Positions 1-64,000 of a DNA stretch of 64,000 bases are shown piece after piece. The notes under the pieces are model-generated. The model had not been told where the DNA came from and did no database searches. It saw only the letters and a program-made list of their open reading frames with translations. The stretch is from Alistipes indistinctus YIT 12060 (GTDB taxonomy: Bacteria; Bacteroidota; Bacteroidia; Bacteroidales; Rikenellaceae). A program made the translations under genes and the position numbers. The DNA lies in the NCBI RefSeq assembly GCF_025144995.1, contig NZ_CP102250.1, forward strand, positions 620,001 to 684,000, given 5' to 3'. Positions within the stretch are counted from its first letter, which is position 1. Each line of letters begins with the position of its first letter.

Positions 1-779
1 CTGGCCCCCCCGGCGAGCAGATGCGTGGCGAAGGAGTGGCGGAACGTGTGCGGGCTGATTTTCTTCGTAATCCCGGCTGCCTTCGCACACTCCCGAATGA
101 TGTGGAAAACCATCACACGGGTCAGGCCCTTCCCTTTGTTGTTCAGAAAAAGCGTATCGGCATGGTGTTCATCCACCGGCAGCGAAGCCCGCTGATCGAG
201 ATAATATTCGATCAACCGGACCGCCGTGGAACTGACCGGCACCAACCGCTGCTTGTCGCCTTTGCCGATTACACGGATAAATCCGTCCTTGAAAAAGAGG
301 TCGCTGATGCGCAACGTCACCAGTTCGCTGACGCGCAGGCCGCAGCTGTAAAGCGTTTCGAGCATCGCCTTATTGCGGTGCCCGAAACGGTTGCTCAGAT
401 CGACCGAGCCGATGATCGCATTGACTTCATCGAATGAAAGCACGTCGGGCAGTTTGCGTCCGATCTTCGGCGCATCGATAAACTCGGTGGGCAGCGCCTC
501 GATCCGGTCATTCAGCATCAAATAGTTGAAAAAACTTTTGATCCCGCTCAATACGCGGGCCTGCGTCGCTTTTTCGACGCCGGTATCGTACAAATGCGAC
601 AGGAACATCTCGATTTGGCCTGCTGTCACCAACTCGGGCTCGGCGATCGAAAACTCCCGTTCCATGTAGTCGGCAATCTGCGAGAGGTCGTGCAGGTAGG
701 CACGCACCGTATTGTCGGAGAGTTTTTTCTCCAACTTGAGGTAATAGCGATAATCTTTCAGCTCTTTATCCCAACCCAT
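1..779 (-). CDS. xerD: Tyrosine recombinase, XerD/XerC-like (3' end outside window)
   Basis: Site-specific recombinase of the phage-integrase family, expected to resolve chromosome dimers at dif with a Xer partner. Translated from the ATG at 779, the protein has the N-terminal SAM-like core-binding domain (about residues 1-90) and then the catalytic domain. The first catalytic Arg lies in SCGLRVSELVTL (about residue 148), the Lys in VIGKGDK, and the HxxR in SPHTFRHSFATHLL. The reading frame leaves the window after about 259 codons, so the second His and the nucleophilic Tyr cannot be seen. Size and motifs fit chromosomal XerC/D (about 300 aa) better than a mobile-element integrase. XerD rather than XerC is a guess. 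It is divergent from prmA with only 45 bases between the start codons. Confidence 0.9.
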   Translation of the reverse strand, partial: MGWDKELKDYRYYLKLEKKLSDNTVRAYLHDLSQIADYMEREFSIAEPELVTAGQIEMFLSHLYDTGVEKATQARVLSGIKSFFNYLMLNDRIEALPTEFIDAPKIGRKLPDVLSFDEVNAIIGSVDLSNRFGHRNKAMLETLYSCGLRVSELVTLRISDLFFKDGFIRVIGKGDKQRLVPVSSTAVRLIEYYLDQRASLPVDEHHADTLFLNNKGKGLTRVMVFHIIRECAKAAGITKKISPHTFRHSFATHLLAGGA

Positions 780-783
780 ACGT

Positions 784-791
784 CAAAATTA
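784..791 (-). promoter_or_regulatory. Possible -7 element of the xer gene
   Basis: The minus strand reads TAATTTTG, matching TAnnTTTG. It ends only four bases before the xer ATG, so transcription from here would give an almost leaderless message. A -33-like TTTG (809-812, minus) lies 17 bases away, shorter than usual. It abuts the prmA -7 box. Confidence 0.4.
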
Positions 792-792
792 G

Positions 793-800
793 TAAATTTG
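793..800 (+). promoter_or_regulatory. -7 element for prmA
   Basis: TAAATTTG matches the Bacteroidota TAnnTTTG box and lies 24 bases upstream of the prmA ATG at 825. No convincing -33 TTTG is seen at the usual distance. Confidence 0.55.
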
Positions 801-824
801 CAGCAATCCAAACCCTTTCGGACG

Positions 825-1652
825 ATGAATTATATTGATTTGAACATCCGCACAAACGACTCCGAACAGTCGGAAATCTTCATCGCACAACTGAGCGACT
901 GGCCGTTCGACAGTTTCGACGACCAGGAGGGCGTATTGCATGCCTATATCCGCGAAACCGATTTCGCCGCCTGCCGAGAAGAAGTAGAGAACCTGCTGCA
1001 GGAGAGCGGCGCGAGTTTCGGCACCGAACTGATCGCCGACCGGAACTGGAACGAGGTGTGGGAGTCGAATTTCGAGCCGATCGAGGTCGAGGGACGCTGT
1101 TCGATCCGCGCACCGTTCCACGTACCGCGTCCCGACCTGCCGTTCGACATCGTCATCATGCCCAAAATGGCGTTCGGTACCGGCCATCACGCCACGACAC
1201 AACTGATGGTCGAAGAGATCCTCGACATGCCGCTGGACGAACTCTGCGGGTTGGATATGGGCAGCGGAACCGCGGTACTGTCGATCCTCGCGGTAAAAAA
1301 AGGCGCTGCACGGATGGACGCGATCGACATCGACCAGTGGGCCTATGCGAACAGCCGTGAAAACATCGCAGCGAACGGGCTCGAAGACCGCATCACGCCT
1401 CGGCAGGGCGATGCATCGCTGCTTGCCGGACGCCGTTACGACTTCGTCCTGGCCAATATCAACCGCAACATCCTGCTCGCGGATATGGATGCCTACACCG
1501 CTACACTGCCCGCAGGCGGACGGCTCGTGATGAGCGGCATTCTGGAGGCGGACATCCCGTGTATCGTCGAAAAAGCCGGGACACTGGGTCTCGATTTCGG
1601 CGGGAAACGGCTGCTCAAAGGCTGGGCTGCGGTTCGTTTCACAAAAAATTAA
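825..1652 (+). CDS. prmA: Ribosomal protein L11 methyltransferase PrmA
   Basis: SAM-dependent methyltransferase that methylates Lys residues and the N terminus of ribosomal protein L11. The 275-aa product has the family's N-terminal substrate-recognition domain and a class I methyltransferase fold. The PrmA hallmark AFGTGHHATT lies near residue 115, the SAM-binding LDMGSGTAVLS follows, and NINRNIL is the catalytic NxN region. An in-frame upstream ATG at 594 exists, but it would place 77 residues across the divergent xer gene and the -7 box, so 825 is chosen. No Shine-Dalgarno is seen, as is usual in this phylum. Length fits Bacteroidota PrmA. Confidence 0.93.
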   Translation: MNYIDLNIRTNDSEQSEIFIAQLSDWPFDSFDDQEGVLHAYIRETDFAACREEVENLLQESGASFGTELIADRNWNEVWESNFEPIEVEGRCSIRAPFHVPRPDLPFDIVIMPKMAFGTGHHATTQLMVEEILDMPLDELCGLDMGSGTAVLSILAVKKGAARMDAIDIDQWAYANSRENIAANGLEDRITPRQGDASLLAGRRYDFVLANINRNILLADMDAYTATLPAGGRLVMSGILEADIPCIVEKAGTLGLDFGGKRLLKGWAAVRFTKN

Positions 1653-1728
1653 CGTCCCAATAACAGGTTCATCGAACGACATTTAATTCCCACACGATTA
1701 TTATCCGCTGAAATTTTCCATCGAAAAA

Positions 1729-1760
1729 TTTGCATTTTGCACATCCGTTGCTTTAATTTG
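1729..1760 (+). promoter_or_regulatory. Promoter of the trp leader and operon
   Basis: -33 TTTG at 1729-1732, a 20-base spacer, then TTAATTTG at 1753-1760, one mismatch from TAnnTTTG. Transcription would begin around 1765, about 55 bases before the leader-peptide ATG. Confidence 0.65.
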
Positions 1761-1819
1761 CGACAAACGAACCCCAAGCCGGTCCATCGCGACCGCACGT
1801 AACAAAACAGACCGAATCC

Positions 1820-1915
1820 ATGAACCGCATCGCACTGAACAGCAATTTCTGGTGGTGGCGCTCGCAACTAACAAGTCGTGAGTGTCGGATGCGTGTATGT
1901 ATGTGGATGGATTAG
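1820..1915 (+). CDS. trpL: trp operon leader peptide (31 aa)
   Basis: ATG at 1820 opens a 31-codon frame ending at TAG 1913-1915. Residues 9-14 are NFWWWR: three consecutive UGG codons at 1850-1858, and a fourth Trp codon at 1904. Trp is normally the rarest residue, so a run of three just upstream of trpB and before an intrinsic terminator is the signature of a ribosome-mediated attenuation sensor. A ribosome stalled on the Trp codons for lack of charged tRNA-Trp would leave 1875-1883 free to form the antiterminator. The peptide itself is expected to have no other role. The design is classical in Proteobacteria; here the call rests on sequence alone. Confidence 0.85.
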   Translation: MNRIALNSNFWWWRSQLTSRECRMRVCMWMD

Positions 1916-1960
1916 CAGATAATCATCAGAACTATACCGAAAGGCTGTCGAACTCACGAC
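1875..1960 (+). promoter_or_regulatory. trp attenuator antiterminator
   Basis: GTCGTGAGT (1875-1883) is perfectly complementary to ACTCACGAC (1952-1960). The 3' strand of this 9-bp helix takes the terminator loop and the first four bases of the terminator's 3' arm (1957-1960), so the two structures are mutually exclusive. The 5' strand begins 17 bases after the last of the three Trp codons: just outside a ribosome stalled there, but covered if translation continues to the stop at 1913. Confidence 0.75.
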
Positions 1961-1975
1961 AGCCTTTCTTTTTTT
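1940..1975 (+). terminator. trp attenuator intrinsic terminator
   Basis: Perfect 11-bp stem AAAGGCTGTCG (1940-1950) / CGACAGCCTTT (1957-1967) with a six-base loop, followed by C and seven T (1969-1975). It lies 76 bases before the trpB start, so it can only act as a leader terminator. Confidence 0.9.
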
Positions 1976-2050
1976 ACCCCGTTTACTTTGCCCCATAAAA
2001 CCTGAAAAAGCACCTCACCCTTCCAATCCGGAAAACAAACAAAACCGATA

Positions 2051-3238
2051 ATGACCATGGAATACAATGTTGACGAAAACGGCTACTACGGCACTTTCGG
2101 CGGTGCGTACATCCCCGAAATCCTCTATGCAAACGTCGAAACGCTCCGCAACAATTATCTGAACATCATCTCGGAAGAGGGTTTCCAAAAGGAACTCGAC
2201 ACTCTGATGCGCGATTACGTGGGACGCCCCTCCCCGTTATACTATGCAAGGAGGCTTTCGGAAAAATACGGTGCGAAAATCTACCTCAAGCGCGAGGACC
2301 TGAACCATACCGGCGCGCATAAGATCAACAACACACTGGGACAAATCCTGCTCGCACGGCGGATGGGCAAAACGCGGATCATCGCCGAGACGGGCGCCGG
2401 CCAGCACGGCGTGGCGACCGCAACGGTCTGCGCACTGATGAACATGCAGTGCATCGTCTACATGGGCGAGACCGACATCCGGCGGCAACACCTCAACGTA
2501 CAGAAAATGCAGATGCTCGGTGCGGAGGTGCGGTCGGTCACCAGCGGCAACAAAACGCTCAAGGACGCGACGAACGAGGCTATCCGCGACTGGTGCTGCA
2601 ACCCGTCTGACACCTACTACATCATCGGCTCGACGGTCGGCCCGCATCCCTACCCCGATATGGTGGCCCGGCTGCAATCGATTATCAGCCGTGAAATCAA
2701 ACGACAACTGTTTTCGCAACAGGGACGCGACTACCCGGACTACCTCGTCGCCTGCGTCGGGGGAGGCAGCAATGCCGCCGGGACGTTTTACGAATACCTC
2801 AGGGACGACCGCGTGAAACTGGTCGCCGCCGAAGCCGCCGGGCTGGGCATCGACACGGACCAGTCGGCCGCAACGATCCACCTGGGCCGTAAAGGCATTA
2901 TCCACGGCAGCCGCACGCTGGTGATGCAAACCGAAGACGGGCAGATTACCGAACCCTACTCGATCTCAGCGGGGCTGGACTATCCGGGAATCGGACCGCT
3001 GCACGCACACCTAGCCGCCACGCACCGCGCCGAAGTGCTGGCCGTCACAGATAGGCAGGCCGTAGATGCCGCATTCGAACTGACCCGACTCGAAGGAATC
3101 ATCCCGGCGCTCGAATCGGCACACGCGCTGGCGGCACTCGGATGCAAAAAGTTCCGGCCCGAAGAGGTGGTCGTGGTGACCGTTTCGGGCCGGGGCGACA
3201 AGGATATGGAAACCTACGTCAAACTCTTCAACCGGTAA
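2051..3238 (+). CDS. trpB: Tryptophan synthase beta chain
   Basis: PLP enzyme that condenses indole with L-serine, the last step of tryptophan synthesis, in an alpha2beta2 complex with TrpA. The 395-aa length is standard. The PLP Schiff-base Lys is K91 in HTGAHKINN, and the phosphate-binding loop is GGGSNAAG (about residue 237). EDLNHTG and ETGAGQHGVA are further signatures. ATG 2051 is used; ATG 2057 is an alternative only two codons on. It is the first structural gene after the attenuator and lies five bases from trpE. An operon starting with trpB is typical of Bacteroides relatives, unlike the enteric trpEDCBA order. Confidence 0.97.
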   Translation: MTMEYNVDENGYYGTFGGAYIPEILYANVETLRNNYLNIISEEGFQKELDTLMRDYVGRPSPLYYARRLSEKYGAKIYLKREDLNHTGAHKINNTLGQILLARRMGKTRIIAETGAGQHGVATATVCALMNMQCIVYMGETDIRRQHLNVQKMQMLGAEVRSVTSGNKTLKDATNEAIRDWCCNPSDTYYIIGSTVGPHPYPDMVARLQSIISREIKRQLFSQQGRDYPDYLVACVGGGSNAAGTFYEYLRDDRVKLVAAEAAGLGIDTDQSAATIHLGRKGIIHGSRTLVMQTEDGQITEPYSISAGLDYPGIGPLHAHLAATHRAEVLAVTDRQAVDAAFELTRLEGIIPALESAHALAALGCKKFRPEEVVVVTVSGRGDKDMETYVKLFNR

Positions 3239-3243
3239 AGAAG

Positions 3244-4668
3244 ATGAAACCTGATAAAACCTCTCCGGATCAAGCCGTCCGCATCCAGGCCGAAAGCCGC
3301 ACTTTCCTCGCCGACCTGCAAACCCCGGTCGGTATCTACCTCAAAGTCCGCGACCTGTTTCCGGAATCGGCGCTGCTCGAAAGTTCGGACTACCACACTT
3401 CGGAAAACAGCTATTCGTTCATCGGCGTCGAGCCGATCGCCCGGTTCGCGCTCCAGCGCGACACAATCACGGAACAATATCCGGACGGCCGCGTACAACA
3501 GTTTGCGGTCGACCCGGCACACCCGCTGAGCGAGCGGATGAACCGCTTCCTCGCCCGCTTCGACGTACAGGGAGACAAGGGACGCATCAACGGACTGTTC
3601 GGTTACACGGCTTATGACTGTGTATCCCATTTCGAGAGTGTAGGGATTACCAAACCGTCGATCGACGAAGTACCGCAAATGGTCTACATCCTCTACCGCT
3701 ATGTCATTGCGGTGAACCACTTGCGGGGCGAAATGACCGTTACCGAGAACCGGCCCGAAGGATCGGCGAGCGGAATGGATCGCCTGATGAGCGTACTGCA
3801 AAGCAAGAATTTTCCTTCGTACGACTTCCATACCGTAGGCGGCGTCTCATCACCGATCACCGATGAACAGTACAAGGAGATGGTCCGCAAAGGAATCGGA
3901 CACTGCCTGCGGGGCGACGTGTTCCAGATCGTGCTCTCCAGAAGGTTCATGCAGGAGTACCGCGGTGACGATTTCAAGGTATACCGGGCACTGCGTTCGA
4001 TCAATCCGTCGCCCTATCTCTTTTATTTCGATTTCGGATCGTACCGTATTTTCGGTTCCTCCCCCGAAACACACTTGAAAATCGAAGGCGACACCGCGAC
4101 GATCGATCCGATCGCTGGCACTTTCCGCCGTACGGGCGACGACGCGAAAGACCGCGAACTGGCGCTCAGGCTGCTCGACGATCCGAAGGAAAACGCCGAA
4201 CACGTCATGCTGGTCGACCTGGCTCGCAACGACCTGAACCGCAATACGACCGGCGTGTATGTCAAGTCGTACAAGGAGATCCAGTTCTACTCGCACGTCA
4301 TTCACATGGTTTCGCGTGTCTGCGGTCGGGTGGCGTCCGAAACGAACCGCATCCGCCTCTTTGCCGACACATTCCCGGCAGGCACCCTTTCGGGAGCGCC
4401 GAAAGTACGGGCCATGCAACTGATCGACCAGATCGAAAGCCATGCGCGGGGTATCTACGGCGGCTGCATCGGCTATATCGGTTTCGACGGCAACCTGAAC
4501 CAGGCCATCACGATCCGCACTTTCCTCAGCCGGGACAACGTACTGCACTTTCAGGCAGGAGCGGGCATCGTCGCAAAATCCGATCCCGAAAGCGAACTGC
4601 TCGAAGGCAAAGGTAAACTCGGCGCACTGCGCAAAGCGATCGAACTGGCAAACGAACTGAAGAATTAA
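3244..4668 (+). CDS. trpE: Anthranilate synthase component I
   Basis: Converts chorismate to anthranilate using ammonia delivered by TrpG. The 474-aa product has the regulatory N-terminal domain with the LLESSD motif (about residue 44), which in TrpE is part of the tryptophan feedback site. The chorismate-binding domain shows DPIAGTFRRTG, HVMLVDLARNDL and GTLSGAPKVRAMQLI. The frame is open further upstream to 3142, but that would overlap trpB by about 100 bases, so ATG 3244 is preferred. Feedback inhibition (inferred from the motif) and attenuation would give two layers of control over the pathway. Confidence 0.96.
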   Translation: MKPDKTSPDQAVRIQAESRTFLADLQTPVGIYLKVRDLFPESALLESSDYHTSENSYSFIGVEPIARFALQRDTITEQYPDGRVQQFAVDPAHPLSERMNRFLARFDVQGDKGRINGLFGYTAYDCVSHFESVGITKPSIDEVPQMVYILYRYVIAVNHLRGEMTVTENRPEGSASGMDRLMSVLQSKNFPSYDFHTVGGVSSPITDEQYKEMVRKGIGHCLRGDVFQIVLSRRFMQEYRGDDFKVYRALRSINPSPYLFYFDFGSYRIFGSSPETHLKIEGDTATIDPIAGTFRRTGDDAKDRELALRLLDDPKENAEHVMLVDLARNDLNRNTTGVYVKSYKEIQFYSHVIHMVSRVCGRVASETNRIRLFADTFPAGTLSGAPKVRAMQLIDQIESHARGIYGGCIGYIGFDGNLNQAITIRTFLSRDNVLHFQAGAGIVAKSDPESELLEGKGKLGALRKAIELANELKN

Positions 4669-4689
4669 CCGCACCAAACGCTTACGACG

Positions 4690-5256
4690 ATGAAATTACT
4701 GGTTTTCGACAATTACGACTCGTTTACATACAATATCGTACAGTTGCTACGCGAGGCCGGGGCGGACGACATCACGGTAGTCCGCAACGACCGGATCGCA
4801 CTCGAAGCAGTCGGGCGCTTCGACAAGATCATTCTTTCGCCCGGCCCCGGCATTCCTTCCGAAGCGGGCATCCTGTTGCCACTGATCCGGGAGTACGCAC
4901 CGAGCAAAAGCATCCTCGGCGTATGTCTCGGCGAACAGGCGATCGGCGAAACATTCGGGGCTTCGCTCAAGAACCTCACGGATGTCTACCACGGCATCGC
5001 GAGCCGTATCCGGATTACGGCGCCCGACCCGCTTTTCGCAGGAGTGCCAACGGAATTCGATGCGGGACGTTATCATTCGTGGATCGTCAGCCGCGACGGA
5101 CTGCCGGATGAACTTCAAATTACGGCCGAAGACGAAGCCGGACAGATCATGGCCCTGGCACACCGGCGCTACGACGTGCGCGGAGTGCAGTTTCATCCCG
5201 AATCGGTACTCACGCCCGACGGCCGGAAAATGATCGAAAACTGGTTGAAAATATAA
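4690..5256 (+). CDS. trpG: Anthranilate synthase component II (glutamine amidotransferase)
   Basis: Class I glutamine amidotransferase (188 aa) that supplies ammonia to TrpE. The catalytic Cys is C79 in GVCLGEQAIGE, and the His/Glu pair is H169/E171 in VQFHPES. The oxyanion-strand motif is SPGPGIPSEAG. The residue after CLG is Glu (E82), where most TrpG/PabA proteins have His; the triad is intact, so activity is expected. It lies 21 bases after trpE. TrpG is not fused to TrpD here. It could also serve 4-aminobenzoate synthesis, as dual-use TrpG/PabA proteins do, but its operon position favours tryptophan. Confidence 0.95.
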   Translation: MKLLVFDNYDSFTYNIVQLLREAGADDITVVRNDRIALEAVGRFDKIILSPGPGIPSEAGILLPLIREYAPSKSILGVCLGEQAIGETFGASLKNLTDVYHGIASRIRITAPDPLFAGVPTEFDAGRYHSWIVSRDGLPDELQITAEDEAGQIMALAHRRYDVRGVQFHPESVLTPDGRKMIENWLKI

Positions 5257-5455
5257 ATTCCACCCGACAAACTTTTGTCAAAGCAACCGCGTCCGCTCAG
5301 CACTTAAAATCCAGCCAGCCAGACACCGGGAAACATTGCGGATGTACCAAGCACACGCAACCGGCCCGGCACCACCATCAAAAAGGAATCCGCTCGATCC
5401 CCCTGACAAAACGGATCGCACAAACGACAAGAAACAACAACGATAAACAAGCTTT

Positions 5456-6451
5456 ATGAAAAATCTCCTATACCGCCTTTTCGAAAACAGCTACCTCGAC
5501 CGTAACGAAGCGCGCGACGTATTGCTGAACATGGCCCGCGGACAGTACAACGACAGCCAGATCGCCGCCTTCATCACGGTATTCCTGATGCGGAGCATTA
5601 CGCTCGACGAACTCGTCGGATTCCGCGAAGCGCTGCTTGAAATGCGCGTACCGGTCGACCTGTCCGACTACGATGCAATCGACATCGTCGGTACGGGCGG
5701 AGACAACAAAAATACCTTCAACATTTCGACCGCAGCCTGCGTGGTAACCGCCGCAGCCGGATTTCCGGTAGTCAAGCACGGCAACTACGGAGCGACTTCC
5801 GTGAGCGGTTCGTCGAACGTCATCGAGGCGCACGGCGTAAAATTCTCCCGTGAAATCGACCGGCTCAAACGCTCGCTGGACGGCTGCAACATGGCATTCC
5901 TGCACGCACAGTTCTTCAATCCCGCCCTGAAGGCCGTCGCCCCGGTACGGAAGACGCTCGGTGTGCGCACCTTCTTCAATATCCTGGGACCGCTGGTCAA
6001 TCCTTCGATACCGCACCGGCAACTGCTCGGGGTTTACAGCCTGAAACTGGGCCGGCTTTACAACTACCTCTACCAACAAACCGACACACGCTATACGATC
6101 GTCAATTCGTTGGACGGTTACGACGAAATTTCGCTGACAGACGACTTCAAACTCTTTTCGAACGACGGCGAGGAGATCGTCTCACCCGAGGCCCTGGGCT
6201 TCGAACGCTGCCACGACGGCGACCTGTACGGCGGGGAGACAGTTGCCGAGGCTGCCGCAATCTTCGACCGGGTACTCGACAATACCGCATCCGAAGCGCA
6301 AAAAAATGCCGTGATCGCCAATGCCGCTTATGCCATCCGCACGTTCGACACCAAGCGTCCGATCGAAACATGCGTCGCACTTGCACGAGAAACGGTCGAA
6401 AGCGGGCGGGCCAGAGCGACTTTCCGCAAATTCATCGAACTCAATTCGTAA
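5456..6451 (+). CDS. trpD: Anthranilate phosphoribosyltransferase
   Basis: Transfers phosphoribose from PRPP to anthranilate. The 331-aa protein has the helical N-terminal domain, then the PRPP-binding GTGGD loop (IVGTGGDNKNTFNIST, about residue 80), HGNYGATSVSGSSNV and the VRKTLGVRTFFNILGPLVNP anthranilate-site region. The 199 bases separating it from trpG are the longest gap in the operon. They hold no TAnnTTTG box and no strong terminator, only a weak GACAAA/TTTGTC hairpin near 5265-5280, so co-transcription from the leader promoter is the simplest reading. Confidence 0.96.
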   Translation: MKNLLYRLFENSYLDRNEARDVLLNMARGQYNDSQIAAFITVFLMRSITLDELVGFREALLEMRVPVDLSDYDAIDIVGTGGDNKNTFNISTAACVVTAAAGFPVVKHGNYGATSVSGSSNVIEAHGVKFSREIDRLKRSLDGCNMAFLHAQFFNPALKAVAPVRKTLGVRTFFNILGPLVNPSIPHRQLLGVYSLKLGRLYNYLYQQTDTRYTIVNSLDGYDEISLTDDFKLFSNDGEEIVSPEALGFERCHDGDLYGGETVAEAAAIFDRVLDNTASEAQKNAVIANAAYAIRTFDTKRPIETCVALARETVESGRARATFRKFIELNS

Positions 6452-6511
6452 CCCATCCGTTAGCCTTCCAAAATTCCCTTCATTCCCCTATTCCCCCGAA
6501 AACCGACTCCC

Positions 6512-7318
6512 ATGAATATCCTCGAACAGATCATCGCCACAAAGCGCAGGGAAATTACCTCCGCACAGGCAGTCAAAAGCATGGCCCGGATCGAAGCCGA
6601 AGCTTCCGTCCTAACACGGCAGGCCGTTTCGTTCCGGAAAGCCCTGCTCGCATCCCCGACCGGCATTATCGCAGAGTTCAAACGCAAATCGCCGTCGAAA
6701 GGCTTTATCAAACAGGAAGCCGATACCGCAGGGATCACCACAAGTTATGAACGGGCCGGAGCCGCTGCCGTTTCGGTACTGACCGACCGCGACTATTTCG
6801 CAGGCTGCCTCGACGACCTGATCCCGGCACGCAAAAACCTATCGATACCGATCCTGCGCAAAGATTTTATCATCGACCCGTACCAGATTTGCGAAGCCCG
6901 GATCGCCGGAGCCGACGTCGTCCTGCTGATCGCAGCGGCACTGACCCCGGCCAACGTCCGGTCGCTGGCCGGATACGCGCACTCGCTCGGGCTGGAAGTA
7001 CTGCTCGAAATCCACAACGAACAGGAGCTCGGGCACCTCTGCGACGAGGTGGATGTAGCAGGGATCAACAACCGCGACCTGAGCTCTTTCCGCACCGATC
7101 CGGCACGCTCGTTCGAACTGGGCGGGCGCATTCCGGAGCGTTTCGTTAAAATCTCCGAGAGCGGCCTTTCCGATCCCCGCACCGTGCGGCAACTCCGTTC
7201 TGCCGGATTCCAAGGCTTCCTGATGGGCGAGAACTTTATGAAGCAACCAGATCCGGGGGCGGCTCTGCACGACTTTATCGAAAAGCTCGAAACCGCGCAA
7301 CCGGAGGGCCCGGCATAA
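6512..7318 (+). CDS. trpC: Indole-3-glycerol-phosphate synthase
   Basis: Closes the indole ring from carboxyphenylamino-deoxyribulose phosphate. The 268-aa TIM barrel carries the family signature IIAEFKRKSPSKG (catalytic Lys near residue 53), LRKDFIIDPYQI with the second active-site Lys, GINNRDL, and the phosphate-binding KISESGL near residue 212. It is a single-domain protein, not fused to TrpF as in enterics. It starts 60 bases after trpD and is followed by a 144-base spacer before trpF. Confidence 0.96.
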   Translation: MNILEQIIATKRREITSAQAVKSMARIEAEASVLTRQAVSFRKALLASPTGIIAEFKRKSPSKGFIKQEADTAGITTSYERAGAAAVSVLTDRDYFAGCLDDLIPARKNLSIPILRKDFIIDPYQICEARIAGADVVLLIAAALTPANVRSLAGYAHSLGLEVLLEIHNEQELGHLCDEVDVAGINNRDLSSFRTDPARSFELGGRIPERFVKISESGLSDPRTVRQLRSAGFQGFLMGENFMKQPDPGAALHDFIEKLETAQPEGPA

Positions 7319-7463
7319 CCACTGTTAACCATAGAATCCTCCCGCGACAGGAAAAGGTTTACGGCTTGAACACTCCTCCACCGACTTCCCCCGAGGTACT
7401 GGAAACAATGGGGTCTGTTCATCGAAACCGACACAGAAACACCAATAATACGATACCAAACCG

Positions 7464-8084
7464 ATGAAACTGAAAATATGCGGCATGCGCGAACCCGAGA
7501 ACATCCGCGCGGTAGCGGCGCTCGGCCCCGATTACATGGGGTTCATCTTCTACCCCTTATCGCCCCGGTATGCAGGCGACTTGTCGCCAGAGAGCGTCCG
7601 GGCGCTCCCGCGCCCGATCCGCCGTGTGGGCGTATTCGTCAACGAAACGGAACAGCAGGTAATCCGAACCGCTGTGCACTACCTGCTCGACTATGCGCAA
7701 TTACACGGGGACGAGACGCCCGAGGAATGCCGCCGCCTGAACCGCATCCTTCCCGTCATCAAGGCCATAGCAGTCCGTACCGAAGCCGACCTTGCCGAAA
7801 CGCAACGGTACGAAGGCTGTTGCACGGCATTGCTCTTCGATACGAGAACCGAACGATTCGGCGGGTCGGGACGCCGGTTCGACTGGAATATACTGAACGC
7901 CTACTCCGGGGAAACGCCGTTCCTGCTGAGCGGGGGTATAGGACCCGGTGATGCGGAGCGACTGCAGGCAGTACGACATCCGCAACTGGCAGGCGTAGAC
8001 GTGAACAGCCTTTTCGAAAGCAAACCCGGACACAAAGAGTGCGGTTTGCTGCAACCTTTTATAGAACAACTAAAAACGTTATAA
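7464..8084 (+). CDS. trpF: Phosphoribosylanthranilate isomerase
   Basis: Amadori rearrangement of phosphoribosylanthranilate. The 206-aa TIM barrel starts with the family motif MKLKICGMR (catalytic Cys in KICGM). It contains YMGFIFYPLSPRY and the general-acid Asp in LLFDTRT (about residue 131), and ends with LSGGIGPGDA and VDVNSLFESKPGHKE at the phosphate site. Only two bases separate it from trpA. The 145-base gap before it (7319-7463) shows no promoter box or terminator that I can recognise. Confidence 0.95.
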   Translation: MKLKICGMREPENIRAVAALGPDYMGFIFYPLSPRYAGDLSPESVRALPRPIRRVGVFVNETEQQVIRTAVHYLLDYAQLHGDETPEECRRLNRILPVIKAIAVRTEADLAETQRYEGCCTALLFDTRTERFGGSGRRFDWNILNAYSGETPFLLSGGIGPGDAERLQAVRHPQLAGVDVNSLFESKPGHKECGLLQPFIEQLKTL

Positions 8085-8086
8085 TC

Positions 8087-8860
8087 ATGAACAGAATAGA
8101 TCATCTTTTCCAGACAAAACCCACCGGAATCCTGTCGGTATATTTCACCGCCGGATACCCGAACCTCGGCGACACGGCCGAAATCATCCGCACGCTCGCC
8201 GCACGCGGCACTGACCTGATCGAAGTCGGCATCCCGTTTTCAGATCCGATGGCCGACGGCGAAACGATCCAGCGCAGCAGCCACACCGCATTGCAAAACG
8301 GCATGTCCTTGCGAATTTTGCTCAATCAGCTGAAAGATATCCGGCGCGACGTGTCGATCCCGCTGATCCTGATGGGCTACCTGAACCCGATCATGCAATA
8401 CGGGATCGAAGCGTTCTGCAAAAGGTGCGCGGAGACAGGAATCGACGGCGTAATCCTGCCCGACCTACCGCTGGCAGACTACCTGCGCGATTACAAACCG
8501 CTGGCCGACCGCTACGGACTCCGTTTCATCATGCTGATCACTCCCGAAACTTCCGAAGAGCGCATCCGGCTGATCGACGAACACACCGACGGTTTCATCT
8601 ACATGGTCTCGACCGCCGCCACGACCGGCACGCAGGAGTGTTTTCCGGACGAGACGCTGCGTTACTTCGAGCGTATCAATGCAATGGAATTGCGCAATCC
8701 CCGGCTCATCGGTTTCGGAATATCGAATCCCCAAACGTTACGGGCTGCACAGCGACATGCCGCAGGAGCGATTGTCGGCAGCGGATTCATCCAGGCGCTC
8801 GGCCATCGCCCCACGATTCAGGAAGCGGTCGAAACGCTCTTCCTGAACCTGGGTTTGTAA
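8087..8860 (+). CDS. trpA: Tryptophan synthase alpha chain
   Basis: Cleaves indole-3-glycerol phosphate and channels indole to TrpB. The 257-aa TIM barrel keeps both catalytic acids, E46 (LIEVGIPFSDP) and D57 (MADG), plus GVILPDLP and the phosphate-binding GFGISNP...GAIVGSGF. ATG 8087 is chosen: it lies two bases after the trpF stop, whereas the longer frame from 8039 would overlap trpF. It is the last gene of the trp operon. No convincing intrinsic terminator is visible in the following 180 bases. Confidence 0.96.
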   Translation: MNRIDHLFQTKPTGILSVYFTAGYPNLGDTAEIIRTLAARGTDLIEVGIPFSDPMADGETIQRSSHTALQNGMSLRILLNQLKDIRRDVSIPLILMGYLNPIMQYGIEAFCKRCAETGIDGVILPDLPLADYLRDYKPLADRYGLRFIMLITPETSEERIRLIDEHTDGFIYMVSTAATTGTQECFPDETLRYFERINAMELRNPRLIGFGISNPQTLRAAQRHAAGAIVGSGFIQALGHRPTIQEAVETLFLNLGL

Positions 8861-9001
8861 TTCCCGCCGGACCGGACGATGCAGCTTTACAGACCCGGTT
8901 CCACTGGCATGCAGGGCTCTCTGAAACGGGAATAGGATAAAAAGAGATAATTGGCACAAAAAATGTCTGCTTTTACACCAACAAAAAATCCCGAGAAACA
9001 T

Positions 9002-9009
9002 TATCTTTG
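9002..9009 (+). promoter_or_regulatory. -7 element of the 9042 barrel gene
   Basis: TATCTTTG matches TAnnTTTG exactly, 32 bases before the ATG. No clear -33 TTTG is present at 19-21 bases. Confidence 0.6.
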
Positions 9010-9041
9010 TGATGTTATATTAATTTAGAAATTATTAGATT

Positions 9042-9620
9042 ATGAAAAAATTACTCTTTTTTGCTTTAGGGCTGGTAGGTATCTGCACGGCAGCATCGGC
9101 ACAGACCGGTTTCGGCTGGGGTGTTAAAGGCGGTCTGAATATCACGGGAATGACCAACAGCGAAGAAGGTCAATCGAAAACCGGATTCGTAGTGGGCGCT
9201 TTTGCCGACTACCGTTTCACCCAAAAGTTCGCGCTTTCGGTGGACGCACTCTATTCACGCCAGGGCGTAAGTTTCGGAAAGACGGACGATGTGAGATCCA
9301 AAACCCGTCTTAACTACCTGAATGTCCCGATTCTGGCCAATTATTATATTTTTGACGGCCTGGCCGTCAAAGCCGGTATCCAGCCGGGATTCCTGCTTTC
9401 GGGAAAAGCGGTGGCAAAAGGTGACGGACACACGGACAAAGAGGATATATCGGGTGCCCTGCACGGTGCCGACTTCGCCATTCCGATCGGTATCTCGTAT
9501 GATTGCCCGTTCGGAATCATCCTCGAAGCCCGCTATAATATCGGAGTATCGAACGTTTTGTCTACCGAGGGGACCTCACGCAACAGCGTATTCGCACTGA
9601 CGGTCGGCTACAGGTTCTAA
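9042..9620 (+). CDS. Outer-membrane beta-barrel protein, porin-like family
   Basis: A 192-aa exported protein. Residues 1-21 form a signal peptide (Lys-Lys, hydrophobic run, cleavage after ASAQ). The mature part alternates polar and hydrophobic residues as expected of an eight-stranded barrel, and it ends in aromatic TVGYRF, the typical C-terminal outer-membrane signature. The opening GWGVKGGLNITGM and following FVVGAFADYRF resemble the OMP_b-brl_2 (PF13568) group common in Bacteroidota. Substrate and function are unknown. It is monocistronic, with its own -7 box upstream and a strong terminator directly downstream. Confidence 0.8.
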   Translation: MKKLLFFALGLVGICTAASAQTGFGWGVKGGLNITGMTNSEEGQSKTGFVVGAFADYRFTQKFALSVDALYSRQGVSFGKTDDVRSKTRLNYLNVPILANYYIFDGLAVKAGIQPGFLLSGKAVAKGDGHTDKEDISGALHGADFAIPIGISYDCPFGIILEARYNIGVSNVLSTEGTSRNSVFALTVGYRF

Positions 9621-9641
9621 CCCGAGCCCGACAGAATTACC

Positions 9642-9670
9642 AAAAAGAGCCGCTTCGCGGCTCTTTTTTT
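9642..9670 (+). terminator. Intrinsic terminator after the 9042 gene
   Basis: GAGCCGC (9647-9653) / GCGGCTC (9657-9663) with a three-base loop, extended by an A-run paired to a T-run of seven (9664-9670). Confidence 0.9.
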
Positions 9671-9709
9671 TACGATTTTATTAACTTGCAAGGACAAATC
9701 AATTCCGTC

Positions 9710-10414
9710 ATGAGCAAGAAAATCGTCGTTTTCACCGGTGCCGGCATGAGTGCCGACAGCGGACTCTCCACATTCCGCGACGCGGACGGATTGTGGGACA
9801 GATACCGGATCGAGGATGTCTGCACACCGGAAGCCCTGGCGAAAAACAGGCAACTGGTGATCGATTTTTACAACATCCGGCGCAAAGAGCTGCTTTCGAA
9901 AGAACCGAATGCAGGCCACCTCGCCATCCGCCGGCTGGAGGATTATTTCGAGGTCGAGGTAATCACCCAGAATATAGACGACCTGCACGAACGGGCAGGC
10001 AGCAGCCGTATCACACACCTGCACGGCGAACTGCGCAAATTGCGCAGCAGCATCGACGAAACCCTCACCGTCCCGATCGAAGGCTGGAAACAGGAGTACG
10101 ATACCCGCTGCAAGGACGGCTCGCTGTTGCGGCCGTTCGTGGTCTTCTTCGGGGAGAGCGTACCGATGTTCGACCGGGCGGCGCAAATCGCCTCGACTGC
10201 CGACATTTTCGTGATCGTCGGCACGTCGCTGGCCGTCTATCCGGCTGCATCGCTGGTGCGCTATATCCGTCCCGACGTACCGGTCTACCTGGTCGATCCG
10301 AACGAACCCGACATGCGCGGCATCCGCAATCCGCTCGAAGCAATCCGAATGCGCGCTGCCGAAGGCATGCCGCTGTTGACCGAAAAATTAATCGACACAT
10401 TCGGACAAAAATAA
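9710..10414 (+). CDS. cobB: Sir2-family NAD-dependent protein deacylase (CobB-like, no zinc ribbon)
   Basis: Removes acyl groups from lysine using NAD+. The 234-aa protein shows the NAD-binding GAGMSADSGLSTFR (about residue 10), TQNIDDLHERAG, catalytic H105 in HLHGE, and GTSLAVYPA. Y54 and R57 in FYNIRR match the YxxR pair that in class III sirtuins such as E. coli CobB and SIRT5 binds succinyl/malonyl lysine, so desuccinylase activity is plausible. The zinc-binding region between HLHGE and LLRPFVVFFGE has a single Cys (C134) and none of the usual CxxC pairs, so the protein probably lacks zinc. ATG 9710 is preferred over 9686, where the family homology begins too late. Confidence 0.92.
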   Translation: MSKKIVVFTGAGMSADSGLSTFRDADGLWDRYRIEDVCTPEALAKNRQLVIDFYNIRRKELLSKEPNAGHLAIRRLEDYFEVEVITQNIDDLHERAGSSRITHLHGELRKLRSSIDETLTVPIEGWKQEYDTRCKDGSLLRPFVVFFGESVPMFDRAAQIASTADIFVIVGTSLAVYPAASLVRYIRPDVPVYLVDPNEPDMRGIRNPLEAIRMRAAEGMPLLTEKLIDTFGQK

Positions 10415-10471
10415 ATCCGCCCTGCGACCGGGAGAATCACCCGTCCTATTTTTCAGCTTCCCATTTTATGC

Positions 10472-10479
10472 TATCTTTG
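10472..10479 (+). promoter_or_regulatory. -7 element of the His-rich membrane protein
   Basis: TATCTTTG, an exact TAnnTTTG match, 19 bases before the ATG at 10499. It may drive the TonB receptor gene as well. Confidence 0.6.
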
Positions 10480-10498
10480 CCCGGAGCGACCCTGAACG

Positions 10499-10852
10499 AT
10501 GAGAAAATTCGCGGATAAGATCAGACGTATTCTGGCCGGTTGGCTGCTCGTACTTTTTGTCGGGTACCTGGCCGGGGCGACTCTTTTTTATCACACGCAC
10601 ATTGTCAACGGGATACGAATCACCCACTCTCATCCCTATTCCCAAACTCCCGATACGGGAAATCACACCCACACCACGACAGGTTTCGCAACGATCGCCC
10701 AGCTGACGCTGATTCTGATGCTGGCCGCATCGTTTTATGCGTTGCTCCGGACCTTCGCTCTCCGGGCAGCCCGGATGAAACCGTGCCACACCCCGATCCA
10801 TTTCGTACGGGCCGTCTCCGTCCCGTCACTGCGGGCCCCTCCCGTCCATTAG
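10499..10852 (+). CDS. Small His-rich inner-membrane protein, function unknown
   Basis: A 117-aa protein I cannot name. A basic N terminus (KFADKIRR) is followed by a membrane helix at about residues 11-30, a hydrophilic loop of about 30 residues, a second helix at 64-85, and a basic C-terminal tail. By the positive-inside rule the loop faces the periplasm. It carries six histidines in three HxH pairs: H32/H34, H43/H45 and H56/H58. Such spacing is a plausible site for zinc, copper or nickel. It lies 105 bases upstream of a TonB-dependent receptor on the same strand, so a role in metal handling at the envelope is the working inference. Confidence 0.7.
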   Translation: MRKFADKIRRILAGWLLVLFVGYLAGATLFYHTHIVNGIRITHSHPYSQTPDTGNHTHTTTGFATIAQLTLILMLAASFYALLRTFALRAARMKPCHTPIHFVRAVSVPSLRAPPVH

Positions 10853-10957
10853 ACATCCCGACATTCTCCAATGTCCAAATTTATGCCCCCAGCCCATCGC
10901 TACGGGGGTTAGCATATCCATGTCTAACGATAACGGGATCGATCCCACCTTATCCAT

Positions 10958-13291
10958 ATGAAAACACAACATATTGTAGCTGCAGTCGCTATCACGCTGC
11001 TGCATCTCCCGTCGTTGGCAGCGGCCGACGGCTCGCCCGACCACACTTCGCACCCACCCAAACCGGTAACCGATGCCAACATCACCGGCCATGTCCGGAA
11101 CGCAACCACCCAAGAACATTTACCCTATATCAGCATCACTGTAAAAGGGACGACCTTGGGCACCACGACCGACGCAACAGGGCACTATATGCTCAAGAAC
11201 CTGCCCGCCGGCGATTTGGTATTGGAAGCCTCCATGCTCGGATATAAAACCGAAGAAAAAAAAGTCACTACACAAGCAGATAAATTGCTCGAGGTCAATT
11301 TCGACCTGGAAGAAGACGCCGTAGCACTCGACGAAGTAGTCGTATCGGCCACCCGGAACGAAACCAGTAAAAAAGAGGCTCCCATCATCGTCAACGTTTC
11401 GTCGGCCAAACTCTTCGAAGGGACTTCATCTGCCACACTGGCTGAAGGAATGAATTTCCAGCCGGGCCTGCGCGTCGAAAACAATTGCGGGAACTGCGGC
11501 ACGACCCAACTGCGTATTAACGGACTGGAAGGCCAATACTCCCAAATCCTGATCGACAGCCGTCCCGTTTTCAGTTCCCTGGCCGGAGTGTACGGGCTCG
11601 AACAGCTGCCCGTCAGCATGATCGAGCGGGTCGAGGTGATCCGCGGCGGGGGATCGGCCCTGTATGGATCGAGCGCCATCGGCGGCGTAATGAACATCAT
11701 TACGAAAGAACCGCTGCGCAACTTCGCCTCGCTGGCCAACACGACCAGTGTGCTGCCCGGCGGAAAAACCGACATCAACACATCGCTCAACGCCTCGCTC
11801 GTTTCGGATGATCGTAAAGCAGGCGTCTACCTCTTCGGCATGCTGAAAAACCGCGACTGGTACGACCGTAACGGGGACGGATTTTCGGACATTCCGGAAA
11901 TTAACGCCCAAACCCTCGGATTCCGGGGTTATTACCGGACCGGCGACCGATCGCGCCTCAGTGCCGAATACCACCATATCCACGAGTTCCGCCGCGGCGG
12001 CAACCTGTTCGACCGCCCTCCCCACGAAGCCGACATCGCCGAGCAACTCGACCACGAGATCGACGGCGGCGGCCTGCGCTTCAATACCTTCTCTCCGAAC
12101 TACAAACACCGCTGGGAGATTTTCGCTTCGGGACAGGGCATCCGCCGCGCCAGCTATTACGGCGCCCAGAAAAATCCGGATGCCTACGGCCACACCAACG
12201 ACAAAACCTTTGCAATCGGTACTCAATACACCTACACGATGGACCGGCTGTGGTTCATGCCTGCGGAACTGACCGCCGGGATCGAATACAACTACAACGA
12301 CCTGCACGATTACTACATGAGCCTCGACCGCGATTTTACGCAGCAAACCCATGTCACCGGCGGTTACCTGCAGAACGAGTGGAAAACCGAAAAACTGAGT
12401 CTGCTCGTCGGGGCACGCCTCGACAAGCACAACCTCATGGAGCACGTGGTGCTTTGCCCCCGGGCAAACATCCGTTACAGTCCCAGCGAGCAGGTCGGAC
12501 TGCGGGTCAGTTATTCGAGCGGCTACCGCGCCCCGCAGGCCTACAACGAAGACCTGCACATCGAAGCCGTGGGGGGAGCGCTCGCGCTGATACGGTTGGC
12601 CAAAGGGCTCAAGCCCGAATATTCGCACAGTGTCAGTGCATCGGCCGACCTCTACCACAGTTTCGGACGCCTCCAGGCCAACCTGCTCGTCGAAGGATTC
12701 TACACAATGCTCAACAATGTATTCACGTTGGTACGGATCGGTGAAAACGAAGACGGCAGCATCGTCTACTGGGAGCGCCGCAACGGATCGGGCGCAACCG
12801 TGGCCGGCGTCAACTTCGAAGGAAAAATCGGCATTCCACACCGATTCGAACTTCAGTTAGGGTATACGTTGCAATCCAGTCGCTACGACACCCCCGAACG
12901 ATGGTCCGACCAACTGGCTCCGCAACGAAAAATGTTCCGTGCGCCCGACCACTACGGCTACCTCACCTCGCTGTTCGATATCACGCCCAGGTTCAAAGCC
13001 TCGCTATTCGGCACCTACACGGGTTCGATGCTTGTCAAACATATCCTCAGCGACGGAACAAACGAAACGGATTTGGAACAAAACACGCCATCGTTCTGGG
13101 ATATGGGTATCAAACTGGCCTATACGTTCCGGATCGGGAAAGCTGTCGACCTGGAGGTCAACACCGGAGTCAAAAACATTTTCGATGCCTACCAGAAAGA
13201 CCTCGATTACGGAGCGTTCAAAGACGCCGACTACGTCTACGGCCCTTCCCTGCCGAGGATGTATTTCGTCGGTATAAAATTCTCCATTTAA
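10958..13291 (+). CDS. TonB-dependent outer-membrane receptor with CNA_B-like N-terminal domain
   Basis: A 777-aa ligand-gated barrel. It has a signal peptide (1-22), then a carboxypeptidase-D-like regulatory domain (about 42-118, ITGHVRNATTQ to LLEVNF) and the TonB-box-like LDEVVVSATR. The plug (about 135-250) has IERVEVIRGGGSALYGSSA, and a C-terminal barrel follows. It ends YFVGIKFSI with a terminal hydrophobic/aromatic pattern. The plug has an unusual Cys pair, C177 and C180 (NNCGNCG). The family resemblance is to single-component receptors for metal chelates, haem or cobalamin. There is no SusD partner, so it is unlikely to be a glycan SusC. The His-rich protein upstream points towards a metal, but substrate is not established. 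Confidence 0.9.
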   Translation: MKTQHIVAAVAITLLHLPSLAAADGSPDHTSHPPKPVTDANITGHVRNATTQEHLPYISITVKGTTLGTTTDATGHYMLKNLPAGDLVLEASMLGYKTEEKKVTTQADKLLEVNFDLEEDAVALDEVVVSATRNETSKKEAPIIVNVSSAKLFEGTSSATLAEGMNFQPGLRVENNCGNCGTTQLRINGLEGQYSQILIDSRPVFSSLAGVYGLEQLPVSMIERVEVIRGGGSALYGSSAIGGVMNIITKEPLRNFASLANTTSVLPGGKTDINTSLNASLVSDDRKAGVYLFGMLKNRDWYDRNGDGFSDIPEINAQTLGFRGYYRTGDRSRLSAEYHHIHEFRRGGNLFDRPPHEADIAEQLDHEIDGGGLRFNTFSPNYKHRWEIFASGQGIRRASYYGAQKNPDAYGHTNDKTFAIGTQYTYTMDRLWFMPAELTAGIEYNYNDLHDYYMSLDRDFTQQTHVTGGYLQNEWKTEKLSLLVGARLDKHNLMEHVVLCPRANIRYSPSEQVGLRVSYSSGYRAPQAYNEDLHIEAVGGALALIRLAKGLKPEYSHSVSASADLYHSFGRLQANLLVEGFYTMLNNVFTLVRIGENEDGSIVYWERRNGSGATVAGVNFEGKIGIPHRFELQLGYTLQSSRYDTPERWSDQLAPQRKMFRAPDHYGYLTSLFDITPRFKASLFGTYTGSMLVKHILSDGTNETDLEQNTPSFWDMGIKLAYTFRIGKAVDLEVNTGVKNIFDAYQKDLDYGAFKDADYVYGPSLPRMYFVGIKFSI

Positions 13292-13400
13292 GCCACATTC
13301 CGGAATACAGTTCCGCCCCTCATACGGAAATCCGTCCTGTTTCAAAAAATACTTTCAGCTATTTCCCGAGACAACGGAACCGTAACGACACCCAAATACA

Positions 13401-13434
13401 AACAGCCCCGGAACTTGAAGGTTCCGGGGCTGTT
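13401..13434. terminator. Bidirectional terminator hairpin between convergent genes
   Basis: Perfect 14-bp stem, AACAGCCCCGGAAC (13401-13414) / GTTCCGGGGCTGTT (13421-13434), with a six-base loop. It sits between the converging TonB receptor and CoA-transferase genes. T tracts are weak on both sides. Confidence 0.75.
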
Positions 13435-13453
13435 GTTTGCATAACCCTCCGCT

Positions 13454-14776
13454 TTATTTAGTCTGCGTAGTGGCTTTGATATAAGTGTGGTGTGCTCCGT
13501 AGCGCTCGAAAGCAGCCTTATCGAGCTCTTCCTGATGATCGGGGTGAGCCACCGAAATGATCAGGCGGGCACGCTCCTGCAACGATTTGCCGTACAGGTT
13601 CACCGCACCGTACTCGGTCACGAACCAATGAGCGTGTGCACGGGTCGTCACGACACCGGCGCCCAGCGTCAGCGTCGAAGCGATCTTACTCACCCCCTTG
13701 TTCGTTACCGAAGGCATCGCGAGAATCGCCTTGCCGCCCTCGGAACGCGAAGCGCCGTAGATGAAGTCGATCTGGCCGCCGACACCCGAATAGAACTTCG
13801 TCCCGAGCGAATCGGCACAAATCTGTCCGGTCAGGTCGACCTGCAACGCCGAGTTGATCGCGGTCACTTTCGGGTTCTTGGCGATGATAAACGGATCGTT
13901 CGTATAGCCGACATCCATCATCGCTACGCCCGGGTTGTTGTCGATAAAGTCATACACTTTCTGCGATCCCATCAGGAAGGTGGAAACCATCTTTCCTTTG
14001 TCGATAGCCTTGTTACGGCCGTTGATCACCCCGCTCTCCACCAGCGGCAACACGCCATCGGCAAACATTTCGGTGTGGATACCCAGGTCTTTGTGGTTAC
14101 CCAGCTGCGCCAGTACGGCGTTCGGAATGGCACCGATACCCATCTGCAAGCAGGCACCGTCCTCGATCAGCGCCGCGCAGTTCTTACCGATAGCGGTTTC
14201 GATTTCGTTGGGCACCGAAAAATGAGCCTCTTCGAGCGGCTTGTCGTCCTGCACGAAAATGTCGATATCGTCGACATGAATGAAGGCATCGCCGAACGAA
14301 CGGGGAACATATTTATTGATCACGGCGATCACATGCTCGGCGCACTCGACGGCGGCCAGCGTAGCATCGACCGAAGTACCCAGCGACACGTAACCGTGCG
14401 CATCAGGTTCCGACACCTGGATCATCGCCACATTACAGGGCAGTACGCCGCTGCGGTAAAGTTTCTGCGTTTCGCTCAGGAAAACAGGAATGTAATCGGC
14501 GTAACCGGACTGCGTCACCTTGCGCACGTTGCCGCCAACGAAAAACGAATCGAGCTGGAACACGCCCTCGAATTCGGGATCGGCATAAGGCGCGGGGCCT
14601 TCGGTGTGCAAGTGATGGATATGTACATCCTTCAGCTCATGGTTGCGGCCACGGTCGCACATGGCCTGGATCAGGCACTGCGGCGCACTGGCCACGCTGC
14701 TCAAATGGACATGGTCTCCCGATTTGATCACCCTGACCGCCTCGGCAGCCGATACATATTTAATTTGTTTCTTCAT
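13454..14776 (-). CDS. Acetyl-CoA hydrolase/transferase family CoA-transferase (4-hydroxybutyrate CoA-transferase-like)
   Basis: A 440-aa class I CoA-transferase. The catalytic Glu is E236 in HTEMFADG, matching E238 of the clostridial 4-hydroxybutyrate CoA-transferase. GMG-type loop motifs QMGIGAIPNAV and SGVGGQIDFIYGAS form the CoA site, and HVHLSSVASAPQ opens the first domain. These enzymes move CoA between acetate and acyl acids such as butyrate, 4-hydroxybutyrate or succinate in fermentation. The true acyl substrate cannot be read from sequence. Monocistronic, with a promoter box at 14821-14828 and a shared hairpin downstream. Confidence 0.9.
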   Translation of the reverse strand: MKKQIKYVSAAEAVRVIKSGDHVHLSSVASAPQCLIQAMCDRGRNHELKDVHIHHLHTEGPAPYADPEFEGVFQLDSFFVGGNVRKVTQSGYADYIPVFLSETQKLYRSGVLPCNVAMIQVSEPDAHGYVSLGTSVDATLAAVECAEHVIAVINKYVPRSFGDAFIHVDDIDIFVQDDKPLEEAHFSVPNEIETAIGKNCAALIEDGACLQMGIGAIPNAVLAQLGNHKDLGIHTEMFADGVLPLVESGVINGRNKAIDKGKMVSTFLMGSQKVYDFIDNNPGVAMMDVGYTNDPFIIAKNPKVTAINSALQVDLTGQICADSLGTKFYSGVGGQIDFIYGASRSEGGKAILAMPSVTNKGVSKIASTLTLGAGVVTTRAHAHWFVTEYGAVNLYGKSLQERARLIISVAHPDHQEELDKAAFERYGAHHTYIKATTQTK

Positions 14777-14820
14777 GGTGGTTATTTTGAGTTAGATTTG
14801 ACGATTCTTAAACGGAAATG

Positions 14821-14828
14821 CAAATTTA
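14821..14828 (-). promoter_or_regulatory. -7 element of the CoA-transferase gene
   Basis: The minus strand reads TAAATTTG, an exact TAnnTTTG match, 44 bases upstream of the ATG at 14776. Confidence 0.55.
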
Positions 14829-14900
14829 AACATTTTTCACATCCAAAACCGATTTTCCGGCAAATAATCGTCGGATCGGGCATATTCATACCACTGCACA

Positions 14901-14934
14901 TCGGATGGCATACGCAAATACGCATGCCATCCGA
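14901..14934 (-). terminator. Hairpin downstream of the kinase remnant
   Basis: Perfect 11-bp inverted repeat TCGGATGGCAT (14901-14911) / ATGCCATCCGA (14924-14934) with a 12-base loop. It lies just past the stop of the 14961 gene. There is no T tract, so terminator function is only probable. Confidence 0.5.
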
Positions 14935-14960
14935 CAGCGGGGCTTTCAGGCCATGCCCGG

Positions 14961-15725
14961 TCAATACCGGTTGATTGTCTCGAATAATTTGGCTTTGCTG
15001 AGCGGTTTGGTCAGGAAATCATCGACTCCCGCCTCGAATGCGCGCCTGCGGTCTTCGTCGAACGCATTCGCCGTAACCGCGATGATCGGAATAGCCGGAC
15101 AGAATTCCCGGATTCGCCGCGTAGCTTCCGCGCCGTCCATCTCCGGCATCCGGATATCCATCAGGATAATATCGAACTTCTCGCGTCCGGCCAGCTCGAC
15201 CGCTTCACGTCCGTTGCAGGCCCGCGTAAGGTTATACCCTTTCAACAATACTTTGACCAGCATATAATTGCTGTCGTTGTCCTCGGCAACGAGAATCCGT
15301 ACCGTAGCACAATCGCAGTCGCTCACTTTCTGACCGGACACGTTCTCTCCCCCATGTCCGGCCCCGTCGTCCGCATGGTCGTCCGTTCCGGTATTCAACG
15401 GAAGAATCGCCCAGAAAGTGCTGCCTTTGCCGGGTGAGGACACCGCGCCGATCTCCCCGTGGTAAATCTCCACGATCGCCTTGGCAATCGTGGTGCCCTG
15501 GGCGGTACCCTGTTCGAACATATTGAATTTTTCAAACCGGTTGAACACGCGGTTGACCTCATTTTCGGTCATTCCGCAACCGGTATCCCCTGCATAAAGT
15601 CTTACACTCTGAGGTACGATCTGGAATCCCATTTTTATATATCCCTGTTTGGTAAACTTAATTGCGCCGGTCATGAAATTCGAGAGGATTTGCGCTACCC
15701 TGAAAGCAATAATCCCCGATCTGCT
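14961..15725 (-). pseudogene. Decayed hybrid histidine kinase: partial HATPase plus intact receiver domain
   Basis: The frame opens after an in-frame TGA at 15726-15728 and begins mid-domain with FRVAQILSNFMTGAIKFT, the N-box of a histidine-kinase ATPase. The sensor, dimerisation and phospho-His regions are absent. The N-box Asn is replaced (MTGAIKF instead of TNAIKF). The D-box DTGCGM remains, but the G2 box is ruined (GTAQGTTIAKA instead of GxGLGLxI). The following receiver domain looks intact, with acidic AEDND, phospho-Asp in IILMDIRMPEMDG, and the Lys in FLTKPLS. The best sibling in the window is the intact kinase at 47704-50250. An ATG at 15674 could still yield a 237-aa protein whose receiver domain might be expressed. 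Confidence 0.8.
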
Positions 15726-15874
15726 TCATGACACGTAAAAACAAAGCATAAAACACCCCTACGATTAACTGAAAACCAAAATTACAAATAAAACCAGACG
15801 AAGATAGGCTTTTTTCCCTTTCCACGAAACGAACGGACTCATTGTGTTTAGAAATGTTTATTTCACAAAACACA

Positions 15875-15902
15875 GGCGGGAGAAAGGTTACTTTCTCCCG
15901 CC
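15875..15902 (-). terminator. Terminator hairpin after fumarase
   Basis: Perfect 12-bp stem GGCGGGAGAAAG (15875-15886) / CTTTCTCCCGCC (15891-15902) with a GTTA loop, 50 bases beyond the fumarase stop. On the minus strand it is followed by TGTGTTTTG. Confidence 0.75.
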
Positions 15903-15952
15903 CGACAGACATTACACCTTCGGATACACATTCCGGACGTACCGAATCCTAT

Positions 15953-17563
15953 TTATTTTTTAAATGCTGCGAAGAAATCGTTGCCCTTGTCGTCCACCAG
16001 CAGGAATGCGGGGAAATTCTCGACATAAATCTTACGGACAGCCTCCATGCCCAGTTCCGGGAAATCGACCACTTCGACCGACTTGATGCTATCCTTGGCC
16101 AGCACAGCGGCCGGACCGCCGATCGAACCGAGGTAGAAACCGCCATGCTTCTTGCAGGCATCGGTTACGGCCTGCGAACGGTTACCCTTGGCCACCATCA
16201 CCAACGAACCGCCGAGGCTCTGGAAAAGGTCCACGTAGGGGTCCATACGGCCTGCGGTCGTCGGGCCGAAACTGCCCGAAGCCATGCCCTGCGGAGTCTT
16301 CGCGGGACCGGCGTAATAGATAGGATGTTTCTTGAAATATTCCGGCATCGGTTTCCCTTCATCGATCATCTGCTTGATGCGGGCATGGGCAATGTCGCGC
16401 GCCACGACCAGCGTGCCCTTGACATTGAAACGGGTCTTGACCGGATACTTCGACAACGTCTCGCGTACTTTGTCCATACCCTCGTCGAGATCGAGCTCGA
16501 CGGCGGGCTGCATATTCGGAGCTTCCTTAGGCAGGAAGCGGGCAGGATTTTTTTCAAGTTGTTCGAGGAAAATACCGTCTGCGGTAATTTTCGCCTTGAT
16601 GTTGCGGTCGGCGCTGCAACTCACGCCGATACCGACCGGGCAGGACGCCGCATGGCGCGGGAGTCGAACGACGCGCACGTCGTGCACGAGGTATTTGCCG
16701 CCGAACTGGGCACCCACGCCGCTCTCCTGGCAAATTTTCAGGACCTTCTGCTCCCACTCCAGGTCGCGGAACGCGCGACCGCCCTCGTTACCGCTGGTAG
16801 GCAAGTGGTCGAGGTAACCGGCCGAAGCCTTCTTTACGGTCGAGAGATTCGCCTCGGCCGACGTACCGCCGATCACGATGGCCAAGTGGTACGGAGGACA
16901 AGCCGCCGTGCCGAGGTCCATGATATGCGATTTGATGAAATTAGTCAGGTTCTCCTCGGTGAGCAGCGCTTTGGTCTGCTGGTAGAGGAACGTTTTGTTG
17001 GCCGATCCCCCGCCCTTGGTGATAAACAGGAACTTGTATTCGTCGCCAGGAGTGGCGTAAAGGTCGATCTGGGCCGGCAGGTTAGTCCCGCTGTTCTTCT
17101 CCTCGGTCATCGAGAACGGCACCACCTGCGAATAGCGCAGGTTCCGGTCGCGGTAAGTCTCGTAAACGCCTTTCGACAGCATCTCGGCGTCATCGGCACC
17201 GGTGTACACGTTCTCGCCCTTCTTGCCGATCACGATCGCCGTACCGGTATCCTGGCAGGTGGGCAGTTCGCCTTGGGCCGATACGACCTGGTTGATCAGC
17301 ATCGTGTAAGCGACAAACTTATCGTTGTCAGTGGCTTCGGGATCCTTGAGGATATCCGACAGTTTCTGCAGGTGTGCAGCACGCAGGTAGAACGATACGT
17401 CGGCAAAAGCCTCTTTGGAAAGCAGTTCCAAACCTTTGGGGTCGACCTTAAGCACTTTGCGTCCGTCGCATTCGACCACCTTCACGTAATCCTTCGTGAG
17501 CAGGCGATACTCCGTTGTGTCGGCCGACAACGGAAACGGCTCCTGATACTTGAACTCTGACAT
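15953..17563 (-). CDS. fumA: Fumarate hydratase, class I (iron-sulfur)
   Basis: Interconverts fumarate and malate with an oxygen-sensitive [4Fe-4S] cluster. At 536 aa it is the single-chain FumA/B form, with the alpha and beta domains fused. The cluster cysteines are C103 ([10 protein letters not shown]), C222 (TAACPPYH) and C316 (GVSCSADR), corresponding to C105, C224 and C318 of E. coli FumA. The beta part shows [11 protein letters not shown] and GGPAAVL. In fermentative Bacteroidota the enzyme runs in the reductive direction, from malate to fumarate for succinate formation with menaquinol-dependent fumarate reductase. It is divergent from the DUF554 gene. Confidence 0.96.
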
Positions 17564-17603
17564 ATCTTCGTTATTGATTTGTGTTGGATGAAATTCGGAT
17601 ATG

Positions 17604-17611
17604 CAAAGGTA
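17604..17611 (-). promoter_or_regulatory. -7 element of fumarase
   Basis: The minus strand reads TACCTTTG, an exact TAnnTTTG match, 40 bases upstream of the fumarase ATG. Confidence 0.6.
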
Positions 17612-17633
17612 AAAATATTTGGTTGTTTTTCGT

Positions 17634-17641
17634 TACTTTTG
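17634..17641 (+). promoter_or_regulatory. -7 element of the DUF554 gene
   Basis: TACTTTTG, an exact TAnnTTTG match, 24 bases before the ATG at 17666. It is divergent from the fumarase box 22 bases away. Confidence 0.6.
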
Positions 17642-17665
17642 CCGGAACAAAAGCGCTTCGTAACG

Positions 17666-18370
17666 ATGACTGGAACCATAGCCAACGCCACCGCGATCAT
17701 ACTGGGTACGCTCGCGGGCGTACTGATCCGCTCGCGGCTTCCGCAAAAAAGCGTGGAGATCGTATTCCAGGGAATCGGCCTCTTTACGCTGGCGATCGGT
17801 ATCTCGATGTCGCTCAAGTCGGCGAACCTGCTGCTTGCCGTGCTCAGCCTCGTGATCGGCGGACTGATCGGCCAGGCACTAAACCTCGACCGACACCTGC
17901 GCCAGCTCACGGAGCGGCTGCAGCGAATCGCAAAAAAAGAGACCGCAGAAACTCAATCATCCTCACGCTTCACCGAGGGACTGATAACCGCTACGATGCT
18001 ATTTTGCGTCGGCTCGCTGTCGATTCTAGGAGCGATTGAAGAGGGTTCGGGCGAGACTCCCCGTCTGCTGCTGACCAAATCGATTATGGACGGGATCTCT
18101 TCCATAGCATTGGCCTCGTCGTTCGGCATCTGCATTCTTTTCTCGTCCGTGCCGCTGCTGATCTACCAGGGCGGCCTGACGCTCTTCGCCGGGGCGATGA
18201 TGCGGTTCATGTCCGGGAGCATGATCGCCGAATTGACCGGGGTAGGCGGTATCCTGCTGATCGGGTTAGGGATCAACATTCTCAAGATCAAAGAGATCAA
18301 CATCATCAATTTGTTGCCGGCACTGATCGTGGCTGTCATACTCGCCTACCTTTGGCCGTCAGGTATTTAA
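17666..18370 (+). CDS. DUF554 integral membrane protein (YqgA/YdfK-like)
   Basis: A 234-aa protein of six to seven membrane helices with the DUF554 pattern: an N-terminal GTIANATAIILGTLAGVLIRSRLP, a glycine-rich second helix pair (LVIGGLIGQAL), and LFCVGSLSILGAIEEGSG before the third block. The family has been suggested to transport small molecules, but no function is established. An in-frame ATG at 17579 lies upstream of the -7 box, so ATG 17666 is used. It is followed by a 152-base gap holding the ribosomal operon promoter. Confidence 0.85.
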   Translation: MTGTIANATAIILGTLAGVLIRSRLPQKSVEIVFQGIGLFTLAIGISMSLKSANLLLAVLSLVIGGLIGQALNLDRHLRQLTERLQRIAKKETAETQSSSRFTEGLITATMLFCVGSLSILGAIEEGSGETPRLLLTKSIMDGISSIALASSFGICILFSSVPLLIYQGGLTLFAGAMMRFMSGSMIAELTGVGGILLIGLGINILKIKEINIINLLPALIVAVILAYLWPSGI

Positions 18371-18454
18371 TGAGTAGGAACGCCGCGCCTTCAACTTCGC
18401 AAAGCTCCCGGACAACAGTAGCGGGAAGGAAATCAGCAGAAGCTTATCGAAATA

Positions 18455-18485
18455 TTTGATTTTCCCGGAGAAATCACTACCTTTG
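18455..18485 (+). promoter_or_regulatory. Promoter of the rpsF-rpsR-rplI operon
   Basis: -33 TTTG (18455-18458), a 19-base spacer and -7 TACCTTTG (18478-18485). Both boxes match the Bacteroidota primary sigma consensus, as expected for a highly expressed operon. The leader before rpsF is only about 30 bases, and I do not see the S6:S18-binding leader structure known from other phyla. Confidence 0.8.
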
Positions 18486-18522
18486 TGGCTCATTTTTACC
18501 AAACACTTTTAAAAATCGCATT

Positions 18523-18864
18523 ATGAACCATTACGAAACCGTTTTCATTGCCACGCCGGTTCTGTCCGATGTACAGGTCAAAGAGGCTGTGAGCAAATTC
18601 CGCGGTGTTATCACCGAAAACGGCGGTCAGATCATCAGCGAAGAGGATTGGGGCCTGCGCAAGCTCGCCTACCCGATTCAGAAAAAGACCACCGGCTTCT
18701 ATTACCTCATGGAGTTCACGGGTGAGGGCGACATCATCGAAAAGCTCGAAACCCAGTACCGCCGCGACGAACGCGTGATCCGTTTCCTGACTTTCAAAAT
18801 GGACAAGTACGCCGTTGAGTACGCCGAAAAACGCAGAAACAAAAACACCGCTAAACAAGAGTAA
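18523..18864 (+). CDS. rpsF: 30S ribosomal protein S6
   Basis: Primary 30S protein that binds the central 16S rRNA domain as a heterodimer with S18. The 113-aa product has the S6 opening [14 protein letters not shown], the [20 protein letters not shown] core and the [10 protein letters not shown] strand. The C-terminal tail is short and basic, without the poly-Glu tail found in enterics. It is first in a compact ribosomal operon with rpsR five bases downstream. Confidence 0.97.
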
Positions 18865-18869
18865 GAGCC

Positions 18870-19139
18870 ATGGCACAGAATCAATCAGAGATCAGATACC
18901 TGAATCCTCCCACCGTCGAGGTCAAAAAGAAAAAATATTGCCGCTTCAAAAAAGCCGGTATCAAGTATGTCGATTACAAGGACGCTGAATTCCTCAAGAA
19001 GTTCCTCAACGAGCAGGGTAAAATTCTGCCCCGCCGCCTGACCGGTACTTCGCAGAAGTTCCAGAAGAAAGTAGCTACCGCCGTTAAGCGTGCCCGCCAC
19101 TTGGCCATTCTGCCGTTCGTAACCGATATGTTCAAATAA
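18870..19139 (+). CDS. rpsR: 30S ribosomal protein S18
   Basis: The 89-aa partner of S6 on the 30S platform, near the mRNA exit. It shows the family pattern [16 protein letters not shown], then [15 protein letters not shown] and [14 protein letters not shown]. The family's lone Cys (C24) is present without the zinc-binding CxxC set, so this is a zinc-independent form. Co-translation next to S6 suits assembly of the heterodimer. Confidence 0.97.
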
Positions 19140-19159
19140 TCAAAACCGGAGGACCCATC

Positions 19160-19600
19160 ATGCAAGTAATTCTTAAGAAAGACATTGAGAAACTGGGCTA
19201 CGCCGATGATATCGTGGATGTTCGGCCCGGTTATGCCAATAATTTTCTCATTCCGCAGGGCTATGCCATCAGCGCCACCGAGTCTGCCAAGAAAGTGCTG
19301 GCCGAAACGTTGAAACAGCGTGCCCACAAAGAGGCCAAATTCGTTGCCGACGCAGAAGCGCTCGCAGCCAAACTCGCCGAAGTAACGCTGACCATCACCG
19401 CCAAGGCAGAGGAAGGCCGCATCTTCGGTTCGGTGACCGCAGCCAACCTGGCAGAGGCCCTCGAGAAACAAGGCATCTCGGTAGACCGCAAAAATATCGC
19501 TCTGGACGCAGTGAAGACGGTCGGACAGTACGAAGCGACCGTAAAAATCTACAAGGGTATCCAGGGCACCGTAAAGTTCGGTGTTGTGGCAGAAGAGTAA
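19160..19600 (+). CDS. rplI: 50S ribosomal protein L9
   Basis: A 146-aa two-domain protein of the 50S subunit near the L1 stalk. The N-terminal domain reads MQVILKKDIEKLGYADDIVDV then PGYANNFLIPQG, the canonical L9 signature. A long central helix follows, then the C-terminal domain with GRIFGSVTAANLAEAL. A real Shine-Dalgarno-like GGAGG (19148-19152) lies seven bases before the ATG, which is uncommon in this phylum. It closes the operon ahead of a strong terminator. Confidence 0.97.
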   Translation: MQVILKKDIEKLGYADDIVDVRPGYANNFLIPQGYAISATESAKKVLAETLKQRAHKEAKFVADAEALAAKLAEVTLTITAKAEEGRIFGSVTAANLAEALEKQGISVDRKNIALDAVKTVGQYEATVKIYKGIQGTVKFGVVAEE

Positions 19601-19620
19601 TCTTATATCCCGCTTCATAC

Positions 19621-19652
19621 AAGACAGGCGGCTCATACGAGTCGCCTGTCTT
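19621..19652 (+). terminator. Terminator of the ribosomal operon
   Basis: AAGACAGGCGGCTC (19621-19634) pairs with GAGTCGCCTGTCTT (19639-19652) across a four-base loop, with one G-T pair. It lies 20 bases after the rplI stop. Confidence 0.85.
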
Positions 19653-19852
19653 ATTTCAGAGAGATTCTCGCATTATCCAGTCCATCCAATTCAATTATCC
19701 TGTCGACCCGATTCAACAAGCTGTCCTGAAATCCGAGGTACGGTTCTATTCCATTTTGAAGAAAATCTGCCATCCGGCCAATCGGATCCAAGCCCCCCTC
19801 CGGAGATCACTACACTGACCCCAAAACATTCCCCTCCAAACAGTCAATAAAT

Positions 19853-19884
19853 AAAAAAGGCAGGCCTGCGGGCCTGCCTTTTTT
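19853..19884. terminator. Bidirectional intrinsic terminator
   Basis: Perfect 14-bp stem AAAAAAGGCAGGCC / GGCCTGCCTTTTTT with a TGCG loop. The terminal A and T runs make it work in either direction. It ends the bamA-skp operon on the minus strand. Confidence 0.9.
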
Positions 19885-19903
19885 ATTTCGGACAGCAATT
19901 TGA

Positions 19904-20437
19904 TTATTTCGCAGCTGCAGGTTTGTCCACAATGCCGAGTTCCTTTTTAACTAACGGGAGAATATTGGTTACGGTAGCCTCATTGTAGTAAGCCATTGCA
20001 CCGGCCGCAACATCGAATACGATCGTATAGCCGGCAGCCTGGGCCACTTTCTTGATCGCATCCTGGGCCTTCGTAATTACGGGCCCCATCAGTTGCTGCT
20101 GCATTTTCTGCGCATCCTGTTCGGCAACCTGCTGGAAGTCGTCGAAACGTTTCTGGAGATCCTGCAGTTCGCGCTCTTTGAGCTGTTTGGCCGATTCGCT
20201 CAGCGTCTCGGCATTCTTTTGATAATCCAGATACTTGTTGTTGAATTCGACCTGGATCGTCTCCAACTGGCTCTGCTGGTCTTGTGCGAACTTCTGGTAT
20301 TTGGACAGGGCCGAATCACGTTCAGGCATGGCAGTGATCAACTCCTGCGAGTTGACATAGCCGAATTTCTGCGCATAAGTCGTACTACCGCACAACAACA
20401 GCGCTGCAAGCAAGGTTAGTTTTACAAGGTTTTTCAT
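19904..20437 (-). CDS. Periplasmic chaperone, OmpH/Skp family (second copy)
   Basis: A 177-aa periplasmic chaperone for unfolded outer-membrane proteins. Residues 1-22 are a signal peptide ending TTYAQ. FGYVNSQELITAMPE opens the conserved core, and a long charged coiled coil (about 35-120, rich in Gln/Glu/Lys) forms the tentacle arm of Skp trimers. It closes with the OmpH beta strand YTIVFDVAAGAMAYYNEA. It lies 24 bases downstream of a paralogous Skp gene and in the same operon as bamA, which supports a role in outer-membrane assembly. Confidence 0.9.
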   Translation of the reverse strand: MKNLVKLTLLAALLLCGSTTYAQKFGYVNSQELITAMPERDSALSKYQKFAQDQQSQLETIQVEFNNKYLDYQKNAETLSESAKQLKERELQDLQKRFDDFQQVAEQDAQKMQQQLMGPVITKAQDAIKKVAQAAGYTIVFDVAAGAMAYYNEATVTNILPLVKKELGIVDKPAAAK

Positions 20438-20461
20438 AAAGAAAATACGTTAAAAAGTGGT

Positions 20462-20968
20462 TTATTTTAAAAGGTTGATTATATCTTGGGTTTTATCCAA
20501 CGAAGGCGAGTAGTACAGCAGGGTCTGGTTGTTCACCACGTCAAGCACCATCGTGTACTTGTTCGCTTCGGCATATTGGTTTATCGCAGCAAAAACCTTG
20601 TCCTGGATCGGTTTGATCAGCTCGGTGCGCTTCTTCATCAAATCGCCCTGGGGACCCAACACATCCTGCTGGTACTTCTGCACCTCTTTCTCCAACTCCA
20701 CAATCTCCTGCTCTTTGGCGGCACGTTTCGTCTCGGAAAGGTAATTCTTCTGGGCCTGATAATTGCTATAAGCCTCCTCCAGCGTCTGATACGCGTCGTC
20801 CACATTCTTCTGATACTGTTTGGCCAGATCGTCAAGTTGCTGGATCGCGGTATTGTAATCGTTCTGCGATTTAAACACCTTCTCCGAATTGACAAAGATA
20901 TAACTTTGGGCGTAAGCTCCGCCTACAGCGAGGAGCAATACGGCACATGACAACAGAAACTTTTTCAT
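20462..20968 (-). CDS. Periplasmic chaperone, OmpH/Skp family (first copy)
   Basis: A 168-aa Skp-like chaperone with a signal peptide at residues 1-21 (GGAYAQ). IFVNSEKVFKSQNDYN is the core entry, followed by a Gln/Lys/Glu-rich coiled coil and the final strand YTMVLDVVNNQTLLYYSPSLD. The frame is open upstream to 21163, but that would run inside bamA. The ATG at 20968 lies 20 bases after the bamA stop and is followed directly by the signal peptide, so it is chosen. Two tandem, diverged Skp genes behind bamA are a common Bacteroidota arrangement; they could form mixed trimers. Confidence 0.9.
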   Translation of the reverse strand: MKKFLLSCAVLLLAVGGAYAQSYIFVNSEKVFKSQNDYNTAIQQLDDLAKQYQKNVDDAYQTLEEAYSNYQAQKNYLSETKRAAKEQEIVELEKEVQKYQQDVLGPQGDLMKKRTELIKPIQDKVFAAINQYAEANKYTMVLDVVNNQTLLYYSPSLDKTQDIINLLK

Positions 20969-20988
20969 AATCGTTCGGTTTATAGGAT

Positions 20989-23532
20989 TTAGAACTCTTG
21001 CCCCATCATGAAGTGCAGCTCGCCTCCGTGACGTTTGGACGAACCGACCTGGTTGTCGAAACCATACCCCCAGTCGAAACCGAGCATGCCCACGATCGGA
21101 AGATAAAGACGGATGCCGACGCCGACGGAACGTTTGATCGAGAAGGGATCGAAGTCCTTCCACGTCGCAAAACCGTTACCACCTTCCGCAAATACCAGAC
21201 CATAGATCGTAGAGCTGGGCTGCATGATGAACGGATAGCGGACCTCCACGGTATACTTGTTATACACTCGCGCATAGGTATTCGAGTTAGTCGAATAAGG
21301 AGTCAAACCTCCGTTCTCGTAACCACGTACCTTGATGATGTCCACACCGTAAACATTGTAGCCGGTCATACCGTCACCGCCGACGTCGAAGCCTTCGAAC
21401 GGCGAGGGTTTGTTTTTGTTATACGACCCCAGGTAACCGAATTCGACGCCTGTCATCAGGACCAGCTTGCGGTTCGCACTCAGCGGGTAATACCATTTAC
21501 CCTTGAGCAACCATTTGTTGAACTCGATCCAACGGTAACGGTCCTCGTTCGACATATTCGGGTCGGCGTAATTCTTTCCGTCGAACAACGAATAAGGGGG
21601 AGTCAGCGACAGTGAGATCGAGAAATCGGAACCCTGGCGCGGATAGATCGGCTGGTCTACGGAGTTACGGCCAAATACCGTCTTGAACTGGATAATATTA
21701 GAAGTACCGTTTTGCACCAGAAAGTTGTCCCAGTCTTTCAGGTTATAGGCCTGGTACGAGATTTCGTTATAGAGCGTAAAATAACGGTCGGGCCACGAAA
21801 GTCGGCGTCCGATACCGGCCGACACGCCGATCGTACGGAAGTGTTTGGTACCTTTTTGCGTGAAATAGTAAGCATTGGTTTCATCCGAATAATAGAGGCC
21901 GATGGTCAGCGAATTGGGCTTGCGGCCGCCGAGCCACGGCTCGGTGAAGTTCAGCGAGATCGCTTTATAATAAGTACCGTTGGTCTGTCCCTTGATCGCC
22001 AGCTGCTGGTTCTGTCCCGAAGGATAGGGACGCCATTCGTTGCCTTTAAACAGGTTGCGGATCGAGAAGTTGTTCAACTGGACGCCGACCGAACCGACGA
22101 ACATACCGGAACCCCAACCGCCCGAAACCTCGAATTTGTCGCTCGCCTTCTCTTCCAGCGGGAACGAAAGGTCGACCAGTTCGTTGGATACGGGAACGAT
22201 ATTGGGCTGCAACTTCTCCGGATCGAAGTGTTGCATCTGGCTCAACTGGCGCAGCGTGGCCATCAGCATCGAACGGTCGTACAATTCGCCGGGGCGAACA
22301 TACAGTTCACGGCGAATCACTTTGTCGTCCACCCGGTAGTTACCCGTAAAGTTCACATCGTTGACCCGCGCCTGCTTACCTTCGTACACTTTGATGATCA
22401 AATCCACGGAATCTTCCCCGACGACCACCTCCTGGGGTTCGATCTGCGAGAAGAGGTAGCCCGAATTCTGGTAAAGCGACGAAACGGACATCTCCTCCGG
22501 ATTCGTCTCCCGGCCGATACCCAACTGTTTATGCAGCGACTTGCGGTCATAGGCAGTACCCTTGACCACCCCCAGCATGTCGTTGAGTGTTTTGGTGTCA
22601 TACACGCTGTTACCGAGCCACGAGACATTCCGGTAGTAGAATTTACGTCCTTCGTCCACCGTCAGCGAAATCCCGATACGCTTATCGTTGATCGGATAGA
22701 TCGAATCCTTGACGATGACCGCATTGCGGTAGCCGCGCGAATTGTAGTAATCGAGCAGGTTTTCCTTATCCTCTTCGTACTCCTTGCGCTTGAGTTTCGT
22801 AGCCCTGAAAATATTAATACCCTTCTGGTGGGTCTTTTTGAAGGTCTTGCGCAGGCGTTTGTCGGAAAAGACCTCATTTCCCTCGAAACTGATCTTGCCG
22901 ATCTTGACGCGGCTCTTCTTGTTTACGACAAAAGTAACGTTGACGGCATTGTGCACCGTGGTATCGTTGACCTGCTCGACGGAAACTTCCGCATTCTGGA
23001 AGCCTTTTTCGTCGAAATATTTCTTGATCGCGTCACTGTTGGTATTGATCACGAACTCAGAAAGTTCGCTACCCCGCTTCAGCTTAAGTTTTTTGTCGAT
23101 CAACTCGGACTTTTCGCTTTTGTTCACACCCACGATATTCCATTTGAATACACGGGGGCGCTCCTGCAGGTAAATTTCGAAATTGACGCTGTCACCCACA
23201 GGCTCGGCCAGAATCCGTACATCGGAAAAATACCGCTGGCTCCACATTTTACGCATCGCCGAGGAGATGTAGTCGCTCGGGAGCATGATCGTATCGCCTT
23301 TGTGCAGCCCCGAGGTGTTCGCGATAATCTCGGGATCGAGGAACTTGACACCGGAGACGGTCACCTTGTTCACGATATAGCGTTTCGGGGCGTTGTAGTC
23401 GGCTATCGGTGCATCGGGCACCCCTGCCTTTTTTGTCGTATCGACGGCTGTTGCCGGGCCTTGCGCCACGGCGGCCGACCCCGAGCCCACTCCTATCGCC
23501 AAGAACATCAGGGCCCTCAATCTTTTTCTCAT
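20989..23532 (-). CDS. bamA: Outer-membrane protein assembly factor BamA
   Basis: Central Omp85 insertase of the BAM complex. The 847-aa protein has a signal peptide (1-24, ending AAVAQ) and an extra unstructured stretch. POTRA repeats cover roughly 50-440 (for example VTVSGVKFLDPEIIANTSG and ISFEGNEVFSDKRLRKTF), and a 16-strand barrel follows. The barrel contains the VKVRGYENGG-type loop 6 (KVRGYENGGL), a variant of the VRGF/Y motif, and the C-terminal GGELHFMMGQEF ends in Phe. The frame extends further upstream to 23685 into uppS, but the signal peptide places the start at 23532. It sits between uppS and two Skp chaperones, a classical envelope operon. Confidence 0.95.
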   Translation of the reverse strand: MRKRLRALMFLAIGVGSGSAAVAQGPATAVDTTKKAGVPDAPIADYNAPKRYIVNKVTVSGVKFLDPEIIANTSGLHKGDTIMLPSDYISSAMRKMWSQRYFSDVRILAEPVGDSVNFEIYLQERPRVFKWNIVGVNKSEKSELIDKKLKLKRGSELSEFVINTNSDAIKKYFDEKGFQNAEVSVEQVNDTTVHNAVNVTFVVNKKSRVKIGKISFEGNEVFSDKRLRKTFKKTHQKGINIFRATKLKRKEYEEDKENLLDYYNSRGYRNAVIVKDSIYPINDKRIGISLTVDEGRKFYYRNVSWLGNSVYDTKTLNDMLGVVKGTAYDRKSLHKQLGIGRETNPEEMSVSSLYQNSGYLFSQIEPQEVVVGEDSVDLIIKVYEGKQARVNDVNFTGNYRVDDKVIRRELYVRPGELYDRSMLMATLRQLSQMQHFDPEKLQPNIVPVSNELVDLSFPLEEKASDKFEVSGGWGSGMFVGSVGVQLNNFSIRNLFKGNEWRPYPSGQNQQLAIKGQTNGTYYKAISLNFTEPWLGGRKPNSLTIGLYYSDETNAYYFTQKGTKHFRTIGVSAGIGRRLSWPDRYFTLYNEISYQAYNLKDWDNFLVQNGTSNIIQFKTVFGRNSVDQPIYPRQGSDFSISLSLTPPYSLFDGKNYADPNMSNEDRYRWIEFNKWLLKGKWYYPLSANRKLVLMTGVEFGYLGSYNKNKPSPFEGFDVGGDGMTGYNVYGVDIIKVRGYENGGLTPYSTNSNTYARVYNKYTVEVRYPFIMQPSSTIYGLVFAEGGNGFATWKDFDPFSIKRSVGVGIRLYLPIVGMLGFDWGYGFDNQVGSSKRHGGELHFMMGQEF

Positions 23533-23555
23533 ATGCCTTTCGGTAATCTTCAAAC

Positions 23556-24278
23556 CTATTCCGTTAGTAGTCCGTATCTGCGCTGACGTTGCTGGTAATC
23601 TTCGATCGCCCGGGCAAACTCTTGCTCGTCGAAATCCGGCCAGTAAACATCGGTAAAATAGAGCTCGCTGTATGACAATTGCCACAACAAAAAATTACTC
23701 AGCCGGCGCTCCCCGCTCGTCCGGATCAACAGATCGGGATCGGGCACACCGGCCGTAACCAAATGGCCGGAAATCACTTCCGGCGTAATATCCTCGACTT
23801 TAAGGCCGCCCCGTACCGCTTCGGCAGCCACCCGCTGAGCCATACGGGTGATCTCCCAACGCGAACTGTAATTGACCGCGATCTGCAACGTCAGTCCCGT
23901 ATTGTCCGCCGTGGTTTTTTCGCTGCGGCGGATAGCCTCCTGCACATCGGCAGAGAGAGCCTCCGTGTCGCCGATGAACCGCATCCGGATTCCCTCCGAC
24001 AGCAGCGCAGGGGTCTCTTTTTCGGTACTTTCGCACAACAGTTTCATCAACGCTTCGACCTCGCGCGAGGGACGCCCCCAGTTTTCGGTCGAAAAAGCAT
24101 AAATTGTCAAATACTCGACCCCGCAATCGGCTGCGGCACGCACCACTTTACGAACGCTCTCGACACCCTGGATATGGCCGCAAATACGATCCAACCCGCG
24201 TTGGCGGGCCCATCTGCCGTTGCCATCCATAATGATAGCGATATGCCGGGGGATCCTCTTCTGGTCCATATGCTCCAT
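23556..24278 (-). CDS. uppS: Undecaprenyl diphosphate synthase (cis-prenyltransferase)
   Basis: Elongates farnesyl diphosphate to the C55 lipid carrier for peptidoglycan and O-antigen synthesis. The 240-aa protein shows the signature IAIIMDGNGRWARQRG with catalytic Asp in MDGNG, then LTIYAFSTENWGRP and the C-terminal DLLIRTSGERRLSNFLLWQLSYSE region. The start at 24278 (MEHMDQ) is used, with a second ATG three codons later. It has its own -7 box upstream and leads the operon uppS-bamA-skp-skp, 23 bases before bamA. Confidence 0.96.
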   Translation of the reverse strand: MEHMDQKRIPRHIAIIMDGNGRWARQRGLDRICGHIQGVESVRKVVRAAADCGVEYLTIYAFSTENWGRPSREVEALMKLLCESTEKETPALLSEGIRMRFIGDTEALSADVQEAIRRSEKTTADNTGLTLQIAVNYSSRWEITRMAQRVAAEAVRGGLKVEDITPEVISGHLVTAGVPDPDLLIRTSGERRLSNFLLWQLSYSELYFTDVYWPDFDEQEFARAIEDYQQRQRRYGLLTE

Positions 24279-24304
24279 ACTGCGACTGATACTGAATTAA
24301 AGTG

Positions 24305-24312
24305 CAAATATA
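24305..24312 (-). promoter_or_regulatory. Promoter of the uppS-bamA-skp operon
   Basis: The minus strand reads TATATTTG (exact TAnnTTTG), with a TTTG (24335-24338) about 22 bases upstream. The ATG of uppS lies 26 bases downstream. Confidence 0.6.
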
Positions 24313-24345
24313 ACATTTATACCGTTAATCGTCCCAAATGGCCGG

Positions 24346-25245
24346 CTATCTTTCGTTTTTCTTTTGCCGCTCGCGGGAGTCGATCCCCCACATCATTTTA
24401 TTTCTTAACGTATCATAAAACGATATATTTTGGAGATGCACCAAAAAAATCGATTTTTCGGCTTTCCTGACTCTCAGCTCCGTTCCGTCTCCGGCCAGAT
24501 AATTGCGGTTGTCGAGCGAGACGAAGAACTTTTCGCCGCGCGTATGCACCCGGAAAGTAACCTGCGAAGTATCGGGAACGACCACCGGACGCATCGTCAG
24601 GTTGTGCGGAGCAATGGGCGAAACGATGAAACAGCGGCAATCGGGCGCCACCACCGGTCCCCCGACACTCAGCGAGTAGGCCGTCGAACCCGACGGGGTC
24701 GAAACCAGCATTCCGTCGCCGTGGCAGGTGGCGATCATCTCGCCGTCGACGAATACTTCGGCCGCGATCATGCTCGTATCGTGGCGCTGGATGGTTACCT
24801 CGTTAAACGCATAAGGATAACAGGTCCGGTCGATGAAGTCGCCTTCGGCCGAAAGCAGGGTCCGCTCTTCGACCGCATAATTGCCGTCGCGAATGTCGCA
24901 GAGCGCTGCATCGAGCCCTTCCATCGTGATATTGGCCAAAAATCCGAGCCGCCCGGAATTGATGCCGATCATCGGAATCGGCCGCAGATCGAGCACCCGG
25001 ACCGCTTCGAGGAAAGTGCCGTCCCCCCCGTAACTGATCAGGACACGTACCTCGTCGTCAATCTCGCCGGGACCGCAGTAAAGCTGTTCGGGAGCGAAAA
25101 GCCGTCCGGTAAGTTCCGTCACCTGTCCGGCAAATTCGCCGTTGACCTGAAAGGAAAAGCCATGCCCGGCAAGCGCACCGAACAGTCGGTCAAGTTCACC
25201 GGCCCGGTGCGAAGCCTGGGCACGGCTGTAGAGGGCAATTTTCAT
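24346..25245 (-). CDS. nadK: NAD kinase
   Basis: ATP-dependent phosphorylation of NAD+ to NADP+. The 299-aa product has the invariant GGDGT motif (ISYGGDGTFLEAVR, about residue 70), INSGRLGFLAN, the NE/D motif in YAFNEVTIQRHDTS, and DGMLVSTPSGSTAYSLS near the C-terminal domain. The frame is open upstream to 25365 across the divergent pdxJ start, but family homology begins at the ATG at 25245 (MKIALYSRAQ). It is separated from uppS by a 67-base gap containing the uppS promoter. Confidence 0.95.
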   Translation of the reverse strand: MKIALYSRAQASHRAGELDRLFGALAGHGFSFQVNGEFAGQVTELTGRLFAPEQLYCGPGEIDDEVRVLISYGGDGTFLEAVRVLDLRPIPMIGINSGRLGFLANITMEGLDAALCDIRDGNYAVEERTLLSAEGDFIDRTCYPYAFNEVTIQRHDTSMIAAEVFVDGEMIATCHGDGMLVSTPSGSTAYSLSVGGPVVAPDCRCFIVSPIAPHNLTMRPVVVPDTSQVTFRVHTRGEKFFVSLDNRNYLAGDGTELRVRKAEKSIFLVHLQNISFYDTLRNKMMWGIDSRERQKKNER

Positions 25246-25341
25246 ACGGCAGCGGATTAGGAATATGAATGAAACCGCCCGCCCGCAAATTCCCGGGCGC
25301 CGGGTTCGTGATTTTCGTTCGTAATGTGTACCTTTACCCCG

Positions 25342-25349
25342 CAAAAATA
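25342..25349 (-). promoter_or_regulatory. -7 element of nadK
   Basis: The minus strand reads TATTTTTG, an exact TAnnTTTG match, 96 bases before the nadK ATG. It overlaps the pdxJ promoter zone (TACCTTTA, 25329-25336, plus strand), so the divergent pair may interfere. Confidence 0.45.
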
Positions 25350-25358
25350 AAGAAAAAT

Positions 25359-26075
25359 ATGACAAAGCTGAGTGTTAACATCAACAAGATCGCCACACTG
25401 CGCAATTCGCGCGGAGGGGATATTCCCAACGTGGTGGAGGCAGCGCTCAATGCGGAACGGTTCGGTGCACAGGGCATCACCGTGCATCCGCGTCCCGACC
25501 AGCGGCACATCCGCTACCAGGATGTCCGCGACCTGAAGCAAGTAATCACCACCGAACTGAATATGGAAGGCAACCCCATCGACAGTTTCATCGACCTGGC
25601 GCTCGAGGTCCTGCCGGCACAGGTGACGCTCGTACCCGACGCACACGACGCGCTGACTTCCAATTCGGGCTGGGACACCAAAGCGCACCAAAAATTCCTC
25701 AGCGAAGTCATTGCCACCTTCAAAGCCAAAGGCATCCGTACTTCGATCTTCGTCGATCCCGATCCGGAAATGATCCGTTATGCCGCCGAAACCGGTGCAG
25801 ACCGGATCGAGCTCTATACCGAATCCTATGCTTCGGGCTACGCAGCCGGACGTGAAAAAGCGATCGCCCCGTTCGTTGCGACGGCTGAAGAGGCGGTCAA
25901 ATACGGACTGGGAGTCAACGGGGGCCACGACCTGAGCCTCGAAAATCTGCACTATTTCGCCAGGACGATACCCAACCTGCTCGAAGTGTCGATCGGGCAT
26001 GCGCTGATTTCTGACGCGATCTACCTGGGCTTGGAGAATACGATTCAACTCTACCTGCGCCAATTGAAGGAATAA
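25359..26075 (+). CDS. pdxJ: Pyridoxine 5'-phosphate synthase
   Basis: Final ring-forming step of DXP-dependent vitamin B6 synthesis, condensing amino-acetone phosphate with deoxyxylulose phosphate. The 238-aa TIM barrel carries [30 protein letters not shown] with the active-site His and Arg, and [25 protein letters not shown] and [11 protein letters not shown] form the phosphate site. ATG 25359 is chosen over 25269, which lies inside the promoter region. It is followed 65 bases later by the tRNA nucleotidyltransferase gene on the same strand. Confidence 0.96.
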
Positions 26076-26140
26076 TCCGGCCCACGCACCTTTGTCCATA
26101 CTTTATGCATTAGATAACCGCAACACTCCATAGTTTAATT

Positions 26141-27544
26141 ATGAACGACGCCCTGAGCGCCCCGCTTTTCCGACGGATCGGCCGCATTGCCGACGAAAAA
26201 GGCCTGCGCGCCTTCGTAATCGGCGGCTATGTCCGCGACCATTTCCTGCACCGTCCCTGCACCGATATCGACATCGTGGTGGTGGGAAGCGGCATCGAAG
26301 TGGCCGAAGCACTCGGACGGGAATTGAAAACCAAAGTTTCGGTGTTCAAGAACTTCGGCACGGCGATGCTGCGCTGTGACGGATGGGAAGTAGAGTTCGT
26401 CGGGGCACGCAAAGAGTCCTACCGGGCCGACTCGCGCAAACCGATCGTCGAGGACGGAACGATCGAAGACGACCAGCTCCGGCGTGACTTCACGATCAAC
26501 GCCATGGCATTCTCGCTCAATGCCGGCACGTTCGGCGAACTGGTCGATCCGTTCGACGGAATGCGCGACCTCGAGAACTACATCATCCGCACGCCGTGCG
26601 ACAGCGACACCACCTTTTCAGACGATCCGTTACGCATGATCCGCGCGATCCGCTTCGCCACACAACTCGGTTTCGACATCGAAGACGAGACGTTCGAGGC
26701 GATCCGCCGCAACCGCGAACGGATCGAAATCATCTCGCAGGAGCGCATCATCACCGAAATGAACAAGATTATGCTCTCTCCCGTCCCGTCTATCGGATTC
26801 CAACTGTTCGACAAGAGCGGACTGCTGGAACTGATCTTTCCGGAATTGAGCACACTGAAAGGGGTCGAGACCCGTAACGGCAAGGCGCACAAAGATAACT
26901 TCCTGCACACGCTCAAGGTGCTCGACAATGTGGCCCTCAAAAGCGACAACCTCTACCTGCGCTGGGCTGCACTGCTGCACGACATCGGCAAACCCCGCAC
27001 CAAAGCTTTCGATCCGCGTACCGGTTGGAGTTTCCACGGACACGAAGTGGTCGGGTCGAAAATGATCCGGCCATTGTTCCGCAAATTGAAACTGCCACTG
27101 GGCGAACAGATGAAATATGTGCAGAAACTCGTCTTTTTGCACCTGCGGCCGATCGTACTCTCGGAAGAGGAGGTAACCGACTCGGCGGTTAGGAGACTGC
27201 TTTTCGAGGCCGGAGACGACATCGACGAGCTGATGACATTGTGTGAAGCCGATATCACCTCGGCCAACGATGCGAAAGTAAAACGCTTCCTGCACAACTT
27301 CGAACTGGTCCGGCGTAAACTGCGCGAAATCGAGGAAAAGGACCGCATTCGCAACTTCCAGCCACCGATCGACGGCGAACTGATCATGCAGACCTACGGA
27401 CTGGCTCCCTGCCGCGAAGTGGGCATGATCAAGGAGGTAATCAAAGACGCCATCCTCGACGGCACGATCCAAAACGATTACGACCAGGCATATGCCCTGA
27501 TGGAGCAAGTGGCCGCACAATACGGCCTGGAGAAAAAAGAATAA
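26141..27544 (+). CDS. cca: CCA tRNA nucleotidyltransferase / poly(A)-polymerase family, with HD domain
   Basis: Class II nucleotidyltransferase, 467 aa, expected to add or repair the 3' CCA of tRNAs. The head domain shows FVIGGYVRD, then the metal-binding DIDIVVVG (about residues 45-52). RRDFTINAMAFSL and FSDDPLRMIRAIRFATQLGF are the neck signatures that bind ATP/CTP. A C-terminal HD phosphohydrolase domain follows, with HxxxHD-type residues around WAALLHDIGKPRT. Bacteroidota usually encode one such protein. A-adding versus full CCA-adding specificity cannot be separated from sequence, though the HD domain favours CCA-adding with repair activity. Confidence 0.93.
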   Translation: MNDALSAPLFRRIGRIADEKGLRAFVIGGYVRDHFLHRPCTDIDIVVVGSGIEVAEALGRELKTKVSVFKNFGTAMLRCDGWEVEFVGARKESYRADSRKPIVEDGTIEDDQLRRDFTINAMAFSLNAGTFGELVDPFDGMRDLENYIIRTPCDSDTTFSDDPLRMIRAIRFATQLGFDIEDETFEAIRRNRERIEIISQERIITEMNKIMLSPVPSIGFQLFDKSGLLELIFPELSTLKGVETRNGKAHKDNFLHTLKVLDNVALKSDNLYLRWAALLHDIGKPRTKAFDPRTGWSFHGHEVVGSKMIRPLFRKLKLPLGEQMKYVQKLVFLHLRPIVLSEEEVTDSAVRRLLFEAGDDIDELMTLCEADITSANDAKVKRFLHNFELVRRKLREIEEKDRIRNFQPPIDGELIMQTYGLAPCREVGMIKEVIKDAILDGTIQNDYDQAYALMEQVAAQYGLEKKE

Positions 27545-27610
27545 CGGCCAATCAGCCTGCACCCAACAACGACGTCCCTTTTACGAGGGGCGCCGTGTCA
27601 TATTATAGCG

Positions 27611-27648
27611 TCCGGTTTCTCCGGAAAAGCTTTTCCGGAGAAACCGGA
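27611..27648. repeat. 38-bp perfect palindrome between convergent genes
   Basis: The half-site TCCGGTTTCTCCGGAAAAG (27611-27629) is followed immediately by its exact reverse complement (27630-27648), with no spacer. Inside it, CCGGTTTCTCCGGA is itself repetitive. It lies 67 bases after the cca stop and 61 bases before the end of the convergent 27709 gene. It could act as a bidirectional terminator in RNA, but neither side has a T tract. Confidence 0.8.
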
Positions 27649-27708
27649 ATCGTTTACGGATAAAGTGGTTTCCGGATCAAATCGGGTAAGCCGTGGCGCT
27701 CATACCCG

Positions 27709-29064
27709 TTATTTTTTATTGAAAATCCTGTTTTGGCCCAGATTTACCGTGAAAATGATCTTCTGCTGCCAACCCCATTTGTGCCCGTCGTAATGGTGCA
27801 CCGACGAAACGCGCAGGTTCATCAGGCTGGTACGGACAGGCTGCCAGTAGATTTCCAGCCGGTCATAAATATTGTCGGTACGATAGAACGGCTCTCCCCA
27901 GTAGAGCCCCGGACCGTAATCGAGGTTGTCGAAAGGAGCCACGTAGTAGGGCATCAGGTTATCGCCCGCATAGAACGTATTGTGGATACCGAAATTCCAT
28001 TTCTGCACGTGCGCTTCGATCTGCACGCCACCCGGCGTCACATAATCGCCCACATACTTGCGGTCGTTCTGGAAACCGTTGATCCAGCCCGCCCGCAACG
28101 ACAACTCCTGCATGCAGGGCACGATCCGGGTGAAATCGACCCCGACGAACGGCTCGACCAACACGTTGTCCACCACCCCGTCGCCTACGGTCGGATCCGG
28201 TTCTTCACTGCTGTCCCAACCCGCATGGTGGTACATCGTCAGGTTATAGCCGACAAAGAACATCTGCCGTGCACCGAGCCCGAGTCGTCCGGCCGAAAAG
28301 AGCAGGAACTTCTCACGGGTGGTTTTCGAAAACATGCTGTTCCAGTCGCAGCCGAACTCCACATAACCGCGGCCGCCCATATATTGCAGCAACAGGCCGG
28401 TCAGGTTCGGATCGTAATACTTGACCGAATCGCTGAAAAAAGCGCCCGAATACTCGCCGATCATCCGGCTGCGCGGCACGACACCGGCATAAGCCCGGAA
28501 TTTCGGGGAGATGAACTGGTAATACCCGAAAATCTCATTATCGACCTCGAAAGGTTTGGCCCCGAAATTGGCCAGCAGGCTCACACCGATCATCAGCGAA
28601 TGGCGACCGTCCCAGGTAACGCCCACCTCGGGATTGATCCGCGCGCCGAAAAGCGTCTGCGACCAGTTGGTCGTCAGGTTTTTGTATTCGCGGTTATCGA
28701 AAAAGAAGTCGAACGACGCACCCCAGACAAGCTGCGGTAACGCTGAACTGACCTTAGGTTCAGGAGTTACCGATACCTCCGCAGCCGAAAGCTGTGACGT
28801 CACGCCCGGTACGGCGGCGGGTGCCCCCTGAACCGAAATCGCAGGGGTAAGTTCAGCGGCCGGTTGTGCCATAGGCGTCACCGGGGTCGTCCCGGACACC
28901 GGAAGGGAATCCCGCTGTTGGACCGGAGACTCCAAACCGGACTCCCGGGCCTGTACCGGAACATCAGTTCCTTCGGGCAGTACCGCGAAGGCGTCCGCTT
29001 GCGGAAAAGCCGCAAAAAGAACGGCTGCAATAAAGGAAAAACGGGTAAAGATTTTGCCAGTCAT
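27709..29064 (-). CDS. Predicted outer-membrane barrel protein, unknown function
   Basis: A 451-aa exported protein that I cannot assign to a family. A signal peptide (about 1-25, ending ADAFA) precedes a low-complexity Pro/Ala/Val/Gln stretch up to about residue 110. The rest is a beta-rich domain of alternating aromatic and polar residues, starting LVWGASFDFFFDNREY and ending in IIFTVNLGQNRIFNKK. The many WNFGIHNTFYAGDN-like strands suggest a 12-18-strand barrel. Each gene around it is separately transcribed, so context gives no function. The Pro-rich segment may cross the periplasm or the cell-wall layer. Confidence 0.65.
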   Translation of the reverse strand: MTGKIFTRFSFIAAVLFAAFPQADAFAVLPEGTDVPVQARESGLESPVQQRDSLPVSGTTPVTPMAQPAAELTPAISVQGAPAAVPGVTSQLSAAEVSVTPEPKVSSALPQLVWGASFDFFFDNREYKNLTTNWSQTLFGARINPEVGVTWDGRHSLMIGVSLLANFGAKPFEVDNEIFGYYQFISPKFRAYAGVVPRSRMIGEYSGAFFSDSVKYYDPNLTGLLLQYMGGRGYVEFGCDWNSMFSKTTREKFLLFSAGRLGLGARQMFFVGYNLTMYHHAGWDSSEEPDPTVGDGVVDNVLVEPFVGVDFTRIVPCMQELSLRAGWINGFQNDRKYVGDYVTPGGVQIEAHVQKWNFGIHNTFYAGDNLMPYYVAPFDNLDYGPGLYWGEPFYRTDNIYDRLEIYWQPVRTSLMNLRVSSVHHYDGHKWGWQQKIIFTVNLGQNRIFNKK

Positions 29065-29266
29065 ATGATCCTAAATGATGTATTTGATCGTAAACGTATT
29101 TTTGCGAACCGACACGAACAGGAAAATTCCAAGGGGGGATCCCGCCCGGAACGTTTCAGGAAGTTGCAAACAGTCTGACCCGGAACGCCAAAAACGCTTC
29201 AAAGGTAAAGATAATTTCGCACAAAGATCACCTTGCGGGCTACATATGCCGAAATCAGCCAAAAAA

Positions 29267-29289
29267 GGGGCGGTCGAGACGACCGCCCC
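29267..29289 (-). terminator. Intrinsic terminator of the thioferritin gene
   Basis: GGGGCGGTCG / CGACCGCCCC stem (29267-29276, 29280-29289) with an AGA loop. On the minus strand it is followed by TTTTTT, as expected for a terminator of the gene at 29375-29887. Confidence 0.85.
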
Positions 29290-29317
29290 CTACAACATTG
29301 GGTCCGTAACATAGATC

Positions 29318-29340
29318 AGGGCGGCCCGATGGGCCGCCCT
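29318..29340 (-). terminator. Second GC-rich hairpin after the thioferritin gene
   Basis: AGGGCGGCCC (29318-29327) / GGGCCGCCCT (29331-29340) with a GAT loop. No T tract follows on the minus strand. It may be a stabilising or tandem terminator hairpin just upstream of the 29267 terminator. Confidence 0.6.
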
Positions 29341-29374
29341 GAGGCTTCGATAACCCAGCGGTAAACCGCCCGGG

Positions 29375-29887
29375 CTATTTCACCATTTTTCCGATCGCGC
29401 CTTTCATCGCGACGATGTCGTCCTGGAACGAAACGATATCGTTCTCGTGTTCGAGCTCGTCCTCGAGAATATCCACCGCCATTTTCGCCGTCGTGTAATC
29501 CACGCCGCTGGTGTAATCGGCGATGTCCTGGTAACGTTTGATCGCGCAACGCTCGCTGCGCAGGTTCTGCTCGAGAATCGTCTCGATGTAGGGATCGGTC
29601 GGGGTTTCGTACTTGCAGCGGGCCATCTCCTGCCATTGCAACGGATTGAGCACCGGAGTGCCTCCCAGCTGGATGATGCGTTCGATCAGCATTTCGGCGT
29701 GTTTCAACTCCTCGTTGGCATGCTCGAGCAACTCGGCCTCAATCGGAATGCGCATCGGGCCCTCCATGATCCGGGCGCCCACCCAGTACTGGTAGTAGGC
29801 TAGCCACTCTTCGCACAATGCGGCGTTCAACATCTCAATCAGTTTCTCAACGTCGAGGTTCAGTACCTCTGCACTCACTTTTTTCAT
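29375..29887 (-). CDS. Dps-like ferritin (DPSL / thioferritin type)
   Basis: A 170-aa four-helix ferritin-like protein expected to oxidise and store iron with peroxide and protect the cell from oxidative stress. The two ExxH iron motifs are visible: E60-x-x-H63 (EELKH) and E144-x-x-H147 (DELEH), with further acids E26/E27 and E112. C91 (MARCKYE) and C114 (SERCAIKRY) lie 23 residues apart, resembling the cysteine pair near the active site of archaeal and Bacteroides DPSL proteins called thioferritins. Bacterioferritin proper would need a haem Met, and classical Dps has its site between subunits; neither fits as well. Monocistronic, with terminators downstream. Confidence 0.82.
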   Translation of the reverse strand: MKKVSAEVLNLDVEKLIEMLNAALCEEWLAYYQYWVGARIMEGPMRIPIEAELLEHANEELKHAEMLIERIIQLGGTPVLNPLQWQEMARCKYETPTDPYIETILEQNLRSERCAIKRYQDIADYTSGVDYTTAKMAVDILEDELEHENDIVSFQDDIVAMKGAIGKMVK

Positions 29888-30049
29888 AATTTGTATCTTT
29901 TAAAGTATAGTTGAAAATCCCTTTGTCCCATACTTGTGCAAATACTGTGCTAATGAGCCTCACCGCCAAAGAAAAAAGCGGCACGGCCACCACCTTTCAC
30001 GCATGATACCATGCGAAATGTCCCCGCCGTGCTCGCTTTGCGCATGCTT

Positions 30050-30079
30050 TTTGCAAACCGGAATATTATTGTATATTTG
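30050..30079 (+). promoter_or_regulatory. Promoter of the acyl-CoA synthetase gene
   Basis: -33 TTTG (30050-30053), an 18-base spacer and -7 TATATTTG (30072-30079), 34 bases before the ATG at 30114. Confidence 0.7.
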
Positions 30080-30113
30080 TTCTGTATCTTGAGTTTAACT
30101 ATCAGGCACGAAC

Positions 30114-31775
30114 ATGCTGAAAGAGAATCTGATCGAGCTCTACCAAAAGAGCTTCCGGGAAAACAAGGAACTACCGGCTCTCTCCGACTATTTCAAGAAG
30201 GAGAGTTTCTCATATTTTGAAATGGCCAAGGAGATCGCCAAGCTGCACCTGCTTTTCGAAGAGGCCGGACTGCAACGTGGCGACAAGGTAGCGCTGATCG
30301 GCCGCAACAACCCGCGCTGGTGCATCGTCTATATCGCCACGATCACTTACGGCGCCGTCATCGTCCCGATCCTGCAGGACTTCAGCCCGAACGATGTGCA
30401 CCACATCATCAACCACTCGGATTCGGTGCTGCTGTTCGCCGGGGATATCTATTGGGACACGATCGAGACGGACAACATAGAACAGGTCCGGGCGGCCTTT
30501 TCGCTCACCGACTTCCATTGCCTCTACGAACGGCACGGCGATTCGCTGGCCCGCTTCCAGCGCGAGATCGGCAAACGCTACCGCTGCCGTTATCCGCGGG
30601 GATTCACCTCCAAAGAGATCGCCTACCCGAAAATCGATAACGACAGCGTGGCGGTCATCAGCTACACTTCGGGTACGACCGGATTCAGCAAGGGAGTCAT
30701 GCTCACGATAAACAACCTGACCGGAAACGTACTCTTCGGCGTGCAGTCCAAACTGCACTTCAAAGGAAGCCGGATCGTCTCGTTCCTCCCGTTGGCCCAC
30801 GCATTCGGCTGTGCGTTCGACTTCCTGGCCGCACTGGCCGCCGGTACCCACATCACCCTGTTGGGTAAAATACCCTCGCCGAAGATATTGATCGAAGCGA
30901 TGGGCGAAGTCAAACCGCACCTGATCTGCATCGTACCGCTGATCCTCGAAAAAATCTACCGCAAACAGATCAAACCGTCGCTCGAAAAGGGAGTGGTCAA
31001 ACTGGCCATGCGCGTGCCACTGCTCGATACGCAGGTATATGCATCGGTATGCAACCGGCTGACGGAGTCTTTCGGCGGTGAGTTTACACAAGTGATCGCA
31101 GGCGGGGCACCGCTCAACAGCGAAGTCGAGGAGTTCCTCCACAAGATCAAATTCCGCTTCACGGTCGGTTACGGCCTCACTGAATGCGCACCGCTGATCA
31201 GCTATACTTATTACAAGGATTTTATCCCCACCTCATGCGGACGCGTGCTCGACGGCCTGATGGAAGCGAAAATCGACTCTCCCGATCCGCAGCGTATTCC
31301 GGGCGAAATCTGCGTCCGGGGCGAGCATGTGATGAAAGGATACTACAAAAACCCGGAAGCAACCAGGCAAGTCATCGACGAAGAGGGCTGGCTGCACACC
31401 GGCGACATCGGTACGATGAACGAGGACAACACGCTGTTTATCAAAGGTAGGAGCAAAAGCATGATACTCAGTGCGAACGGACAAAACATATATCCGGAAG
31501 AAATCGAAAGCAAACTCAACAACATGAGTTGCGTGCTGGAATCGCTGGTCGTCGAACGGGACGGGAAGCTCGTGGCATTGGTCTATCCCGACTACGAACA
31601 GGCCGACGAGGCGGGCATCTCGTACAGTGACATCCAACGGGTCATGGACGAGAACAAGGAGGTACTCAACACGCTGGTCGCCCCTTACGAACAGGTCACG
31701 AAAATCATGCTGTGGCCCAACGAGTTCGAGAAAACCCCGAAAAAAAGCATCAAACGGTTCCTTTACAACCGTTAA
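30114..31775 (+). CDS. Long-chain fatty-acid-CoA ligase (AMP-dependent synthetase)
   Basis: A 553-aa adenylate-forming enzyme that activates fatty acids to acyl-AMP and then acyl-CoA. The P-loop-like motif YTSGTTGFSKGVML is near residue 185. VGYGLTECAPLISYTYYKD is the acyl/adenine region, and GWLHTGDIGTMNEDNTLFIKGRSKSMI carries the hinge Asp and the Arg. The catalytic Lys of motif A10 lies in EKTPKKSIKRFLY at the C terminus. It is shorter at the N terminus than E. coli FadD. Acyl chain specificity is not readable. It is an isolated gene; in gut Bacteroidota such ligases mostly recycle exogenous or phospholipid fatty acids. Confidence 0.9.
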   Translation: MLKENLIELYQKSFRENKELPALSDYFKKESFSYFEMAKEIAKLHLLFEEAGLQRGDKVALIGRNNPRWCIVYIATITYGAVIVPILQDFSPNDVHHIINHSDSVLLFAGDIYWDTIETDNIEQVRAAFSLTDFHCLYERHGDSLARFQREIGKRYRCRYPRGFTSKEIAYPKIDNDSVAVISYTSGTTGFSKGVMLTINNLTGNVLFGVQSKLHFKGSRIVSFLPLAHAFGCAFDFLAALAAGTHITLLGKIPSPKILIEAMGEVKPHLICIVPLILEKIYRKQIKPSLEKGVVKLAMRVPLLDTQVYASVCNRLTESFGGEFTQVIAGGAPLNSEVEEFLHKIKFRFTVGYGLTECAPLISYTYYKDFIPTSCGRVLDGLMEAKIDSPDPQRIPGEICVRGEHVMKGYYKNPEATRQVIDEEGWLHTGDIGTMNEDNTLFIKGRSKSMILSANGQNIYPEEIESKLNNMSCVLESLVVERDGKLVALVYPDYEQADEAGISYSDIQRVMDENKEVLNTLVAPYEQVTKIMLWPNEFEKTPKKSIKRFLYNR

Positions 31776-31887
31776 ACCGGTCATAACGCATATACCGGCA
31801 CCCGTCAATACCGGGACAACGGGACATGCGATTATTACACACAACGCACAATCCGCAGGCAGGCCGATGCGGAATTATTGACGCATT

Positions 31888-33021
31888 TTATAGGTTTGCA
31901 TCGGTCAGGTCAGCCGTTCCCGGCAGCGGCCACGGACGGGGTTCGTACTTCTGGTTGCGCAGCCGGGGGATGAATCCTGCCTCACGAATCGCCTGTTGAA
32001 TGCCTTCGGCGTCGAAGCTATTGTGCGCACCGGCCGATGAAACGACATTTTCCTCGATCATAATCGACCCCATATCGTTCGCCCCCCCGTGCAGCGCGAT
32101 CTGCGCGGTAGTCTTGCCTACCGTCAACCAGGAAGCCTGGATATTCCGGATATTGTTCAGAACGAGACGGCTCATCGCAATGATGCGCAGGTATTCGGCC
32201 GCCGATGTATCCGGAACGACACCCTCCCGCTCCAACCGCGTACCGCTGCTGCGGAATACCCACGGAATAAAAGCGATGAATCCGTAATTCCCGGATGGGC
32301 ATTCAGCTTGTAAGTCCCTGATTTTAATCAGGTGTTCGATCCGTTGCCGCGGGGTTTCGAGATGGCCGTACATCATCGTCGCCGAGGTAGGCAGGTTCAG
32401 TCTGTGCGCAATGCGCATCACTGCGAGCCATGTATCGGCATCGGGCTTACCCGGCGAGATGGCGCGACGCACCCCGTTGTCGAGAATTTCGGCGCCCGCC
32501 CCCGGCAGGGAATCGAGCCCGGCAGCGATCAGCCGGAGCAGAACCGTTTCAGGATCGAGCCGGCTGATGCGTGCGATATGCGCCACTTCGGGCGCCCCGA
32601 GTGCATGGAGCCGAAGCTGCGGAAAACGGCGTTTCAGTTCCCGGAACAGCTCTTCGTAAAAAACGATGTCGAGCTTCGGGTGCAACCCGCCCTGCAACAA
32701 GAGCTGGTCGCCACCCAAAGCGAGCGTCTCCCGAATCTTGGCGTCGTACTCTTCGATCGTCGTGATATACGCCTTGTCGCTCTGATGGGGTTTACAATGG
32801 AAGTTACAGAACTTGCATCCCGAAATACAAACGTTGGTAATGTTGACGTTACGGTCGATCTGCCAGGTTACCACCTGCGGATCGCCGGCCTGTTCGCGGC
32901 GCAGCGCGTCGGCCGCGAGCATCAGTTCGGCCAGCGGAGCGGAACGGTATATCTGCAGCGCCTCCCCTTCCGTGAGCGGATCGAGGGCGAGCGCCTTGCG
33001 GTAAATATCGCTGTTGTTCAT
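31888..33021 (-). CDS. mqnC: Cyclic dehypoxanthinyl futalosine synthase (radical SAM)
   Basis: Radical-SAM enzyme of the futalosine route to menaquinone, cyclising dehypoxanthinyl futalosine. The 377-aa protein carries the cluster motif CISGCKFC (C65, C69, C72), LLLQGGLHPKL, PGAGAEIL, SATMMYGHLETP and FIAFIPWVF, all MqnC-type signatures. The HPKL/LPGAGAEIL pattern and the downstream motif favour MqnC over its relative MqnE, though paralogy leaves some doubt. ATG 33021 lies six bases from the -7 box TATCTTTG at 33027-33034, so translation from the longer frame (33069) is excluded. The other mqn genes are outside this window. Confidence 0.88.
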   Translation of the reverse strand: MNNSDIYRKALALDPLTEGEALQIYRSAPLAELMLAADALRREQAGDPQVVTWQIDRNVNITNVCISGCKFCNFHCKPHQSDKAYITTIEEYDAKIRETLALGGDQLLLQGGLHPKLDIVFYEELFRELKRRFPQLRLHALGAPEVAHIARISRLDPETVLLRLIAAGLDSLPGAGAEILDNGVRRAISPGKPDADTWLAVMRIAHRLNLPTSATMMYGHLETPRQRIEHLIKIRDLQAECPSGNYGFIAFIPWVFRSSGTRLEREGVVPDTSAAEYLRIIAMSRLVLNNIRNIQASWLTVGKTTAQIALHGGANDMGSIMIEENVVSSAGAHNSFDAEGIQQAIREAGFIPRLRNQKYEPRPWPLPGTADLTDANL

Positions 33022-33026
33022 GCGTG

Positions 33027-33034
33027 CAAAGATA
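33027..33034 (-). promoter_or_regulatory. -7 element of mqnC
   Basis: The minus strand reads TATCTTTG, an exact TAnnTTTG match, ending five bases before the ATG, so the message would be nearly leaderless. Confidence 0.5.
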
Positions 33035-33117
33035 ACATTTCGGCGTGAAAACGGACACACAAGAATCACCCGCAGTCATTCCTGAAAGGGAAACGGGACG
33101 GAGACCGGACAATGAAA

Positions 33118-33145
33118 AACCGCCTCCCCTCTCGGGAAGGCGGTT
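33118..33145 (-). terminator. Terminator of the ferredoxin gene
   Basis: AACCGCCT (33118-33125) pairs with AGGCGGTT (33138-33145), extended by CCC/GGG with a small bulge. On the minus strand the stem is followed by TTTTTC. Confidence 0.75.
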
Positions 33146-33164
33146 ATGCTAAACCTGTCCGGGA

Positions 33165-33335
33165 TTACTCGATCGAAATCGATTCAGTCGGGCAAACATC
33201 GGCGCAAGAGCCGCATTCGGTGCAAGCCGAAGCGTCGATCACGTAAACATCGCCCGGAGAGATAGCCCCTACAGGACATTCGTCAATACAAGTTCCGCAA
33301 GCGGTACAGGTATCTTCACTAATTTTGTAAGCCAT
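33165..33335 (-). CDS. 2[4Fe-4S] ferredoxin
   Basis: A 56-aa bacterial ferredoxin carrying two CxxCxxCxxxCP motifs: CTACGTCIDECP and CTECGSCADVCP. It is a soluble low-potential electron carrier for, for example, pyruvate:ferredoxin oxidoreductase. The frame extends upstream to 33380, but the ATG at 33335 (MAYKISEDTC) fits the family start exactly. It has its own promoter and terminator, so it is a monocistronic, probably highly expressed gene. It is a candidate electron partner for the membrane complex at 54741-62063, although nothing in sequence links them. Confidence 0.96.
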   Translation of the reverse strand: MAYKISEDTCTACGTCIDECPVGAISPGDVYVIDASACTECGSCADVCPTESISIE

Positions 33336-33377
33336 TGTTGTAATATTTTTAAAAGTGGTTTTAAAAATCTTCCAATG

Positions 33378-33408
33378 CAAATGTAAAACTATTATTTGTT
33401 TCGGACAA
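33378..33408 (-). promoter_or_regulatory. Promoter of the ferredoxin gene
   Basis: The minus strand has -33 TTG (33406-33408), a 20-base spacer and -7 TACATTTG (33378-33385), an exact TAnnTTTG box. It lies 42 bases upstream of the ATG. Confidence 0.75.
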
Positions 33409-33472
33409 TATTAAAACGTTTTTTCTATCGTTGAAGTATTGCGGGAATGAGCCAAAAGTTCCCCGATTATCG

Positions 33473-33480
33473 TATATTTG
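33473..33480 (+). promoter_or_regulatory. -7 element of the 33523 hydrolase gene
   Basis: TATATTTG, an exact TAnnTTTG match, 42 bases before the ATG. It is divergent from the ferredoxin promoter. Confidence 0.55.
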
Positions 33481-33522
33481 TCTGCCACCGACCGAACGGG
33501 GCGCCTACAAACCTGACTAACG

Positions 33523-35751
33523 ATGAAAATCCGAAACCTTCCGGTCCTGTTGCTTTGCTGCACATTGCTCGCAGCCATTCCCCCAACCGTACAGGGCGCC
33601 ATGCCGAAATCCGGCGAAATAAAACCTTACCGGGGACGACCCACGATCCACGTAAACGGCACCCCGATGACTCCGGACATCTATGCGCTGACACATGCCA
33701 CCGGCGCACGCTGGAGTTGGGAAGAGGTACCGCAGCATAACGTCCGCAACTTCTACGACATCGGTTTCCGGCTGTTCCAACTCGATTTCTGGCTGTCGGA
33801 TATCTGGCCCAAGGACGGCTCGCCGCTCGACGTTTCGCTCGCTCAAAAACAGATTCGCGGCGTACTGGACGTAGCCCCCGACGCCTGCATCATCCTCAGG
33901 GTGCACACCGACGCCCCCTACTGGTGGAACGAGGCGAACCGCGACCAGTGCACCGAATATGCGGACGGTCCCATACAGGAATACTACAAACCGGGGCCGC
34001 CGCACAACAACGAGGATTTCAGCATCATGCGTTCGCTCAGGGCCAGCCTCGCGTCACAAAAATGGAAACAAGAGGCAGGAGAGAAACTGGTCGAATTCTG
34101 CAAGAAACTCTCACAAACCGAAGAAGGCGACGCCGTAATCGGCATGCACATTTCGGGTGGCATCTACGGCGAATGGCACTACTGGGGCTTCGTCGACCAC
34201 GATCCGGATACGGGAAAAGCGATGACCGCCTATTTCCGCAACTGGCTCCGCAACAAGTACGGTACGGATAAAAAGCTGCAACAGGCATGGAATTCGGCAC
34301 AATGGACGTTGGAAACCGCAACGGTGCCGGGTGTGGAAGAGCGCACGAAGACGCAGTTCGGCCAGTTCAAGGACCCCAAAGCTGAGCGCCGCGTGATCGA
34401 CTACATCGCCGCGCAGCAGGAGGCTGTGGTCGAAGACATCGAATACTTCTGCCGGTTGGCCAAAGAGAGTTGGCCCCGCCCGCTGATCACGGGCGTCTTT
34501 TACGGCTACCTGCACATGACCTTCAACCGGCAGTCGGTCGGCGGCCACCTGCTCGTGGAGCGCATCCTCGACTGCCCCTGGATCGACTACCTGGCCGCAC
34601 CGCAAACCTATTATAAGTTTTCGCGCAAACTGGGCGGCAGCGGCATGCCCCGCGGAATCGTCGAATCGGCCGCGCTGCACGGCAAACTCTGGTTCGACGA
34701 GATGGACAACGGAGAGTTGGCCCGGCGCGTCTGCCACGATGCGGTACGTTACCTGGAACGTTATGACGCCGACTATGCGCCGGTACTGCGCCGCAGCGTC
34801 GTATTGCCACTGATGCGCGGCGGGGTATGGTATTATGACTTCGGCATCCGCGAAAGCCTCGGCTGGTTCGACGATCCGGTTTACCTGCAATCGATCGCCG
34901 ACGAAAAAGCGCTGTTCGACAAGCAACTGAACGTACCCCACAAATCCGAGGCGGACGTACTCTACGTCTGGAGCCAGGAGAGTTACTATTACCTCAAGCC
35001 CCAAAGTACGCCCATCTCGTCGAACGTGATCGACCACTCGATCGAAGAGGCGCTGCGTAGCGGCACCGTGGGCGACCATATTTACGATTTCGATCTCGAC
35101 AAGGTGAATCTCGACCAATACAAGGCGGTGATATTCATGAACAGTTATGTGCTGTCGTCCGAACAGCGGAAATTTATCCGGGAGAAAGTAGCACAAAACG
35201 GCAGGACCTTGATATATAACTACCTGACGGGCGTGACCGACGGCGAAACGATCGGCCTGCCGCTGACCGAGAAACTTTCGGGCGTAAAACTTGCGTTGCA
35301 AAACGCAACCGAACCGCAAACGCTCCATTTCACCGACCCGGAATCGGAGTTTACCTTCAAAGGCGTCGTAGAGCCCTTTGCGGTCATTACCGATCCGCAG
35401 GCCGAACCGTTGGCGACACTCGGGGGACGCCCGGACGTGGTCGTGGCCCGCAAAAATTTTCCGACCCACACGGCGGTATACGCCACGCTACCGGTCAACG
35501 GCACCGACGTATTCCGTAAACTGCTGCGCGATGCAGGCTGCCATGTTTACAACGACCGGAACGACTTCACTTACGTCAACAGCGGCATCATGCTGATCCA
35601 CTCGCTCGACGGCGGACAGCGCACGATCCGCCTCCGCAACGGAAAAGAGTTGAACCTGACGCTGCCCGAAAAGTCGAACACGGTACTGGATGCCAATACG
35701 GGTGAAGTCCTGCTCAAAGAGATTCCGAAAACCTACCCCAAGGTAAAATAA
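33523..35751 (+). CDS. Exported glycoside hydrolase-like protein (clan GH-A type, GH42-like architecture)
   Basis: A 742-aa secreted protein with a signal peptide (about 1-25, ending TVQGA). A TIM-barrel-like N-terminal domain (about 40-440) has two candidate catalytic acids: E217 in GGIYGEWHYWG as acid/base and E393 in KLWFDEMDN as nucleophile. A Rossmann-like domain (about 475-600, ADVLYVWSQES to TLIYNYLTG) resembles the class I glutaminase-fold domain that follows the barrel in GH42 beta-galactosidases. A beta-sandwich tail follows. I cannot assign it to a specific CAZy family. No SusCD pair or regulator lies nearby, so it is not in a typical polysaccharide utilisation locus. Confidence 0.72.
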   Translation: MKIRNLPVLLLCCTLLAAIPPTVQGAMPKSGEIKPYRGRPTIHVNGTPMTPDIYALTHATGARWSWEEVPQHNVRNFYDIGFRLFQLDFWLSDIWPKDGSPLDVSLAQKQIRGVLDVAPDACIILRVHTDAPYWWNEANRDQCTEYADGPIQEYYKPGPPHNNEDFSIMRSLRASLASQKWKQEAGEKLVEFCKKLSQTEEGDAVIGMHISGGIYGEWHYWGFVDHDPDTGKAMTAYFRNWLRNKYGTDKKLQQAWNSAQWTLETATVPGVEERTKTQFGQFKDPKAERRVIDYIAAQQEAVVEDIEYFCRLAKESWPRPLITGVFYGYLHMTFNRQSVGGHLLVERILDCPWIDYLAAPQTYYKFSRKLGGSGMPRGIVESAALHGKLWFDEMDNGELARRVCHDAVRYLERYDADYAPVLRRSVVLPLMRGGVWYYDFGIRESLGWFDDPVYLQSIADEKALFDKQLNVPHKSEADVLYVWSQESYYYLKPQSTPISSNVIDHSIEEALRSGTVGDHIYDFDLDKVNLDQYKAVIFMNSYVLSSEQRKFIREKVAQNGRTLIYNYLTGVTDGETIGLPLTEKLSGVKLALQNATEPQTLHFTDPESEFTFKGVVEPFAVITDPQAEPLATLGGRPDVVVARKNFPTHTAVYATLPVNGTDVFRKLLRDAGCHVYNDRNDFTYVNSGIMLIHSLDGGQRTIRLRNGKELNLTLPEKSNTVLDANTGEVLLKEIPKTYPKVK

Positions 35752-35826
35752 AGCGGGACGCATCGAAACACGCCGCAAAAAAATGAAAATATAGCGGATT
35801 AAAACTTCATCCGCGTCATCCATTAC

Positions 35827-35857
35827 AAGCAGCCACCTTGATAAGAGGTGGCTGCTT
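35827..35857 (+). terminator. Terminator after the hydrolase gene
   Basis: AAGCAGCCACCT (35827-35838) / AGGTGGCTGCTT (35846-35857), a perfect 12-bp stem with a seven-base loop, followed by a short T run. It isolates the next operon. Confidence 0.8.
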
Positions 35858-35883
35858 TCATCGATGCATGACAATCCGCCGGA

Positions 35884-35915
35884 AGGAATTTAGTATAATA
35901 TTTTACTAATATCCT
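35884..35915 (+). promoter_or_regulatory. Probable MarR operator
   Basis: A 32-bp near-perfect dyad: left half AGGAATTTAGTATAAT, right half ATTTTACTAATATCCT, with 13 of 16 positions symmetric. The inner core TTAGTATAAT/ATTTTACTAA is almost fully palindromic. It lies just upstream of, and nearly abuts, the -7 box at 35926, occupying the -33 region, so a bound MarR dimer would block RNA polymerase. Confidence 0.7.
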
Positions 35916-35925
35916 GCGAAATGAT

Positions 35926-35933
35926 TACCTTTG
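35926..35933 (+). promoter_or_regulatory. -7 element of the marR-efflux operon
   Basis: TACCTTTG, an exact TAnnTTTG match, 21 bases before the marR ATG at 35955. It overlaps the in-frame TTG at 35931, so that codon cannot be the start. Confidence 0.7.
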
Positions 35934-35954
35934 CGGCGTTCAATACGAAACAAT

Positions 35955-36398
35955 ATGACACCGAACGGAGAAATGGCCCGCGAACTGAACCTGCAACTGC
36001 TGAAGACCCGGATGGCCTTCCGGCAGGCAGTCCAGCGCCTGCTGCGGAAATACGAAATCGGCATGACTTTCGAGATGCTCCAAATCCTGTACCAGCTCAG
36101 GACCCTGCAAGGTGTGAGCCAACAGCAACTGGCCGAAGCGACTGCACGGGACAAAGCGTGCATCACCAGCCTGATCAACAACCTCGAAAAAAAAGGATGG
36201 GTGCAACGGAAGCAGTCCCCCGACGACCGCCGTGCACGGCAGATCTTCCTGACCGACGAAGGTGTCCGCATGTCGGAACAAACCAAACCGCTGCTCAAGG
36301 AGATATACGACCGTATCGGAGCGGCAACGCCCCCCAGGCAGATGCAGGAGTGCCGGAAACAATTGGGAAAACTGAATGCGATACTGGATGGGATTTAA
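35955..36398 (+). CDS. MarR-family transcriptional regulator
   Basis: A 147-aa winged-helix repressor. An N-terminal helix bundle is followed by the recognition region SQQQLAEATARDKACITSLINNLEKKGW (about 55-85) and the wing SPDDRRARQIFLTDEG with the conserved DxR motif. C-terminal helices dimerise. ATG 35955 is used because the longer frame starts within the promoter. It opens an operon with a TolC-like channel, a membrane-fusion protein and an MFS pump, and a palindrome overlaps its promoter. Autorepression released by a drug or aromatic ligand is the likely mode, inferred from the family. Confidence 0.9.
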   Translation: MTPNGEMARELNLQLLKTRMAFRQAVQRLLRKYEIGMTFEMLQILYQLRTLQGVSQQQLAEATARDKACITSLINNLEKKGWVQRKQSPDDRRARQIFLTDEGVRMSEQTKPLLKEIYDRIGAATPPRQMQECRKQLGKLNAILDGI

Positions 36399-36408
36399 GC
36401 TACGACAC

Positions 36409-37707
36409 ATGTTCCTGAAGGCATCGCTCTCCTTGTTGCTGGTGCCGCTCACAACCGCCGCACAACCTCAGGTGCGGACGCTGAGTATCGACGAACTGTT
36501 CCGGCTCGGCATAGAAAACAGCCTGCGTATGCAGGCATCCCGTATCGGGGAGACCCTGGCCGGAGAACGCGCAAAAAGCGCCCGCAGCGAAAGGCTGCCC
36601 GGCCTGAATGTAGGATTGTCCGGCGGCTATCTCGGGCAGCCCGTCGTTTTCCAGCAAGGATTGACCCAAGCCACGCGCCCCGACACCCCGAACTGGTCGA
36701 ACAACTACAACATCGACCTTTCCCAACCTCTTTACGAAGGAGGGAAAATCCGGTACAGCATCCGGCAGGCAGATCTGGAACGGCAGATCGCCTCGCTCAG
36801 CACAGAAAACGACCGGGCGGAGATCAAAATGCTGCTGTTGCAACAATATGTCGCGCTGTACAACCTTTACAAGCAGACTGAGGTCTTGCAACAAAACATC
36901 GATGAATCGACGCGCCGGCTCGAGGACATCCGCCGGATGCGCAACGAGGGGCTCGTCACGCGCAACGACGAAATCCGCAGCGAACTGCAACTGACCAACG
37001 ACCGGCTCGCCCTGCGCGAGGCCCGGAACGACATCTGTATCGTCTCACAGCAGCTGGACGTAGTGCTCGGCCTCGACGAAACGCTCCTGATCGCCCCCGA
37101 CACCGCATTGCTGTACACAGCAGCTCCGGTGGAGAGCTACCAGAGGTACGTCGAACGGGCCTATGCGAACTATCCGGAATTGAAAATCGCGCGGGAAAAT
37201 ACCTCATTGGCCCGGAATGATATCCGGATCGCACGGGCGAACTACCTCCCCACCCTGTCGCTGCACGGCGCCAACACGCTGGCACGCCCGATCACAAGGA
37301 CGATGCAGGACACGTATGCGAACAACTGGAATATCGGACTCGCGCTATCGTACAACCTCTCGTCGCTGTACCGCAACCGGCATCGCGTCGAAGAGGCGCG
37401 TCACGCGGTTTCGCTGCGTGAAAACGCAGAACAGCAGGTGATGCAGGCGATCCGGGTCAATGTGCGGCGCGCCTGCACGAAACACCAGGAAGCGCTCGAG
37501 CGCGTACAGGCACTGATGCTGGCCGTCCGCCAGGCGGACGAAAACTACCGCATCGTGCATAACCGCTACCTGAACCAACTCTCGATCCTCACCGACCTGC
37601 TCGATGCGAGCCGCGTCCGGCTCGAGGCACAAATGCAGCTGACGGCCGCACGCGCCGAAGTGATCTATACCTATTACCAACTGCTGCAAACATGCGGCAG
37701 CCTGTAA
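36409..37707 (+). CDS. TolC-family outer-membrane efflux channel
   Basis: A 432-aa outer-membrane channel for tripartite efflux. A signal peptide (1-19, ending TTAAQ) is followed by the LSIDELFRLGIENSLRMQ opening of the OEP family. Two repeats of long alpha-helical barrel segments are separated by beta strands (SNNYNIDLSQPLYEGGKI and NNWNIGLALSYNLS). ATG 36409 is chosen because the signal peptide begins there; it is ten bases after the marR stop. It pairs with the HlyD-like adaptor and MFS pump directly downstream. Confidence 0.9.
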   Translation: MFLKASLSLLLVPLTTAAQPQVRTLSIDELFRLGIENSLRMQASRIGETLAGERAKSARSERLPGLNVGLSGGYLGQPVVFQQGLTQATRPDTPNWSNNYNIDLSQPLYEGGKIRYSIRQADLERQIASLSTENDRAEIKMLLLQQYVALYNLYKQTEVLQQNIDESTRRLEDIRRMRNEGLVTRNDEIRSELQLTNDRLALREARNDICIVSQQLDVVLGLDETLLIAPDTALLYTAAPVESYQRYVERAYANYPELKIARENTSLARNDIRIARANYLPTLSLHGANTLARPITRTMQDTYANNWNIGLALSYNLSSLYRNRHRVEEARHAVSLRENAEQQVMQAIRVNVRRACTKHQEALERVQALMLAVRQADENYRIVHNRYLNQLSILTDLLDASRVRLEAQMQLTAARAEVIYTYYQLLQTCGSL

Positions 37708-37733
37708 GCCACGCAAAACACAACGAAACACAT

Positions 37734-38801
37734 ATGTCGGAACTACTCAACAGGCGCCAGAGGCTCAGAAAGCGCAAAAAGCGCAACATCATCCTCAACA
37801 CGGTCTGCATCCTGCTCGTGCTCTGCGCGATCGTGTGGACGGTCGATTACTTCTGGCGCTATTTCAAATACGAAACGACAAACGACGCGGTCATCGACCA
37901 GTATATCTCCCCGGTAGGCATCCGCGTGTCGGGTTACATCAAGGAGGTACGCTTTACCGAGCACCAACCGGTCAAGGCCGGGGATACGCTGCTCGTGCTC
38001 GACGACCGCGAATACCGGATCCGGCTGAAAGACGCCGAGGCGGCACTGATGGATGCCAGGGCTTCGAAAACGGTGCTCGGGTCGGGTATAGCCGCATCGG
38101 AAGCCAACGTATCGGTGCAGGAAGCCAACATAGCCGAAACCCGGGCGCGGTTGTGGCAATTGGAACAGGACTACCGGCGCTATGAAAACCTGCTGCGCGA
38201 AGAATCGGTTTCCCGGCAACAGTACGAACAGGCCAAAGCCAACTACGAAGCGATGAAAGCGCGCCTCGATGCCCTCCTTCGCCAAAAGAACGCGGCCGAA
38301 TCGCAATATGCCGAAACGACGAACAAACGGGCCGGGATTGAAGCCGGCATACTGCGCAAAGAGGCGGAACTGGAAATGGCGCAACTGAACCTGTCGTACA
38401 CGGTCGTAACGGCCCCTTACGACGGCTACATGGGACGGCGCACCGTCGAGCCGGGGCAACTGCTCCAGGGTGGACAAACGATCAGCTACCTGATCCGCAG
38501 CGAGGACAAATGGGTCACGGCAAACTACAAAGAGACCCAGATCGCCCGCATTTTCATCGGACAAAAAGTCCGTATCCACGTCGATGCGCTCGGGGACAAA
38601 ACTTTCCACGGCACCGTAACGGCCATTTCGGAAGCGACGGGATCGAAATACTCGCTGGTGCCCACGGATAATTCGGCCGGTAACTTCGTCAAGGTGCAGC
38701 AGCGTATTCCGGTGCGGATCGATTTCGACGACGTTTCCCCGGAAGAGATGCAACTGTTGCGGGCGGGCATGATGGTCGAAACCGAAGCTAAAATCCGCTG
38801 A
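37734..38801 (+). CDS. HlyD/EmrA-type membrane-fusion protein
   Basis: A 355-aa periplasmic adaptor linking the inner-membrane pump to TolC. It has a basic cytoplasmic N terminus (RRQRLRKRKKR), one membrane helix (about 20-38), then the barrel-sandwich half motif ISPVGIRVSGYIKEVRF, a coiled-coil hairpin (about 100-220) and the second half AQLNLSYTVVTAPYDGYMGRRTVEPGQ. A beta-barrel domain follows. The single-anchor form without lipidation is the EmrA/HlyD type that works with MFS pumps. It is spaced 26 bases after tolC and seven bases before the pump gene. Confidence 0.92.
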   Translation: MSELLNRRQRLRKRKKRNIILNTVCILLVLCAIVWTVDYFWRYFKYETTNDAVIDQYISPVGIRVSGYIKEVRFTEHQPVKAGDTLLVLDDREYRIRLKDAEAALMDARASKTVLGSGIAASEANVSVQEANIAETRARLWQLEQDYRRYENLLREESVSRQQYEQAKANYEAMKARLDALLRQKNAAESQYAETTNKRAGIEAGILRKEAELEMAQLNLSYTVVTAPYDGYMGRRTVEPGQLLQGGQTISYLIRSEDKWVTANYKETQIARIFIGQKVRIHVDALGDKTFHGTVTAISEATGSKYSLVPTDNSAGNFVKVQQRIPVRIDFDDVSPEEMQLLRAGMMVETEAKIR

Positions 38802-38808
38802 TTCCGCC

Positions 38809-40410
38809 ATGGCAGCCGCACCGCTCAGCGTCCCGATCCGCCCGTGGGTTCCCAGATGGCTGGGAATTCTCACTGCGTTCGTGATTATGCTGCCCGTAAT
38901 CCTGATCAACGGCGCCTATACGGGCAGCGCGGTCGAAATCTCCTCTACGCTCGGAGTGCTGGGCGAGGACATCCGCATGGCCTATTACGCCACAGCAGCC
39001 GGGATCGCGGTCTCCTATCCGCTGGTACCGGACGTGCGGAAGGCCGTCACGACCAAAACCGTACTGCTGATCGACCTGTTGTTGCAGGCATTGCTCAGTT
39101 TCATCTGTGCGCAAACCACGCAGATGGATATCGTGATCGTATGCAGTTTCTGGATCGGCATACTGAAAGGATTCGCGATGATCGAAGTGATTAACATGGT
39201 CAAGCCGCTGTTCAGCCCGGCCGATATCCGCAGCGAATTCTACGCCTATTTCTATCCGATCGTATTCTCCGGGGGACAGCTCTCGATCGCGCTGACCGCG
39301 CAGCTCGCTTACCACTACCAATGGCAGCACATGTACTACTTCATTATCCTGCTGCTGCTGGTCGCCGTGATGTTCGTGCTGCTCTTTTTCCGGTACAGCC
39401 GCCTGCCGCTCAGGTTCCCGGTGCACGAAATCGACGGGCGCAGTGTCCTGCTGATTTCGTCGGTGCTGCTGCTCTCGATCTATGTGGCGACTTACGGCCA
39501 GATGCTCGACTGGTTCGCATCGAAGAAACTGGTCGTTTACACGGTACTGATTCCGTTTTTACTGTGGCTGTTTATCCACCGCCAGCAAACCTTGCCGAAA
39601 CCCTACCTGAAACTCGACGTACTGAACGACATCAAACCATTGGTCGGCTACCTGTACATGATGCTAGCGATGTTCTTCTCCTCGACCAGCACGCTGGTTA
39701 CGAACTATGTGAACACCGTCCTGCACGTGGACAATGTCCATGCGAACCTACTCTATCTGGGACTGATTCCCGGTTTTGCGGTAGGCGGGGCGATTTGCTA
39801 CTGGTGGTTCCGCTACCAACGGTGGAAGTTCCGGTTCCTGATCGCCGGCGGCATGGCCTGCTTCACGGCCTATCTGGCGATCCTCTACTTCGGAATTTCA
39901 CCCGACGCTACCTACGAGATACTCTACCTGCCCACTTTTCTCAAAGGGCTCGGGATGATGATTATTTTCATCGCATTCGGCATCTACGTGGTCGAGGACC
40001 TTCCGCCGAGCCTGACGATCTACAACGCATTTTTCCTGATTTCGTTCCGTTCGGCGCTCGCTCCCGCCCTGTCGACCTCTTTCTTCAGCAACCTACTCTA
40101 CCGGCTGCAGCAACAAGGACTGACCCGGCTGGCCGACCATACGACTGCGCTCGATCCGCTCGCCGCACAACAATACGATAATGCGCTGCACAGTGCTCTT
40201 GCACAAGGGCACGGCATCGACGAAGCGGGTCAGATCGCGACCCAATCGCTCTACAGCACGCTGCAAACACAGACCATGCTGCTCGAGCTGAAAACCATTT
40301 TCGGCTACCTGCTGATTTTTGCAATCGTCGCGACGGTGGTCTCGCGTTTCATTCCGTTCCACAAGACCGTCAAGGTCCGGATAGTCAAGACCGGCGAAGA
40401 TATGGTATAG
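38809..40410 (+). CDS. MFS drug efflux transporter (EmrB/DHA2-like)
   Basis: A 533-aa proton-driven inner-membrane pump with about 14 membrane helices. The first helix region is PRWLGILTAFVIMLPVILING and helix-rich segments run through to residue 520. A long periplasmic loop lies between the last helices (about 425-490, Gln/Ala-rich). It forms an EmrAB-TolC-type system with the two preceding genes. The classical GD/ExxxRR loop motif is degenerate. Substrate is unknown; MarR control suggests hydrophobic drugs, bile acids or phenolic compounds, all relevant in the gut, but that is inference. Confidence 0.9.
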   Translation: MAAAPLSVPIRPWVPRWLGILTAFVIMLPVILINGAYTGSAVEISSTLGVLGEDIRMAYYATAAGIAVSYPLVPDVRKAVTTKTVLLIDLLLQALLSFICAQTTQMDIVIVCSFWIGILKGFAMIEVINMVKPLFSPADIRSEFYAYFYPIVFSGGQLSIALTAQLAYHYQWQHMYYFIILLLLVAVMFVLLFFRYSRLPLRFPVHEIDGRSVLLISSVLLLSIYVATYGQMLDWFASKKLVVYTVLIPFLLWLFIHRQQTLPKPYLKLDVLNDIKPLVGYLYMMLAMFFSSTSTLVTNYVNTVLHVDNVHANLLYLGLIPGFAVGGAICYWWFRYQRWKFRFLIAGGMACFTAYLAILYFGISPDATYEILYLPTFLKGLGMMIIFIAFGIYVVEDLPPSLTIYNAFFLISFRSALAPALSTSFFSNLLYRLQQQGLTRLADHTTALDPLAAQQYDNALHSALAQGHGIDEAGQIATQSLYSTLQTQTMLLELKTIFGYLLIFAIVATVVSRFIPFHKTVKVRIVKTGEDMV

Positions 40411-40511
40411 CAGAAAAATACATGATCGCATGATTTTGCAGTTTCGGTTCGTCGTTGTAATTACAGACAGATCCTCTCTCCGTCGACCTCCCTTTTTTTC
40501 GTAAAACAAAA

Positions 40512-40539
40512 GCAGGCGGGGTAAGATTGCCCCGCCTGC
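40512..40539. terminator. Bidirectional terminator between efflux and pyrophosphatase genes
   Basis: GCAGGCGGGG (40512-40521) / CCCCGCCTGC (40530-40539), a perfect 10-bp stem with an eight-base loop. The convergent genes end on each side. A-rich upstream sequence gives a T-rich tract on the minus strand. Confidence 0.8.
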
Positions 40540-40572
40540 CAAATAATTCCCTTCTACTCTACGCAGATTGCG

Positions 40573-42780
40573 CTACATCAAACTATAGGCAACGGTCAGA
40601 CCGGCTACGACGATCGAGACCATGCTCATCAGCTTGATCAGGATGTTGAGCGACGGGCCGGCGGTATCCTTGAACGGATCGCCGACAGTGTCTCCTACCA
40701 CGGTAGCCTTATGGCATTCTGAACCCTTACCTCCATGGTTACCCTCTTCGATAAATTTCTTCGCATTGTCCCAGGCACCGCCCGAATTGGCCATAAAAAT
40801 CGCCAGGACGAACCCGGCCCCGAGACCGCCGACCAACAATCCCATCACTCCGGCTACGCCGAAAATAAATCCGGTCAGCACAGGTGCCACAATAGCCAGG
40901 ATCGACGGCAGCAACATCTCTCGCTGCGCGCCTTTGGTCGAAATCTCGACACACCGCGCATAATCGGGGGTCGCCTTGCCTTCGAGAATCCCTTTGATTT
41001 CACGGAACTGGCGGCGCACCTCCTCGACCATGCTCTGCGCCGCACGGCCCACGGCATTCATCGTAAGGCCGCAGAACAGGAAGGCCATCATCGATCCGAT
41101 AAACACCCCGATCAGTACGTTGGGGTTCATCATCGAAATGTGGTAATAATCGACAAAATCGAGGATATTCGCATCGGTAATCGCTTTCACCGTACCGTTC
41201 GACAGCGTAATTGACGTCTCACCGATATGTAGCAATCCGATCTTCACCTCCTCGATATAAGAGGCGAGCAGTGCAAGGGCCGTCAGGGCGGCCGAACCGA
41301 TCGCAAAGCCTTTGCCCGTCGCAGCGGTCGTATTGCCAAGCGCATCGAGCGCGTCGGTACGTTTGCGTACTTCCGGGTCGAGGCCGCTCATTTCGGCGTT
41401 ACCGCCCGCATTGTCGGCAATAGGCCCGTAAGCGTCGGTAGCCAACGTAATGCCCAGTGTGGAGAGCATGCCGACGGCGGCAATACCGATTCCATAGAGC
41501 CCCTGACTGAGGCTCGCAGCCGTCAGCATATGCGCGAAATCGAATCCGATCGCACACAGGTACGCAAGGATGATGGCCGCCGAAATGGTCAGCACCGGAA
41601 TGGCGGTAGAGATCATCCCCATTCCGATACCGGAGATAATCACGGTTGCCGGACCGGTTTCGGCACTCTGCGCAATACGTTTCGTAGGTTTATACGAATG
41701 GGAAGTATAATATTCGGTAGACTGGCCGATGATGATGCCCGCCAGCAGGCCGACGATCACCGAGAACGAGATGCCCACCCAATTGTCGAGCTGCAACGTA
41801 TAGAGAATAACGAAGGTCAGCACAGCGATCAGCACGGCACTGACGTTGACGCCGAGACCCAGCGCACTGAGCAACTGCTTCATATTGGCCCCTTCTTTGG
41901 TCCGCACCAGAAAGATGCCTATCACCGAAAGGAGAATTCCCACCGCAGCGATCAGCATCGGGGCGAGCACGGCTTTGAGCTGCATATCCCCGGCGAAAGC
42001 TGCCGCCCCGAGCGCCGCCGTGGCGAGGATCGAGCCGCAATAGCTTTCATAGAGGTCGGCGCCCATGCCGGCCACGTCGCCCACATTGTCGCCCACGTTA
42101 TCGGCGATGGTCGCCGGATTGCGCGGATCGTCTTCGGGAATACCCGCTTCGACTTTACCTACCAGGTCGGCGCCCACATCGGCCGCTTTCGTGTAAATTC
42201 CGCCGCCGACACGCGCGAACAACGCCTGCGTCGAAGCACCCATACCGAAAGTCAGCATCGTCGTGGTAATGATCATCAGTTTTTGGGAATCGGTCACCCC
42301 TTCAACAAAATGATTCAAGACCAAATACCATACGGAAATATCGAGCAGGCCCAACCCCACCACGACGAGCCCCATCACGGCGCCGCTGCGAAAAGCCACC
42401 CGCAGGCCGCTGTTAAGGGATTGTCCTGCCGCATGGGCGGTACGGGCCGAAGCATATGTTGCGGTACGCATCCCGATGTACCCGGCCAGACCCGAGAAAA
42501 GGCCGCCGGTCAGGAAGGCGAACGGCACCCAGTTGTTCTGCACCCCGAGGCCGTAAGCCAGGAAGGCAAAGAAAAGCGCTAACAGGAGAAAAACGATGGC
42601 GACCACCTTGTACTGCTGCCGCAGATAAGCCATGGCCCCCGCGCGGACATGCGCGGCAATCTGCTGCATCCGTTCGGTGCCTTCGCTCTGGCGCATCATT
42701 CCGCGGAAGAAATACCATGCGAAAAAGAGAGCGACCAGCGAAGCGAACGGTACAAGCCAGAAAAGAATCGGTGTACTCAT
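40573..42780 (-). CDS. hppA: Membrane-bound ion-pumping pyrophosphatase (K+-dependent type)
   Basis: Couples hydrolysis of pyrophosphate to outward pumping of H+ and/or Na+. The 735-aa protein has about 16 helices and the substrate loops DVGADLVGKVEAGIPEDD, NVGDNVGD, SGLDPEVRKRTDALDALGN and SGGAWDNAKKFIEEG. The residue after GNTT is Ala (GNTTAATGKG) rather than Lys, the mark of K+-dependent enzymes. In Bacteroides relatives, K+-dependent PPases pump Na+ or both Na+ and H+; which applies here is not certain. It could recover energy from biosynthetic pyrophosphate. Confidence 0.95.
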   Translation of the reverse strand: MSTPILFWLVPFASLVALFFAWYFFRGMMRQSEGTERMQQIAAHVRAGAMAYLRQQYKVVAIVFLLLALFFAFLAYGLGVQNNWVPFAFLTGGLFSGLAGYIGMRTATYASARTAHAAGQSLNSGLRVAFRSGAVMGLVVVGLGLLDISVWYLVLNHFVEGVTDSQKLMIITTTMLTFGMGASTQALFARVGGGIYTKAADVGADLVGKVEAGIPEDDPRNPATIADNVGDNVGDVAGMGADLYESYCGSILATAALGAAAFAGDMQLKAVLAPMLIAAVGILLSVIGIFLVRTKEGANMKQLLSALGLGVNVSAVLIAVLTFVILYTLQLDNWVGISFSVIVGLLAGIIIGQSTEYYTSHSYKPTKRIAQSAETGPATVIISGIGMGMISTAIPVLTISAAIILAYLCAIGFDFAHMLTAASLSQGLYGIGIAAVGMLSTLGITLATDAYGPIADNAGGNAEMSGLDPEVRKRTDALDALGNTTAATGKGFAIGSAALTALALLASYIEEVKIGLLHIGETSITLSNGTVKAITDANILDFVDYYHISMMNPNVLIGVFIGSMMAFLFCGLTMNAVGRAAQSMVEEVRRQFREIKGILEGKATPDYARCVEISTKGAQREMLLPSILAIVAPVLTGFIFGVAGVMGLLVGGLGAGFVLAIFMANSGGAWDNAKKFIEEGNHGGKGSECHKATVVGDTVGDPFKDTAGPSLNILIKLMSMVSIVVAGLTVAYSLM

Positions 42781-42829
42781 AAAAGAAGTTTTGAAGGTTA
42801 ATTTGGAAGTTTGCAGGTCAGTTGCAGTC

Positions 42830-42837
42830 CAAAATTA
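42830..42837 (-). promoter_or_regulatory. -7 element of hppA
   Basis: The minus strand reads TAATTTTG, an exact TAnnTTTG match, 49 bases before the hppA ATG. Confidence 0.5.
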
Positions 42838-42858
42838 TTAAAATTTTTGATTAAATAA

Positions 42859-42866
42859 TATCTTTG
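42859..42866 (+). promoter_or_regulatory. -7 element of the SpoU methyltransferase gene
   Basis: TATCTTTG, an exact TAnnTTTG match, 39 bases before the ATG at 42906. It is divergent from the hppA box. Confidence 0.6.
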
Positions 42867-42905
42867 CCGAAGTTTTAACAAATTTCACCTCAACCGCTGA
42901 AAAAG

Positions 42906-43439
42906 ATGCAAAAAATCCCCAACAGCGCCCTGGGACGCCTCTCGCCCGAAGCTTTTGCCGCCACAGAAAAGTATCCGGTAGTCGTTGTACTGGACAATAT
43001 CCGCAGCCTCAACAACGTCGGATCGTTCTTTCGCACCTGTGACGCATTTGCGATGGAACGCATTGTACTGTGCGGCATTACGGCAACCCCGCCCAATAAG
43101 GAGATTCACAAAACCGCGCTGGGCGCCGAACTGACCGTTCGCTGGGATTACGAAAAACTGACGACCGACGCGCTGCAGCAGCTACGCGGGGAAGGTTACA
43201 CGCTGCTAGCCGTCGAACAGGTCGAAAAAGCCGCCCGATTGACCACATTTGAGGTGGAAAAAGGCAAAAAATACGCACTGGTATTCGGCAACGAGGTGGA
43301 CGGCGTCGCCCAGGAGGCGGTCGATCTCTGCGACGGGGCCGTGGAAATTCCCCAACAGGGCACCAAGCATTCGCTCAACGTCGCAGTATCGGGCGGCGTG
43401 GTGCTGTGGGAGTTCTTCCGGCAGATGGTTTTGTTTTGA
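42906..43439 (+). CDS. SpoU/TrmH-family RNA methyltransferase
   Basis: A 177-aa SPOUT methyltransferase that probably 2'-O-methylates a tRNA or rRNA ribose. The three SpoU motifs are present: VLDNIRSLNNVGSFFRTCDA (motif 1, with the Asn-Arg pair), YALVFGNEVDGV (motif 2) and IPQQGTKHSLNVAVSGGVVLWE (motif 3, forming the SAM trefoil knot). It lacks the N-terminal substrate domain of TrmH or RlmB, so it is the short TrmL-like form, but the target nucleotide is not assignable. It lies 93 bases upstream of panB with a separate promoter box between them. Confidence 0.92.
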   Translation: MQKIPNSALGRLSPEAFAATEKYPVVVVLDNIRSLNNVGSFFRTCDAFAMERIVLCGITATPPNKEIHKTALGAELTVRWDYEKLTTDALQQLRGEGYTLLAVEQVEKAARLTTFEVEKGKKYALVFGNEVDGVAQEAVDLCDGAVEIPQQGTKHSLNVAVSGGVVLWEFFRQMVLF

Positions 43440-43448
43440 AATAATATA

Positions 43449-43456
43449 TACCTTTG
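43449..43456 (+). promoter_or_regulatory. -7 element of panB
   Basis: TACCTTTG, an exact TAnnTTTG match, 76 bases before the panB ATG at 43533, giving a longer leader than most genes here. Confidence 0.5.
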
Positions 43457-43532
43457 CCCTTGCCGTCCGGGAAACGGCACGGAAAACAAAAACCGGCAGA
43501 AGCCGGCCACGCAACACAAACCTTGCACAACC

Positions 43533-44348
43533 ATGTCAACCGATAGCAAAACCAGGGTGGTCACCACCTACCGCCTCGCCGAAATGAAGGCCCGGGGCGA
43601 GAAAATCTCGATGCTCACCGCATACGACTATTCGATGGCCCGCATCGTCGAAAGTGCCGGCGTGGACGTGATCCTCGTCGGGGATTCGGCGGCCAACGTA
43701 ATGGCCGGGCACGAAACGACGCTGCCCATCACGCTCGACCAGATGATTTACCATGCCCGCAGCGTCACCCGTGCGGTCAAACGTGCACTGGTGGTGGTCG
43801 ACATGCCGTTCGGCACCTATCAGGGCAATTCGAAAGAGGCGCTCTCATCGGCCATCCGCATCATGAAGGAGACCGAAGCGGATGCGATCAAGCTCGAAGG
43901 CGGCGAGGAGGTGCTCGAATCGGTGGGCCGTATCCTATCGGCCGGAATCCCGGTCATGGGACACCTCGGGCTGACGCCGCAGTCGATCCACAAATACGGC
44001 ACTTACACCGTGCGCGCCAAAGAGGAAGCCGAAGCGCAGAAGTTGCTCCGCGATGCGCACCTGCTCGAAGAGGCGGGCTGTTTCGGCATCGTACTCGAAA
44101 AAATTCCGGCGGCGCTGGGTGCGCGGGTTGCCGGCGAACTCCGGATTCCGCTGATCGGGATCGGGGCAGGAAACAGCGTAGACGGACAAGTGCTCGTGAT
44201 CCACGACATGCTGGGCATCACCACCGAATTCTCACCCCGCTTCCTGCGGCGTTACGCCGACCTTCACACGCAAATGATGGCCGGCATCCAAAATTACGTC
44301 GCCGATGTCAAAAGCGGAGCATTCCCGAACGAACAGGAACAGTATTAG
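43533..44348 (+). CDS. panB: 3-methyl-2-oxobutanoate hydroxymethyltransferase
   Basis: First committed step of pantothenate (CoA precursor) synthesis, adding a hydroxymethyl group from methylene-THF to 2-oxoisovalerate. The 271-aa TIM barrel has [31 protein letters not shown] with the Mg-binding Asp, [27 protein letters not shown], and [21 protein letters not shown] with the catalytic Glu region upstream. No panC or panD is next to it, so the rest of the pathway must be elsewhere. Confidence 0.96.
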
Positions 44349-44368
44349 GTATTGTCACGACAAAATAG

Positions 44369-44376
44369 TATTTTTG
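44369..44376 (+). promoter_or_regulatory. -7 element of the GH127 gene
   Basis: TATTTTTG, an exact TAnnTTTG match, 36 bases before the ATG at 44413. Its last three bases overlap the inverted repeat at 44374-44400. Confidence 0.5.
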
Positions 44377-44400
44377 GGTTAGAAGACATTTCTAACCCAA
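44374..44400 (+). promoter_or_regulatory. 11-bp inverted repeat at the GH127 start site
   Basis: TTGGGTTAGAA (44374-44384) / TTCTAACCCAA (44390-44400) with a five-base spacer, a perfect dyad. It covers the expected transcription start of the GH127 gene, so it is a candidate repressor operator or a 5' UTR hairpin. It could alternatively serve as a terminator hairpin for panB, but the following sequence is not a T run. Confidence 0.55.
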
Positions 44401-44412
44401 ATTTATTTTGCC

Positions 44413-46284
44413 ATGAAACCAATCCTTCTCCCATTGGTGGCCTGCCTGCTGACCGCATCCGCTTGCACGGACCGGGGCGCCGAATCCGCACCGCAAGCTC
44501 AGCAAGACATCATCCTGCCGGTCGATTTCAGCCGTGTCTCGATCCGGGACGGTTTCTGGTCTCCGCGACTCGAAAAACTGTCCGATTCGACACTGCCCGT
44601 CTGCATCGACCAGATCGAAAACCGGACCGGACGCATCCGCAACTTTGAAAACGCAGCCAAAGGCAGCGGCAAGCACTCAGGCATCTTTTTCGACGATTCG
44701 GACGTATACAAGGCTCTGGAAGGCATCTCGTACAGCCTGATCAACAACCCCGACCCGATGCTCAGGCGAACGGCCGACCAATGGGTCGCCAAAATCGCCG
44801 CGGCCCAGCAACCCGACGGCTATATCAATACCTACTACACGCTCACCGGACTCGACAAGCGCTGGACGGACATGGACAAGCACGAGATGTACTGTGCGGG
44901 ACACATGATCGAGGCCGGCATCGCATACCTGCTGGCTACCGGCGACCGGACCCTGCTCGAAGTGAGCACCCGCATGGTCGGCCACATGATGAACGAATTC
45001 GGCCCGGGCAAACGCCACTGGGTACCGGGCCATGAAGAGATCGAACTGGCGCTCGCGAAACTTTACAGCGTGACGGGCGAACCCAAGTACCTCGAATTCG
45101 CCCGCTGGCTGCTCGAAGAGCGCGGGCACGGTTACGGCCGCAACGAAGAAGGCACCTGGAATGCCGCTTACTATCAGGATTCGATCCCGGTCAGCCGCAT
45201 GACGGACATCACGGGACACGCAGTACGCTGCATGTACCTCTTCTGCGGCATGGCCGACATGTCGATGCTGTCGGGCGACACGGTCTACCGTGCAGCGCTC
45301 GACCGTGTCTGGGACGATGTCGTACAGCGGAACATGTATATCACGGGCGGGATCGGCTCGTCGCACCAGAACGAAGGCTTCACCGAGGATTACGACCTGC
45401 CCAACCTGGAAGCTTATTGCGAAACCTGCGCTTCGGTGGGTATGGTTTTGTGGAATGCACGGATGAACCGCCTCAAAGGCGACGCGAAATATGCCGACGT
45501 AATGGAACGGGCGCTGTACAACGGGGCATTAGCGGGTATCTCACTCGACGGCAAGCGTTTTTTCTATGTAAACCCGCTCGAATCGAAAGGCGACCACCAC
45601 CGCAAAGCTTGGTACGGCTGCGCCTGCTGTCCCAGCCAACTCTCACGCTTTTTGCCGTCGATCGGCAGTTATATTTACAGCCATTCGCTCGACTCCGACA
45701 CGGTCTGGGTGAACCTTTACCTCGGCAGCAACGCCGCTATCCCGACCCAGGACGGCAGCCGGTTCGTACTGACCCAAACAACCCGCTATCCGTGGGAAGG
45801 CAACGCCAGGATAACCGTCAGCGAAGCTCCGGGCAAAATCAGGAAAGAGTTGCGGCTCCGGATTCCGGGATGGTGCAAGAACCATACGCTGTGGGTAAAC
45901 GGCGAGTTGTTCGACCATCCGACGGATAAAGGCTATGCCGTGGTAAACCGCTCCTGGAAGAAAGGCGACCGCATCGACCTCTCACTGGCGATGCCGACCG
46001 AAGTTGTGGCCGCAGACCCGCGAGTCAAAGCCGACAGCGGCAAGCTGGCCGTACAGCGGGGACCGCTGGTCTACTGCATGGAAGAGGCCGACAATGCACA
46101 GACCTACGACAGAGCCGGCATAAACTCCCAAACCCGGTTTACCGACAAATTCATGCCCGACCTGCTGGGCGGTGTGGCGGAAATCACGGCCGAAACTCCG
46201 GCAGGGCCGCTGCACCTGATTCCCTACTATGCGTGGGACAACCGCGAAGCAGGCCGGATGAAAGTCTGGATCGATGAGAAATAA
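44413..46284 (+). CDS. GH127 beta-L-arabinofuranosidase-like lipoprotein
   Basis: A 623-aa exported hydrolase of the former DUF1680 group. The lipobox LLTASAC makes C18 the likely lipidated residue. The alpha/alpha barrel begins RVSIRDGFWSPRLEKL. By alignment of motifs to the Bifidobacterium enzyme HypBA1, the zinc ligands are E337, C339 (CETCAS) and C405/C406 (CACCPS). C405 would be the unusual cysteine nucleophile, and E321 (NEGFTED) the acid/base. These enzymes release arabinofuranose from plant glycoproteins or pectic side chains. It stands alone between an inverted repeat and a strong terminator, without a PUL. Confidence 0.88.
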   Translation: MKPILLPLVACLLTASACTDRGAESAPQAQQDIILPVDFSRVSIRDGFWSPRLEKLSDSTLPVCIDQIENRTGRIRNFENAAKGSGKHSGIFFDDSDVYKALEGISYSLINNPDPMLRRTADQWVAKIAAAQQPDGYINTYYTLTGLDKRWTDMDKHEMYCAGHMIEAGIAYLLATGDRTLLEVSTRMVGHMMNEFGPGKRHWVPGHEEIELALAKLYSVTGEPKYLEFARWLLEERGHGYGRNEEGTWNAAYYQDSIPVSRMTDITGHAVRCMYLFCGMADMSMLSGDTVYRAALDRVWDDVVQRNMYITGGIGSSHQNEGFTEDYDLPNLEAYCETCASVGMVLWNARMNRLKGDAKYADVMERALYNGALAGISLDGKRFFYVNPLESKGDHHRKAWYGCACCPSQLSRFLPSIGSYIYSHSLDSDTVWVNLYLGSNAAIPTQDGSRFVLTQTTRYPWEGNARITVSEAPGKIRKELRLRIPGWCKNHTLWVNGELFDHPTDKGYAVVNRSWKKGDRIDLSLAMPTEVVAADPRVKADSGKLAVQRGPLVYCMEEADNAQTYDRAGINSQTRFTDKFMPDLLGGVAEITAETPAGPLHLIPYYAWDNREAGRMKVWIDEK

Positions 46285-46322
46285 AACGAAAAGTCCCGGC
46301 CTTAGCCGGGACTTTTCGTTTT
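46283..46322 (+). terminator. Intrinsic terminator of the GH127 gene
   Basis: Perfect 18-bp stem (46283-46300 / 46305-46322) built on GTCCCGGC/GCCGGGAC with A-runs and T-runs at its base and a CTTA loop. It begins just inside the stop codon. Confidence 0.9.
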
Positions 46323-46536
46323 GCAATATTGAACCGTATTGCTCTGCAGCAGTCGCAGTATCTTCCTGTTCCTACAGGTAAAAGTGATGTCCGGACAGAA
46401 GATGCTGTTGAAAGGATCCTTCCTACGGGCCATTTCGCACGATTCCTCATCTGTCGATTATTCGTTCCTGCCGGTTATCGGTAATACCTCCAGTCCCTCA
46501 GGCTGACATAAGCCAGCTTCTGAAACAGGATCGAAA

Positions 46537-47385
46537 TTATCGTGTTTCCGCCAGTTCGCGAAGCGTACGGATTTCGGCAGCCCAGCGGCTCTCGTCGGGT
46601 GTTTCCAGAATCAGCGGCATACCGTCGAAACGCTTGTCGCGAGCAACGTAACCGAAAACAGCCATACCGAGCGTACCCTCGCCCAGACTGGCATGGCGGT
46701 CGACCCGGCTGCCCATCGCCTTCAGGTCGTCATTGAGGTGCATGCCGCGCAGGTAACGGAATCCCACCACCTCGTCGAATTCGGCAAACGTCTTTTCACA
46801 AGCGGCGTCGGTCGACAGATCGTAACCGGCCGAGAAAGCGTGGCAGGTATCGATGCACACCCCTACCCGGCCCTGATCCTTCACCTGATCGATAATCGCA
46901 CGCAGGTGGTGGAATGAAAAGCCCACATTGGTGCCCTGACCGGCCGTATTCTCGATAACAGCTGTAACCCCTGAAGTGCGCTCCAACGCCATATTGATCG
47001 ACTCGGCCACCAGAGACAGGCACTCCTCCACACTGATTTTACCCAGGTGGCTGCCGGGATGGAAGTTGAGCCGGTCGAGGCCGAGCTGCTCACAGCGCTG
47101 CATTTCGTCGAAGAACGCTGCCCGGGATTTGGCCAGGCCGTCCGGATCGGGGCTTCCCAGGTTGATCAGGTAACTGTCGTGCGGAAGTATCTGCGAAGGC
47201 GTAAATCCCCCCTTTTCACAGTTCTCCCGAAATGCGGCGATCGTCCCCGGCGTCAGCGGGGGTGCAACCCACTGGCGCTGGTTCTTGGTGAACAGCGCGA
47301 AAGCATTGGCCCCGATCGCTGCGGCGTTTAGCGGGGCATTTTCGACCCCTCCCGATGCACTGACGTGCGCTCCGAAATATTTCAT
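46537..47385 (-). CDS. nfo: Endonuclease IV (AP endonuclease)
   Basis: Zinc-dependent TIM-barrel nuclease of base excision repair, cutting at abasic sites. The 282-aa protein shows [22 protein letters not shown] (metal His), [29 protein letters not shown] and LILETPDE, covering the family's metal ligands. ATG 47385 is preceded by AGGAGG (47395-47400 on the minus strand), nine bases upstream, a strong Shine-Dalgarno that is rare in this phylum. It confirms this start over the longer frame at 47451. Confidence 0.95.
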
Positions 47386-47703
47386 AGTACAATCCCTCCT
47401 GAATCGTTTCAATTCTTGCATACAATCCGCCGAACTTCCATTCGCCGGCACTTAATTTGTTTCCTGCAAAAACGATGCAGTTCACCCCGTCCGGACAGAA
47501 GAAAAATGGCGTTGTCTGCCACAAAGTAACGCGTTTTTTCTCAAATCGTAAATTTTCGCCCGAAACAATGCGGAACAAGACACGCCAATCCGGTAAAATC
47601 ATTGCAACAAGTGATTGAAACAACAACAAAAAATTGTACATTTATGGCACGTTTCCCACAATTGGACAACCTGTTTTCGCAAACCTAACTATTCCGGTAC
47701 CCC
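47386..47703. other. Non-coding gap between nfo and the sensor kinase
   Basis: About 318 bases between divergent genes. It contains the nfo Shine-Dalgarno (47395-47400, minus) and the kinase promoter (47615-47644, plus). A minus-strand TAGGTTTG (47681-47688) is a possible far upstream start for nfo. No open frame or repeat of note. Confidence 0.65.
47615..47644 (+). promoter_or_regulatory. Promoter of the hybrid sensor kinase
   Basis: TTG (47615-47617), a 19-base spacer and TACATTTA (47637-47644), one mismatch from TAnnTTTG. The leader to the ATG at 47704 is about 55 bases. Confidence 0.5.
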
Positions 47704-50250
47704 ATGCCCAACGACTACAACCACCTATCCCGCGAAGAACTGCTTGTCCTGCTGGAAAAATCCGAAACCGAAAACCGCCGGTTGAAATCGTCGCAGGGCT
47801 TTCTCTCGCAAGGATTCGACCACGCCCCGCTGCCCACGATCCGAATAACACCCGAAGGAATTGTCGAAGAGGTCAATCCGTACACCTGCGATTTCTTCGG
47901 CATGCCGCGTGAAACCCTGATCGGGATCAATGTGCTGAACAACGGCCCCGAAGAACAGATACAGTCCGCACGCGAAAACATCGCACGGCTCACCCCCCGG
48001 GATAACACTTTCTACCAATACGTCTGCCACCTGACCCCAACCCAACAGGTGGTCTATTACCTGTGGTGCAACGTCGGCATTTTCGATCCCGAAGGCAAGC
48101 TACAATACATCATCAGTTACTGCATGCCCAAAAACCTGCAGGAAAACTTTGCCAAGGAGCTGCGCGAGCAGGCCCTCGTGAACCTGAAAATCGAACAGGA
48201 AAACCAGAACATCATTACCGACGTATTGCATATACTGGCCCAACAAGATACTTTTTCGTGCGAAAACATCCTACAACTGGTCAACAGCCACTACCACACC
48301 GAATTCTCGGCTGTATTCCGCTATGAAGAGGAGGATTTGTCCTACCACATGAAGGATTATGCGATCCAAGAGGCTTCCGCATTAAACAAATTTCTCCCCC
48401 AGATGAAGACATACGGCTTTTTCAGCCGGTCGGAAACGCTGGAACATTTTCGCCAGGGCCACATGAAAGTCGTTTACAGCGACGAAAATGCCGCCCACTC
48501 CGTATTCATGGATTTCTTTCGGGCGCAACAGGTGCATTTCGAGAGCGCGTTGGCGATTCCGCTGTTCGTCAACAACCACTTCCACGGTTTTCTCGCCGCT
48601 ATCCGCGAGAATTACGACCTGCGCTGGACAGAAAACGAAATCTCGCTTTACCAACTCTTCGCCAAAGTAGTGGCGCTCAATATCGAACGGATCATCATCC
48701 AGAAAAAACTCGACCGCGAAAACAGGCTCACTACGCTCGCGCTGGAACGCAGCGAAGTTTACTCGTGGGAATACGACATCGAACACGATTTCTTTTACAA
48801 CAACGAGGCTCTGCTCAAACGCTACGGCTATCCGACCGGACAGCAACCGCTGTTCGACGCACAGATGTTTATCGACCACGTCCATTCCGAAGACCAGGAG
48901 GCCATACTCAAGGCTTACGAAAAAATCAACAGAGGTCAGGACGGCGACGTGCAGGCCCGTATCCGGATACGGCGCCCTGACGGCACCTTCCGTTACGAAT
49001 GGTTCGAATACCGTTTCATGACCCTGCGCAAGCATGCCAACGACCCGGTGAACTATGTGATCGGCACAGGAACCTGCATCGACAAATTCAAACAAAACGA
49101 GTACGCACTGATCCGGGCCAAACAGGCCGCAGAAGAGAGCAACCGGCTCAAATCGGCATTTCTCGCGAACATGAGCCATGAAATCCGGACGCCGCTCAAT
49201 GCGATAGTCGGTTTTTCGGGCGTACTGGCCAACACGGTGGACGAAGCCGAAAAGCGGGAGTACGTAAGTATCATCGAAAACAACAACGCTTTACTACTGC
49301 AACTGATCGGCGACATCCTCGACCTGTCGAAAATCGAAGCGGGCACGCTCGAATTTTCTTACTCGGAAGTAGACCTCAACGGCATGTTGGACGAGATAGA
49401 ACAGAGCGCCCGGATGCGACAGAAGAACCACGAGGTGGAGATCCGTTTCGAAGAGCGCCTGCCCGAATGCTCCGTTCGCACGGATCGTCAGCGGATCATG
49501 CAGGTTATCAACAACTTCCTAAACAATGCGATGAAATTCACCCCGGCAGGAAGCATCCGGTTCGGCTACCGGCCCCACGAAGGGAACCTCCTCTATTTCT
49601 ACGTCAGCGACACGGGATGCGGCATCGCGCCTGAAAACCACGACAAAATTTTCGGTCGCTTCGTCAAACTCAATACGTTCGAGCAGGGCAGCGGACTCGG
49701 GCTTTCAATCTGTGAAAGCATCGTTCATTCGCTCGGGGGCGAAATCGGCGTGGATTCGACACCCGGAAAGGGAGCTACGTTCTGGTTCACCATCCCGTAC
49801 CGGCACGGTAAACTTACAGTTCATTCGAATGTGGCAGTCAACGGCATCACCGGACCGGAACCCGATCCCTGCAATACGGCGGATACGGAAAAGCCGATCC
49901 TGCTGATTGCAGAAGACAACGACAGCAATTACAAACTGTTCGAATCGCTGCTGAAAAAGGAATACCTGCTGATTCACGCCTGGGACGGTCAACAGGCCGT
50001 GCAACTGTTTCACGACAATCGACCGCACCTGATCCTGATGGACATCAAAATGCCGGTTATGGACGGCTACGAGGCTACGATCGAAATCCGGAAGTCTTCG
50101 CAAACGGTGCCGATCATCGCCGTAACGGCCTACGCTTTTGCGGAAGACGAGGCACGGGTTTTGCGCAGCGGATTCGATGCCTATGTTTCCAAACCGATCA
50201 ACGCCTCGATCCGCGATATTGTCCGGCTGCATCTGAACAAGCAACGCTGA
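47704..50250 (+). CDS. Cytoplasmic hybrid histidine kinase (PAS-GAF-PAS-HisKA-HATPase-REC)
   Basis: An 848-aa hybrid two-component sensor with no membrane helices. An N-terminal coiled region is followed by a PAS domain (about 35-145), a GAF-like domain (165-330) and a second PAS/PAC domain (350-465). HisKA carries the phospho-His H492 ([13 protein letters not shown]). The HATPase has its N-box [16 protein letters not shown] and GSGLGLSI, and the C-terminal receiver (732-845) has D780 ([13 protein letters not shown]). There is no output domain or neighbouring response regulator, so its phosphorelay partner is elsewhere. The HATPase and receiver resemble the decayed gene at 14961, whose motifs are broken where these are intact. 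Confidence 0.92.
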
Positions 50251-50321
50251 CCGGCCGAAACGAACGACCGGAAAAGGAAAAACTTCAGGTGCCGGACGAC
50301 AAACGCTTCCCAAAATATTAT

Positions 50322-50329
50322 TACCTTTG
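50322..50329 (+). promoter_or_regulatory. -7 element of the DUF3078 gene
   Basis: TACCTTTG, an exact TAnnTTTG match, 23 bases before the ATG at 50353. Confidence 0.6.
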
Positions 50330-50352
50330 CGGATATCCAAAAAATACCGGAC

Positions 50353-51348
50353 ATGAGACGATTCATAACGCTGTTGCTCCTGTTGGTTCTGCTCGGAGCC
50401 GCCAACCGCTCTTCAGCCCAGTTCTCCATTTCGAGGGTCACCCCCAAAGAGATCGACACCAAAGCGATGGACGACACGATCAAACCCATCGCACCGATCA
50501 ACAACCGTTTTTTCAGCGAAGCCCGCTACAAAGCCGAGCGCCGTGCGATCCACAAAGAGCGCAATACCGTTCAGATCAACGCTTCGGCCATGTTCAATCT
50601 AACCGGGTTTGAAAACTGGTATGCCGGCGGCGACAACGTTTTCGCCTCGAACCTGGCATTCTATTTTTCGCATACATACATTAAAAGCAAGTTCAATTTC
50701 CAAACGACTTTCGACGCCCGTTACGGCATCAACCGCATCAGCGGAAAAAACTTTAAAAACGAGGACGCTTTCGTCTTCAACCTGAGCAGTTCGTGGGAGC
50801 TGAACAAGAACTGGTCCTATGCTGCGACATTCCAGTACCGCAGCCAGTTCAGCAACGGGTACAAATCACGCGATGACAATACACTGGTATCCGCATTCAT
50901 GGCGCCGGGAACCATCGCGCCGGCCATCGGTTTTATCTACCGCAACAAGAAGGTTCCGCTCACGATCAGCATCATGCCCGTAGCCGGAAGCGTCACGTTC
51001 GTACTGAACGACAGCTTGTCGCAAGCCGGTGCGTACGGTGTCAAACCCGGACAAAAAAGTACCGGTGCGATCGGAGCTTCCTTGCAAATCGATTTCGACA
51101 AAGCATTCTACAAAGACAAAATCACCTACCGGACCTATTTTTATGCCTTTTCGAACTACAACAGCAACCGGAATGCTTATATCAACTGGAAGAATACCCT
51201 GCAATTTAAAATATTCAAACTCATTTCGGCCGAGATGTTCTGTTCTGCAGTCTATGACGAAGCGGCTCGAACCCCGGACAGACGACAATGGATGCAATTA
51301 AATTACAAATTCGGCTTGGGCCTGGCCTACACGTTCAAAAACAAATAG
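50353..51348 (+). CDS. DUF3078 outer-membrane-type protein
   Basis: A 331-aa secreted protein with a signal peptide (1-22, ending RSSAQ). The core FNLTGFENWYAGGDNVFASNLAFYF, with its WYAGG motif, is the hallmark of Bacteroidota DUF3078. The remaining strands (FQTTFDARYGINRI, SYAATFQYRSQFSNGY, YRTYFYAFSNYNSNRNA) alternate as in a membrane barrel, and the protein ends YTFKNK. Function is unknown. The following protease gene starts 93 bases later on the same strand, so they may be co-transcribed. Confidence 0.82.
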   Translation: MRRFITLLLLLVLLGAANRSSAQFSISRVTPKEIDTKAMDDTIKPIAPINNRFFSEARYKAERRAIHKERNTVQINASAMFNLTGFENWYAGGDNVFASNLAFYFSHTYIKSKFNFQTTFDARYGINRISGKNFKNEDAFVFNLSSSWELNKNWSYAATFQYRSQFSNGYKSRDDNTLVSAFMAPGTIAPAIGFIYRNKKVPLTISIMPVAGSVTFVLNDSLSQAGAYGVKPGQKSTGAIGASLQIDFDKAFYKDKITYRTYFYAFSNYNSNRNAYINWKNTLQFKIFKLISAEMFCSAVYDEAARTPDRRQWMQLNYKFGLGLAYTFKNK

Positions 51349-51441
51349 CGGACACTAAACGGCACTGCCGGGCCGTTTGACTGACAGTGAAATGTTCTTA
51401 GGGATGCCTTCTCTCTCCCGGAACCGAAGTATTGCAACAAC

Positions 51442-53094
51442 ATGTATAAAAACAATAAATTCACCCTGATCCTGCCGACCGTCGTGGCAGTCTCCATCGC
51501 TGTCGGGATCCTGTTGGGAGGCGTCGTATTCAAAAATACACCGCCGGTGCCGCGCCGCGGTAATCTGGTCGCTCCGGGCAGCGGCAAACTCAACATGCTC
51601 CTTTCCCTGATCGAGAACCGCTACGTAGACACCGTCTCGATGGATTCGATCACCGAGAAGACAATTCCGTTCATCCTGGAAGAACTCGACCCGCATTCGG
51701 TTTATGTCCCGGCCAAGGATATGGCACAGATGAACGAATCGCTCGACGGAGAATTCGACGGGATCGGCGTGATGTTCAACATGGCCACCGATACGGTCAT
51801 CGTGCTCAACGTCATCAATTCGGGTCCGAGTTCGAAGGTCGGCGTGCTGGGCGGAGACCGCATCATCACGATCAACGACACGGTAGTAGCGGGCGTGAAG
51901 ATGCGGCAGGACGAAGTGATGAAACGGCTTCGGGGCCCGCGCGGGAGTAAAGTAAAGCTGGGTATCCAGCGTGTCGGAGTCAAAGACCTGGTGCCGATCA
52001 CCGTTACACGGGGCGTCATTCCGATCTACTGCATCAACGCCGCCTACATGATCGGGCCGGAAACGGGCTACATCGTTTTCGCCCAATTTTCGCGTAACGC
52101 CCACAAGGAGTTAATGGATGCAGTCGACAGGCTGAAAGCACAGGGGATGAAAAAACTGATCCTCGATATCCGGAGCAATCCGGGAGGATTCCTCGACCAG
52201 GCCATCGAGATCGCGAACGAATTCCTGCCCGCCCGCAAAATGATCGTCTATACCGTGGAGCGCGGAGGCGAGCAGTCGCGTCAGTACAGCAACGGCAAAG
52301 GCCGGTTGCAGGACATCGAACTGGCGGTACTGGTGGACGAAGGAAGCGCCTCGTCGAGCGAAATCCTCGCCGGGGCCCTTCAGGACAACGACCGTGGTAC
52401 GATCATCGGACGCCGCACCTTCGGCAAGGGACTCGTACAGGAACAGATCCCGTTCCCGGACGGATCGGCCGTAAGGCTCACCATCGCACGCTATTATACT
52501 CCCTCGGGACGTTCGATTCAGAAGCCGTACGACAAAGGGTCTGAGGATTACAACAACGACCTGATGAACCGGTACGAACACAACGAAATGTTCTCGGCCG
52601 ACAGCATCCACTTCGCCGACAGCCTGAAATATTTCACCGCAGGAGGACGTACGGTTTACGGCGGCGGAGGCATCATGCCCGACCGGTTCGTACCGGCCGA
52701 CACGACCGACATCACGCCCTACCTGCGTGAAGTGACCGGACGCAATATCCTTTACCGCTTTACGATCGAATATGCCGATCGTCACCGCAACGAGCTGAAC
52801 CGAATCACCACGCTGCCGGAACTGGATGCATTCTTCGCAAAAGACCCGGGTCTGCTGAGCGAATTCATCCGCTATGCCGCCCGTGCGGGCGTCGCACCGA
52901 AACCCTCGCAGATCGAACGGTCGAAAGCGATTATCCTCTCACAGATCAAAGCCTACGTCGGACGGAATACGCCGCTCGAAGACAACGCTTTCTACCATGC
53001 GCTGCAAGGCATCGACAGCACAGTCCAGCAGGCGCTGAAAGAGATGAGCGCACCGAAAGCGGAACAAGCCCTCAATACTGCCGAACATGAATAA
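51442..53094 (+). CDS. C-terminal processing protease (S41, CtpA-like)
   Basis: A 550-aa periplasmic serine protease. One N-terminal membrane anchor (about 8-30) is followed by the tail-binding and PDZ region (about 100-190, FDGIGVMFNM to PITVTRG) and the S41 core. The catalytic Ser is S304 in GSASSSEILAGAL and the Lys is K329 in RTFGKGLVQ. ILDIRSNPGGFLDQA and YYTPSGRSIQKPY are family motifs. About 165 residues after the core form a helical C-terminal extension. Such proteases trim or degrade periplasmic and envelope proteins. Its 3' end overlaps the next small gene by eight bases. Confidence 0.93.
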   Translation: MYKNNKFTLILPTVVAVSIAVGILLGGVVFKNTPPVPRRGNLVAPGSGKLNMLLSLIENRYVDTVSMDSITEKTIPFILEELDPHSVYVPAKDMAQMNESLDGEFDGIGVMFNMATDTVIVLNVINSGPSSKVGVLGGDRIITINDTVVAGVKMRQDEVMKRLRGPRGSKVKLGIQRVGVKDLVPITVTRGVIPIYCINAAYMIGPETGYIVFAQFSRNAHKELMDAVDRLKAQGMKKLILDIRSNPGGFLDQAIEIANEFLPARKMIVYTVERGGEQSRQYSNGKGRLQDIELAVLVDEGSASSSEILAGALQDNDRGTIIGRRTFGKGLVQEQIPFPDGSAVRLTIARYYTPSGRSIQKPYDKGSEDYNNDLMNRYEHNEMFSADSIHFADSLKYFTAGGRTVYGGGGIMPDRFVPADTTDITPYLREVTGRNILYRFTIEYADRHRNELNRITTLPELDAFFAKDPGLLSEFIRYAARAGVAPKPSQIERSKAIILSQIKAYVGRNTPLEDNAFYHALQGIDSTVQQALKEMSAPKAEQALNTAEHE

Positions 53095-53368
53095 GAAAAA
53101 AGTGACCGGAATCATTGCTGTCGCGGCGATCGTAGTGATTATCCTGATTGCGGCCGGAGCAAAAAAACAATCGCCCGCACCCGAGGAGCTTACCGGCGAA
53201 GACCGGACCGAAGAGGCGGCTAATTCCGGCAATGGGGCGGTCGATACCGGTATGCGACCCGAAACCGGCACCCAGGCAGAATCAAATGTTTCTACCGCAC
53301 CAGAGACTTCAGTAGATACTTCGGCCTCGTTCGGGACTTCGCCTGCTGAGACCTCCGGAAACCAATAA
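53087..53368 (+). CDS. Small single-helix membrane protein with acidic low-complexity tail
   Basis: A 93-aa protein I do not recognise. The basic start (NKKKVTG) is followed by one hydrophobic helix (about 8-25, IIAVAAIVVIILIAAGA) and then a tail rich in Glu, Thr, Ser, Ala and Gly with almost no hydrophobic residues, probably extracytoplasmic and disordered. Its ATG overlaps the protease stop by eight bases, suggesting translational coupling and a functional tie, for example as protease substrate or membrane partner. The reading frame is distinct from the protease and ends at TAA 53366-53368. A lack of homologues in my memory keeps confidence moderate. Confidence 0.6.
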   Translation: MNKKKVTGIIAVAAIVVIILIAAGAKKQSPAPEELTGEDRTEEAANSGNGAVDTGMRPETGTQAESNVSTAPETSVDTSASFGTSPAETSGNQ

Positions 53369-53549
53369 ACAGGGGGAAACGCCCGACTCTCCTCCATCCT
53401 GCTCGATTCCTGCGATTTCCGGATAATACTTCTCCGGTAACCTCCGGTTACAAACACCGGGATATGTCGGGAAAACCGAAGTCGTCAATAACGGATTGAG
53501 GTATTTCCCGGTTTGCCTGCGGTCTGACTGAACCGGCCCATAAACCGCA

Positions 53550-54077
53550 CTACAGTCCGTAAAGCAAATATCCGACGACACCGGAAAGGCAGATTACCAA
53601 AATCGGGTTCATTTTTTTGACCGAAGCGAAAAAAGCTGCGGCTAAGATGAGCCAACTATACACGTCGATAAACGTATCGGGGGTCAGCAACAGCAATGTC
53701 GCGGCCAGGATCATCGCCACCACCATCGGCAGCATGCCGTACATCGCATCGCGCACATAACGGTTGTTATGCAGTACCATATAGAATTTGGTGATCAGCA
53801 GCATGATCGTAAGCGAAGGCAGGCTGACTGCAAAAGTTGCCAGCAACGAACCCCAGATATTCCCCGTGACCGTATAGCCGACATAAGTAGCGCTGTTGAT
53901 CGCAATGGGCCCCGGCGTCATCTGCGAAATAGCAATGATGTCGGTCAGTTCACTGTTGGTCAGCCAATGATGTCGCACCACAATTTCGTTCTGGATCAGC
54001 GCAAGCATCGCATAACCGCCGCCGAAGCCGAAAAACCCGATTTTCAGGTACGAATATAACAGTTGCAGGTAAACCAT
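53550..54077 (-). CDS. Short-chain chromate-ion-transporter (CHR) protein, second of pair
   Basis: A 175-aa half-size CHR membrane protein with about six helices. The family motif GFGGGYAMLALIQNEIV is at residues 14-30, and SQMTPGPIAINSATYVGY at about 51-68. It lies 20 bases after its paired half and is the last gene of the long operon with the Ehr-like complex. Short CHR proteins occur in pairs; in Bacillus, two single-domain proteins are both needed for chromate resistance. Transport of chromate here is not proven; sulfate or another anion is possible, since function is assigned from the family only. Confidence 0.87.
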   Translation of the reverse strand: MVYLQLLYSYLKIGFFGFGGGYAMLALIQNEIVVRHHWLTNSELTDIIAISQMTPGPIAINSATYVGYTVTGNIWGSLLATFAVSLPSLTIMLLITKFYMVLHNNRYVRDAMYGMLPMVVAMILAATLLLLTPDTFIDVYSWLILAAAFFASVKKMNPILVICLSGVVGYLLYGL

Positions 54078-54097
54078 AATCAGTTCGGTTTGTGGGA

Positions 54098-54736
54098 TTA
54101 TTGTCGACGTTCGTTAGCATCACCGGATACATCGGATACTTCGCCGGCCGTATCGTCACGATCGGTAATGCGCTTCTGAGCCGGGCTATCCTTCACATTA
54201 CGCAAACTGCGGCGCAGCTTCAACCAACCGAACGCGATGCCGCCCGTAGCCCCGACGATAATCATATAAACGGGTGAAACGGCAAAATACCACACGACGA
54301 AGGCCGCGAGAACCGCGAGAATCCCCCGCGTCCAACCCAATCCCTTCGAGAAACCGAACACCGGCGCAAGCATCAACGCGACGACAGCCGGACGGATTCC
54401 TTTGAATACCGCTTCGACGACACGGTTCTCGCGAATCGAATTGAAAAATATCGCAATCACCAGTATAATCAGGAAAGCGGGCAGGATAATTCCCATCACG
54501 GCGGCGAGCATCCCCCGGTAGCCATGCACCTTGTACCCGACAAATACGGCGGTATTGAGTGCGATCGGTCCGGGAGCCGACTGCGCCAGCGTGAGCAGTT
54601 CCAAAAACTCGTCCTCCTTGACCCACCCTTTGTCGATCACTTCGCGCTGTACCAACGGGATCATCGCATAGCCGCCACCGAAGGTGAAAATGCCGATTTT
54701 CAGGAACGACAAGAAAAACGATAACGATTCGGGCAT
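54098..54736 (-). CDS. Short-chain chromate-ion-transporter (CHR) protein, first of pair
   Basis: A 212-aa half-size CHR protein. FTFGGGYAMIPLVQREVI (about residues 17-34) and AQSAPGPIALNTAVFVGYKV (52-71) mirror the second copy. A charged cytoplasmic tail of about 35 residues (RRSLRNVKDS to ANERRQ) is extra. The ATG at 54736 is only four bases after the hyfI stop, so the long frame upstream to 54898 is rejected. This arrangement makes the CHR pair the distal part of the Ehr-like operon. Confidence 0.87.
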   Translation of the reverse strand: MPESLSFFLSFLKIGIFTFGGGYAMIPLVQREVIDKGWVKEDEFLELLTLAQSAPGPIALNTAVFVGYKVHGYRGMLAAVMGIILPAFLIILVIAIFFNSIRENRVVEAVFKGIRPAVVALMLAPVFGFSKGLGWTRGILAVLAAFVVWYFAVSPVYMIIVGATGGIAFGWLKLRRSLRNVKDSPAQKRITDRDDTAGEVSDVSGDANERRQ

Positions 54737-54740
54737 ATCT

Positions 54741-55508
54741 TCAACTGTTAGGGAAACGTCCCAGCAGGGACATGATTCCGTGGATAAACGTGAGCGGATG
54801 CACCGGGTTTCCGGGTACGTACAGATCGGGCGTAAACCGTCCGAGGAAGCTGCGGTCGAGCGCCGGAGTACCGGCGAACACGCCCCCGGAAACAGCATCC
54901 GTTCCGGCCAGGATCAGCAATTTGGGCGACGCTACGGCATTATAAGCCAACTCCAGCGGCACGGCCATATTTTCGGTGATCGGTCCCGTAATCACGATGC
55001 CGTCGGCATGGCGCGGCGAAGCGGTGAACTCGACACCGTAACGGGCAAAATCGAAATTGACGTTCATCGTCGCGTTCAGCTCCATTTCGGTCGAGTTGTC
55101 CCCGCCGGCAGAGACCTCGCGCAACCGCAGCGAACGGCCGAAATGACGGCGGATCTCCCCTCTTACCCGGTTTTCGTCGAGGGTAATCCTCTGCGGCGAG
55201 CCCTCCCGAACGGACAACCTGTCCAGATCGTTGGTAGCCAAACGGTAATCGGAGGTAAAGCGAATCGCCCGGGGAAAACGCTTCGCACATTCGTTGCAAA
55301 AAATGCAACGGTCGAGCCGGATCGTGAACGGCGATGCGACAATCGCACCGGAAGGACACATGGCCTCGAGTTCAGCGGACTCCTCTTCGGACATCCCTCC
55401 GGAAATCACCGGGCGTCCCCGGAACGTATCGGGAAGTTCCACTGTCCTCAGGTCGGGAATAGCCTGCCGCCCGTGGCTGCGCAACACACGTATTTTGGAA
55501 AGCACCAT
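54741..55508 (-). CDS. Ehr-like complex small subunit: ferredoxin + NuoB/HycG domain lacking cluster N2 ligands
   Basis: A 255-aa fusion of a ferredoxin-like N terminus and a NuoB/HyfI-type C terminus. The N-terminal motif CIFCNEC gives C68, C71 and C74; the fourth Cys of a CxxCxxCxxxCP site is Phe (F78), but C51 (MCPSGAI) may complete one [4Fe-4S] cluster. The NuoB-like part aligns well (SPRHADGIVITGPITEN, VSGGVF, DLYVPGNPV). All proximal-cluster cysteines are gone: SCNGCD-type is SAGGDN (133-138), GDC is GTD (202-204) and PGCP is PGNP (232-235). Cluster N2 is therefore probably absent. It follows hyfG by 40 bases. Confidence 0.88.
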   Translation of the reverse strand: MVLSKIRVLRSHGRQAIPDLRTVELPDTFRGRPVISGGMSEEESAELEAMCPSGAIVASPFTIRLDRCIFCNECAKRFPRAIRFTSDYRLATNDLDRLSVREGSPQRITLDENRVRGEIRRHFGRSLRLREVSAGGDNSTEMELNATMNVNFDFARYGVEFTASPRHADGIVITGPITENMAVPLELAYNAVASPKLLILAGTDAVSGGVFAGTPALDRSFLGRFTPDLYVPGNPVHPLTFIHGIMSLLGRFPNS

Positions 55509-55548
55509 AATTACTCTGTTTTAACACCCCTGCATTCTGCTACGGTCC

Positions 55549-57084
55549 TTACAAGTCATGGCCGCAATAGGAAAGGTTGAAACTTTTGTTGCAGATCGGA
55601 AAGTCGGAAATGCCGGCACCGCGTACCGAAAGTGCCAGCGCCGTCCAGTTGTGCAACGACGGGTCGCATATCTTGTACTGCCGGAACTGCCCGTCGCTGC
55701 CGGTAATCCCGACATGGCACACTTCGCCGCGCCACCCTTCGACCAACGAAAAAGCAAGCGCATCGCTCTCCAGCGCCATCCGGTAATCGGGCAAGCTTGC
55801 AACGCGCATCCCGCAATCGAGCGTATCGAGCAGTGTCCGCACATACCCGGCCGATTGCGCCACTTCGCGCATCCGAACCCTCAGCCGTGCATATACATCG
55901 CCGGAATTCTCCGCCACAGGATCGTGCGCAATCAATTTGCCGTACGCACCACGGGGATGGGTCTGCCGGATATCCCGTACCAAACCGGAAGCCCGGGCCG
56001 CCATGCCGACAGCCCCGATACGCAATGCCTGCGTGCGGGTAACCACGCCGCAATCCTCAAAACGGGCCAGAACCGACGAGGTTCCTTCCAAACTGTGCAC
56101 GACCTCGGCATAGCGCGTTTCCACCTCATTCAGGTTTTTCAAGACCAACATCTTGAGATCGTCCGTCAGCGGATAATGGGTTCCGCCGAAACGGATCAAT
56201 CCTTTTGCAAAACGGTTTCCGCACCAACGCTGTGTCGTATTAATCACAATTGTGCGCAGGGCCTCGCAGGCCACCTGCCCCAACTGGTAACCGATATCCA
56301 TGCACAGCGCCCCCGTATCGGCCAGATGCATCGCAATACGCTCCATCTCCAGGGCTACGGTGCGTTCTATGCCCAGATCGTTCGCGGCCGGATCGAATTC
56401 CAATCCGGGTTCGCCGAGTCCTTCGGCAACCTCAGCATAGGCGAGAGCGTGGGCCACGACGCTGTCTCCCGCAATACTTTCGGACAGGACGGATTGCCGC
56501 AACCGATTCGGCGTCCCGCAAATCAGGCGTTCGATCCCCCGGTGCTGGAATCCCAGTACGATTTCGAGATGAATGACCTGCTCCCCGTTGCAAATAAAGC
56601 GGAAACAACCCGGTTCGATAATCCCCGCATGGATCGGCCCAACGTTGACCTCATGCAGGGCCTGCCCGCGAATGGCGTAAAAAGGATAGTTGTTCAGCGT
56701 CCGGCTACGGTCGGCACGGTCGTGTGCAAAACGCAACGGTTTGTTCCACGGATGGTCGGCGAAACAGATTCCATATTGCTCGGTCAACTCGCGTTCGAAC
56801 GGGTGTGCAGCCGGATATAGTGCGGTCAGCGACGGCAGCGGTGACGTATCGTTCGGATCAAGCCGGCTCGAAGCGATCAAAATTTTGCCGGACGCATCGT
56901 CCAGCACCAGACAAAAGAGCCGCAAACCTTCCTCGGAAGGCATCCCGAAATAGGCGGCGAGGTGGCACGGCTCGTTACGCAGGTAGCCGTGCATCCCCCG
57001 GAGAAATTCGGGATACGGGAAACAGGGAATCGCATCGAGTTTCACACTCCCCTGCCGGTTGGATGTCATGAACCACTTTTTCAT
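55549..57084 (-). CDS. Ehr-like complex large subunit (HycE/NuoCD-like) lacking [NiFe] ligands
   Basis: A 511-aa fused protein with a NuoC-like N-terminal domain (about 20-130, PAAHPFERELTEQYGI) and a NuoD/HycE-like large domain. The large domain starts NVGPIHAGIIEPGCFRF and includes EIVLGFQHRGIERL. Where [NiFe] hydrogenases have RxCGxCxxxH, this protein reads SIAGDSVVAH (203-212), keeping only the His. Where they have DPCxxC, it reads DPSLHNW (474-480). All four metal-ligand cysteines are missing, so it is not a hydrogenase. It starts immediately after the hyfF stop, so translation is coupled. Function in Ehr complexes is unknown. Confidence 0.9.
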   Translation of the reverse strand: MKKWFMTSNRQGSVKLDAIPCFPYPEFLRGMHGYLRNEPCHLAAYFGMPSEEGLRLFCLVLDDASGKILIASSRLDPNDTSPLPSLTALYPAAHPFERELTEQYGICFADHPWNKPLRFAHDRADRSRTLNNYPFYAIRGQALHEVNVGPIHAGIIEPGCFRFICNGEQVIHLEIVLGFQHRGIERLICGTPNRLRQSVLSESIAGDSVVAHALAYAEVAEGLGEPGLEFDPAANDLGIERTVALEMERIAMHLADTGALCMDIGYQLGQVACEALRTIVINTTQRWCGNRFAKGLIRFGGTHYPLTDDLKMLVLKNLNEVETRYAEVVHSLEGTSSVLARFEDCGVVTRTQALRIGAVGMAARASGLVRDIRQTHPRGAYGKLIAHDPVAENSGDVYARLRVRMREVAQSAGYVRTLLDTLDCGMRVASLPDYRMALESDALAFSLVEGWRGEVCHVGITGSDGQFRQYKICDPSLHNWTALALSVRGAGISDFPICNKSFNLSYCGHDL

Positions 57085-58491
57085 CTAAAAGGCGATAACG
57101 GCATTGATAAATTTGATCAGGAACGGTGGCTGCACGATGCCCAGCACCGAAGCCCCGGCGATCAGCAACAGGCCGCACCAGGTCAACCCCAGGTGGATAC
57201 GCAGGGAAGGCATCGGCAGCGGGTTTCCCACCGGTTTGTAGCACAATTTCAGAATGCGCGAACAAAAACTGAACATGACAAAGCAAAGCAACAGCGCCAG
57301 CAGAACCAGCAACCACCACCGCCCCGATTCGATGACCTGGCGCAGAATCATCATTTCGGAAACGAACAGCACCGAAGGCGGAAAAGCCAGCAGAGACATG
57401 CCGCCGAGCAACAGGGCTACGGCTCCGGTACGGTTCACGCCGATATATCCGCCAATGCGGTTCATCCGGTAAGTGCCGTAAACTTTCCCGACTTGCGCCA
57501 TTTGTACGAACATCCCCGACTTGATCAGTGCATGGGCGATCACCTGCAACAGTGCCGCGAAAATCCCGATCCCCCCCACGCCGAGCCCGACTACGGAGAG
57601 GCCCATGCACTCGACCGTCGAATAGGCGAGGAAACGCTTGTAGTTGTTCGTACGGCGCAGGTATACCCCCGCAATCAGCAACGAAATCAGCCCCGCAAGG
57701 ATCAACACATGCGAAAACCACTCGTAAACGGGCGAGGCGGCCGCCACGCGGTAGACGCGGAAAAACGAAACGAAACCGGCATTGACCAGCACCGTCGAGA
57801 TGACGGCCGAAGCCGGTGCGGGTGCGGCAAAATTGGCATCGACGCCGATCGTATAGAGCGGAAAAACCTCCATCTTGCAACTGTATCCCACCAGGATAAA
57901 CAGGAAGGCTATCTTCAGGTAGAGCGGATTGCCCGAGGCTACCGTCCGTGCCAGGTTCGCATACGACAGTTCGCCGCCCGCGGTAACGGTGCTCAGCAGC
58001 AGGATACCCAGGTAAGCCACGGCGATCCCGAGCGAACAGATGAATATATATTTCCACGTAGCCTCCAAACTCCGCGTATTGCGGCGGTGGTAAACCAGCC
58101 CGGCCGTACAGAGTGTGGTGGCCTCGAGAAAAATCCAGGTCACGGCGATGTTATTGGCGAAATAGACGCCCGTGGCCGACACGCAAAGCAGCATCAGCGA
58201 AATGTTGTAAAGCTTGAACTGGCGCAACGTCTCGCGGTCGAGGTAGAAATTGCTCTGCACGAAAGCCACCGCCGAAATCACGGTCATCAGCACGAAAAAG
58301 ATCGCGCCGAGCAGGTCGAACGTAAAAAACTGCGACTCGACCTCCCCGATACGGAACGGAATGACTGCAACGGCGAACCCGGCCTGCACCAGGTAATAGA
58401 ATGCGGCAAAAATGCGTACAGTGCGATGCTGTGCGGCCAATGCGACAAAACCGACAATAGCCAACGAGATGAGCAGGAAAATAAACATCAT
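57085..58491 (-). CDS. Ehr-like complex HyfF/NuoN-like ion-channel subunit
   Basis: A 468-aa antiporter-like membrane subunit with about 14 helices. The helix-5 Glu is in WIFLEATTL (about residue 120), and the central channel Lys is in GYSCKMEVFPLYTIGVDANFAAPAPASAVIS (about residues 200-230), the NuoL/M/N signature. Ion-translocating residues are thus preserved although the redox subunits lack their metal sites. It is preceded by hyfE, with a four-base gap, and followed directly by hyfG (TAG-ATG junction, no gap). Confidence 0.9.
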   Translation of the reverse strand: MMFIFLLISLAIVGFVALAAQHRTVRIFAAFYYLVQAGFAVAVIPFRIGEVESQFFTFDLLGAIFFVLMTVISAVAFVQSNFYLDRETLRQFKLYNISLMLLCVSATGVYFANNIAVTWIFLEATTLCTAGLVYHRRNTRSLEATWKYIFICSLGIAVAYLGILLLSTVTAGGELSYANLARTVASGNPLYLKIAFLFILVGYSCKMEVFPLYTIGVDANFAAPAPASAVISTVLVNAGFVSFFRVYRVAAASPVYEWFSHVLILAGLISLLIAGVYLRRTNNYKRFLAYSTVECMGLSVVGLGVGGIGIFAALLQVIAHALIKSGMFVQMAQVGKVYGTYRMNRIGGYIGVNRTGAVALLLGGMSLLAFPPSVLFVSEMMILRQVIESGRWWLLVLLALLLCFVMFSFCSRILKLCYKPVGNPLPMPSLRIHLGLTWCGLLLIAGASVLGIVQPPFLIKFINAVIAF

Positions 58492-58495
58492 GGCA

Positions 58496-59125
58496 TCAGT
58501 CCTTGAGCGAGGTTAGCGAATCGGAGTTGAAATCGTGCAGGCGTCGGCCGATCTTACCGGCAAACAGGCCGAGCATCAGCACGCTCATCAGGATATCGAG
58601 CAGGATCGCGATATTGATCAGGTAGGGCATTTCGACACCGATGGCCATAGAGAAGAGGAACACGCCATTCTCGATAACCAAAAAGCCGACCAGATGCGAG
58701 AAGATACGTTTGTGATTCACGATCAACAGCATCCCGCTGAGCAGCGCATAGAGTGCCACGCCGAAGAACACCCGGTCGATCTGCGTATCGGCCAGATAAT
58801 AGGTGACGACGATGCTGCACAGCAGCGCGGCGAGCGACAACAACAACTGGTTGAAGGTCGCGACCGAAGCCGCATGCACACGGTCGATACCCGTCCGGCG
58901 GATAATGTTATAAAGCAATACCGGAACAATAATCGCTTTAAAAACCAACGTTTCAGCTACGATAAAGACCAACTCCGGCCAGTCGATCGACCGAAGGCTC
59001 CACAACGCCACGGCCAACAACAACCAGCCCTGCAATCCCACCAACGAAGCATAATGGCGGAACCGCTCGACGATCGAGAGGTACAGCAGCGTCACGACAT
59101 ACAATATAATCAGTGCAAGCAACAT
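58496..59125 (-). CDS. Ehr-like complex HyfE/NuoK-like membrane subunit
   Basis: A 209-aa membrane protein with about six helices. The HyfE-type region VIENGVFLFSMAIGVEMPYL (about 155-175) contains the conserved Glu of the NuoK family in the proton path. An N-terminal pair of helices, including ETLVFKAIIVPVLLYNIIRRTG, matches the extension typical of HyfE compared with 100-aa NuoK. A basic C-terminal tail follows. It lies six bases after hyfC and four bases before hyfF, fully within the operon. Confidence 0.88.
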   Translation of the reverse strand: MLLALIILYVVTLLYLSIVERFRHYASLVGLQGWLLLAVALWSLRSIDWPELVFIVAETLVFKAIIVPVLLYNIIRRTGIDRVHAASVATFNQLLLSLAALLCSIVVTYYLADTQIDRVFFGVALYALLSGMLLIVNHKRIFSHLVGFLVIENGVFLFSMAIGVEMPYLINIAILLDILMSVLMLGLFAGKIGRRLHDFNSDSLTSLKD

Positions 59126-59131
59126 AATCTC

Positions 59132-60034
59132 CTATCCGATCCGGATTTGGTTCAACAACAGGAAGGCGATGACGAAAGCCACCAGCGCAACCGCGAGGAT
59201 CGTCACGATGTACGTGCTGTTGCGCGCCATGCGGCTGCGGGCCAAAAACGACTCGACGATACCGATCGCCAGCCCGGCCGCGAGACCCAACAGGAGTACT
59301 ACAATCGTGTCCCAATACAGTACCGAAGCGAATGCCGAAGCGGCCAGTACGGCCAATAGCCCGGCCTTGATCCAACCGGCAAGGGTAATCAACGCTAGAT
59401 CGAATCCACTATAATCCAACACCATCGCTTCATGAATCATCGTCAGTTCGAGGTGCGTACGGGGATCGTCCACCGGAATCCGCCCGGCTTCGACCAGCAT
59501 AATCTTGAACAGCGCATACATCACCAATACCATCACGACGACCATTTCGGGCGTACCGCTCCCCACTCCGGCAAAAACCTGGGAAAAACTGAGGCTGTCC
59601 GACACCAGTGCGAGCGTTCCGGCCACCAGGAAAAGCGCCGGCTCCAACAAGGCGCCGTAAAGCGCCTCGCGGCTGGCCCCCATCCCATCGATGCTGCTTC
59701 CTGTCTCCATGGCGGCGAGGATCAGCATTACGCGCCCCAGCGCCAGCAAATAGCAAAACAGGACGATGTCTCCATTGAACGCGAGTACGGCGGAAAAATC
59801 GCCGACCGGTACCAACAGCATGGCCGCCACGGTCGAAGCCAGATAGACCACCGGGGCGAGCCGGAACACGAACCCCGTCGCCGGACTGTAAACAGGCGCC
59901 TTGCACAACAACGCCCCCAACCGACTGATATGCTGATAGAAAGGAGCCCCCTTACGGCCGGCCAACAAGGCCCTTGTCCGGACGATCATTCCGGGCAGCA
60001 TCAGTGCAACGAACAGGTTCAATACTACACTCAT
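59132..60034 (-). CDS. Ehr-like complex HyfC/NuoH-like membrane subunit
   Basis: A 300-aa membrane subunit with about eight helices. The HyfC/NuoH loop GRIPVDDPRTHLELTMIHEAMVLDYSG (about 195-222), with its acidic cluster, sits at the interface with the redox arm. This is the subunit that in complex I forms the quinone cavity, and in hydrogenases the link to the NiFe module. GLAAGLAIGIVESFLARSRMARNSTY ends the core. A GGAG sits just before the next gene's ATG. It follows hyfB by 16 bases. Confidence 0.9.
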   Translation of the reverse strand: MSVVLNLFVALMLPGMIVRTRALLAGRKGAPFYQHISRLGALLCKAPVYSPATGFVFRLAPVVYLASTVAAMLLVPVGDFSAVLAFNGDIVLFCYLLALGRVMLILAAMETGSSIDGMGASREALYGALLEPALFLVAGTLALVSDSLSFSQVFAGVGSGTPEMVVVMVLVMYALFKIMLVEAGRIPVDDPRTHLELTMIHEAMVLDYSGFDLALITLAGWIKAGLLAVLAASAFASVLYWDTIVVLLLGLAAGLAIGIVESFLARSRMARNSTYIVTILAVALVAFVIAFLLLNQIRIG

Positions 60035-60050
60035 CGTATAAATCGGTATC

Positions 60051-62063
60051 TTAGAGCAGATTCAGGATCGACAACAAAAACACGAGGGCCAGGAACAACA
60101 GCGCATAGAGCACGTAATGGTTGACCTTGCCGGTACGGAACATCACCAACCGCGCGTTCATACGGCGCAACAGGTAACTCCACCACCGGGCGAACAGCGA
60201 GTCGAGCGTATCCTTATGCCGTACGTCGAAATGGTGCTCCGTGGGAAAAATCTCGTCGGCGGCGATCCGTGCGGGATCGAGCCGGTTGGTAATCATCCGT
60301 TCCGAGATACGGCCCAGTCCCTCGCTGAACGATTCGCCGGTATACTGCATCCGGGAGGTCACCGCCGTAAAGCCGCAATTCCATGTAGGCGAAGAGCTTT
60401 CTGCACGACGGCGCACGACCCACGAGCGCAACAGCCACAATATGACGGAAATTCCCACCAGCATCCCGATCCCGTAAGTAAGCGGCAGGAAGCTGTCTGA
60501 AAAAGACACCGTGCGGTCCAATACGTCCGCCGGAACAGAGATCGGAGAGGCTCCCGAAACATCGGCAATCCGGGCCACGAGCCCGACGATCCACCGCAAC
60601 GCGAACACGGGCGCCAACCCCACCAACAGGATACCCGCCAGCGGCAATGCCATCGCCGCGAGCATCGGACGGGAAACCTCCCGTGCCCGCTCGGCCACTT
60701 CGCTGCGCGGAAGTCCCGAGAAGACGACCCCGTAAAGTTTCGTGAAGGCCAGCACGGCCAGCCCCCCGATCAGCGCGAGAAAAATCAGCCCGGACAGTGC
60801 GATGACCGTCACCGGTCCGTTGGCCGCAATTCCGTCAAGCAGACCCATATAAATCAGAAACTCGGAAACGAACCCGCTCAGCGGCGGCAACGCGCAGATC
60901 GCCAGCGTCCCGACCAGAAACAGGATCGCCGTCACGGGCATCCGTTTGCCCAGTCCGCCCAAATCGTCGAGCGAGGTGGTGTGCGTGGCCGTATAGATAT
61001 TGCCTGCCCCCATAAAAAGCAGCGACTTGAAGAACGAATGGTTCAGCGTGTGCAGCAGCGCTCCGGCCATACCTGCGTAAAAAATAGGGTCGCTTCCTTC
61101 CGCCTTGCCGAGCAGCGCGGTACCGAGAGCGATAAAGATGATCCCGATATTTTCGATGCTCGAATAGGCGAGCAATTTCTTCACATCGTTCTGCAACGCC
61201 GCGAGGATCACGCCCCACAAGCCGGTTACCGCACCGATGCACAGCACGATCAGCCCGATCGCGAACAGGTGCGAATCGAAACAGGAGACGACGCGCATCA
61301 CGCCGTATACACCGGTTTTGATCATCACACCCGACATGAATGCGGAAATGTGGGCCGGAGCGGCCGGATGCGCCTCGGGCAGCCAAACATGCAACGGGAA
61401 AATACCCGCTTTCATTCCGAAACCGATGAGGAATACGATGAACAGCGGGATGATGTTTCCACCCTGTTCACCGTAGAGCGCCAACGCATCGAACGATGCG
61501 GGCAAGCCGCTCGCATACAACGTGACGAATCCCGCCAGCAGGAACAAAAAACCCACATGCATCAGGATCAGGTAGCTGAGTGCGGCCCGGCGCACTTCGC
61601 GGCGCTCGGCATCGAACAGCATCAGCACGAACGACGACAGCGTCATCACCTCCCACGCGAACAGGAAGCTGAATCCGTCGCGCAGCGTCACGACCAGCAG
61701 CATCGACAGGTACAGAATGCCCAGGCCGCAATAGTGCAGCGAGATCTGTGCCGGGGATTTGCGGCCCAAATAGGGCTTTATATAACCTTTCGCATAAATC
61801 AGCACCGCGACGGCCGACAACGACAATATAATGAGGAAAAAGGAAGACAGCGGATCGGTAACGCCGTATTGCGGACCGAAAACGATATTGATTCCCTCGG
61901 GATAAATTCGCCCTCCGCCAGAAAACACCCCGACAGCCTCATACAGGGCCGACAATACTCCGAGGCCGACGACACAGAAAGCGACCTGCCATTTCCACCG
62001 CACCGGAACCGCAAAAACGGCCAGCGACAGCAACATCAGTGCTATAACGGACTCGATAAACAT
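60051..62063 (-). CDS. Ehr-like complex HyfB/NuoL-like ion-channel subunit
   Basis: A 670-aa large antiporter-like subunit with about 16 helices. The helix-5 Glu lies in FLFAWEVMTLSSFVL (about residue 135), and the first Lys in GFGMKAGIFPLHVWLPEAHPAAPAHISAFMSG (about residues 215-240). The second Lys is in GVMIKTGVYG and the third region in LLAYSSIENIGIIFIALG. These are the proton-path residues of NuoL/HyfB. The C-terminal 150 residues (charged, RLDPARIAADEIFP) form the amphipathic extension of HyfB. It is the first of the six complex genes and lies eight bases after the rsmE stop. Confidence 0.92.
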   Translation of the reverse strand: MFIESVIALMLLSLAVFAVPVRWKWQVAFCVVGLGVLSALYEAVGVFSGGGRIYPEGINIVFGPQYGVTDPLSSFFLIILSLSAVAVLIYAKGYIKPYLGRKSPAQISLHYCGLGILYLSMLLVVTLRDGFSFLFAWEVMTLSSFVLMLFDAERREVRRAALSYLILMHVGFLFLLAGFVTLYASGLPASFDALALYGEQGGNIIPLFIVFLIGFGMKAGIFPLHVWLPEAHPAAPAHISAFMSGVMIKTGVYGVMRVVSCFDSHLFAIGLIVLCIGAVTGLWGVILAALQNDVKKLLAYSSIENIGIIFIALGTALLGKAEGSDPIFYAGMAGALLHTLNHSFFKSLLFMGAGNIYTATHTTSLDDLGGLGKRMPVTAILFLVGTLAICALPPLSGFVSEFLIYMGLLDGIAANGPVTVIALSGLIFLALIGGLAVLAFTKLYGVVFSGLPRSEVAERAREVSRPMLAAMALPLAGILLVGLAPVFALRWIVGLVARIADVSGASPISVPADVLDRTVSFSDSFLPLTYGIGMLVGISVILWLLRSWVVRRRAESSSPTWNCGFTAVTSRMQYTGESFSEGLGRISERMITNRLDPARIAADEIFPTEHHFDVRHKDTLDSLFARWWSYLLRRMNARLVMFRTGKVNHYVLYALLFLALVFLLSILNLL

Positions 62064-62071
62064 ACGCGCGG

Positions 62072-62797
62072 CTAATTCTTCGGATAAGATTCATTGACGA
62101 ACGCGACCGCCGCGACAGCTGCCACGGCAGCCGTTTCAGTACGAAGGCGGCTACGCCCCAAAGAGATATCGGCAAACCCATACTGACGGGCTAATCCGAT
62201 CTCTTCGGGCGAAAAATCGCCTTCGGGCCCGATCAGCACCGTCACACGGCTTCCCGGAGAGATGAGTTGCCCGATAAAACGGCGCGGCATATCCTTTTCG
62301 CAATGGGCGATCAGCTTCACCCCGTCGAACGGCCGTGCGACCCATTCGCGCAGCGGCGTCAGCGGCTCGACTACCGGATGATAGGCCTTGAGCGATTGTT
62401 TGACGGCACTGGTAACCACCTTCTCCAACCGGTCTGTCTTGAGCGTGCGACGCTCGCAATGATCGGTCAGCAACGGTACGATACGGTCTACGCCGATCTC
62501 GGTCGCCTTCTCGGCGAACCACTCGAACCGGTCGGTATTTTTGGTCGGGGCAACGGCCATCACCAGCTCGTAGCCCCGTTTTTCGAACTCAGGCCAGCGT
62601 TCGCGGATCACGACACGACAATGTTTCGGCGACGCTTCGACGATCTCGGCCCGGCACATCGTTCCCCGGCCGTCAGTCAGGTGCAGCGAATCGCCCGCCC
62701 CAAGACGCAATACCCGCACGCAATGCTTCGATTCCTCCTCGGAAAAAACATAAGAACCGGTGTCAGGATCGAGCTCGGGAGCGTAAAAGAGTTGCAT
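62072..62797 (-). CDS. rsmE: 16S rRNA m3U1498 methyltransferase RsmE
   Basis: SPOUT-family methyltransferase (241 aa) that methylates U1498 of 16S rRNA. An N-terminal PUA-like domain (about 1-70, EEESKHCVRVLRLGAGD) is followed by a trefoil-knot domain. Its motifs are APTKNTDRFEWFAEKATEIGVD, VLIGPEGDFSPEEI and SLGRSRLRTETAAVAAVA, all diagnostic of RsmE. It heads the operon that continues into the Ehr-like complex with only eight bases between. That is probably gene-order convenience, but it means that the complex shares a promoter with a housekeeping gene. Confidence 0.95.
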   Translation of the reverse strand: MQLFYAPELDPDTGSYVFSEEESKHCVRVLRLGAGDSLHLTDGRGTMCRAEIVEASPKHCRVVIRERWPEFEKRGYELVMAVAPTKNTDRFEWFAEKATEIGVDRIVPLLTDHCERRTLKTDRLEKVVTSAVKQSLKAYHPVVEPLTPLREWVARPFDGVKLIAHCEKDMPRRFIGQLISPGSRVTVLIGPEGDFSPEEIGLARQYGFADISLGRSRLRTETAAVAAVAAVAFVNESYPKN

Positions 62798-62845
62798 GAG
62801 CGGCGGATTTTATCTAATTTTAGCGGCGGAAACGAATTTCCATCA

Positions 62846-62877
62846 CAAAGATACGACAACGAACCTAAAGAAACAAA
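62846..62877 (-). promoter_or_regulatory. Promoter of the rsmE-Ehr-CHR operon
   Basis: The minus strand carries -33 TTTG (62874-62877), a 20-base spacer and -7 TATCTTTG (62846-62853), both exact consensus. It lies 48 bases upstream of the rsmE ATG. No second promoter is apparent inside the tight run of genes down to 53550. Confidence 0.75.
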
Positions 62878-62913
62878 AACGATCTAACCTCCAGAGCCAA
62901 TTCCCGGACAATT

Positions 62914-64000
62914 ATGAAAAATTTATCCGCATTGACATTTCTCATGATCATGACGACACTTCTAAGCGGCTGCAAAAGCAAACAGGCTGAGAACAATCCG
63001 CTGCTCGAAACGTGGAGTACTCCTTTCGGCGTACCCCCTTTTGACAAGATCAAAACCGAGCATTTCAAACCTGCGGTCGAGGCGGGTATCCGCCTGCACG
63101 AAGCGCAGATCGACTCGATCGTAAAAAACACCGAAACCCCGTCGTTCGGAAACGTCATCGAGGCACTGGACCGCAGCGGCGAGGTGCTGAACAACGCCTA
63201 TACGGTCTTTTCCCTGCTGAACTCCGCCGAAAGCAACGACCGGATGCAGGCGGACGACATGGAAATTTCTCCGCTGGTATCCGCCCACAACGACAACATT
63301 TACCTGAACGACCGCCTGTTCCAAAAGGTAAAAGCCGTTTACGACCAGCGCGAATACCTCTCGCTCGATCCACAGCAGCTACGGCTCACGGAACAAACTT
63401 ACAAGCGGTTCGTGCGGGCCGGGGCACTACTCACGCCCGCGCAGAAGGAGCAGCTTAAAAAGATCAACGAACAGCTCTCCAGACTCGGCGTACAATTCGG
63501 CAACAACCTGCTCGCCGACAACAACGCCTTTACGCTGGTAATCGACAAACAGGAAGACTTGGCAGGAGTGCCCGCCTCTATCCAGTCGGCGGCCAACACC
63601 GAGGCGGTGAACCGCAAGATGGAAGGCAAATGGGTCTTTACGCTCAGCAAGCCGAGTATGATTCCGTTTCTGAGCTACTCCGAGCGGCGGGACCTGCGCG
63701 AAAAGCTCTACAAGGCCTACCTCGAACGCTGCAACCGCGGTGACAGCACCGACAACAAACAGATCGTGAACGAGATCGCGAAACTCAGGCTCGAAAAGGC
63801 CCGGCTGATGGGCTATCCCTCTTACGGCGCCTTCGCACTCGACGACGAAATGGCCCAAACCCCTGAAAACGCCTATGCACTGCTCGACAAGCTGTGGCAG
63901 CCATCGTTGGAACTGGCAAAAAAAGAGCTCGAAGAGATGAAAGCGATCAAAAAAGCCGAAACCGGCGACGACAGCTTCGAATCGTGGGACTGGTGGTATT
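62914..64000 (+). CDS. dcp: Peptidyl-dipeptidase Dcp-type M3 metallopeptidase, lipoprotein (3' end outside window)
   Basis: The first 362 codons of an M3-family zinc peptidase. The lipobox LLSGC predicts lipidation at C20. The N-terminal helical region matches Dcp: LLETWSTPFGVPPFDKIKTEHFKPAVEAG, NTETPSFGNVIEALDRSG, and the later KAYLERCNRGD, VNEIAKLRLEKARLMGYPSYGAF. The HExxH zinc motif would lie further downstream, beyond the window, so catalytic competence cannot be judged. Expected to cleave C-terminal dipeptides from imported or periplasmic peptides. ATG 62914 is used because the signal peptide follows at once. Divergent from the rsmE operon. Confidence 0.9.
   Translation, partial: MKNLSALTFLMIMTTLLSGCKSKQAENNPLLETWSTPFGVPPFDKIKTEHFKPAVEAGIRLHEAQIDSIVKNTETPSFGNVIEALDRSGEVLNNAYTVFSLLNSAESNDRMQADDMEISPLVSAHNDNIYLNDRLFQKVKAVYDQREYLSLDPQQLRLTEQTYKRFVRAGALLTPAQKEQLKKINEQLSRLGVQFGNNLLADNNAFTLVIDKQEDLAGVPASIQSAANTEAVNRKMEGKWVFTLSKPSMIPFLSYSERRDLREKLYKAYLERCNRGDSTDNKQIVNEIAKLRLEKARLMGYPSYGAFALDDEMAQTPENAYALLDKLWQPSLELAKKELEEMKAIKKAETGDDSFESWDWWY

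Follow-up and report, generated by a model that had tools for sequence, protein, structure and literature searches.

The central question on complex I is how distant ion pumping is coupled to electron transfer through cluster N2. At the locus described here, N2, N6a and the catalytic site have been removed naturally from a complex whose arm and pump are conserved, and such a "wire-cut" complex could show whether machines of this kind move ions without electrons. Sister complexes that retain N2 and carry the same diagnostic residues allow a direct comparison, and the neighbourhood of SulP and SbtA genes offers the first testable functional lead for complexes of the energy-converting hydrogenase-related (Ehr) type. 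The window analysed, i.e. the whole stretch of 64,000 nucleotides, corresponds to positions 620001-684000 of a 2.857 Mb genome assembled in a single contig. The near relatives of this host genome are Bacteroidales, the closest one with a name being an uncultured Alistipes.

Ehr complexes are already known, and their function is given as unknown in the passages on Ehr of four papers (PMC6349859, PMC7304191, PMC10284858, PMC10432482). Missing NiFe ligands are the sole loss discussed in these passages, and the occurrence of Ehr in the Melainabacteria/Gastranaerophilales group is also reported there (PMC6349859). Within the open literature searched, we found no report of an N2-less Ehr complex, of a carboxylate replacement or of a link between Ehr and bicarbonate.

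Gene organization of the locus

Family profile searches identified six adjoining genes on the minus strand, which read from 62063 to 54741 in the order hyfB, hyfC, hyfE, hyfF, large subunit and small subunit (all coordinates given here refer to the window, and all of the features lie on its minus strand). A previous sequence-only reading had placed six genes in hyf order in the interval 54741-62063, and their contiguity, strand and coordinates were borne out. The membrane-arm genes specify a hyfB-like antiporter subunit of the NuoL/HyfB family (670 aa; 60051..62063; PF00361, E=1e-57), a hyfC-like subunit of the NuoH/HyfC family (300 aa; 59132..60034; PF00146, E=3e-23), whose top match among solved structures is 7z0s_D, a small hyfE-like membrane subunit (209 aa; 58496..59125; NF008556, E=9e-15) and a hyfF-like antiporter subunit (468 aa; 57085..58491; PF00361, E=6e-40). 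The match of the hyfB-like protein to NF005086 (hydrogenase 4 subunit B; E=1e-150) and that of the hyfE-like protein to NF008556 (hydrogenase 4 membrane subunit) both fall under the cut-offs of these models (the curated one in the case of NF005086). These genes are followed by the large subunit, a fusion of NuoC- and NuoD-like parts (511 aa; 55549..57084; PF00346 + PF00329), and by the small subunit, in which a ferredoxin domain is fused to a NuoB-like domain (255 aa; 54741..55508; PF01058, E=3e-15).

Two genes of the chromate-transporter family, chrA2 and then chrA1 (53550..54736; PF02417), lie downstream. When the internal ATG at 54736, the likely start as read from the sequence, is taken for chrA2, this gene begins 4 nt past the stop codon of the small subunit gene, and the chrA2-chrA1 pair is likely to share one transcript with the operon. 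On the other side, a gene for an rsmE-like rRNA methyltransferase (62072..62797; PF04452/PF20260) ends 8 nt upstream of hyfB. It is also present upstream of the operon in loci L040, L098 and L138, and the entire order rsmE-hyfBCEF-large subunit-small subunit-chrA2-chrA1 was found again in L040 (Alistipes) and L138; the rsmE-like gene is a synteny marker only.

Loss of the [NiFe] site from the large subunit

The homology of the large subunit to group 4 [NiFe]-hydrogenases is apparent from its profile match to E. coli HycE (7z0s_E; E=3.5e-61) and from its AF2 model (pLDDT 90.3), which matches the same chain with Z 40.4 and rmsd 2.6 over 490 aligned residues. All four NiFe ligands are absent, the positions of the cysteines being occupied by A205, S208, S505 and G508. 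In the alignment with HycE, the counterpart of RxCGxC is S203-I-A205-G-D-S208, as had been read from the sequence before (SIAGDS); the segment A205-G-D-S208 (56461..56472) corresponds to CGxC of the first NiFe motif. For the second motif, DPCxxC, the loss of the ligands that had been claimed stands and the register (DPSLHNW) does not. Profile alignment places HycE SLDPCYSCTD over SFNLSYCGHD at the extreme C-terminus, where the counterpart is N503-L-S505-Y-C507-G508 (55561..55578) and the protein ends three residues past this motif. C507 was considered as a surviving NiFe ligand and rejected, as it lies one residue away from a DPCxxC ligand position and could not restore the site by itself.

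A HycE-like protein without the four NiFe cysteines, encoded alongside antiporter-like subunits, fits the earlier assignment of the locus to the Ehr complexes. The ligands are also missing in the relatives examined, so NiFe loss is a common Ehr trait. In the host genome we detected neither HypD nor any match above cut-off to PF00374 ([NiFe] hydrogenase), and HypD is missing from 15 of 22 other carrier genomes.

The region of the old active site is conserved between members with and without N2. Residues E157, D207, D474 and S505, which lie near it, are conserved, and this suggests a bound ligand or a reaction. The quinone-binding tyrosine of NuoD-like Nqo4 (Tyr87 in T. thermophilus) is absent, Gly206 being aligned with it.

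Loss of N2 and retention of an N6b-type cluster in the small subunit

The AF2 model of the small subunit (pLDDT 94.4) matches HycG (7z0t_G) with Z 18.5 and rmsd 2.0 over 140 aligned residues. Where MbhJ and HycG have the cysteines C, C, C, C, alignment revealed GGD137NST140, GTD204 and PGN234P, i.e. D137 and T140 in place of the first two N2 ligands (55089..55100), D204 in place of the third (54897..54899) and N234 in place of the fourth (54807..54809). The previous reading of SAGGDN, GTD and PGNP at the ligands of the proximal cluster agrees with the comparison to both proteins, and the four N2 cysteines are gone.

N2 has been lost in 85 of 106 aligned relatives, most of which carry D-x-D-N as the replacement, and C-C-C-C is retained in the other 21. 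A sequencing or assembly error was rejected as the cause, given like substitutions in about 95 distinct relatives and a canonical NuoB, encoded separately in the same genome (L137), with its N2 cysteines (CC, GAC, PGC) intact; recurrent loss in so many relatives beside an intact NuoB argues that the pattern is due neither to chance nor to a sequencing fault. A shift of the ligands within the protein was also considered and rejected, as no cysteines have moved elsewhere in the small subunit. Position 140 still holds a cysteine in 59 of 96 relatives, but a threonine (T140) here.

The ferredoxin domain has one [4Fe-4S] motif left, C51 plus C68-x2-C71-x2-C74 (55287..55358), which accords with the claim that the complex holds at most one ferredoxin-like cluster. 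These four cysteines are invariant in 85/85 N2-less relatives, which implies that some redox or structural role is still present. From the ligand pattern of NuoI we take them to be the ligands of N6b, with N6a lost, and the remaining cluster would then be the former electron donor of N2. N6a, which is the usual entry cluster, is gone in nearly all N2-less members.

Two carboxylates in the former N2 pocket

Exactly two acidic residues are distributed over positions 137, 140, 204 and 234 in 95 of 96 distinct N2-less proteins, the exception (L021) having a single acidic residue in the pocket. Position 234 is usually a conserved Asn, with N, H, S, F or Y in a few members. An acid at position 140 occurs in five of the six proteins that lack one at 137 or 204 versus none of the 90 others (Fisher p ~1e-7, the sequences being related and the evidence hence not independent). 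On the tree of the small subunit, the acid at 140 requires two independent gains, so the p value overstates the independent evidence; in a tree-aware test of this compensation the pairs were too few for significance. An oxidised [4Fe-4S] cluster with four thiolates has a charge of -2, equal to that of two carboxylates. This agreement could be fortuitous. The two-acid rule suggests that charge, rather than redox chemistry, may be what matters locally.

Conservation of the membrane arm

Most of the Glu and Lys residues of the putative ion path are conserved, including E138, K218, K346 and E401 of hyfB, E123, K206, K324 and E379 of hyfF, and E58 and E152 of hyfE; in hyfC, residues E182, D189, D190, E196, E202 and D207 are invariant. 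The ion path of hyfB and hyfF, previously described as intact, is so for the most part, with two exceptions: the TM8 lysine position of hyfF is occupied by Asn237, as it is nearly family-wide (members with N2 included), and position 249 of hyfB (here Lys249) is K or N over the family. Judged by these residues, the pump path is mostly, not wholly, canonical, and it is similar in members with and without N2.

Distribution, selection and order of the losses

Cultured carriers of the complex include Chryseolinea serpens DSM 24574 and Arcticibacter eurypsychrophilus (loci L066 and L075). The large subunit is carried by approximately 85 of 393 Bacteroidales species, at an identity of roughly at least 36%, and the complex was detected in 17 of 395 genomes of a phylum-wide draw, which is dominated by high-quality genomes mostly lacking it. 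The operon order is preserved in dozens of genomes; in some genomes (L055, L087) the small subunit gene is separate from the rest. Purifying selection acts on all six genes, with dN/dS of 0.03-0.20 between close pairs.

In a tree of the large and small subunits, for which the pocket columns were masked, the Bacteroidota-type Ehr complexes form a clade separate from other Ehr (support 100/99), which comprises, besides N2-less complexes of Bacteroidales, three Bacteroidales members with N2 and N2-less Cytophagales forms with both ferredoxin clusters. Relatives with N2 also include Gastranaerophilales/Melainabacteria. Because the N2-containing trio groups with the N2-less Cytophagales forms holding two ferredoxin clusters, two losses of N2 are preferred in the best tree; a single event is compatible with the data (AU p 0.42). 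The exact N2-motif pattern was found in three genomes only in the 393-genome Bacteroidales draw. In L086, L089 and L091, N2 has been lost and both ferredoxin clusters are still there, a state that points to stepwise loss.

Of the clade-diagnostic residues, the N2-containing trio has the full set in the large subunit, in hyfC and in hyfE, and the majority in hyfF. In the columns that were screened, the loss of N2 altered only positions 137, 139, 204 and 234 of the small subunit and K294 of the large subunit. Given the diagnostic residues of the trio, N2 looks dispensable in this subfamily, and would have been so before its loss. The loss of N2 is a trait of a conserved clade and not a one-off; that of NiFe is common to all of the Ehr relatives, which leaves the N2 loss as the only new one.

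Genes adjacent to the operon

Clustering of the flanking genes across loci revealed no conserved redox partner beside the operon, and formate dehydrogenase, NuoE/F and ferredoxin were rejected as neighbouring partners on this evidence. In the taxonomic order to which L083 belongs, the small subunit was found in 15 of 291 genomes, every one of them N2-less, with SulP directly downstream in six and SbtA in one (PF05982, E=7e-113). SulP is also directly downstream in L067 and L070, from other lineages, which gives a total of nine N2-less genomes with SulP or SbtA. In G808, SulP lies past the operon on the upstream side; in L041 it is less than 8 kb off, and DabA and a NuoL-like partner are located between (this DabA-DabB pair is within ~7 kb). 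The Ehr-linked SulP is the sole SulP found in four genomes (G884, G927, G969, G1000). The SulP and SbtA neighbours are likely bicarbonate-type transporters, and in Rikenellaceae the downstream neighbour is the chromate-transporter (CHR) pair.

SulP also adjoins two Ehr operons with N2 (L115 and L121), so the association is with the complex and not with the loss of N2. The SulP link needs nine changes on the tree of the small subunit, and the SulP/SbtA link is missing in most Bacteroidales, including the host genome. Neither SulP, DabA (PF10070) nor MnhB (PF04039, MrpB-type) was detected in the host genome (G000). DabA is present in 8 of 32 carrier genomes searched and MnhB in 1 of 57 genomes, a frequency that gives no power to assess mutual exclusion with Mrp.

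Proposed function and alternative explanations

The explanation to which we tentatively lean, at a little under an even chance, is that the locus encodes an Ehr-type H+/Na+-translocating complex of the complex I superfamily, with ion movement and not electron transfer as its main task, which is not electron-driven through N2, in which a dicarboxylate replaces the cluster, and which supports anion uptake. The sequence-only reading had proposed an ion pump whose redox engine was replaced or removed. The loss of the NiFe and N2 ligands, the single isolated N6b-type cluster, the mostly retained pump residues, the purifying selection on all genes and the lack of a conserved redox neighbour fit this proposal; electrons may still play some part. 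Counting against our explanation are the invariant N6b motif, the conserved residues E157, D207, D474 and S505 of the large subunit, the missing TM8 lysine of hyfF, the presence of SulP beside two operons with N2, and the lack of the SulP/SbtA link in most Bacteroidales; the substrate of SulP is a prediction.

The mechanism that we infer from the ligand losses, the retained residues, their conservation and the architecture is as follows. The electron wire would be cut on either side of the sole remaining [4Fe-4S] cluster, and the gap from N6b to the site in the large subunit, without a proximal cluster, should exceed 20 A. The carboxylate pair may be an electrostatic stand-in for N2, or else a proton or hard-metal site, and it would allow the hydrophilic arm to govern the E-channel, in both conformation and charge, independently of quinone or H2 chemistry. 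In the membrane arm, hyfB, hyfF, hyfE and hyfC would exchange H+ for Na+ (or K+) in an Mrp-like manner, and in several lineages the exchange would support the adjoining anion transporter, i.e. SulP/SbtA (likely for bicarbonate) or, in Rikenellaceae, the CHR pair. The lone N6b cluster could be structural, or a redox sensor gating the exchange. A precedent exists in DAB2, where a NuoL-like subunit works on the pmf without a redox chain (PMC13144422). It is possible, if doubtful, that the carboxylate pair of this widespread Bacteroidota branch specifically preserves the oxidised cluster's charge (or toggles it upon protonation or metal binding), and that a redox pump has in this way become an ion-gradient exchanger which supports the uptake of bicarbonate or other anions.

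It is rather unlikely that the complex is still a redox-driven pump, in which a ferredoxin-like donor would pass electrons to N6b and from there directly to a large-subunit substrate or cofactor, perhaps via a non-Fe-S metal on the acids and Asn. The invariant N6b ligands (85/85) and the likeness of the active-site region in members with and without N2 favour such a pump, and a two-acid pocket with N, H or S could bind a metal, but the inferred gap of more than 20 A compares poorly with the relay of FHL, in which a proximal cluster is present and the spacing is below 14 A (PMC9474812). Moreover, there is no Cys in the pocket of the host protein, nearly all N2-less members have no N6a, and no donor gene is conserved nearby. 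A redox-inert metal (Ca2+, Mg2+, Zn2+ or Mn2+), bound by the carboxylates and stabilising the small subunit, would make the arm a structural or sensory antiporter cap gated by N6b; the exact two-acid rule, the usually conserved Asn and the compensating shifts are consistent with this site, which we consider improbable in view of the variable residue (N, H, S, F, Y) at the Asn position in a few members.

The SulP/SbtA neighbours and the DabA-DabB pair within ~7 kb in L041 could also mean that CO2 hydration or bicarbonate transport is carried out by the complex itself, as in DAB or NDH-1MS, rather than by a separate transporter fed by it. This is quite improbable, however, as the operon has no carbonic-anhydrase-like subunit, the transporters are separate genes, and only 8 of 32 carrier genomes have DabA. 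The view of the locus as a functionless, decaying remnant of an Ehr complex or hydrogenase can draw on the stepwise loss (N2 first, as in L086, L089 and L091, then one ferredoxin cluster) and on the separation of the small subunit gene in L055 and L087. It is scarcely tenable in the face of dN/dS values of 0.03-0.20 in six genes, a gene order kept in dozens of genomes, invariant motifs and a large subunit carried by ~85/393 Bacteroidales species.

Comparison with known systems

The proposed exchanger resembles Mrp and DAB/MpsAB in having antiporter-like subunits without an internal redox chain; in contrast to it, those systems have no NuoB- or NuoD-like subunits, and MnhB and DabA are absent from the host genome. 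As in complex I, its architecture is NuoB/C/D/H/K/L/N-like and includes an acidic path resembling the E-channel, but N2, N6a, the quinone tyrosine and NuoE/F/G are lacking. FHL-1/hydrogenase-4 (7z0s/7z0t) provides the nearest solved large (HycE) and small (HycG) subunits, and the hyfB/C/E/F families are common to both; however, FHL has [NiFe], cluster G1, two HycF clusters, HycB and FdhF, and of these sites and partners one ferredoxin cluster alone is present here. With the Ehr complexes it has in common a group-4-hydrogenase-like large subunit without NiFe cysteines, a NuoB-like small subunit and antiporter-like membrane subunits. Whereas the relatives with N2 keep C-C-C-C and often two ferredoxin clusters, this clade is without N2, and usually without N6a, and carries two acids in the pocket.

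The TM8 lysine position in HyfB and HyfF

The lysine of TM8 lies at position 249 of HyfB (window 61317-61319). Among the relatives inside the clade whose small subunit lacks the ligands of cluster N2, this position is occupied by K in 36 and by N in 29, whereas the equivalent position of HyfF is N almost throughout the relatives.

Genetic context of the Ehr operons

In three Rikenellaceae-type genomes (the window and the relatives L040 and L138) the small subunit gene is directly followed by a pair of chromate-transporter-family genes (window 53550-54736, minus strand; L040:9812-10897; L138:8248-9752). Some N2-less genomes carry a lone small subunit gene, located away from the genes hyfB to the large subunit (L055:8992-9759, L087:8986-9738, L082, L063 and L077), with pyrD preceding it in the last two. 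A single in-frame stop was observed within the matched frame of several relatives, i.e. in the small subunit of L157 and in the NuoD-like matches of genomes G319, G116, G037, G184 and G262, which may reflect a pseudogene, an assembly error or read-through.

In five N2-containing operons (L099, L100, L104, L109 and L115) hyfB is directly preceded by a regulator gene (HTH and PTS EIIA-like), located at about 1.8-2.5 kb of these loci. In L041, a Bacteroidetes MAG, DabA and its NuoL-like partner (a DAB pair) are encoded at most about 8 kb from the N2-less operon, as is a SulP protein (L041:11924-18740).

Canonical complex I genes are also present in the genome of A. indistinctus itself (L137, G000:C1:2681000-2694500). 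NuoE, NuoF and NuoG were not found in the stretch read; NuoCD is fused, and the cluster motifs of NuoB and NuoI are intact.
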